Origin: Candidatus Cloacimonadota bacterium
GTDB taxonomy: Bacteria > Cloacimonadota > Cloacimonadia > Cloacimonadales > TCS61
Direction of reading: 5' to 3'
Assembly (NCBI GenBank): GCA_021736135.1
Contig: JAIPGO010000043.1
Coordinates: 1-33,089, forward strand
DNA length: 33,089 nucleotides
Shown here: in pieces, positions 1-33,089 of the stretch
How the letters are laid out: every line of letters starts with the position of its first letter
Position numbering within the stretch: the stretch's first letter is position 1
The notes under the pieces: model-generated
The model's database searches: none
Seen by the model: the letters and a program-made list of their open reading frames with translations, nothing else
What the model was told of the DNA's origin: nothing
Position numbers and translations under genes: made by a program

Positions 1-22
1 ACCCTGAATTTACACAAGAAAG

Positions 23-51
23 TTGACAGGAAAAAGTGTGGAATCGAAAAT
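23..51 (+). promoter_or_regulatory. Weak sigma70-like promoter candidate
   Basis: A perfect TTGACA lies at 23-28, and 17 bases later GAAAAT (46-51) matches four of six -10 positions. No protein gene follows. The next landmark is the strong terminator at 177-213, so if active it would produce a transcript of about 150 nt. The -10 match is poor and the element sits at the window edge. Confidence 0.22.
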
Positions 52-176
52 AAGAATGCACAAGAAAAAAGAAGGAAGAGGGAAATATTTCCTTTCTCTC
101 TTCTTTCTTGATGATTTTAGCAATCTTATGGGGACATTTTGCACTAATGTAAATAGTTCCTCCTCCCTCGAAAGAG

Positions 177-213
177 AAACCCCGGCAGCGGTTCTTCCGC
201 TGCCGGGGTTTTT
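177..213. terminator. Strong intrinsic terminator
   Basis: A perfect 12-bp GC-rich stem (180-191 with 197-208) with a five-base loop is flanked by AAA on the left and five T on the right, which extends it to 15 bp. The A-run before and T-run after make it potentially bidirectional. The gene it serves is probably outside the window to the left, or it ends a small RNA starting near position 58. Confidence 0.85.
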
Positions 214-215
214 AT

Positions 216-272
216 GTAGCTTAATCTTTTAGATTAAGTCTTTTATAAATCAAACTGGAAAGTTTGATCTAC
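216..272. repeat. BIME-like double hairpin, copy 1 (GTAG...CTAC)
   Basis: The element reads GTAG (216-219), hairpin CTTAATCT-TTT-AGATTAAG (220-238), a 10-base spacer (239-248), hairpin ATCAAACT-GGAA-AGTTTGAT (249-268), then CTAC (269-272). The ends are inverted complements of each other. The same architecture and spacer length recur at 29769-29826. A GTAG tetranucleotide before a short hairpin is the known hallmark of REP sequences recognised by REP-associated tyrosine transposases (RAYT), and two inverted REPs form a BIME. No RAYT gene is in this window, so the assignment is by architecture only. Confidence 0.6.
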
Positions 273-568
273 AGACAGAACAAATCAGCAACCGGAAACT
301 GGACGTTAATTGACAAAATGGTTTTGCAGAAATTTCAAGACTCATAGTTCCCGGATTTCTGATCTCGTCTTACTTTCCAGTGTTCATTCCCCAAGCTCTC
401 TACGTTCGCTCTGGTGAACGTCCACTCTTCCCGGATATCGGGTTTCGACTCTAGGCAGCCTTGGGCTGCCCCCATTCTCAATTATCAATTAAACCGAACG
501 TTACCCCTCTTTTCTCTCAATTGAATTCTCGTAACGTGTTCTGATCTTTTTCTACCCCAGTTTTCAAG

Positions 569-659
569 TAAAATCTATATATCTCTATAATATATAATTA
601 AATATCATCATTTCCTGTCTCCCGGTACCTCCCGATGGGCACCCGTATGACTTGGCTAA
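569..659 (+). repeat. Dispersed intergenic repeat, copy 1
   Basis: This stretch aligns by eye along its whole length with the reverse complement of 26716-26807. Shared blocks are TAAAAT, TAATTAAATATCA, a GGTAC core, GGCACCCGTATG and CTTGGCT, with substitutions between them and almost no length change (91 against 92 bp). Both copies are intergenic and in opposite orientation. The function is unknown. Confidence 0.5.
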
Positions 660-729
660 CTCATAAGATTTCTTATTTTAAATTACACTAATACATTATT
701 ACACTTGTTCTATATTATTCCGGGCATTC

Positions 730-771
730 TTTAGTCGTTAATAGTTAATCGTTAGTGGTTAGTGGTAAATC
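730..771. repeat. Heptanucleotide repeat cluster
   Basis: Six heptads in strict register: TTTAGTC, GTTAATA, GTTAATC, GTTAGTG, GTTAGTG, GTAAATC. It is the same heptad family as the long tract at 4504-4650. Confidence 0.6.
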
Positions 772-1079
772 AGGGAATATTTAAAAGAAATAGAAATTAT
801 CCGTTTAATCCGCCAAATCCGCGGTGAAAAAACGAGGGAGCGACGGAATGACTGAGAGCCTAAGTCAAATTATCCGGAAATTTATGACGACCGGACAGTT
901 GAAATCATGTTCGCACCTGATTTTGTGAAACATATCGGGGAGACACTTCCATTAAGTGTCCTGTGAGTTATCAGCAATTTTGTTCTTATATCAATTATAT
1001 TCAGATAATTACAATTATCGTCATGCAAAATCAATTGACATCAAAGAGAGATAAAAAAATGTTTCCAGCAGGAGTAATA

Positions 1080-1490
1080 ATGGAATTATCGCGGATAATG
1101 GCAATAGATTACGGAGAGAAACGGATTGGCATAGCGTTGAGCGATCTTTTACAGATGATAGCTCAGCCTTACCTGGTTCTGGCTAATAACCGCGATATCT
1201 GGGAAAATTTACGCCAGCTCATAAATGAGCAGAAGGTAGGCAAGGCAGTGATCGGTCTGCCCTTGAACTTTGCCGGTGAAGATACGATTAAAACGGGAGA
1301 AATCAGGCAGTTTGCCGCGGAATTTACCCAGCAACTATCTTTGCCCTGGGAATTTTTTGATGAGAGCTTTACCTCAGAAGATGCCAATGCAGCTCTGGAA
1401 CAGATGGGATACTCCATCCGTGACAGCCGCAAAGTGATAGACAAAGTAGCAGCTGCGCTGATATTGCAGAACTATCTTGAAAGCCGGTAA
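1080..1490 (+). CDS. ruvX: RuvX/YqgF family pre-16S rRNA nuclease / putative Holliday junction resolvase
   Basis: This is a 136-residue protein of the RuvX (YqgF) RNase H-like fold; the E. coli protein has 138 residues. Visible motifs are the first acidic motif DYG with Asp10, the GLP turn at 59-61, a DES motif around Asp94-Glu95, and the terminal helix with Asp121 followed by AAALILQNYLE. Family members are Mg-dependent nucleases linked to 16S rRNA 5' maturation and Holliday junction resolution. The reading frame is open back to 963, but ATG 1080 has GGAG five bases upstream (1071-1074) and gives the normal length; ATG 1098 lacks a ribosome site. The stop overlaps the mltG start as TAATG, implying translational coupling. 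Confidence 0.92.
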   Translation: MELSRIMAIDYGEKRIGIALSDLLQMIAQPYLVLANNRDIWENLRQLINEQKVGKAVIGLPLNFAGEDTIKTGEIRQFAAEFTQQLSLPWEFFDESFTSEDANAALEQMGYSIRDSRKVIDKVAAALILQNYLESR

Positions 1491-2479
1491 TGAAAAAACT
1501 GACAATTTTTTTTACAGGCATATTAATATTTACAATCTTCTGGCTTGGGATCATATATTTTGCACCTCACGATATAGAAGAGACCCTGGTCGACATCAAA
1601 GAAGGCAGTAGTGCTCATCAGATATCAAATCTTCTGGAAGCAAATGATGTAATAACGAGCAGGTTATTATTTAATCTTTATATCCGGCTCAATGGAGTTG
1701 ATGATAAACTTAGTTATGGCCGCTATATTTTCAAGGGTAAAATGACATTATCACAAGTGGTAAATATTCTTGCTACCGGTAAGGTTGAGCTGAAAACGCT
1801 TACCATACCTGAGGGTTTGACCTTGATGCAGACATCGCAGCTTCTGGCAGATCAGGGCTATGGGGATTACGGAGAATTTCTGGCACTTTGCCGCGATTCC
1901 GTTTTTGCCAGTACTCTGGTGAAAATGCCGGTACGTTCTCTGGAAGGATTTCTATTTCCCGAAACATACCGATTGCCGGAAGAAGCATCGGAAGAATATG
2001 TGTTAAAAATCCTGGTTCGAGAATTTAAAAGGCAGACGAAAGACCTTAACTTTCAGGGTAATACTTTAGGAATATATGCCAACCTGATCCTGGCTTCCAT
2101 CGTGGAAAAGGAAGCTCATTACAGGGAAGAATATCCCATAATAGCGGGAGTTTACCTGAACAGAATAAATGATAATCATAAACTGGAAGCAGATCCCACT
2201 GTTGCTTATTTAATGGCCAGAAAGGGAATAAACAGGAAGAAAATATATTATAAAGACCTGTTGATCGATTCACCATATAATACATATAAATACACCGGAT
2301 TACCTCCGGGACCGATCTGCAGTCCCGGGATAAACGCCATCGTATCCGTGCTGAAACCACAGGATTCGGATTATTATTTCTTTTTTGCGGCTGATAGCGG
2401 ACGCCATGAATTTTCGCGTACCTACAGTGAGCATCTGAGAAAACAGAACGAGATCAAGAAATTAAATGCAAGTAGATAA
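1490..2479 (+). CDS. mltG: Endolytic murein transglycosylase MltG (YceG family)
   Basis: The 329 residues start with a single membrane anchor (about 5-25), followed by a LysM-like region and the YceG catalytic domain. Family landmarks are EGFLFPETY at 152-160, the catalytic glutamate Glu206 in IVEKEA (matching Glu218 of E. coli), YLNRI at 222-226, LEADPTVAY at 232-240 and SPYNTYKYTGLPPGPICSPG at 261-280. MltG cleaves nascent glycan strands at the inner membrane and sets their length. It is coupled to ruvX by TAATG, and its last codons overlap the antiporter start by 14 bases. The ruvX-mltG order is common in bacteria. Confidence 0.95.
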   Translation: MKKLTIFFTGILIFTIFWLGIIYFAPHDIEETLVDIKEGSSAHQISNLLEANDVITSRLLFNLYIRLNGVDDKLSYGRYIFKGKMTLSQVVNILATGKVELKTLTIPEGLTLMQTSQLLADQGYGDYGEFLALCRDSVFASTLVKMPVRSLEGFLFPETYRLPEEASEEYVLKILVREFKRQTKDLNFQGNTLGIYANLILASIVEKEAHYREEYPIIAGVYLNRINDNHKLEADPTVAYLMARKGINRKKIYYKDLLIDSPYNTYKYTGLPPGPICSPGINAIVSVLKPQDSDYYFFFAADSGRHEFSRTYSEHLRKQNEIKKLNASR

Positions 2480-3638
2480 CAATTTACTAGTTATTGGCTT
2501 ATTACTACTGGCGGCCGCGCTGATCCGGGGATTTTTTGCCAGGATCAAATTACCACCGGTAATAGGACTTTTACTGCTGGGCATAGCTTTGGGACCCACT
2601 TTTCTTCAGGCGGTGAAATATTCGGAATTAATTCACTGGTTAGGTGAGGTAGGTGTACTTTTTTTATTATTTGAAGCGGGACTGGAAACAGACGTTAAGC
2701 GCTTGAAAGCAGATTCGGCTCAAGCATTAATGCCGGCAGTAGGCGGGATGTTACTACCTTTCATCGTCGGAGCGACCATGATCATGCTTTTAACCGGCAA
2801 TCTCATTGAAGCATTAACCGTGGGAGTGATACTCACAGCCACCAGCGTGAGTGTGAGTGTGGTTACTCTTATTGATCTGGGAAAGGTAAAAAGTATCGAA
2901 GGCAGGTGCATAGTAAATGCCGCCATCATTGATGACATCCTGGGGATTCTGCTGATCACAGTTCTTTTTGCCGTAGCCGGGAGTGGTGGTTCGGAAGAGG
3001 GTAATAATTTATTACCTTTTCTCAAGATAATAGTGTTTTTTATATTCACCTTTGTCTGCGGGAAATATCTTATACCGCTGCTTTTTAACAATCTGAAAAA
3101 ACTTAACCTGGAAGATTCGCTGCTGAAATTAACCCTGTTTCTGCTTTTTCTTTATGCCTGGCTGGCAGAATATTCAGAGCTGGCAGGCATTACCGGAGCA
3201 TATTTTGCCGGGCTATTTTTGGGACAAACCCAGCATCGCCAGAAAATAATCGGCAGTATCAGTCTGCTGGGAAAAGCACTGTTTGTAGATATCTTTTTTA
3301 TTGGGATCGGCTTGAGGTTTGACCTCTTCGATCTGGAAATACACTATCTTTTCCTGATAGCTTTCGTAGTACAGTCAATATTTACCAAACTGATTGGAGT
3401 CGGTATCGGTGTAAGATTAACGGGACTTGATAATGTACGAGCTTTTCGGATTGGTTCGGGAATGATCCCACGCGGTGAAGTAGCGCTTATTGTTGCCAAT
3501 ATGGCTTTCAGACGGGAACTGATTTCCGCGGATATATTATCGGCAACCGTAATAATGGTTATAGCTACGGCATTGATTCCGCCCTTGCTCTTGAAATACG
3601 GATTCACTCATCTCAAAGGCAAAACCCTGATTGAATAA
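2466..3638 (+). CDS. CPA2-type cation/proton antiporter
   Basis: This 390-residue, highly hydrophobic protein has about 12 predicted membrane segments and fits the Na+/H+ exchanger (Kef/CPA2) family. Seen features are LFLLFEAGLETD at 65-76, TATSVSVSVV in the first unwound-helix region, the paired acidic residues Asp156-Asp157 in AAIIDDILG (the ion-binding DD motif of CPA2 antiporters), AYFAGLFLGQT, and the C-terminal IPRGEVALIVA motif. There is no cytoplasmic TrkA/RCK domain, so any nucleotide or redox control would have to come from another protein. The EIIA-like gene 15 bases downstream is the obvious candidate. Ion specificity (Na+ or K+) cannot be read from the sequence. Confidence 0.88.
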   Translation: MQVDNNLLVIGLLLLAAALIRGFFARIKLPPVIGLLLLGIALGPTFLQAVKYSELIHWLGEVGVLFLLFEAGLETDVKRLKADSAQALMPAVGGMLLPFIVGATMIMLLTGNLIEALTVGVILTATSVSVSVVTLIDLGKVKSIEGRCIVNAAIIDDILGILLITVLFAVAGSGGSEEGNNLLPFLKIIVFFIFTFVCGKYLIPLLFNNLKKLNLEDSLLKLTLFLLFLYAWLAEYSELAGITGAYFAGLFLGQTQHRQKIIGSISLLGKALFVDIFFIGIGLRFDLFDLEIHYLFLIAFVVQSIFTKLIGVGIGVRLTGLDNVRAFRIGSGMIPRGEVALIVANMAFRRELISADILSATVIMVIATALIPPLLLKYGFTHLKGKTLIE

Positions 3639-3653
3639 TTTAGGAGGCGTTTT

Positions 3654-4478
3654 ATGTGGAAAGACATAATTAAAGAAGAGCTGATAGTAATAAATCCGCA
3701 GATTGAGAATAAAGAAGATCTTTTTGAGAAACTGGTCAATCACATGTATAGCCTCGATTATATTCTCAATCGCAAGAAATTCCTGAAAACGCTCTGGGAG
3801 CGTGAGCAGCTTTCCAACACAGAGCTTATTTCCGGAGTAGCTTTTCCGCATGCCAGAAGCAATTCTGTCAGCAAAGTCTTCGTGTCCATAATAATCCTCA
3901 AAGACGGTGTTGATTATCATAATCCGGAACAGGGCAAGGCCCGGATTATTTTCTTCTTTGGCTGCCCGGAAACTGATAACCGTCAATACCTGCAGCTACT
4001 TGCCCAGGCATCGCGTCTGGCAAGGAATATCAAGTTTCGCAATCAGTTACTGCAGGCAAAGAATCCGGCACAAGTCATTGAAATGCTCTGCAGTTATGAT
4101 CAGGAACTGGAAGCGAGCAATGATGACCATAATTATCTGATGGTTGTGGTTATAAATAAAACTGAGCACATGTCTGACGTGCTTTCCGCGCTGGTGGAAA
4201 TAGGTATAAACAATGCGTCTATAGTTGATTCAGTATCCATGGCGCGTAAACTCGCATATGATATTCCTGTTTTTGCCGGACTCAGCTATATCGGAACTGG
4301 CTCCTCTAAATTTTCCAATATGCTTTTTTGTCATATAACTAATCCCCGTATACCTCAGCACCTGGCAAATCTGCTTAAATCCAACGGAATTGATCTGAAA
4401 AAGAAGGGAATTGGCTACATCCAGCTCATCAAACTGGAAAGCATCATCGGGGAACCGGAAGAAGAGATCAATATATAG
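3654..4478 (+). CDS. EIIA (fructose/Ntr-type) PTS domain protein with extra C-terminal domain
   Basis: Residues 1-150 form an EIIA type 2 (PtsN/fructose) domain with the phosphorylatable histidine His66 in AFPHAR, preceded by the typical ELISGV strand. Residues 160-274 form a second domain that starts with a hydrophobic strand (YLMVVVINKT) and looks like a small alpha/beta, ferredoxin- or PII-like fold; I cannot name the family. GGAG lies eight bases before the ATG. The gene is the last of the ruvX cluster. EIIA-Ntr proteins are known to bind and regulate potassium transport components in other bacteria, so regulation of the adjacent antiporter is a reasonable inference. No EIIB or EIIC sugar-transport partner is nearby. 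Confidence 0.82.
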   Translation: MWKDIIKEELIVINPQIENKEDLFEKLVNHMYSLDYILNRKKFLKTLWEREQLSNTELISGVAFPHARSNSVSKVFVSIIILKDGVDYHNPEQGKARIIFFFGCPETDNRQYLQLLAQASRLARNIKFRNQLLQAKNPAQVIEMLCSYDQELEASNDDHNYLMVVVINKTEHMSDVLSALVEIGINNASIVDSVSMARKLAYDIPVFAGLSYIGTGSSKFSNMLFCHITNPRIPQHLANLLKSNGIDLKKKGIGYIQLIKLESIIGEPEEEINI

Positions 4479-4503
4479 AAAATCCGCATCCAGGAATTTT
4501 GCC

Positions 4504-4650
4504 ATTAATCGTGAGTCGTGAGTCGTGAGTCGTTAGTGGTTAGTGGTTAGTGGTTAGTGGTTAGTGGTTAGTGGTTAGTGGTTAGTGGTTAGTGGTTAGT
4601 GGTTAGTGGTTAATCGTGAGTCGTGAGTTGTGAGTTGTGAGTCGTTAAAG
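4504..4650. repeat. Heptanucleotide tandem repeat tract (21 units)
   Basis: Twenty-one heptads run in unbroken register: ATTAATC; GTGAGTC three times; GTTAGTG eleven times (4532-4608); GTTAATC; GTGAGTC; GTGAGTT twice; GTGAGTC; GTTAAAG. The core is homogeneous, the flanks are variant and roughly symmetric, as expected for a tract growing by slippage. Related heptads recur at 475-495, 730-771, 26932-26959 and 29385-29419. Confidence 0.95.
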
Positions 4651-4924
4651 GTGTATAGCCTCCGGTAAGTTACTCCGCAACCGAAGGAATTCAAATGTTT
4701 ATTCACTGGGGCTGTCCCATAATAGATTATAGAACGCGGATTTCACGGATGATGCTGATTTCCGCTGAAAAGAAATGTAATGCAAGTTAATGAATATCAA
4801 TACATTAAGATATCTGCGTGAATCTGCTAAATCAGTGTCATCCGCGTTCTATTTATAATTATTAGACCGCCCCGAGCATCTGTTCCTCCGGTGGCACTTC
4901 GTTTCACCGGAGGCTATGCACCTT
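4648..4924. repeat. 277-bp nested palindromic element
   Basis: The ends are a 19-bp inverted repeat, AAGGTGTATAGCCTCCGGT (4648-4666) against 4906-4924, with one mismatch. Each arm also forms its own hairpin: 4659-4666 with 4680-4687 on the left, and a perfect 9-bp stem 4885-4893 with 4905-4913 on the right. Inside is a second 12-bp inverted repeat, 4729-4740 with 4841-4852 (ATAGAACGCGGA type), flanked by ATCAG/CTGAT-like matches. No transposase is encoded. It could be a non-autonomous (MITE-like) element or a composite of two palindromes. Confidence 0.75.
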
Positions 4925-5007
4925 ATTTCTCTGTTGGATCATAATATAAATATTATCAGACAAATTTTACAAAAACGGGGGGAGACCGGATAAGTTAAAT
5001 TAAATGA

Positions 5008-5036
5008 TTGACAGGATTTTTCTATTAGGCTATTAA
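5008..5036 (+). promoter_or_regulatory. Promoter of the kinase-response regulator operon
   Basis: A perfect -35 box TTGACA (5008-5013) is followed after 17 bases by TATTAA (5031-5036), which matches four of six -10 positions. It lies 80 bases before the histidine kinase ATG, in an AT-rich stretch directly after the palindromic element. This is the best promoter candidate in the window. Confidence 0.5.
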
Positions 5037-5115
5037 AGAATGAAGAATGGGTAAAAAAAGAAATATCTATGTTTGCTTTTATTTTAGGCAAGGTTAAATC
5101 CCACAGAGAGGGAAA

Positions 5116-7233
5116 ATGAGTAATTTATTTTTAATTAGAAAAGTGCGGATCGCGACAAGGATGTATGCACTAATAAGCCTTTTTGTTCTTTTTGTAATAA
5201 TACTGGGTTTGCTGGGACTGGATTCAATTGTGAAGGTAAGGATAAATACAACAGAACTCTATAATCACCCATTCCGAGTCACCAATGCAGTAAATAGAAT
5301 AAGTTTTAACATCCGGCAGATAGAGATAGCCCTGCATAATCTGGCATTAACGAAAGATGATTCAGAACGTGCGATGTTTATGAATAAATTACTGGAAAGC
5401 GATCAGGCAATTGAGAGCCTGTTTGAGTTGATCAGGCCAATATATCTGGGAAATGTAAATGATGTTGATGATGCTCTTGATGCGTATTTGCACTGGCAGG
5501 AGGAGTGGAAATTATCCCTGCAGGCAATTCAGACAAACACTAAAGAAGGTTATCTTTTTCATGATACTCTGGTGGAGCAGGAGCAGCAGATAACTGGTAT
5601 CTTCCAAAAACTGGAGATCATCAATAATTTTGCTACCCGGAAAGCGGCTCAATTCATTAATGACAGTAATATGATGACCTCGAAATATTCCCATCAGCTT
5701 ATTTTAATAATGATACTTATCGTCATTTTTTTAGGAGCAGCAGCAGCTTTACTGATCAAAAGTATCGTATCACCCTTAAAAAATTTAAACAATTATACCA
5801 GGCAAGATAATCAGGATAAACTCATATTGCCGGAAGCAGGAGTGATATATGATGAGATTGATGAGTTAACAGTTGCATTCGGGGAATTAACAAATAAGCT
5901 TATTGATGCCAATCATCATCTGGAAGAAAAAATTGTAGAGCGTACAAGTAAACTGGCAGCAGAAATCGAGGAGCATAGGACTGCCCAGGGGCAATTACAG
6001 AGAAGTGAAGAATTATTCCGCAGCATGCTTGATGCAGATCTATTCGGGGCAGTATTCTGGGAGCAGGATGGGACTATCACGCAGGCAAATGACGCCTATT
6101 TAAGAATAATAGGCTACAGCAGGGAGGAGTTTGAAACAGAAGGCCTCAACTGGAAGAAGATAACGCCGGATACTCTCAAGGATGCCGAGGATGAGCGTTC
6201 ACGGGCGTTAATGGAGGGTCAGTTAAAACCATATAGAAAGAAATATATTCACAGAGATGGTCACCTGGTTTCTGTTCTGGTAGGGGCTGCCCGGGTAATG
6301 GATGAGCCTTTTATGGGAATTGCTTTTGTGATTGATATATCGGAACAGGTAGCCAATGAACAGGAGTTGCAGAAATATCAGGATAACCTGGAGAAAGTAA
6401 TTCAGGAACGAACGCAGAAGCTGGAAACGAATATAGCTATGGTTGACGAGTCCCGCCGGGCGTTAACTTATCTTCTGGAAGACGTAAATGACAGCCGTAA
6501 CGAACTAGAGCGGGTAAACACTCAGCTTGATTCGGTCAATAAAGAACTGGAGGCATTTTCTTATTCAGTATCACATGATTTAAAAGCACCATTACGGGCC
6601 ATTGATGGATTTTCTCTGGCACTGGAAGAAGATTATTATGAAATAATCAGTGAAGAAGGTAAGGAGTTTATCCGCTTAATTCGTAATAATGCCCGCAAGA
6701 TGGGTCAGTTGATCAATGATCTGCTGGAATTTTCACGCATGGGCAGGAAAGCTATAGAGTATTCAGATATTGATTTAAAAGAAATGGCTACGGAAGTTTT
6801 CACTGAATTAACAGCCGATCTGCCAAAGAGAAATATTCACTTGTTTTCGGAGGGAGGATGTCATATCTGGGGTGACCAAAAAATGTTGAAACAGGTAGTA
6901 ATTAATCTGTTATCAAATGCCATAAAATTTACCAAAGATGAAGAAGAAGCCATCATAGAAATAGGCTGCAGAACTCTGGAAAGAGAGATGGAGGTATATT
7001 TCAGGGATAACGGAGTAGGCTTCGATATGAAATACATCGACAAGTTGTTCGGGGTATTTCAAAGATTGCATTCTGATGAAGATTTTGAAGGAACAGGAGT
7101 AGGTTTAGCGCTAGTAAAACGAATTTTAGCCAAGCATCAGGGCATGGTTTGGGCAAAGAGTGAATTAAACAAAGGCGCAACTTTTTATTTCACCTTACCT
7201 CACAAAGATACATTAGGCGAAAATAATAAGTGA
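5116..7233 (+). CDS. Membrane sensor histidine kinase (four-helix sensor, HAMP-like, PAS, HisKA, HATPase)
   Basis: The 705 residues read in order: membrane helix 1 (about 18-38), an extracytoplasmic mostly helical sensor (40-190), membrane helix 2 (194-216), a HAMP-like linker, coiled coil (255-300), a PAS domain (about 297-412), a second coiled coil (415-480), the dimerisation/phosphoacceptor domain with His487 in [11 protein letters not shown], and the ATPase domain with N box [10 protein letters not shown] (597-606), G1 box DNGVGFD (631-637) and G2 box GTGVGLALV (659-667). The phosphoacceptor region resembles phytochrome-like kinases that signal to stand-alone receivers, and exactly such a receiver follows 25 bases later. 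GAGAGGG precedes the start. The sensed ligand cannot be inferred. Confidence 0.9.
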
Positions 7234-7258
7234 AATGAATACAGGAGGAATTATAGAT

Positions 7259-7696
7259 ATGAATAAAGTGGAAATATTACTTGTTGAAGATAATCCGAAT
7301 GATGCGAAGTTAACTTTACGAGCCCTAAAAAAGAACAATCTGGTTAATGATATATATCATGTAAAAGACGGAGTGGAAGCGCTAAATTTTATTTTTGCCG
7401 AAAATGAGTATGCTTATCGTTCTATTGATAATGTTCCCAGAGTGATTTTTCTTGATCTGAAGTTACCTCGCATTAATGGTCTGGAAGTACTTGAAAAAAT
7501 TAAGAGTGACCCTCGCACCAACAAAATACCAGTTGTGGTTTTAACCTCGTCTGCCGAAGACAGCGACCTGAAAAGATGTTACCGGCTTGGAGTCAACAGC
7601 TATATAGTCAAACCGGTTGATTTTGAGCATTTTATGGATGCCGTGACAAAACTGGGATTTTACTGGCTTTTATTGAACCAGACTCCGAAAAAATAA
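7259..7696 (+). CDS. Single-domain response regulator (Rcp1-like receiver)
   Basis: This 145-residue receiver has no output domain. Acidic pocket residues are Glu10-Asp11, the phosphoacceptor is Asp66 in FLDLKLP, and the conserved Thr96 and Lys118 are present. The insert after the second helix and the sequence [15 protein letters not shown] are typical of Rcp1-type receivers that partner phytochrome-like kinases. An in-frame ATG exists at 7235, but AGGAGG at 7243-7248 lies downstream of it and ten bases before ATG 7259, so the later start is chosen. It probably receives phosphate from the kinase just upstream and acts by protein contact rather than by binding DNA. Confidence 0.9.
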
Positions 7697-7698
7697 TT

Positions 7699-8958
7699 AT
7701 GAAACTGGCAGTAATCGGATTTGGGGCAGCAACAATAGGTTTATTACGAGCTTTACATAACAGTGCGCATGAAATCCACATTTTTGAACAGGCAGTAGAT
7801 ATTTATTCCAGTTCAGTTTCCGGAATCCGGGCAGACGGCAAGCTTTTTGTATCGAGTGGAATGGGTGGTGAGTTGGAACTGAGCCTGGAACAGCAACAGG
7901 AAGTGGTGGAATATTATCTTAGTAAGGCAAACGTTGAGCGCAGTCGTATTGAGTATGGCAATTCCTTTGGTAACAAGGGTTCATTCAAGAAATTTTACGA
8001 GAGGGGTTTCGAGCCCGTTCTTTCGGAATATTGGCATATCGGGACAGATGAGTTAAAAAATGTTCTTAGTAATATTTATGCGGAATTTTTAGAATTCAGC
8101 AACGTGCATTTTCATTTTTCCAGTCAGATTAGAGATATTAGTGAAAAAGAGGATAAAATATTTCTCAATGGCAGCCAGGAAGGATTTGACCGGCTGATTA
8201 TTGCTGCCGGCAGAACAGGACATAAACTTGTTAATAATCTTATACCCCGTCATCCGCATCTGGTGCTGGAAAATACCAAAGTCGATCTGGGCATCAGGTT
8301 TGAACTTCCGAACCACATAGTGGAACACTTGAATAAAGAAATGTATGAATTCAAAATCAGGTTGCGCACTGAAACAGGTTATACCGTAAGAACATTCTGC
8401 AACAATCCTGCCGGTTTTGTGGTTCTGGAAAAATATGACGATTTCGTAACAGTAAATGGTCATTCCAAGTTACAGGATAAAAGTGATAACACTAATTTTG
8501 CTCTATTAGTAAGTCACACTTTTACTGAGCCATTTAATAATCCGGTCGGTTATGGTTCCTATATAGCCAAACTGGCAAATATCCTGGCAGGTGGTGAGAA
8601 AGCGATATTGCAGACTTATGGAGATTTTAAACGCACGAAACGCAGCAAGCATCTGGGAAGGGTGAAACCAACTTTAAGCTCAGATAATTATATTCTGGGT
8701 GATCTGAACCTGGCGATTCCCGGTAAAACCCGGCAGGCACTTACGGAATTCATTGAAACGCTTGATGAAATAGTACCCGGTGTTGCCTACAGCGATAACC
8801 TGATGTATGGTATGGAGATAAAGTTTTACAGCAATAAACTCAGCAATGAGCATCCTTTGATCAAATTCATCGGAGACTGCTCGGGATGGACGCGCTCAAT
8901 CACTTATGCAACGGGACATGGGATGCAATTGGGTAAAGAACTTTTAGAAGAGAAGTAA
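7699..8958 (+). CDS. FAD-dependent dehydrogenase-like protein (COG2509-type)
   Basis: The 419-residue protein begins with a Rossmann dinucleotide-binding motif, GFGAATIG at 7-14. Further landmarks are IIAAGRTGH near the end of the FAD-binding part, RTFCNNPAGFVV, VNGHS, and a C-terminal GDCSGWTRSITYATGHGMQLG segment of the kind that closes over FAD. The FC...P(A/G)G.VV and VNGHS motifs point to the COG2509 group of uncharacterised FAD dehydrogenases; the substrate is unknown. It starts two bases after the receiver stop and overlaps the next gene as TAATG, so it is in one transcription unit with the two-component pair. Confidence 0.8.
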   Translation: MKLAVIGFGAATIGLLRALHNSAHEIHIFEQAVDIYSSSVSGIRADGKLFVSSGMGGELELSLEQQQEVVEYYLSKANVERSRIEYGNSFGNKGSFKKFYERGFEPVLSEYWHIGTDELKNVLSNIYAEFLEFSNVHFHFSSQIRDISEKEDKIFLNGSQEGFDRLIIAAGRTGHKLVNNLIPRHPHLVLENTKVDLGIRFELPNHIVEHLNKEMYEFKIRLRTETGYTVRTFCNNPAGFVVLEKYDDFVTVNGHSKLQDKSDNTNFALLVSHTFTEPFNNPVGYGSYIAKLANILAGGEKAILQTYGDFKRTKRSKHLGRVKPTLSSDNYILGDLNLAIPGKTRQALTEFIETLDEIVPGVAYSDNLMYGMEIKFYSNKLSNEHPLIKFIGDCSGWTRSITYATGHGMQLGKELLEEK

Positions 8959-9896
8959 TGGCATATCAGCATTTATTCGGTCCCGTGCCATCTCGGCGCC
9001 TGGGAGTATCTCTGGGAGTTGATCTGGTTCCATACAAAGTATGCAGTCAAAATTGTATCTATTGTGAAGTAGGAAAAACCACTAATTTGACAATTAAACG
9101 CAGGGAATATGTTAATATCCATTCTGTAATTGAAGAACTGGAGCATTTTCTTTCTGGGAACCCGGAACTTGATTTTATCACTTTTTCCGGAGCAGGAGAA
9201 CCCACGTTAAACAGTGGTCTCGGTAAATTGATCAAATACCTGAAAAAATATTTTCCACAGTTCAAGATAGCTTTGATAACTAATTCCAATTTGTTAACAG
9301 AAGCGAAATTGCAGGATGAGATTCAAGATATTGATGTACTCCTCCCCTCCCTCGATGCGGCATCAGATGAAGTCTTTCAAATATTGAACCGACCTTGTCG
9401 TGAGCTAAACATAAAACAGATTATTGACGGAATCATAACAACCAGAAAGAAGCTAAAAGGTAAAATGTGGTTGGAGATATTTCTTTCGCCAGGAATTAAC
9501 GATACGCCTGAGGAACTGGAAAAATTGCAGGAAGCCTGCCAGCGGATAAATCCGCATCTTATCCAGTTGAACACACTTGACCGTCCTGGTGTGATTCCCG
9601 AATTGCAAGCCCTTCCTGTAGACAGAATGGAACAGATAAGGAATTATTTTCTTCCGCTGCCGGTAGAAGTTATTTCCAAAGCAGTTATCCGCAAGCAGCA
9701 AAAAAGCTATAACCTTGATATCGCCAGCAGCATTATCGAAACTATCAAACGCCGTCCAAGTACTGATAAGGATTTGTGCCAGATATTAGGTTTACATATT
9801 AATGAGCTTAATAAATATCTCAGCAGTCTGCTTGCAGAGAATCTGATAAGCAAACGTGATGGAACAAGAGGTACCTACTTTGAAGTAAATCAGTAA
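8958..9896 (+). CDS. Radical SAM protein (COG0731-type) with C-terminal winged-helix-like domain
   Basis: The 312 residues start with FGPVPSRRLG, typical of COG0731 radical SAM proteins. The 4Fe-4S cluster motif is Cys29-X3-Cys33-X2-Cys36 (CSQNCIYC), followed by the SAM-binding SGAGEPTLN. Residues about 245-312 form a helix-rich region resembling a winged helix (RRPSTDKDLCQILGLHINEL...). COG0731 is named after wyosine synthesis enzymes, but bacterial members with this N-terminus are functionally uncharacterised. It is the last gene of the kinase operon, coupled to the FAD gene by TAATG. Co-occurrence with an FAD enzyme hints at a redox or modification step, which is inference only. Confidence 0.85.
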   Translation: MAYQHLFGPVPSRRLGVSLGVDLVPYKVCSQNCIYCEVGKTTNLTIKRREYVNIHSVIEELEHFLSGNPELDFITFSGAGEPTLNSGLGKLIKYLKKYFPQFKIALITNSNLLTEAKLQDEIQDIDVLLPSLDAASDEVFQILNRPCRELNIKQIIDGIITTRKKLKGKMWLEIFLSPGINDTPEELEKLQEACQRINPHLIQLNTLDRPGVIPELQALPVDRMEQIRNYFLPLPVEVISKAVIRKQQKSYNLDIASSIIETIKRRPSTDKDLCQILGLHINELNKYLSSLLAENLISKRDGTRGTYFEVNQ

Positions 9897-10063
9897 ATCC
9901 TCCGCTTGTTATCAAAAGTATAATCACCTCTACCGCGAATTATCAAAATGATAAAAAAAATAACGGGAAAAAAACTATGGGACAAAAAAGAAAGAAGTTA
10001 AAAGTACCAATAAATAAATGATTTAGGGATTTACCAGGAAATTAATAAGGCTTTTGGAATACT

Positions 10064-10162
10064 TTATGCTTTTATAAATAGCATAACACATCCTTCAAAC
10101 CTTGGAAAGAAAGACGCTAAAGTGTATTTTAGTCCTCGAGACTGTGCAAAGCTTTAGTGTGC
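10064..10162 (+). ncRNA. Possible structured RNA (sRNA or riboswitch-like leader)
   Basis: Two stem-loops precede the terminator at 10163: TTATGC (10064-10069) with GCATAA (10081-10086), and a 9-bp stem ACGCTAAAG (10114-10122) with CTTTAGTGT (10152-10160, one G-U pair) enclosing a smaller AGTC/GACT hairpin (10131-10143). Between them the order CAAACC, GAAA, GACGC, AAAG is loosely like c-di-GMP-I (GEMM) riboswitch core motifs, but the rest of that consensus is not visible and the 9-bp stem conflicts with it. It could also be a free-standing sRNA or the 3' UTR of the radical SAM operon. Confidence 0.28.
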
Positions 10163-10190
10163 GGGTGCCTTCGGGCACCCATTTCTTTTT
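10163..10190 (+). terminator. Intrinsic terminator with UUCG tetraloop
   Basis: GGGTGCC (10163-10169), loop TTCG, and GGCACCC (10174-10180) form a perfect 7-bp stem closed by the stable C(UUCG)G tetraloop, followed by ATTTCTTTTT. It ends either the kinase-radical SAM operon or a small RNA. It lies 172 bases before rseP, so rseP probably has its own promoter. Confidence 0.85.
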
Positions 10191-10362
10191 CAAGAGCACA
10201 GGAAATATCGTCCCCAGAACTTTATACAGCCTTCGTATTTAAGCCCATATTGTACAGCAGGATTAAAAGGGTCTTGACCTGACAAACACTGGAATAATTA
10301 TTGTTTATGTGTAAGAGTGCTTATCAGGCTTGATAAATAAGTTTTAAGGAAGCAGAAAGCGT

Positions 10363-11700
10363 ATGGATATAATGCAGATTGCAGGTGCCCTGGCAGCACT
10401 GGGAATATTGGTAATGGTTCATGAAGGGGGTCATTTTCTGGCGGCCCGGTGGCTGGGAGTTCTGGTAGAGAAATTTTCCATAGGATTTGGACCTCGTCTG
10501 TTTGGTTTTAAAGGCCGCACGACTGAATACCGTCTTTCGTTAATCCCTTTGGGAGGATATGTAAAAATGAAGGGAGAAAATCCGGATGAGGAAGTGAGTG
10601 ATCCAGAAGGCAGTTTTAGTGCTCTGAGCTGGTGGAAACGAGTAATAATAGCTTTTTCGGGTCCATTAGCCAATCTCATTCTGGCATTATTAATACTGAT
10701 AACGACCTTTTATATGGGAAAAGATTATGAGGATTATGGAAGATTAGTTGGAGCCATAAAAAGCCCAACCACTGAAATAGATAATTTAACGTTTCTTCAG
10801 CCAGGAGATGAGCTGCTGGAGATAAATGGGCAGGAATTACGCTCCTGGACTGATAGCTACCTCTATTTACAAGATGGTGAAAACGAGATTTTAATAAAGC
10901 GCGAGGACAAAGAATTAATCTTCCAGGAGGAAATCAGTTACAGTGAATGGATGCAGCGAGTTCTACCTCAGACAACGACGATAATTGGAGACGTCTCACC
11001 CGGATTACCAGCCTATAATGCCGGATTGATGGAAGGAGATGAGATTGTGTCAGTTGACGGGCAGACAGTGACAGACTGGTATGAAATGCGAGATTTAATA
11101 GTCAATAATCAAAATACCAGCGTGGAACTGCGAATAAAGCGGGAAGATGGGGAATTTACCAGGAACATCAAACTTCAGGAAAACGTTCTGGATGGTAATC
11201 GCGTGATTGGTATCACCCAAAAGCTGCCCTTGAAAGTGCATGAGAGTTATAATATATGGGAAAGTGTGAAATATGGCACCATAAGCACAGTTGATTATGT
11301 TCTGATAAATTATATCGGGCTGTATAAACTCCTGCTCAAGCCGGCGGAATTGAAGAATAATATCGGTGGACCAGTTCTGATGTACACGATGAGCAAGCAG
11401 ACGGCAAAGCGGGGCTGGAACTCTATTTTGACATTTATGGCTTTGATCAGCATCGTTCTGATGGTAATGAACCTGCTTCCGATACCAATACTGGATGGCG
11501 GGATGATATTTTTTTGTATAATCGAAGGAATCCGCAAAAAAGCACTTTCCCTGAAAATCCAGATGACCTTACAAAAGATTGGTTTTTCACTTCTGCTGTT
11601 GCTTATGTTTTTTGCTTTCAGTAATGATTTTATGCGTATATTCCAGCGGAATGTCTCTATCAGCAACCAGAAGGCAGAAATGCTGGAACAAGGAAACTAA
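10363..11700 (+). CDS. rseP: RIP metalloprotease RseP (site-2 protease)
   Basis: The 445-residue intramembrane zinc protease carries the active-site motif HEGGH (His20, Glu21, His24) in the first membrane helix, the GFGP motif at 41-44, two PDZ-like regions (about 127-200 and 205-285) and the C-terminal NLLPIPILDGG motif (370-380) with the third zinc ligand, Asp378. Site-2 proteases release regulators such as anti-sigma factors or clear signal-peptide remnants from the inner membrane. ATG 10363 is preferred over ATG 10372 because AAGGA lies 12 bases upstream. The stop overlaps the next frame as TAATG. Confidence 0.95.
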   Translation: MDIMQIAGALAALGILVMVHEGGHFLAARWLGVLVEKFSIGFGPRLFGFKGRTTEYRLSLIPLGGYVKMKGENPDEEVSDPEGSFSALSWWKRVIIAFSGPLANLILALLILITTFYMGKDYEDYGRLVGAIKSPTTEIDNLTFLQPGDELLEINGQELRSWTDSYLYLQDGENEILIKREDKELIFQEEISYSEWMQRVLPQTTTIIGDVSPGLPAYNAGLMEGDEIVSVDGQTVTDWYEMRDLIVNNQNTSVELRIKREDGEFTRNIKLQENVLDGNRVIGITQKLPLKVHESYNIWESVKYGTISTVDYVLINYIGLYKLLLKPAELKNNIGGPVLMYTMSKQTAKRGWNSILTFMALISIVLMVMNLLPIPILDGGMIFFCIIEGIRKKALSLKIQMTLQKIGFSLLLLLMFFAFSNDFMRIFQRNVSISNQKAEMLEQGN

Positions 11701-12023
11701 TGACTAAACATAAAAAATTTCTGGCTGACTCTCGTCGAATGAATGATTTGGGAGAAGAAAGTATTAAACTTGTATTCACTTCTCCAGTTTACTGGCAAAG
11801 GAAAGATCATGGCAGATGTAAGATACTCCCCATTCTCACGGAAATAATCAACAGAGGTAAACAGCAGCCTGATTATGAGAGATCGATCATTGAACTAGCT
11901 TATCTTTTTGGAGATCATAAAAAGCAAAATAAGAGGATCTATCTCCGAGAAAAGGCCTTAGGCACGAGAACAGGCTTAACTCAAGCGAGAAAAGGTAATA
12001 AATGTCTTTCAGCTTTAAATTAG
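11700..12023 (+). CDS. Small ORF resembling the N-terminus of a DNA methyltransferase; probable remnant
   Basis: This 107-residue frame is coupled to rseP (TAATG) and overlaps tgt by 22 bases. Residues 6-31 (FLADSRRMNDLGEESIKLVF, then TSPVYW) read like the start of an N4/N6 beta-class DNA methyltransferase, where a D(S/C)-LPDNSIDLVVTSPPYW stretch contains catalytic motif IV. Here the second proline of TSPPYW is replaced by valine, and no SAM-binding FxGxG motif follows. The rest is basic and unrecognised. It is far shorter than any methylase (normally 250 or more residues), so a decayed gene or a domain reused for another role are both possible. No strong ribosome site precedes it. Confidence 0.45.
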   Translation: MTKHKKFLADSRRMNDLGEESIKLVFTSPVYWQRKDHGRCKILPILTEIINRGKQQPDYERSIIELAYLFGDHKKQNKRIYLREKALGTRTGLTQARKGNKCLSALN

Positions 12024-13123
12024 AGAAAGTAAGCGGCAAGGCACGCGCAGGAGAGCTCATCACTCCCCATGGCAAAATTAAGACGCCGATCTTTATGCCT
12101 GTAGGTACTCGCGGAACGGTGAAAGCGATATTACCACGCGATCTGGAAGAAGACATCAAGGCACAAATTATTTTGGGAAATACATATCATCTTTATCTGC
12201 GGCCAGGTCATGAGCTGATCTCCAAGGCAGGGGGACTGCATGAATTTATAGGCTGGAAGAAACCGATATTGACAGACAGCGGTGGTTTTCAGGTAATGAG
12301 CCTGTCTGGATTGCGAAAGATAACACCAGAAGGAGTGCGTTTCCAGTCACACATTGATGGCAGCTATCATCTTTTCACTCCAGAGAAAGTGATCGAAATA
12401 CAAAATGCCATAGGAGCTGATATAATAATGTCCTTTGATGAATGTCCACCTTTCCCTGCGACGAAGAAATATGTGGCAGAATCACTCAAAACTACTCTGG
12501 ACTGGGCAAAAAGAGGAAAAGAGGTACATAAGAATGAGAAACAGGCGCTCTTTGGCATAGTACAGGGAGGCATCTATGAAGACCTGCGCCAGGAAAGTGC
12601 AGAACAATTAATGAGGCTTGATTTTCCGGGTTATTCCATTGGTGGTTTGGCAGTAGGAGAAGAAAAGCCTGATATGCTGAGGATAACCTCATTTCTGAAT
12701 GATATATTGCCAATAGACAAACCGCGTTATCTTATGGGAGTGGGTACTCCGGAAGATCTACTGAATAACATAGAAAATGGCGTTGATATGTTTGATTGTG
12801 TAATGCCTACCCGCAATGCCAGGAAAGGCAGCGTATTTACTCGTAATGGCAGAATGGTCATTAAGTCAGCCCGGTTTAAGGAAGATTTCCGTCCGCTCGA
12901 TGAGGAATGTGACTGCTACACCTGCAGAAATTTTAGTCGTGCTTACCTGCGGCATCTTTTTTCAGTAGATGAGTTTATTGCCATGACGCTGGCTTCCATA
13001 CACAGTCTGCATTTTTATCTGGAACTGGTTACCCGGGCACGGGAAGCAATACTGGAAGACAGATATGAGAAGTTTAAAGTGTCTACGCTGTTGCGTTTGA
13101 ACCAGGAAGGTGAATTGATATGA
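12002..13123 (+). CDS. tgt: Queuine tRNA-guanine transglycosylase
   Basis: The 373-residue enzyme exchanges guanine 34 of GU(N)-anticodon tRNAs for the queuosine precursor preQ1. Seen are Asp92 in TDSGGFQVMSL, the nucleophile Asp265 in FDCVMPTRNAR, GGLAVGE at 214-220, and the zinc site Cys303, Cys305, Cys308 and His334. Length and motifs are those of bacterial Tgt. AAGGT lies five bases before the ATG, inside the end of the preceding small frame. Its last codon overlaps the DUF5683 gene start (ATGA). Confidence 0.96.
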   Translation: MSFSFKLEKVSGKARAGELITPHGKIKTPIFMPVGTRGTVKAILPRDLEEDIKAQIILGNTYHLYLRPGHELISKAGGLHEFIGWKKPILTDSGGFQVMSLSGLRKITPEGVRFQSHIDGSYHLFTPEKVIEIQNAIGADIIMSFDECPPFPATKKYVAESLKTTLDWAKRGKEVHKNEKQALFGIVQGGIYEDLRQESAEQLMRLDFPGYSIGGLAVGEEKPDMLRITSFLNDILPIDKPRYLMGVGTPEDLLNNIENGVDMFDCVMPTRNARKGSVFTRNGRMVIKSARFKEDFRPLDEECDCYTCRNFSRAYLRHLFSVDEFIAMTLASIHSLHFYLELVTRAREAILEDRYEKFKVSTLLRLNQEGELI

Positions 13124-13572
13124 AGAAAGTAATTATATTTTTATTGCTCATAACTTGCGCTCAGCTCTTTGCAGAATCCGGCATTGAATTACCGGCAAAG
13201 CGAAGCCCATTAAAAGCAGGAGTTCTTTCAGCCTTAATACCGGGAGGTGGACAATTTTACAATCATTCTTATTTGAAGGGTGGAACTGTGTTGATAATTG
13301 AAGGTTTACTTCTTGGTTATGCAATTAAGAACCATCAGCAGGCCGATAAATATTACAAAGACTGGCAGGACACGGAATCACCGATAGCTTACGCCAATTA
13401 CAAAGACTATTATGAAAAGCGGGACAATGATATCTGGTGGCTGGGAATAACAATATTCCTTTCAACTATGGATGCTGTAACCGATGCTTATTTGTATGAT
13501 TTCGATTATCAAAAGTCCAAGGTTCACCTGAAATTCAAGGATACTGCAATTTTACTGGAATATAAATTTTGA
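13120..13572 (+). CDS. DUF5683-type small membrane/envelope protein
   Basis: This 150-residue protein has an N-terminal signal peptide (about 1-18, ending near FAES) and the hallmark SALIPGGGQFYN (38-49) with YLKGG following, as in DUF5683 proteins common in the FCB group. Two more hydrophobic stretches lie at about 55-67 and 108-122, the second containing MDAVTDAYLYDFD. The function is unknown. It overlaps tgt by four bases and is seven bases from cmk, so it is a regular member of this operon. Confidence 0.75.
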   Translation: MKKVIIFLLLITCAQLFAESGIELPAKRSPLKAGVLSALIPGGGQFYNHSYLKGGTVLIIEGLLLGYAIKNHQQADKYYKDWQDTESPIAYANYKDYYEKRDNDIWWLGITIFLSTMDAVTDAYLYDFDYQKSKVHLKFKDTAILLEYKF

Positions 13573-13579
13573 GGTAAAA

Positions 13580-14260
13580 ATGAGAGATAAATTTGTGATC
13601 GCCATTGATGGTCCTGCTGCATCCGGCAAAAGTACAACAGCCCGAGTATTGGCAAAAGAAATGCAATATGTTTATATCGATACGGGCGCTATGTATCGCG
13701 CCTGTGCCCTGCAAGCCTTACAAAAGAATATTGAACTGAAAAATATTGATGCCTTAGAGCAAATGCTGAGAGATATTTGTATTAGAATAGAATATTCACC
13801 AGATGGCAATCGCATATACATAGATGGAAAAGACGTCTCCGAAAGGATTAGAGAGGCAGATATCACTAGGCTGGCATCTGAAATAGCTGTTATCGAAATC
13901 GTTCGTCTGCGTATGGTGGAGCTGCAGCGGGAAATGGGAAAAAACGGTGGCGTCATCATGGATGGACGTGATATTGGAACAGTAGTATTTCCTGATGCTG
14001 AATTCAAGTTCTTTATGATAGCAGATGTAAAGACTCGCGCAAAACGGCGGTGGCTGGAAGCCCAGGCAAAAGGTGAAATTCTGGATCTGAAGGAAGTGGA
14101 AAAAGAGTTACTCTGGCGTGATGAAAATGATTCCCATCGCAGTCATTCCCCCTTAAAAAGGGCAGATGACGCCATTGATATTGATACAACGGGATTGACA
14201 ATCGAAGAGCAGACAGCCTTGATAAGAAATATAATTAAAGCGAGGTATACAGATGTATGA
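13580..14260 (+). CDS. cmk: Cytidylate kinase
   Basis: The 226-residue enzyme phosphorylates CMP and dCMP. Landmarks are the P-loop GPAASGKST (11-19), YIDTGAMYRA (32-41) for nucleotide binding, MDGRDIGTVVFPDA (about 127-140), and the lid segment RRWLEAQAKGE with a downstream RDENDSHR. GAGG precedes the ATG. The gene overlaps plsC by eight bases. A cmk-plsC-ispH-rpsA order is known from other bacterial lineages and is fully present here. Confidence 0.96.
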   Translation: MRDKFVIAIDGPAASGKSTTARVLAKEMQYVYIDTGAMYRACALQALQKNIELKNIDALEQMLRDICIRIEYSPDGNRIYIDGKDVSERIREADITRLASEIAVIEIVRLRMVELQREMGKNGGVIMDGRDIGTVVFPDAEFKFFMIADVKTRAKRRWLEAQAKGEILDLKEVEKELLWRDENDSHRSHSPLKRADDAIDIDTTGLTIEEQTALIRNIIKARYTDV

Positions 14261-14837
14261 TATAGTATGCTTTATATGTAGAATTCTGATGTTTTTGATG
14301 GGTTTACGCTTAACAGGAAGGGAACATTTGGCGAAGGCCACAAACTGCCTGATCTGTGCTAATCACATATCTGCTAATGATCCACCCTTCATAGGCACTA
14401 TTATTCCCTTTAAAGTTAATTTCCTGGCAAAAATTGAACTATTCCGCAATCCACTAATGGCAAAAATCCTCTGGAAAGTGAAAGCTATTCCCATCCGTCG
14501 TGGTAGAATTGACCGTCGCGCACTGCAGGAAGTGGAAAAGCGACTGGCCCAGGGAGAAAGCATTGTCATTTTTCCGGAAGGGACTCGTAAATCTAACAAA
14601 GTGAAAGCCGGCACCGGCAAATTTGCCCTGGAGATGAAGAAGGACATACTACCGATTTATATTGAGAATTCGAATGATGTGCTGGGTTGTATATTTGGCA
14701 AAAAGAATCTGCGTATCACAGTAGGGGACTTTATTAAGTCCGAGAGCTTTCAGGATATGGAAGCAACAAAGGAAAACTATCAATTGCTGGCAGATGAAGT
14801 TATGAAGAAGATCAATGAACTCAAAGATAGAAATTAG
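14253..14837 (+). CDS. plsC: 1-acyl-sn-glycerol-3-phosphate acyltransferase
   Basis: The 194-residue membrane-bound enzyme acylates lysophosphatidic acid in phospholipid synthesis. The catalytic HX4D motif is His38-Asp43 in NHISANDPP, the substrate-binding FPEGTR motif is at 107-112, and an N-terminal hydrophobic helix (about 4-19) gives membrane attachment. It overlaps cmk upstream and ispH downstream (23 bases), consistent with translational coupling. Confidence 0.93.
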   Translation: MYDIVCFICRILMFLMGLRLTGREHLAKATNCLICANHISANDPPFIGTIIPFKVNFLAKIELFRNPLMAKILWKVKAIPIRRGRIDRRALQEVEKRLAQGESIVIFPEGTRKSNKVKAGTGKFALEMKKDILPIYIENSNDVLGCIFGKKNLRITVGDFIKSESFQDMEATKENYQLLADEVMKKINELKDRN

Positions 14838-15708
14838 ATTAGCACCTAATTCCGGTTTTTGTTTTGGGGTAAAAAGAGCAATATCTATGGCGCGCGAAAC
14901 AGCCGACAGCGGTAAGAAAATTGTGACCCTGGGACCCATCATTCACAATCCCCAGGTTGTGCAGAATTTAAGGAAAAAAGGCGTCCATGATGTGGATAAT
15001 ATTGCCGATATCACAGATGAAACAGTAATTATCCGTTCACATGGAGTTGAATATGAAATTCTGGAAGAACTGAAAAATAAAGGATTCGAAATAATTGATG
15101 CCACCTGCCCTTACGTGGCAAAAGCGCAGGAGCTGGCCCGTCTCCTGAGCCAGGAAAATTATCCCGTTGTGATAATGGGCAACGCAGATCATCCGGAAGT
15201 GAAAGCTATCTGCAGCAATATCAGCGGGACATACTACGTGATAGATAAAGATGGCGTTTTACCAGAACCATATTATCAAAAGTTAGGATTGATTTCCCAG
15301 ACAACCAAAAACCTGGCAGACTTTCAGGAGCTGGCAGGAAGATTAGTACCTTATGCCAAGGAATTACGAATTGTAAATACCATCTGTTCAGCAACCAGTG
15401 TACGACAGCAGGCATCGATGGCATTGGCAAAAGAGAGTGATATTTTAATCGTAATTGGTGGTCATAACAGCTCTAATACAAAAATGCTTGCCAATATTTG
15501 CAAAAATATTATTGAGACACAACACATCGAAACCGCCTTAGAAATAGATAGGCAATGGTTTGATGGTAAGAAGAAGATAGGCTTAACAGCAGGTGCATCA
15601 ACACCGGATTGGATAATCGTTAATATCTATAATGAAATAAATAAATGTACCGGGAATGGCAGTTCAATTGTTACATCAATTGATGAAATTCCTGGTTATA
15701 AGGAGTAA
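14815..15708 (+). CDS. ispH: 4-hydroxy-3-methylbut-2-enyl diphosphate reductase
   Basis: The 297-residue Fe-S enzyme makes IPP and DMAPP in the last step of the MEP isoprenoid pathway. Cluster ligands are Cys16 (SGFCFGV), Cys98 (DATCPYV) and Cys191 (TICSATS). Conserved His44, His76 (RSHG), His126 and Glu128 (DHPEV) and the GGHNSSNT substrate motif are all present. The start lies inside the plsC coding end. rpsA follows two bases after its stop; the two are fused in some clostridia, but here they are separate. Confidence 0.95.
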   Translation: MNSKIEIRLAPNSGFCFGVKRAISMARETADSGKKIVTLGPIIHNPQVVQNLRKKGVHDVDNIADITDETVIIRSHGVEYEILEELKNKGFEIIDATCPYVAKAQELARLLSQENYPVVIMGNADHPEVKAICSNISGTYYVIDKDGVLPEPYYQKLGLISQTTKNLADFQELAGRLVPYAKELRIVNTICSATSVRQQASMALAKESDILIVIGGHNSSNTKMLANICKNIIETQHIETALEIDRQWFDGKKKIGLTAGASTPDWIIVNIYNEINKCTGNGSSIVTSIDEIPGYKE

Positions 15709-15710
15709 GA

Positions 15711-17975
15711 ATGTTTATTATCGATCAAGAAGAAGAAAAAGTAGTAGATCCTGTCGTAGAAATCGAAGAGGAGGCTACAGAAACAGTCGTAAATGAAATT
15801 GTGGAAGAAGAAACTGAGACTGTTGAAGAAGAAGTTCCAGAAGCAGTCGTAAACGAAGTTGTGGAAGAAGAAACTGAGACTGTTGAAGAAGAAGTTCCAG
15901 AAGCAGTCGTAAACGAAGTTGTGGAAGAAGAAACTGAGACTGTTGAAGAAGAAGTTCCAGAAGCAATCGTGAATGAAGTCGAAGAAATCGTAGAACCGGA
16001 ACCGATGGAATCAACCCCAGTCAAACCGGCAAAAGAGGAAAAGAAAACTCCCGAAGACGAGATGCTGGCACTAATGGATGAGCATTTTGCTCGTTTCAAA
16101 GAAGGTGAGATCATCGAGGGTGTTGTGGTCAGCATTGATGAAAGAGCTGTTTTAGTTGATATTGGGTTTAAATCTGAGAGTCCAATCCAGATCAAGGAAT
16201 TCAGTGCCGGAGAACTACCGGAAATCGGCACCAGAATCAAGGTTTTTATTGATTCTGTGGAAGATATCTCCGGACGCATTAAGCTTTCCAAGAAGAAGGC
16301 GGATTTCTATATTAATATTGAAGAATTGAACCGTTTAATGGAGAGTAATGAGACTGTTACCGGCATATTGCGCCGTCGCGTTAAAGGCGGGATGATAGCC
16401 GAAGTAATGAGCCTGGAAGCATTTTTACCGGGATCCCAGATTTCTATCAAACCAATTCCAAATCTTGACCAGTTTATTGGCAAAGAAAGTGAATTTAAGA
16501 TCCTCAAGATAAATAAGGAACGCCGCAACATCATCGTTTCCCGCAAAAAGGTATTAGAGGAAAAACGCCAGACCCAGTTGAGTTCTCTCAAAGAGCATCT
16601 GGATATTGGCAGCGAACTCGATGGAGAAGTGCGTAATATTACAGATTACGGTGCTTTTATTGATTTGGGTGGAATTGATGGTCTGCTGCATATCACCGAT
16701 ATGTCCTGGGGACACATTAATCATCCTTCCGATATGCTGAATATCGGTGACAAGGTAAAAGTAAAGGTTCTGGAATACGATGAAGAAAGCCAGAAGGTTT
16801 CTTTGGGGCTCAAGCAACTTGTACCTCATCCCTGGGATAACATTGAGAAAAAATATCCCGAAGGCAGCATAGTTTCGGGAAAAGTAGTCAATATACTTCC
16901 TTATGGCGCTTTCATTGAGCTGGAATCAGGCGTGGAAGGGCTGGTGCATGTGAGTGAGATGTCCTGGACTAAAAAGATCAAGCATCCCAAGCATGTGGTA
17001 AAAATGGGTGAAACAATCAAGGCAATCGTGCTTGCCATATCCAAGGAAGATCGTCGTATCTCTCTTGGTATCAAGCAGATGGAACCGAATCCCTGGCTGA
17101 TGATCGAAGAACGATATCCCATCGGCTCAGAACTCAGCGGGCATATAAAAAGCCTGACGCCTTTTGGTGCTTTCGTGGAAATTGAAGATAATATTGAAGG
17201 ATTGATCCATATATCCGATATTTCCTGGACGAAACGTATCTATCACCCCCGTGAAATATTCAAGAAAGGTCAGGAAATCAATGTAAAGGTACTTTCCATA
17301 GATTCCACGCTGCATCGCATCGCACTTGGTGTTAAGCAGTTAACAAGTGATCCCTGGGAGAACCTGGACGAATTCCTGCCGATAAATACAGAAATAAACG
17401 CCACCATAGTCAAGATCATCTCGAAAGGTGTGCTGGTAGATGTGAACATTGACGATAATGTAGTAGAAGGTTTCGTACCACTATCTCATCTGGCGATTCC
17501 TGGTTTACGTAAGGCAAGCACAGTATTCAAAGTTGGCGAAGAAATGCCTTTAAAGATCATCGAACTAGATCTGGAAAACCGTCGTTTGATACTTTCTGTG
17601 AAAGCATTTTTCTTTGCCCGGGATAAGAAAGAGCTACAGGATTTCATTGATGCTCACAAAGTTGAAAACGCCAGTCCTGAAGATTTCGATCCTCATGTGG
17701 ATATAGATAAAATGATGGAACAGCAGGATGATATGGTTTCACATGAATCATACAGCGTTAAGGAAGAAGAAGAAACACCTGCACCCGTTGAAGAGACAGA
17801 TACTGAGGAAGAAGAAATTCAGGAAGAGGACATAACGGAAACTCCTTTAGAAGAAGCAGAAGAAGTTCCTTTAGAAGAATTAGAAGAAGTAGTAGAAGTT
17901 CCTTTGGAAGAAGAAATGGAAACACCTGAAGAAACTGAAGCTGAAGAAGATATTCCTGAAGAAGAAAAGGAATAA
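15711..17975 (+). CDS. rpsA: 30S ribosomal protein S1 with acidic N- and C-terminal extensions
   Basis: The 754-residue protein has six S1/OB-fold domains (about 130-200, 213-285, 300-372, 385-460, 473-545 and 560-635). Domains 3-5 are the most canonical, each with a YGAF/FGAF strand and an H(I/V)(T/S)(D/E)xSW motif. Typical S1 binds mRNA and places it on the 30S subunit. Unusual are about 120 N-terminal residues built largely of 20-residue acidic repeats encoded by 60-bp DNA repeats, and a Glu-rich tail of about 100 residues. GGAG in the ispH end (15701-15704) precedes the ATG. It is the last gene before the terminator at 17993. Confidence 0.93.
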   Translation: MFIIDQEEEKVVDPVVEIEEEATETVVNEIVEEETETVEEEVPEAVVNEVVEEETETVEEEVPEAVVNEVVEEETETVEEEVPEAIVNEVEEIVEPEPMESTPVKPAKEEKKTPEDEMLALMDEHFARFKEGEIIEGVVVSIDERAVLVDIGFKSESPIQIKEFSAGELPEIGTRIKVFIDSVEDISGRIKLSKKKADFYINIEELNRLMESNETVTGILRRRVKGGMIAEVMSLEAFLPGSQISIKPIPNLDQFIGKESEFKILKINKERRNIIVSRKKVLEEKRQTQLSSLKEHLDIGSELDGEVRNITDYGAFIDLGGIDGLLHITDMSWGHINHPSDMLNIGDKVKVKVLEYDEESQKVSLGLKQLVPHPWDNIEKKYPEGSIVSGKVVNILPYGAFIELESGVEGLVHVSEMSWTKKIKHPKHVVKMGETIKAIVLAISKEDRRISLGIKQMEPNPWLMIEERYPIGSELSGHIKSLTPFGAFVEIEDNIEGLIHISDISWTKRIYHPREIFKKGQEINVKVLSIDSTLHRIALGVKQLTSDPWENLDEFLPINTEINATIVKIISKGVLVDVNIDDNVVEGFVPLSHLAIPGLRKASTVFKVGEEMPLKIIELDLENRRLILSVKAFFFARDKKELQDFIDAHKVENASPEDFDPHVDIDKMMEQQDDMVSHESYSVKEEEETPAPVEETDTEEEEIQEEDITETPLEEAEEVPLEELEEVVEVPLEEEMETPEETEAEEDIPEEEKE
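15781..15960 (+). repeat. 60-bp in-frame tandem repeat in rpsA
   Basis: Three consecutive 60-bp units (15781-15840, 15841-15900, 15901-15960). Units 2 and 3 are identical and unit 1 differs at three positions. A degenerate partial unit continues to about 15979. Each unit encodes 20 mostly Glu/Val/Thr residues, so gain or loss of units keeps the frame. Confidence 0.97.
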
Positions 17976-17992
17976 TCCATTATAAATAAAGA

Positions 17993-18022
17993 CGGGCGAT
18001 CAATTAATCGCCCGTTTTTTTT
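17993..18022 (+). terminator. Intrinsic terminator of the rseP-rpsA operon
   Basis: An 8-bp stem CGGGCGAT (17993-18000) with ATCGCCCG (18007-18014), six-base loop, is followed by eight T (18015-18022). It lies 18 bases after the rpsA stop and only four bases before the aroK ATG. Confidence 0.92.
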
Positions 18023-18026
18023 AACT

Positions 18027-18509
18027 ATGAAAATCTATCTGATCGGTTTTATGGGAAGCGGTAAATCATTTCTGGGTAAACATCTCGCTGATCTGATGGA
18101 AAGAGAATTCTATGATCTGGATCTGATCCTTGAAAACGAGCAAAACTTGACTATCCCTGAGATTTTTACACTAAGAGGAGAAAAGGAATTCCGTAAGCTG
18201 GAATCAAGACTGCTTCTTTCCGGCAATTCTGATGGTGTATATGCTACAGGTGGAGGGATAGTGGAAACCTTAGCAAACCGGGAATTTCTATTAAATTCTT
18301 CTGGAGTTGTCATCTGGCTGGATCCTGATTGGGAAACTCTTTACCGGCGAATAAGAAATTCCTGCCGACCCCTGCTTTCAGGCAAAGCAGAAGCTGCTAT
18401 ATTCGAGCTATATCAATACCGGAAAACCTGGTATGCCCAACTGGCAGATATTGTATATTCGGGTTCCAGCGCTAAAGAGCTTTGGGAATTAATAGAAAAG
18501 CCCGACTAG
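18027..18509 (+). CDS. aroK: Shikimate kinase
   Basis: This 160-residue P-loop kinase phosphorylates shikimate on the route to chorismate. Walker A is GFMGSGKS (7-14), the shikimate-binding Asp is in DLD (30-32), GEKEFRKLE (51-59) supplies the binding arginine Arg56, TGGG (74-77) forms the substrate loop, and RPLL lies in the lid region. Oddly, the ATG comes only four bases after the T-run of the rpsA terminator and has no purine-rich ribosome site, so expression probably depends on terminator readthrough or on a leaderless transcript starting inside the terminator. Confidence 0.92.
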   Translation: MKIYLIGFMGSGKSFLGKHLADLMEREFYDLDLILENEQNLTIPEIFTLRGEKEFRKLESRLLLSGNSDGVYATGGGIVETLANREFLLNSSGVVIWLDPDWETLYRRIRNSCRPLLSGKAEAAIFELYQYRKTWYAQLADIVYSGSSAKELWELIEKPD

Positions 18510-18525
18510 CAGCCGGGCTCTTCAC
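18499..18525. terminator. Convergent terminator between aroK and the dockerin-bearing peptidase gene
   Basis: AGCCCG (18499-18504) pairs with CGGGCT (18514-18519); the aroK stop lies in the loop. Read on the minus strand the stem is followed by TTTTC, so it fits best as the terminator of the minus-strand peptidase gene that ends at 18541. On the plus strand it is followed only by CTTC. Confidence 0.55.
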
Positions 18526-18540
18526 GTATTATATTACTTA

Positions 18541-21500
18541 TTAATCCGTGTTTTGATGATTTTCATTACTGATAACACCTTTTCGGAAATCAGGAATTCT
18601 TTGAGGTATTTCCACCGGGAAAGTATTGATCAATCCCACAGAATATTGCTGGATCAGGGAAGCATCATAGGCTTCAATATTGCTGTTTCCGTCAACATCA
18701 GCACGCAGCTGGCGCCATATCTGCCAAGGTAAAGGCGCAGCGGGAGGATTGAAGCCAACAAAATACTGCAGAACCAGAGCGGCATCGAAAGCCTCGACGG
18801 CACCATTATCATCAATATCTCCATAAGCTATCTCACCACCCACAAAGAGGTTTACCGGAATCAGCATTGTCTGCTGCTGGGGATCATTGCTGTTCAAGAG
18901 CAGGTTACAGAGATAGTCTCCAATTTCCAGATCTTCAGTATCAACCGTTATGGTAACCGTTGTGTTACCGCTTATTGGAATATTACCGGATGTCTGGCTC
19001 AGTTCCAGCCAGTCGACCACGCGTAAAATCCTGATTGCCAGATCATTTTCCACATAATTGCTGTTATAAACCACCTGCAGCGCATCGCTGGCATTGGCAT
19101 TCTGAATTCCGATCGTACTGGAATTAGTGGTTCCACTCACATTATCATACTGCAGCAGCATTTCTCCGCTGGCATAAATAATCATTTCAAAAGTATAATT
19201 ACCGTTGTAAGTTCCCGGATAGTGCTGAACGTTATCAAACATTACCACCAGGTGATCGTCAAAGTTCTGGTAATAAACTTCACCTTCCCCACTGGCACCG
19301 ATAGCGGGATACAAATCATCCCAGAACCCCATAATTGCTGGTCGCGGTGCATCTGCATCTGGTATTGCGGCATTACTCCAGGCATTATTATCATCTCCAA
19401 ATCCCAGCCAGCCATTAGCGTTTACAATAAATTCCTCATAATCAACACCGTAAAAATTGAATGTAAAACCGATCGGAAATGGTCCCTCTCCCAGATCATT
19501 ATGTGTCATTATAATCTGGGTTCCGGTCTGTGAGATATCAATCCAGTTAAAATCCGGTCCACCTGCTTCATTACTATCCAGCCACTGGTAACCATAATTA
19601 TCAGGACCACCGCTCTCGCGTGAAATCACGTAATTCCTGCTCAGACTCCATTGGAGATCACTCCCTCCAACATTGGCGATCTGCAACTGGCTGCTTCCTG
19701 TAGCCTGGGGTAAAAGATTGAAGGAAAATTCATCCTCATTCAGGAGCATCTGTGCCGGTTGTGGAATATTAATAGGTGGGAAAACAATGTAATCAATCCA
19801 GGCGCAGTCGCTACCACTGCTAACGCTAGAATCCTTCTGGTAAATCCAACTGAAAGTATGTATGCCGGTACTTACGGCAGTGCTGAACTGCGTCCAGTCT
19901 ACTGAACCACACCAGGCTCCCATCTGTGTGCCGTCTATATAAAATCTTAGATAGTCATATCCTGATTCTGAAGATACTTTATAATAGAAGCTAATCTGCT
20001 CCGGGCTTAAGACATTTAATTCCACTTCCAGACCTGCAGACTGGTTGTGAGTAATGGTTTCCGATTGTGCACAATAAGCTCCTTCAAAACTGTTCCCGGC
20101 AATATTCCAGCCGTAGTTACCGGTCATTGACCATTCATAGGAATTAAAACCGCCACTTTCGAAGTCTTCAAGACATAATCCAACAGTTAGAGCAAAGGAC
20201 GTTGTAATACTGAAACCAAATTCAGCATTGCATTCCAGATCAAAGGCTATCACATGTCCGATTTCAGCAGTTTCACTCACTTCCAAGCGCCAGGTAAATA
20301 CAGCGCTGTCATACGCATTAATTTCCGGTATAGTCTCAGCATTCTGCAAGATAGTACAATAAGGGTCAGATTCCTGAAGCAGAGATTCTACGTTATACAG
20401 TTCAGATCCACCCTCATTCACTATTTCCACGTTCAAGCTGGCAACTTCTCCAGGATCAAGACGCCCGTTATTATTGGCGTCACCTGTAATAGTCAGATTT
20501 CCCATCAACGGAACCGGAGCATATCCGGTTAGATTTATCGTACTTTCCCAGCTACCCTGATCGCTATTGACAAGTGCTGTTAAGTAGAAATCATGTCCAT
20601 CAGGAATATCCGAGTCAACACTGAAACTGAAGGCGTCTGCAAGCTGAATAATGCTATTGGCGTTGACCAGTGCAGCAGTTTCCAGGTTATCTATAAGCGT
20701 AATAAATACATCATTGCAGCTTAAGCTGATGCTCAAGCCGGTTGCATTCTCATTTCCGAAATTTTCGATCTGTATGCTTAGATTTACTGTTTCATTATAT
20801 TCAATAATATCATCATCAGGTGTGGATACTGTTACATCATTAACAACGGCATAAGCACCTTCCGGCGGTATCACAAGCATATTAGTTTCATATCGGTAAT
20901 GATCTTGTTTAGTCACAACCAGGTGAACCTGAGTTAAAGGATCCTGCGGTTCGATCTGAAGCTGCTGTGGAATACCGGAACCTTCTGCTGTTGCAAGTAT
21001 TTCACCATTTACGCTCAGACAGATGAAGCTGCCATTCTCGGCAGTTATTTCCACATATGTCATACCACTTAAAAGCACGTCATCATGGCTCACGGCAATA
21101 GTCTGTGGTATTTCTGTAAACACGGTCATAAAGGCATCTCCATGATGATGAAACAGATAGTAGGTCACTTCTTTATTATTGGTATTATAGGGCCAGTTAC
21201 TAGCCTGCAGATACCATTTCCCGCTGCTGTTGGCAAAACAGGGAAGTATAGAATTTTCAGCATCAGCTCCGTGTCCGGGATCGAAATCAGGCCACATATA
21301 ATCATAAGTTCCCCATACGTAAACGTCATTCACAAAGGAATAAGACACTTCAGTCGCTGCGTTTATACCTAGCGCGCCGCGTGCCAGACGGTGAAATGCT
21401 TCCGCAAAACTTTCACCGCTCCAGTTGAATTTCCCAGTCAGGCAGTTAGTAGAGAAAATAAATGATAGATCTTCATTATCAAGTCCCCCCAGATTACCAT

Positions 21501-22968
21501 TACCATAATCCGGTTCTCCCCAGCCGGTTTCACCTCCATGATCGCGATGCTGCAGCATAAAGCAGCCGTTATTAATGTCATTATTAATAGATGCGGCAGT
21601 AGCATTCCAATTCGGCACGACCGCAGGTGATGCGCCCAGGTATCCCAGTCCATTCGCTCCAAAATAATTTACTACCGTGCTTGTATTTGTTGCCGAAGAC
21701 CAGCTTGTTCCCGGTGTGCCGGAATAGATCGCATATTCCCTTACCGGCGTTTTATCCAGAACATTAGCCCAGAAGCCACGGACTACTTCCGTGCAAAGTA
21801 TGAACCAGCGTTCTGTCTGCCAGCCTCCAGCTACTACGGGATTCTGATAAAATCCGGTATTAGTCGGTGGATTTCGTTCATAATCCAGAAATTTATGGAT
21901 CATCAGTTCGAGTTCAGCCTCATTTCTGGCAGTTATACGAGCCGTAGACAGGTCAGGCAGGTCATTCCCGGTAATATCCGCAAACAGGTTATCCGAAATA
22001 CAGTAATTATCCCAGGTGGGTGAATTGATCGTGTTCGAGGCATTTGTTCCGTAATCTCCCAGAAAAAGCACGGCTACCGGAGGGATATCCCAGGTATTAT
22101 AGGCATTATTGATATAATTTTCTATCTGTGTATTACTGCTGCCGGTTTCTGTCAGTGTAACCACACCGGTTCTAATGCCTTGCTGTGCCCGAAATATTTT
22201 AATGGAATCTGCCCAGGTAGTGAAAGCTTCACTCGTAGGCGTTATGATGAGATATTCGTAATCTGGCGTGCGCATCCCGCCTGTCCGATTGCTGTAATCT
22301 ATTTCCGGTAATGATGCCCAGTTTAACAGATTACTGCGCAAGACAGGATCCCACCAGCGACTACGTAAACGCTCCTCACCAATATAACCGTCTCCTCCGG
22401 AAAAGCTGACGCTAACTTTTATATCCCGATAATAATGCAGCTCCCTGGTTTGGGGATTATAACGGAAAGGATGCACGCTCACAATGATATAATCTACGCC
22501 TCTTATCACGTCAGGTTCCGAGACAATGATCATCTCTTCAGGGTATAAAGCATTATTTTCATATATCTTACTATAATTGTATTCCAGATAATCTTCTGTT
22601 TCCCAGGGTATGCGGGGAGCTGGTGCCAGATCTATTCCCTCAAAAATCTCTTCCTTTAGCCAGGTATATGTCACTTCTGCTTTCGCACCTCTCGGCATGG
22701 CGATCATCCGGCTTATGGCAGGCAGATCAGGATTTCCCTCATTATTAGGCAGAAAATCAGCATTTATGACAATCTCTTTCTTTATAACGCCATTGATTTC
22801 AATATCCTCTAAAGAAAATTCACTTGCTGAATAAGTATATTCCAGTCCTTGACTGCTCTCCGATATTATCTGCAAACCCTCGGTATATTCGTTATCCTGC
22901 CAGTTGTAACTAACCGCACCCAGTATCGAGATTGTTAAAATCAAAAAAAGAAAACCTGCAACTTTCAT
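18541..22968 (-). CDS. Secreted gingipain-family (C25) cysteine peptidase with C-terminal dockerin-like domain
   Basis: The 1475 residues begin with a signal peptide (about 1-19) and a C25-type propeptide region. The catalytic domain spans about 235-610, with His477 in RDHGGETGWG and Cys509 in STNCLTGKF as the dyad. Behind it come CARDB/Ig-like beta segments (about 620-920), a jelly-roll or MAM-like module starting LCLEDFESGGF, and a module with a GGPD...FPIGFTFNFYG pattern. The last 93 residues hold two EF-hand-like dockerin repeats: GDIDDNGAVEAFDAALVLQY (from 1383) and ADVDGNSNIEAYDASLIQQY (from 1423). No T9SS sorting domain is seen. GGAGGG lies six bases before the ATG. Confidence 0.88.
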   Translation of the reverse strand: MKVAGFLFLILTISILGAVSYNWQDNEYTEGLQIISESSQGLEYTYSASEFSLEDIEINGVIKKEIVINADFLPNNEGNPDLPAISRMIAMPRGAKAEVTYTWLKEEIFEGIDLAPAPRIPWETEDYLEYNYSKIYENNALYPEEMIIVSEPDVIRGVDYIIVSVHPFRYNPQTRELHYYRDIKVSVSFSGGDGYIGEERLRSRWWDPVLRSNLLNWASLPEIDYSNRTGGMRTPDYEYLIITPTSEAFTTWADSIKIFRAQQGIRTGVVTLTETGSSNTQIENYINNAYNTWDIPPVAVLFLGDYGTNASNTINSPTWDNYCISDNLFADITGNDLPDLSTARITARNEAELELMIHKFLDYERNPPTNTGFYQNPVVAGGWQTERWFILCTEVVRGFWANVLDKTPVREYAIYSGTPGTSWSSATNTSTVVNYFGANGLGYLGASPAVVPNWNATAASINNDINNGCFMLQHRDHGGETGWGEPDYGNGNLGGLDNEDLSFIFSTNCLTGKFNWSGESFAEAFHRLARGALGINAATEVSYSFVNDVYVWGTYDYMWPDFDPGHGADAENSILPCFANSSGKWYLQASNWPYNTNNKEVTYYLFHHHGDAFMTVFTEIPQTIAVSHDDVLLSGMTYVEITAENGSFICLSVNGEILATAEGSGIPQQLQIEPQDPLTQVHLVVTKQDHYRYETNMLVIPPEGAYAVVNDVTVSTPDDDIIEYNETVNLSIQIENFGNENATGLSISLSCNDVFITLIDNLETAALVNANSIIQLADAFSFSVDSDIPDGHDFYLTALVNSDQGSWESTINLTGYAPVPLMGNLTITGDANNNGRLDPGEVASLNVEIVNEGGSELYNVESLLQESDPYCTILQNAETIPEINAYDSAVFTWRLEVSETAEIGHVIAFDLECNAEFGFSITTSFALTVGLCLEDFESGGFNSYEWSMTGNYGWNIAGNSFEGAYCAQSETITHNQSAGLEVELNVLSPEQISFYYKVSSESGYDYLRFYIDGTQMGAWCGSVDWTQFSTAVSTGIHTFSWIYQKDSSVSSGSDCAWIDYIVFPPINIPQPAQMLLNEDEFSFNLLPQATGSSQLQIANVGGSDLQWSLSRNYVISRESGGPDNYGYQWLDSNEAGGPDFNWIDISQTGTQIIMTHNDLGEGPFPIGFTFNFYGVDYEEFIVNANGWLGFGDDNNAWSNAAIPDADAPRPAIMGFWDDLYPAIGASGEGEVYYQNFDDHLVVMFDNVQHYPGTYNGNYTFEMIIYASGEMLLQYDNVSGTTNSSTIGIQNANASDALQVVYNSNYVENDLAIRILRVVDWLELSQTSGNIPISGNTTVTITVDTEDLEIGDYLCNLLLNSNDPQQQTMLIPVNLFVGGEIAYGDIDDNGAVEAFDAALVLQYFVGFNPPAAPLPWQIWRQLRADVDGNSNIEAYDASLIQQYSVGLINTFPVEIPQRIPDFRKGVISNENHQNTD

Positions 22969-22993
22969 AAAATTCCCTCCATTTTATAAGGAA

Positions 22994-23013
22994 GCCGGAG
23001 ATTATACTCCGGC
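22994..23013. other. Stem-loop between the two C25 peptidase genes
   Basis: GCCGGAG (22994-23000), loop ATTATA and CTCCGGC (23007-23013) form a perfect 7-bp hairpin in the 58-base gap. On the minus strand it is not followed by a T-run, so it is more likely an mRNA-stability or attenuation hairpin than a full terminator. The two peptidase genes are probably co-transcribed. Confidence 0.55.
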
Positions 23014-23026
23014 ATCCCCAATATTT

Positions 23027-26000
23027 TTATTTCATAAGCATCATTTTTCGAGTTTCAGAATTGTCTCCTGCCGTCAATCTGTAAAGATATATTCCGCTAC
23101 TCACAGAATTTCCTCTGTCATCATTCCCCTGCCAGATTGCCTGATGCGATCCCGCCGACTGGGTCTCTGCAACCAGAATCTTCACTCTTTGACCACGCAT
23201 ATTGAAAATTTCCAGCTTAACATCAGCACTGCTGCCCAGTTCATAAGATAGCGTTGTCACCGGATTAAAGGGATTGGGATAATTGCCCTTAAGCATAATT
23301 ACATCCTCTATTTCACCCTCGGCTGCCGATGGCTGAGTAACTACCATTAATACAGGAATGCGTGTTTCCAGACGACTGTCCGTGATCACTATTTCGCACT
23401 CGTATTCTCCGGCTTCCAGTCCTGCCGGGTTTAAAGTTACTTCTATGAATTGCGTTTCTCCGTATATCAACTCACCCTCAGTTATATTCAGGCTTATCCA
23501 GCTCAAGGGATAGGAAAGTTCGAAAAATCCGCTCACTTCGTGGGGAGCACTTCCGTAACCGTCACCGGTCATCACATAGTCACAGGTAATGTAACCCGTA
23601 TACGCATCATCTATACTTACGGAAACTGTTGCCATAGCGCTCTGCCCTTCATGCAAATAGCCATAACCGGATGGCGTGGCTCCATGCCAGGTTATTGTTA
23701 CGCCGTCACCGCTTGTGATATCCGGTTCCATTAAACCTCCACTGCCTCCCAGCATGCCTCCGGCATTTTCAATTATCACTCCTTCCGGGAACGTGATGCT
23801 TACATCAGAAATCCACTCACCATCAGTGCTGAGGTTATTGGCTGTGATCTGCCAGTCGTATTCTCCACCCGGCTCAAAATGATGATGTGAGCATTCCACA
23901 TAACTATCCGTCAGGTCTCTGGTGCCGGCATCAGATTCGGTTCGGATGCTGTAGCTAACCGGATCAGGCAGCCAGTTACTGATGCTGAATAGCGTTTGAT
24001 ATAATTGCATACTATCTATTTCAGCAGCTATTGTTACGGGATCAATCCAAAGACCCGGAGGAGCATAAGCTACCAGGTTCAGCTCTTCCTCCCAGTTACC
24101 AGCCGTACTCGTGAAATCCAGATCTATCCGGATCGGATGACCGAACGGTATATCTTCCGCTACTTCAAAATTAATCAAACCGGGAAATTCCACCAGACTC
24201 TGTGCCGGTATCGTTCCCAGATCAAATTCTGTAATCTCAATGGTTACATACTGATCTATCAGTCCCAGGCTTAAAGTTGTTTCCAGAGCATCATCCGTGC
24301 CCAGGTTTTCCACGTTAATATCAATACTTACAGTATCGCCGCCGTTTATAGTATCATCATCACCGCTGGTTACAGTAAAAGCATCAAGAATGAGGTAAGG
24401 TCCGTCATTCGGGATCACCTGCACCTGAGCAATGATCGGGATCCGGTTCTGATGCGTAATGGTGAGAGTTGCCAGACACGGTTCATCAAAAGCGTTATAT
24501 TCCAGAATCAATATTCCGCTGTCATCAACCAGCCCCACACCTTTTATCTCTCCTGCATAAGTTAAAGCAACATAGCTATATGGTTCTGCAATTATTTCCA
24601 TCGATTCCAGCCCTAAGAGCAGTTCTTCCGGATATTCTGCAACATTAACTTCCGCTTCACTAAAATATACACTTAAAGAGGGATCACCCATCAGCGAATA
24701 TATTTCCCAGTAATAATTGACCATTCCACTGCCACCTTCCACAACTGCCAGGTTTCCTGCCATAATATAGGCAAAACCTACAGTGTACCACATATCAAAA
24801 TCTTCACCGTTTTCATGCCACATACCGTCATAGGCTCCGGGTCCCGTCTCTTCATAAGTCGGATTCAATACGACGTTTCCGGCACCTACTCCCCACCAGT
24901 AATCTTCATCCCAGTATGTGGAATTGGTACCACCTATATAGCCTATGGCGCCTTTATCTTCCGCTCTTAGCCAGGCTTCTCCAAAACAGGTGCTTACTTC
25001 AAATTTATTGGTCAAACAGCAGTTCCCTACTGCGAAACAGTATTCTTCTGAATTCTGCAGACTGTTAATATTATTGATCGTAAAACTGGGATTTGCCCAG
25101 CTATCCTGCGATCCATGGGCAGTATAATTGATATAGGAAACGCCGTCCGAAACGCTCTGTACTATATTTGCCGCATTACTGCCCGATTGAGGATATAAAT
25201 AAGTATAAGAAGTGAGATCATGCTCCTCATTGAAATACATGGACGTCCCGTAATTGATCTGACCGTTAGCCCATATCGGACCAAAGTTACCATCCATACC
25301 GGCGATCATAACCACTTCATTAAGATAGGAAGGATCGCTCATCGAGTAGGTTTCATACATCAGGGTTTTATCGATCTGAGGCTGTAATTGTGCTACATTT
25401 TGAGCGCTGAATCTGCCGTAATATATTTCCGGCATATAATCCGGGCCTTCCAGACGCACGTAATGCAGATCAGTTACATGGCTGCCCTCAGTTCCGCTGT
25501 AGGCAGGTATTTGTTGCGTATCGCCCACAAATAATATAAAACTGGGAGCTGGATCGTCGGTGGTTGCTTCTTCCCATAAACCCTCGATAAATCCAGCTAT
25601 CTGCGTCGTTGTGCTTCCTATCTCATCAGTATAAGCTGATATTACATCAAATCCCTGGGTAGTTTTCCAATCTATGAATTCCTGCAATTGGTCTTCAAAC
25701 ATCGGATCGGAAATGATCACATATTTGATGGGATAGCGGGTGAGATCTTCCCGTGTCTGGAAACGTTCATAGTTCAATATTTTTTCTTCATACATCTTCT
25801 CAAAAACCGGTGACCAGGTGCGCTGACGCAGGTTATCCGTAGCTGCCATATCTCCACCGGTAAAATGTATGCTGATTTCTATCTCATTACTTACCATAAG
25901 CTCATTACTCACCGGATTATATCTCACAGGCTCGATGTTAACCACAAAAATCCGCATTCCTCTTAAAATTCCCAGTTCCTCTACACTGACAAGTTCATTT

Positions 26001-26458
26001 TCATTAAAAGCATTCAAGCTGTAAATATGGGAGCTATATACAAATTCCACTTCCTTTGCCGGAGTACTTTTAGCCAGTGGTGGCTGGGCTGGAAATATGG
26101 GAAATGTAATATGATAGTCATCAAGATTGATCACACTTTCGGTACCGGCTATTGCGTTTACAGTTACAACCGCTTCCAGAGGTACGCTGATGATCCGGCG
26201 CAACCGCGGCAACCGCGGTGAACCAAAATTATTTGTAAATGTGAAACCTGAAACCTGCAGATCGGTAAATTCTCCTGCCGGGGTACTGATTTCAATATAA
26301 TTAATCCTTCCCAGGTTGACACTTAGCTCCACGCCGTTGTCACCGCTATTATTCAATACAATTCCCGTCTCATTAGAAGTTAAACCAATTACCCCCTGTT
26401 CTGCACATAACATCCCCGCTATCAGCAGAACCAGCAACACAATCAAACTCTTTCTCAT
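23027..26458 (-). CDS. Secreted gingipain-family (C25) cysteine peptidase with T9SS type A sorting domain
   Basis: The 1143-residue protein has a signal peptide (about 1-19), a C25 propeptide region, and a catalytic domain (about 240-600) with His448 in TAHGSQDSW and Cys481 (the second Cys of NCCLTNKF) as the probable dyad, aligning with the HGGE and NCLTGKF motifs of its downstream neighbour. Beta-sandwich modules follow. The end is a T9SS type A sorting domain, starting NYPNPFNPVTTLSYEL and ending KMMLMK, which directs export across the outer membrane. The frame is open from a TTG at 26461, but ATG 26458 has AAGGAG six bases upstream. It shares order and domain plan with the downstream peptidase gene, suggesting an old tandem duplication. 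Confidence 0.9.
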   Translation of the reverse strand: MRKSLIVLLVLLIAGMLCAEQGVIGLTSNETGIVLNNSGDNGVELSVNLGRINYIEISTPAGEFTDLQVSGFTFTNNFGSPRLPRLRRIISVPLEAVVTVNAIAGTESVINLDDYHITFPIFPAQPPLAKSTPAKEVEFVYSSHIYSLNAFNENELVSVEELGILRGMRIFVVNIEPVRYNPVSNELMVSNEIEISIHFTGGDMAATDNLRQRTWSPVFEKMYEEKILNYERFQTREDLTRYPIKYVIISDPMFEDQLQEFIDWKTTQGFDVISAYTDEIGSTTTQIAGFIEGLWEEATTDDPAPSFILFVGDTQQIPAYSGTEGSHVTDLHYVRLEGPDYMPEIYYGRFSAQNVAQLQPQIDKTLMYETYSMSDPSYLNEVVMIAGMDGNFGPIWANGQINYGTSMYFNEEHDLTSYTYLYPQSGSNAANIVQSVSDGVSYINYTAHGSQDSWANPSFTINNINSLQNSEEYCFAVGNCCLTNKFEVSTCFGEAWLRAEDKGAIGYIGGTNSTYWDEDYWWGVGAGNVVLNPTYEETGPGAYDGMWHENGEDFDMWYTVGFAYIMAGNLAVVEGGSGMVNYYWEIYSLMGDPSLSVYFSEAEVNVAEYPEELLLGLESMEIIAEPYSYVALTYAGEIKGVGLVDDSGILILEYNAFDEPCLATLTITHQNRIPIIAQVQVIPNDGPYLILDAFTVTSGDDDTINGGDTVSIDINVENLGTDDALETTLSLGLIDQYVTIEITEFDLGTIPAQSLVEFPGLINFEVAEDIPFGHPIRIDLDFTSTAGNWEEELNLVAYAPPGLWIDPVTIAAEIDSMQLYQTLFSISNWLPDPVSYSIRTESDAGTRDLTDSYVECSHHHFEPGGEYDWQITANNLSTDGEWISDVSITFPEGVIIENAGGMLGGSGGLMEPDITSGDGVTITWHGATPSGYGYLHEGQSAMATVSVSIDDAYTGYITCDYVMTGDGYGSAPHEVSGFFELSYPLSWISLNITEGELIYGETQFIEVTLNPAGLEAGEYECEIVITDSRLETRIPVLMVVTQPSAAEGEIEDVIMLKGNYPNPFNPVTTLSYELGSSADVKLEIFNMRGQRVKILVAETQSAGSHQAIWQGNDDRGNSVSSGIYLYRLTAGDNSETRKMMLMK

Positions 26459-26715
26459 CAAAATCTCCTTTATCTAATTCTCTTAAATATTCTTTGACAC
26501 TATATATTTACGCAATTTTTATACCAGCAGTAGATCTGGAAAGGAAATTCTTTACTGGAACCTGATTCGAATAATACATCAGGTCTATAAACCCATATCT
26601 GAGTTAACCTGATCCAGGGCATGCCAGCCCTGATATTTTTGGATTTACGACTCTTAAAACTTTTGAACATCTGTAATAATCTATTGCTTCAAGTTGCAAG
26701 TACTGATCTGTGGGA

Positions 26716-26807
26716 TCAGCCAAGCCATACGGGTGCCATACGGGTAGTACCTGGAGGGCAGTGTTATTGATATTTAATTATGTAATATATAGATAGATGC
26801 CATTTTA
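26716..26807 (-). repeat. Dispersed intergenic repeat, copy 2
   Basis: It is the reverse-complement counterpart of 569-659. In this copy the decamer CCATACGGGT occurs twice in direct tandem with a two-base offset region (around 26725-26747). There is no coding potential. Confidence 0.5.
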
Positions 26808-26931
26808 CAGGAGAACAGGGGGCAGTTGGAAAGTTGAATTAGTTATGAAAAATCAATAGTGATAAATGAGGTGGAACGTTAGTTTTAAGAATAGGACTCA
26901 GTCCAATTGAAAATTGAAAAATATGCAGTCT

Positions 26932-26959
26932 CCGATTACCGATCACCGATTACCGATCA
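26932..26959. repeat. Heptanucleotide repeat cluster (CCGATTA/CCGATCA)
   Basis: Four heptads alternate in register: CCGATTA, CCGATCA, CCGATTA, CCGATCA. On the other strand they read TGATCGG/TAATCGG. They lie 26 bases beyond the stop of the beta-helix gene. Confidence 0.7.
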
Positions 26960-26984
26960 CACTGAGCAAAGCGACGCTATATAA

Positions 26985-27931
26985 CTATTTGATAACCGTC
27001 AGTTTCTGCTGAACCTGATATTCATTACCTGCTTTCAATCTCACGATATAAAATCCGGTTGAGACCAGTTTACCTTCCTGATTTTTAAAATCCCAGCTTC
27101 CTGGTTTTTCCGCTGTAAATCCATGCGTAAGGGCTCCGCTGCTGTAAACCTTCTGTCCAAAAATGTTAAATACTTCCAGTTCCATATTACCACTGCTTCT
27201 TTCCTTTGCCAGCCAGACTATATTCAAACCAGGCTTTCTCATTTCACTGATAAAAGCCGGATTGGGATAAACCAGAAGTTCATTCCCTTCATTTCCGATC
27301 TCATTTACGTCACTGGCAACCTGACCAGGAGTCCATTCCACTGCTCCTATATCAATATTATCCCCATAAACTCGCGGGTATCCATAAACATCATATTCGG
27401 ATAATGTAATTCCAACCGGCAGATCAAGTGTCCCGGCATCACGACATGGTGAATCTTCATCAAGAAATCCTATACCAATCTCTTGCTCAAAAAGTTGCGG
27501 ATCATCCTCTATATTGCCTTCCAGCCAGTTGAGATTATTATTCGGACTTGTCCATATTCCGCTTTCTCCACCGTAGACCAGGTTATGACTCATGTTTATA
27601 TCAATGGCAGGAAATCCCATACCTGTATTGTCCCTAACGTATAGCTGGCAGTTATTATCAGTATTATAAATGATATTATTGTAAAAATTGGAGGTTGTAC
27701 ATGTACTCAGGATTGGTGTGCTGCCACAGACACTGTTATAAAAAGTACAGTTTATTACATCAAGGCTTCCATAAGTACCATCGAAATTATATAAACTTGC
27801 ATTTCCGGAATGATTGTAGAAAATGCAACCCGTTATTTTAATACTCCAGCCATCGCGATTATCTAAAGCTGATACAATGTAACTCATATTATTCTCTGCT
27901 TCAAAATAATGCGAATTAGTAAATATACAAT
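26985..27931 (-). repeat. 947-bp direct repeat, copy A (3' end of beta-helix gene)
   Basis: Matches 29944-30890 with a constant 2,959-base offset and no length change. Identity is very high in the middle and lower toward the gene's 3' end. Confidence 0.95.
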
Positions 27932-29330
27932 TGGTTAACCGGAAATACTCATCACCAAAGCAATAAATGTCCGCTTCATGTCCCAGATCGGAATAGATGA
28001 TATTATTATCGAAAACACAATCCGTAAGCTCAATATTGCAGTTAGCCCAGATACACGCTGCCCGGTTGTATGAGATATTATTACAAAAAATCACGTTCTC
28101 CAGATGAAAATAACAGTAATTAGATGTTTCCAGCGGACTTCTGTCATCTTCTCGTGTTTCATAATTTTCGATTATTATATTTCTTAGGGTCACATTCGTA
28201 TAAGTACCCGAATTTATTACTCCATCTCTTTTAATCTCAGATTCATTATAAAGCTTCAAATTTTCAATCTCACAGACGCCGTCTCCGGAGATTGCCAGCA
28301 CACCGCCATATTCCCCGTCATTCAGAATAACTGTTTCAATGTTTTCGCCTGCCAGATTGACATAAGGTTTAGTTCCAATTGGGAATATTTGCTCATTCTC
28401 ACTGACCGAATATGTCCCCTCTGCCAAATGTACTGTTTTAGGGTTCAGACTGTCTGATTCTATCCGTCGCATGGCAACTGCAATAGTTCTTAATGGTTCT
28501 GCTGCAGAAAGTCCAGAATTAGTATCATCTCCATCTGGAGCCACAAATAAATCTTCATTTATTTCCTCCTGCCAGGCTTGATTAATATCATAATAAAAAT
28601 AATAGGTATTACTGGAGCGGTTATATTGACAATAATAGCTATCAGGTTCCTGCACTGTGAAAGTATCTACTACTACATAAATGTCTCCTGAATTATAAGC
28701 TCTTATATCATTACCTCTCCCGGCATAATTGTTATAAATACTACAACGGCTATTGGGATCAAAAATAACTTGATTACTTGAGTGTATATTGATACCACCT
28801 CCAATTATACCATAATTGTCATAAATACTCAATCCCGATAAAATAATAGCTGTTTCATATATGATCATACCTCCAGAATTTCCAATGTTTTCAAAAATAT
28901 TACAGTTTATTATATTTATATCCTCATTATAAAGTAGATAAAGACCTCCACTACATTCTATTGTGAAATATAAATAATAGAATTCAAAACCATTAGTAAT
29001 ACTGAATCCCTGAATTGTAATATCTGAATTAGTTACTAAAGTCACACAGGTTCCTGTCCTGTTTCCGTCAATTATTGTACTGTCAATATAAGCTGCATCT
29101 CCGGTTATCGCTTCCAGGCTGATCAAAGTTATATCATTTTTATCTTCAATCCACACATTCTCAAAATACCTTCCTGGATAAACTAGTATCGTATCGCCTA
29201 CCACTGCTACATCTATCCCTTCCTGAATTGTCAGATAATTCCCCTCACCCTCTATATCAACAATAATTGTAATTCCCTGCACTATATAAAACAGAAACAG
29301 ACTAAATAATAAAATCAAATACTTATTCAT
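26985..29330 (-). CDS. Secreted right-handed beta-helix (DUF1565-like) surface protein with sorting-type C-terminus
   Basis: The 781-residue protein has a signal peptide (about 1-19), then parallel beta-helix repeats. The motif GNYLTIQEGIDVAVVGDTILVYPGRY (residues 30-55) is typical of pectate-lyase-like surface proteins, and a second helix entry FVAPDGDDTNSGLSAAEPLRTI lies near 265-290. Many Asn/Asp-rich turns (IxNCxFxNN pattern) fill the middle. The final about 95 residues form a sorting-type domain starting LLVYPNPAF and ending GFYIVRLKAGNEYQVQQKLT, as in T9SS cargo. The start is supported by GGGCGAG about three bases upstream. Its last 315 codons are duplicated at 29944-30890. No catalytic function can be assigned. 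Confidence 0.8.
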   Translation of the reverse strand: MNKYLILLFSLFLFYIVQGITIIVDIEGEGNYLTIQEGIDVAVVGDTILVYPGRYFENVWIEDKNDITLISLEAITGDAAYIDSTIIDGNRTGTCVTLVTNSDITIQGFSITNGFEFYYLYFTIECSGGLYLLYNEDINIINCNIFENIGNSGGMIIYETAIILSGLSIYDNYGIIGGGINIHSSNQVIFDPNSRCSIYNNYAGRGNDIRAYNSGDIYVVVDTFTVQEPDSYYCQYNRSSNTYYFYYDINQAWQEEINEDLFVAPDGDDTNSGLSAAEPLRTIAVAMRRIESDSLNPKTVHLAEGTYSVSENEQIFPIGTKPYVNLAGENIETVILNDGEYGGVLAISGDGVCEIENLKLYNESEIKRDGVINSGTYTNVTLRNIIIENYETREDDRSPLETSNYCYFHLENVIFCNNISYNRAACIWANCNIELTDCVFDNNIIYSDLGHEADIYCFGDEYFRLTNCIFTNSHYFEAENNMSYIVSALDNRDGWSIKITGCIFYNHSGNASLYNFDGTYGSLDVINCTFYNSVCGSTPILSTCTTSNFYNNIIYNTDNNCQLYVRDNTGMGFPAIDINMSHNLVYGGESGIWTSPNNNLNWLEGNIEDDPQLFEQEIGIGFLDEDSPCRDAGTLDLPVGITLSEYDVYGYPRVYGDNIDIGAVEWTPGQVASDVNEIGNEGNELLVYPNPAFISEMRKPGLNIVWLAKERSSGNMELEVFNIFGQKVYSSGALTHGFTAEKPGSWDFKNQEGKLVSTGFYIVRLKAGNEYQVQQKLTVIK

Positions 29331-29347
29331 TTCTCGCCCTTATTGAT

Positions 29348-29384
29348 GCCTGACGCCCAAAAGGACGTCAGGCTCTTTTATTTT
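29348..29384 (+). terminator. Terminator-like hairpin reading in plus direction
   Basis: GCCTGACG (29348-29355) pairs perfectly with CGTCAGGC (29366-29373), followed on the plus strand by TCTTTTATTTT. It lies in the leader of a minus-strand gene, and no plus-strand gene precedes it. In the minus-strand mRNA it would be a 5' UTR hairpin ending 17 bases before the ATG, close to the ribosome site. Confidence 0.5.
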
Positions 29385-29419
29385 CCAATCACCAATCACT
29401 GTTAACTGTTAACTGTTAA
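29385..29419. repeat. Heptanucleotide repeat cluster (CCAATCA/CTGTTAA)
   Basis: Five heptads in register: CCAATCA twice and CTGTTAA three times, with a variant CTGATTC following. The cluster begins one base after the T-run of the hairpin at 29348. Confidence 0.75.
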
Positions 29420-29425
29420 CTGATT

Positions 29426-29767
29426 CTATTTCATCAGCACAGCTTTCATTATTTCCTCAGTTCCACCAATTCTGATCTTGCAGAAATACACTCCGCTGCT
29501 GACCGGTCTGCCACTATTATCATTCCCCTTCCAGGTCAATTTCTGTTCTCCCTGTTCCAGTGTACCACAGTACAGGTTCTTTACCAACTGACCTTTGATA
29601 TTATAAATAGAAATCTCACCCCGACTCATTTCATAAATATCAAGAGAAATTGTCAACTCAGGATTAAAGGGATTAGGATACATTTTAGCCTGATATATTG
29701 GTAAAACATCACTAAGTGACTGGCACCAGAGCGTACGCAGTGAGCTTGGTGCAAAGTCACGACCCAA
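29426..29767 (-). pseudogene. Orphan T9SS sorting-domain fragment
   Basis: The frame gives 113 residues. From about residue 24 it is a complete type A sorting domain: PIYQAKMYPNPFNPELTISL, an INGQ-like YNIKGQLVKNL stretch, SSGVYFCKIR, and a VLMK end. The first about 20 residues have no signal peptide and are translated from a 47-bp palindromic sequence (29714-29760; GTGACT...AGTCAC ends with CACC/GGTG inside). This looks like the 3' end of a lost surface-protein gene whose upstream part was removed or replaced by repeat DNA. No ribosome site was found for the first ATG. Confidence 0.7.
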
Positions 29768-29768
29768 T

Positions 29769-29826
29769 GTAGATTAATCTTTCCAGATTAAGACTATTAA
29801 ATATCAAACTGGAAAGTTTGATCTAC
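29769..29826. repeat. BIME-like double hairpin, copy 2 (GTAG...CTAC)
   Basis: GTAG (29769-29772), hairpin ATTAATCT-TTCC-AGATTAAG (29773-29792, outermost pair mismatched), a 10-base spacer (29793-29802), hairpin ATCAAACT-GGAA-AGTTTGAT (29803-29822), CTAC (29823-29826). The second hairpin and terminal CTAC are identical to copy 1 at 216-272, and the spacer has the same length but a different sequence. Confidence 0.6.
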
Positions 29827-29902
29827 TTTTAAATACACTCCTCGTAAAAACACGACCATTACTCCCCAATCTCCCTACCCAACCTCTCGCCTGGCGGCTC
29901 GA

Positions 29903-29924
29903 TGCATTAGCGGGAGCTAATGCA
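29903..29924. repeat. Perfect 9-bp palindromic hairpin
   Basis: TGCATTAGC (29903-29911), loop GGGA, GCTAATGCA (29916-29924). It lies 20 bases beyond the stop of the truncated beta-helix copy on its downstream side. No T-run follows on either strand, so it is not a standard terminator. Confidence 0.6.
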
Positions 29925-29943
29925 CTCCAAAAACCACCCATCA

Positions 29944-30890
29944 CTATTTAATCACCGTCAATTTCTGCTGCACCTGATATTCATTACCTGCTTTCAACCT
30001 TACGATATAGAATCCCGATGAGACCAGCTTCCCATCCTGATTCCTGAAATCCCAGACTCCGGGTTTTTCCAGTGTGAATCCGTTTTCGATTACACCGCTG
30101 CTGTAAACCTTTTGACCAAAAATGTTGAATACTTCCAGTTCCATATTGCCACTGCTTCTTTCCTTTGCCAGCCAGACTATATTCAAACCAGGCTTTCTCA
30201 TTTCACTGATAAAAGCCGGATTAGGATAAACCAGAAGTTCATTCCCTTCATTTCCGATCTCATTTACGTCACTGGCAACCTGACCCGGTGTCCATTCCAC
30301 TGCTCCTATATCAATATTATCCCCATAAACTCGTGAGTATCCATAAACATCATATTCGGATAATGTAATTCCAACCGGCAGATCAAGTGTCCCGGCATCA
30401 CGACATGGTGAATCTTCATCAAGAAATCCGATACCAATTTCCTGCTCAAAAAGCAGCGGATCATAATCTATATTGCCTTCCAGCCAGTTGAGATTATTAT
30501 TCGGACTTGTCCATATTCCGCTTTCTCCACCGTAGACCAGGTTATGACTCATGTTTATATCAATGGCAGGAAATCCCATACCTGTATTATCCCTAACGTA
30601 TAGCTGACAGTTATTGTCAGTATTATAAATGATATTGTTGTAAAAATTAGTGGTTGTACATGTAATCAGGATTGGTGTGTTGCCACAGATACTGTTATAA
30701 AAAGTACAGTTAATTACATCAAGACTTCCATAAGTACCATCGAAATTATATAAACTTGCACTTCCGGAATGATTGTAGAAAATGCCACCCGTTATCTTAA
30801 TGCTCCAGCCATCGCGATTATCTAAAGCTGATACAATGTAACTCATATAATTCTCTGCTTCAAAATAATGCGAATTAGTAAATATACAAT
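29944..30890 (-). repeat. 947-bp direct repeat, copy B (truncated)
   Basis: Collinear with 26985-27931 without insertions or deletions. The right boundary is sharp, after ATACAAT, where copy A continues with TGGTTAACC and copy B with GGTCTGCGAG. Confidence 0.95.
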
Positions 30891-30918
30891 GGTCTGCGAG
30901 GGGAATGAATAGTACCAT
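29944..30918 (-). pseudogene. 5'-truncated second copy of the beta-helix surface protein gene
   Basis: The 324-residue frame matches the C-terminal part of the 781-residue neighbour at about 94 percent by my count (some 20 differences), including the complete sorting-type tail. Homology stops abruptly at 30890; the first about 10 residues (MVLFIPLADH) come from unrelated junction DNA. There is no signal peptide, ribosome site or obvious promoter, so it is probably not expressed as a secreted protein. The middle of the shared region (from DINMSHNLVYGG to QKVYSSG) is almost unchanged, while the last 45 residues differ more, which suggests recent duplication or gene conversion. Confidence 0.85.
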
Positions 30919-31070
30919 TTCTTCGTGATTTGGACAACAACAGTGATCCTGATTGCGAGTACGCGGATGTGCATTTGTTCATTAGTAATGGGATTTTGAG
31001 TTGAAAAGCCGTCATTCAAACGTCTGACTTAACTTCTTTATTCAATACAGTTGATTAAGTAAAACGCATG

Positions 31071-31093
31071 ATCAATCAGGATGATTGATCTAC
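31071..31093. repeat. Single REP-like hairpin with CTAC end
   Basis: ATCAATCA (31071-31078), loop GGA, TGATTGAT (31082-31089), then CTAC (31090-31093). This matches the right half of the BIME-like elements at 249-272 and 29803-29826 in layout. Eleven bases to the left an imperfect hairpin (31036-31059) ends in TGATTAAG, similar to the left halves, but its GTAG is missing, so this may be a decayed pair. Confidence 0.5.
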
Positions 31094-31214
31094 ATAACCT
31101 CACTGAGGAGCCGTCTGTGCTACAAGAGGATTCAAGATCACGGTAACGGTTGCCTTTCCTGACCATAGCCAGATTTTTTATCTTATGAATTTTCGATGGT
31201 TTGCAGGAAAATAT

Positions 31215-31243
31215 TTGACTTAAACACGGTCAGTGACTAATTT
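31215..31243 (+). promoter_or_regulatory. Weak promoter candidate for the lipoprotein gene
   Basis: TTGACT (31215-31220) with 17-base spacing to TAATTT (31238-31243), which matches three of six -10 positions. It lies 34 bases before the lipoprotein start. The -35 is good and the -10 is poor. Confidence 0.3.
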
Positions 31244-31276
31244 ATCAATGAACATATTGAAAACGGTTGGAGGTTT

Positions 31277-32620
31277 ATGATGAAGAGATGCGTTTTATTA
31301 ATTCTGGTATTTTTATTTATTTCATCCTGCGCCATCTGGCATAAGGATAAAATGATCGAGTCGGAAGATAATGGTATAGTTATTGTGAACTTCGCAGAAA
31401 ATTCCAATCTTGAACAGGCTGGTGCTAAAGTGCAGGACGTACTCTGGAAATATGATGGAGAGGTGGTTTATTCCGTAACCCAGCTTGATAAACTGAAGAA
31501 AAATGTGAAAACGGACATGGTAACAGTGGAACTCAAACGGGGAGATAAAATAATAGTTGTGGAAATTCCTGCCGGCAAGCTGGGAGTATATCTGCTACCC
31601 ATACCGCGAGAGCACGATTTTGAAGGAGATGCAACAATGATTGAAGGCGTTGGCAAATTAGGCTGGGGAATGGACATGGACGTAAGTTTCTTTGGCTGCC
31701 TCACCAGAATTGAAGAATTGAAGGGTGATAATCTGAGTTATAGTGACCTGCTGGTTCTTTCGGGTTACGGGATGCGCACCTGTTTCTTCGACGGCTGGTG
31801 CCCCAGTTCACCTGATGCCACCTGTGGTTATGATACTGGTAGCAGAATCCTTAAGAAACTCGGTTATGACTTTGATTATTACTTTCTGGAAGGTCTGGTG
31901 AATCAGGAAGAATATGAGAATCTTGATTATTCAGAGATAGATAATATCCGCAAAATGGTTATGGAATCAATTGATGCCGGCTGGCCGGTGATGGCAGTTG
32001 ATCTGATCCAGGTTCCCGAATGGGGAATAATAACCGGATATCAGAAAGGTGGAAAAGAACTGCTTTGCCGCACCTATTTTGACCAGACCGAAGGCTATGA
32101 AATTGCCCGGAAAGTACCCTGGGTTCTTATCCGCATTAAGGGCAAAAAGGAAATTGAAATTGAGAAACTCTATCATGATCTACTAACGGATGCCTTACCA
32201 TTTTTTGAAATAGAGAAATTTGAAAATTATTCAAATGGATTGCAGGCATTGCAAATGTGGATTTTAGATTTGCGCGATGAAGAAGCGCTTTCCTTAAAAT
32301 CTCCCGACGATTTTCATGAAACCGGATTTACTAATTCCTGGATTTATTACTGCCTGACGGATTCCCGAACTAAAATGGGTGATTACCTTGAGGAAAATCG
32401 GGAAAAATTCGGCATTTCTTCTGAAGCGATGTCCACCCTGATCAAGCTTTATAAGAACGAAGGAGAGCTGCTGCAAAAGGGGATGCAGAATGTTACCGGA
32501 ATGGAAGTGCAAAATACTCCCGAAACCTGGACACCGGAAATGCGGCATAATCAGGCTGCTACTCTGGAAGAGATCAAAAACCTGGAGATAAAGATTCTGG
32601 AAATACTTAAGACAATATAG
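31277..32620 (+). CDS. Lipoprotein with PDZ-like region and possible papain/C39-like domain
   Basis: This 447-residue protein has a lipoprotein signal with lipobox ISSC and lipidated Cys18. Residues about 32-105 look like a PDZ domain (GIVIVNFAENSNLEQAGAKV...VLWKYDGEVV, ending VEIPAGKLGV). Residues about 125-285 carry LSGYGMRTCFFDGWCPSSPD and AGWPVMAVDLIQVPEWGIITGY, a pattern reminiscent of BtrH/C39-like papain-fold proteins (G.PV......W.(I/V)(I/V).GY), with Cys169, Cys175 and Cys183, but a catalytic His is not obvious at the expected GY strand. The C-terminal part is helical. GGAGG lies three bases before ATG 31277 and six before ATG 31280; the second may be the real start. The function is unknown. 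Confidence 0.7.
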   Translation: MMKRCVLLILVFLFISSCAIWHKDKMIESEDNGIVIVNFAENSNLEQAGAKVQDVLWKYDGEVVYSVTQLDKLKKNVKTDMVTVELKRGDKIIVVEIPAGKLGVYLLPIPREHDFEGDATMIEGVGKLGWGMDMDVSFFGCLTRIEELKGDNLSYSDLLVLSGYGMRTCFFDGWCPSSPDATCGYDTGSRILKKLGYDFDYYFLEGLVNQEEYENLDYSEIDNIRKMVMESIDAGWPVMAVDLIQVPEWGIITGYQKGGKELLCRTYFDQTEGYEIARKVPWVLIRIKGKKEIEIEKLYHDLLTDALPFFEIEKFENYSNGLQALQMWILDLRDEEALSLKSPDDFHETGFTNSWIYYCLTDSRTKMGDYLEENREKFGISSEAMSTLIKLYKNEGELLQKGMQNVTGMEVQNTPETWTPEMRHNQAATLEEIKNLEIKILEILKTI

Positions 32621-32662
32621 CTTTTAACAGTGTGATTTTCACGGTGGAATGATTTCCCGCTA

Positions 32663-32773
32663 AGAACAAGAGTTTTGAACGGTACTCCGGGCAAGACTTT
32701 TGGGCGACTAATATTATCTAAATCAGCACTTGATATAATTTTATCAGACAAAGTCGTTCAAAAGTCTTGTTCT
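32663..32773. repeat. 111-bp inverted-repeat (MITE-like) element
   Basis: The ends AGAACAAGAGTTTTGAACG (32663-32681) and 32755-32773 are reverse complements with one mismatch in 19. The interior adds GACTTT (32695-32700) against AAAGTC (32750-32755). No coding capacity is present, and no clear target-site duplication flanks it. Confidence 0.75.
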
Positions 32774-32880
32774 GATTACAATCCAAAACCGGCATCCACC
32801 CGTTTTATTATACATGATTTGGAGTAACTTCTTATTTTATAAAGTAATATTTAGGATTTATCTCTTATAATTCCCGGTAC

Positions 32881-33049
32881 GGGATAAATTTGTATAGCGT
32901 AAGGTTGCACAGAAGGTGCTACCTTATGTAAAAACTGAGCCCCTCCCCCGCCCCATCGGCGCTGCGCGCCGATGGGGTGGGGGTATATGCATCATTCATA
33001 AGGTAGTCTCGGAGTACCGAGCCAACCTTACGCTATACGAATATATCCC
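32881..33049. repeat. 169-bp cloverleaf-like palindromic element
   Basis: The outer stem is 16 bp perfect (32892-32907 with 33023-33038), extended by GGGATA/TATCCC at the ends (32881-32886, 33044-33049). An inner stem pairs TACCTTATG (32920-32928) with CATAAGGTA (32997-33005). Side hairpins are GCAC-AGAAG-GTGC (32907-32919) and CTCGG-AGTA-CCGAG (33008-33021). The centre is an 18-bp GC-rich stem with one G-T pair (32945-32962 with 32966-32983) and loop TGC. Alternatively each arm folds alone as TAAGGT...ACCTTA (32900-32926 and 32999-33030). Confidence 0.85.
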
Positions 33050-33089
33050 TTTCAGGGAAATGAAACTTCACAAAAGACGAGATATTTAA

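Follow-up and report, generated by a model that had tools for sequence, protein, structure and literature searches.

TnGBS transposons target sigmaA promoters, where they insert 15-17 bp upstream of the -35 region (Guerillot 2014, PMC3942029). ISLre2 and some ISKra4 elements share this targeting, most of them in one orientation and with one of their ends adjoining the promoter, and the transposases of all three are of the Mutator type, p-MULT 3 and 4 (PMC3942029). The IS4 family is recognized by its YREK motif, by a D(60-110)D(100-150)E spacing, and by target duplications of 7-13 bp according to the subgroup; Figure 3 of the review from which this description is taken shows that some IS4 elements are highly specific in their target arms, and promoters go unmentioned in its main text (De Palmenaer 2008, PMC2266710). 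In the open-licence literature, we found no report of promoter-aimed insertion by IS4-type elements. Two further kinds of sequence are relevant here, namely the GTAG REPs, recognizable by a hairpin with GTAG at its base (PMC3733652), and bacterial MITEs such as MITEAba12 (PMC6382973), which are short, non-coding, present in many copies flanked by target duplications, and which share their terminal repeats with an insertion sequence.

The locus described here lies at the end of a window (the whole stretch of DNA analysed, 33,089 nucleotides) that constitutes contig 35 of a Candidatus Cloacimonadota genome of 4.14 Mb in 148 contigs, where an initial annotation had noticed a palindrome. We consider it very likely that this palindrome is the interior of a MITE, here called family A, moved in trans by a promoter-targeting DDE transposase of the IS4 type (YREK).

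The palindrome and the element that contains it

The features of the locus, with the evidence for each, are the following.

32655..32788, no strand: family C palindrome (a dispersed repeat), its right arm broken by element A (comparison with other C copies)
32789..33089, plus strand: family A MITE, right end (about 20 nt more) missing (alignment with 39 other copies)
32789..32802, plus strand: left terminal inverted repeat CCGGCATCCACCCG, consensus CTGGCATCCCCCCG (genome-wide consensus matches)
32871..33059, no strand: palindromic payload with outer stem, two arms and central hairpin (inverted repeats, folding, alignment A1 of 40 copies)
32898..32928, minus strand: left arm, a REP-like unit whose minus strand reads CATAAGGTAG-CACCTTCTGTG-CAACCTTACG (alignment A1)
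32945..32983, no strand: central GC-rich hairpin, 18 bp, loop TGC (inverted repeats, covariation, loop counts)
32997..33032, plus strand: right arm, REP-like unit CATAAGGTAG-TCTCGGAGTACCGAGC-CAACCTTACG (alignment A1)

The long outer stem, the side hairpins and the 18-bp GC-rich central hairpin that the initial annotation had drawn are all in place. The outer arms (32871-32907 and 33023-33059) are 37 nt each and 86% complementary, the central hairpin is 94% complementary, and the arm hairpins occupy 32900-32926 on the left and begin at 32997 on the right. Folded as DNA, the 195-nt stretch reaches -65.3 kcal/mol, far beyond the -24.8 +/- 3.5 of dinucleotide shuffles (none of 200 as low), with a z-score of -11.6 on one strand and -12.8 on the other, and the RNA fold is similar. 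Both of the alternative folds proposed earlier can be drawn from the window copy, in which the cloverleaf with the long stem beats the two-arm fold by about 13 kcal/mol as DNA and about 11 as RNA; that switching between the two is functional is only a possibility.

At least 40 near full-length copies of the palindrome, approximately 84-100% identical, were found dispersed in its own genome when homologous copies were sought, a number that is a lower bound as 40 of 76 candidates were scored. The palindrome is therefore neither single-copy nor free of covariation. Six pairs in the helices that the two folds share show changes on both sides, and none of 500 shuffles scored as high; two-sided changes in the two-arm fold amount to eight cells, which come from a single pair in one subfamily, and those in the long-stem fold to one. 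The earlier claim that structure rather than sequence is kept thus holds for the central hairpin, where four of the six pairs lie in the inner stem; for the arms the evidence is thin. The tip of the hairpin is found in both orientations, with loop TGC in 26 of 40 family A copies and its reverse complement GCA in seven, which suggests inversion of the palindrome or template switching; by either route, paired changes may arise as well, and mimic covariation.

Conservation among the copies exceeds the palindrome: about 80 nt before it they share the left end CTGGCATCCCCCCGTTTTATTATTCA and about 50 nt beyond it the right end AAATTTCGGGGGGATG, so that the palindrome sits inside terminal inverted repeats that start, in the window, at 32789. 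Family A has the features of a non-autonomous transposon of about 310-320 bp: its 14-bp ends CTGGCATCCCCCCG are matched by CGGGGGGATGCCAG on the other side, and it is short and noncoding, no ORF of at least 100 aa being found after 32620. Most of the 39 other aligned copies show the right end ...TTTCGGGGGGATG, which the window copy lacks because the contig stops at 33089, and for this reason neither duplication nor promoter can be read at that copy. When up to one mismatch is allowed, the left-end consensus matches 87 sites in the genome, as opposed to none for the reversed control; many of them come from other element families with the same ends and unrelated interiors, several of which are also palindromic. 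Among 125 genomes of the phylum, no family A copy was found outside its own genome, and distant arm-like matches were seen in only one.

Immediately upstream, other copies of family C run on ...CCAAAACTCTTGGC at the point at which, in the window copy, the left end of element A begins. The family C palindrome (CAAGAGTTTTGAACGGTACTCCGGGCAAGACTTTTG...) is found elsewhere inside CTGGCATCC-type ends and also inside different ends, GAGGCTGTGCGAAAA...TTCTCGCACAGCCTC, meaning that one payload occurs in two transposon types. A hairpin motif, GGTACTCCG (CGG-TACT-CCG), recurs in the otherwise unrelated payloads of families A, C, G and F and of locus L103. At another contig end of the same genome (L083, contig C92), an element end is followed by the start of a reading frame, MSQLTGNQIRKKMKLYGISFAMIREEVADLT..., cut by the end of the contig. 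Elsewhere in the window (18541-26461) are two large genes for peptidases of family C25 (gingipain-like), of which one has a type IX secretion domain, Por_Secre_tail, and the other a dockerin domain.

Target duplications and position relative to promoters

Many copies are bordered, directly outside their ends, by direct repeats such as ATTTCAATTAAATTG and TAAAACAGAGTGATAATC, with 11-18 matched bases. These target-site duplications, as expected of a MITE, are clear in 22 copies, where the commonest length is 15, and a sizeable minority of family A copies carry no clear duplication. In 14 of the 22, TTGAC (or TTGCC) follows 3 bp past the duplication, while in the other eight the spacing differs. 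It is the right end of family A that faces TTGACA, with a gene coming next, and landing occurs about 18 bases upstream of the hexamer. TTGAC was found 16-25 nt from 45 of 136 ends, with 1.6 expected, and, in the set from relatives, at the same distance from 20 of 36 ends, with 0.3 expected. TTGACA is also the commonest at that distance of all 4096 hexamers (53 of 172 ends, against a mean of 0.66 for its other permutations). A gene start accompanied by a Shine-Dalgarno sequence lies within 160 nt of 53 of 86 promoter-side ends vs 10 of 118 others, and the main downstream ORF is directed away from the family A element in 30 of the 32 copies that have one. Other element families with the same ends share this TTGACA target as well.

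Because the left copy of the duplication precedes the element and not a TTGACA, and because the 3-bp spacer varies, the hexamer would be part of the target rather than of the element. As a motif search yielded no clear -10 consensus downstream of TTGACA, the word promoter refers here to this hexamer together with the gene start that follows. Sequence comparison shows that the copies have defined ends, target duplications, and an oriented position with respect to both TTGACA and the downstream gene.

Like TnGBS, ISLre2 and ISKra4, family A inserts in a given orientation, with one end on the promoter side, upstream of a -35 box and at a fixed distance from it. Unlike in that group, however, the distance between duplication and TTGACA is a constant 3 bp with duplications of 9-17 bp, and most of the elements found here are non-autonomous and rich in palindromes. 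Short, non-coding, multicopy, flanked by target duplications and bearing terminal repeats shared with an insertion sequence that is found intact in a related genome, family A resembles bacterial MITEs such as MITEAba12 (PMC6382973), and differs from bacterial MITEs in general by its anchoring to the -35 box and its REP-like payload.

The transposase and its relationships

Exact left ends were present in six of the 79 genomes searched, including the genome of the window, and three of these six are from a single genus within the same family; in the genome collection, such ends were seen in Candidatus Cloacimonadota Tobar13.5m-G52 and Candidatus Stygibacter frigidus. In that same-family genus, an autonomous element of about 1.5 kb (L106) has CTGGCATCCCCCCG-type ends and encodes a DDE transposase of 465 aa; the duplication ATTTTGTAATAA lies on both of its sides, followed by ATA-TTGACA. 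In the genome of the window, an 80-aa C-terminal transposase fragment, located where a contig ends, adjoins an end of this type, and TTGACA is again present. Since the assembled genome holds this fragment and no intact transposase, we infer the partner in this host. Another candidate partner, the DDE_Tnp_1 insertion sequence at C3:32254, was rejected, as it has ends of its own, TTTCCGAGTTA, and is nested in a degraded family A copy. The locus concerned (L112, C3:30754-34338) carries this insertion sequence, which contains a stop codon, inside the degraded copy.

Homologues of the transposase are found in 32 of 125 genomes of the phylum. Five clean autonomous elements from different genera (L113, L147, L148, L153 and L154) show a duplication, then 3 bp, then TTGAC; their duplications measure 9, 10, 11, 12 and 17 bp, and their end sequences differ. 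In three further elements (L145, L142 and L143), the boundaries need adjusting, and in a fourth (L146) there is no TTGACA. A scan of the genome collection for the right end plus TTGACA returned 13 loci, 11 of them in Cloacimonadota; at the Bacteroidaceae and Calditrichaeota loci there is no element, and these matches look like chance. Plasmid sequences searched by tblastn with the transposase gave no match.

In the Pfam search, the transposase matched PF01609 (E = 2e-10) and no other model, that of Mutator included. The Y(2)R(3)E(6)K motif of IS4 is present in 15 of 15 homologues, residues D121, D208 and E350 are invariant in alignment A2 with 86 and 141 residues between them, within the IS4 spacing, and a profile match to the Tn5 transposase was obtained (E = 4e-4). 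These features, on sequence grounds, are the reason why we call the transposase IS4-like and set it apart from the Mutator-related enzymes of TnGBS, ISLre2 and ISKra4. With the IS4 family it shares the YREK motif, the D-D-E spacing, and a single transposase ORF. Its scores, however, are below the cut-offs of all NCBIfam IS4 models (the best, NF033590, at 43 bits vs 160), so that we do not assign it to a named IS4 subgroup. The duplications, at 9-17 bp for the autonomous elements and 11-18 for family A, also appear longer and more variable than the 7-13 bp of the IS4 subgroups listed in the review cited above (PMC2266710).

Origin of the payload, alternative readings and significance

Both arms of the payload have the form CATAAGGTAG-hairpin-CAACCTTACG, with AAGGTAG directly 5' of the hairpin, and form an inverted pair, as expected of REP sequences; the arm pattern has 56 matches in the genome. 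The resemblance to REPs and REPINs extends to the two inverted units with GTAG 5' of the hairpin, to the structured spacer between them, and to the presence of RAYT-like genes in the genome, where nine Y1_Tnp matches were found, eight of them above the cut-off. It is therefore conceivable that the palindrome is itself the mobile unit, a REP or REPIN moved by a RAYT (Y1) transposase, and that the outer repeats are incidental. At four loci (L199, L200, L201 and L204, on contigs C123, C5, C147 and C106, respectively), Y1_Tnp genes lie near palindromes. At L201, five copies of CACAGACGTCCCCGTCTGTG surround the Y1 gene, preceded by GTAG in four cases and by GCAG in one, and REPs such as those flanking Y1 genes recur within or beside other elements with family A-type ends (L069 and the H-type elements). 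Furthermore, a distant genome from another family of the class (G122) carries lone TAAGGTAG...CAACCTTA arms at L218, L220, L222 and L224, with neither the central hairpin nor the family A terminal repeats. Against this explanation, family A sequence is absent from the surroundings of all nine Y1 loci, and none of these offers a cognate RAYT with family A arms; in the loci fetched from the window's own genome, each of the 55 distinct arms lies within 330 nt of a terminal repeat, and it is at the outer ends, not at the palindrome, that the duplications and the position relative to the promoter are measured. Unlike a REPIN with its RAYT, the payload is bounded by transposon ends and target duplications. 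We thus disfavour a RAYT as the mover of family A, and regard this account as unlikely. The payload is instead probably a captured REP/REPIN-like module, made of two inverted GGTAG-plus-hairpin units around a GC-rich hairpin, that rides along with the transposon, its REP origin being put forward as a proposal because we found no RAYT accompanied by family A arms.

Selection on the fold itself, as in a structured RNA, a regulatory leader or a terminator for which repetition would be secondary, could account for the great stability and for the covariation reported above. The element, however, lies upstream of the -35 box, so that the downstream gene's transcript does not contain it; the window has no match above the gathering cut-off in Rfam 15, no terminator-like site was found, and the loop inversion offers another source of paired changes. 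This explanation appears to us quite improbable, and the same observations leave unsupported the earlier suggestions of a recombination or replication site or of a discrete structured RNA. The mobile palindromic unit also suggested there is borne out by the terminal inverted repeats, the target duplications, the dispersed copies, and the matching transposase. Lastly, the position next to promoters might reflect survival rather than choice of target, if insertion were widespread and only intergenic copies in promoter regions persisted. A survival bias toward intergenic sites is general for bacterial transposons, and genes do lie downstream of these elements, but neither the prevailing spacing of exactly 3 bp between duplication and TTGAC, seen in family A and in five autonomous elements of different genera alike, nor the fixed orientation is readily explained in this way, and we hold this to be very unlikely, the least probable of the three accounts.

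We therefore return to the IS4-type transposase as the mover of family A, a reading for which sequence comparison offers a related genome that carries an autonomous element with these ends, and five autonomous elements that follow the same insertion rule. The transposase would recognize CTGGCATCCCCCCG-type ends, as the shared ends suggest, and would move family A in trans, inserting it next to promoters with the right end toward the promoter. The cut nearer to the promoter would fall most often 3 bp upstream of the TTGACA (-35) hexamer, and the other cut 9-17 bp further out, leaving a duplication of varying length. To find this position, the enzyme may sense the -35 box, or RNA polymerase or a sigma factor bound there. 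The REP/REPIN-like payload would be carried along and, by a weak inference, might possibly act as a structure that insulates transcription upstream of the promoter.

On a broader scale, we lean, with some reserve, toward the view that a Cloacimonadota-wide group of IS4-type (YREK) elements evolved -35-anchored insertion (3 bp upstream, with variable duplication) independently of the Mutator-type group, perhaps via promoter-bound RNA polymerase or sigma factor, and that in some hosts it carries REP/REPIN-like palindromes to promoters. Promoter-anchored insertion has so far been reported, as far as we could find, for one bacterial transposase superfamily. If this view is true, a second and apparently independent case would exist in the IS4/Tn5 superfamily, the mechanism of which is known from Tn5 structures, and how a transposase finds a promoter would become a testable question. 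A variable duplication combined with one constant cut position is, moreover, unusual for a cut-and-paste transposase, and elements of this kind may provide a route for REP-like palindromes to spread to the promoters of genes.
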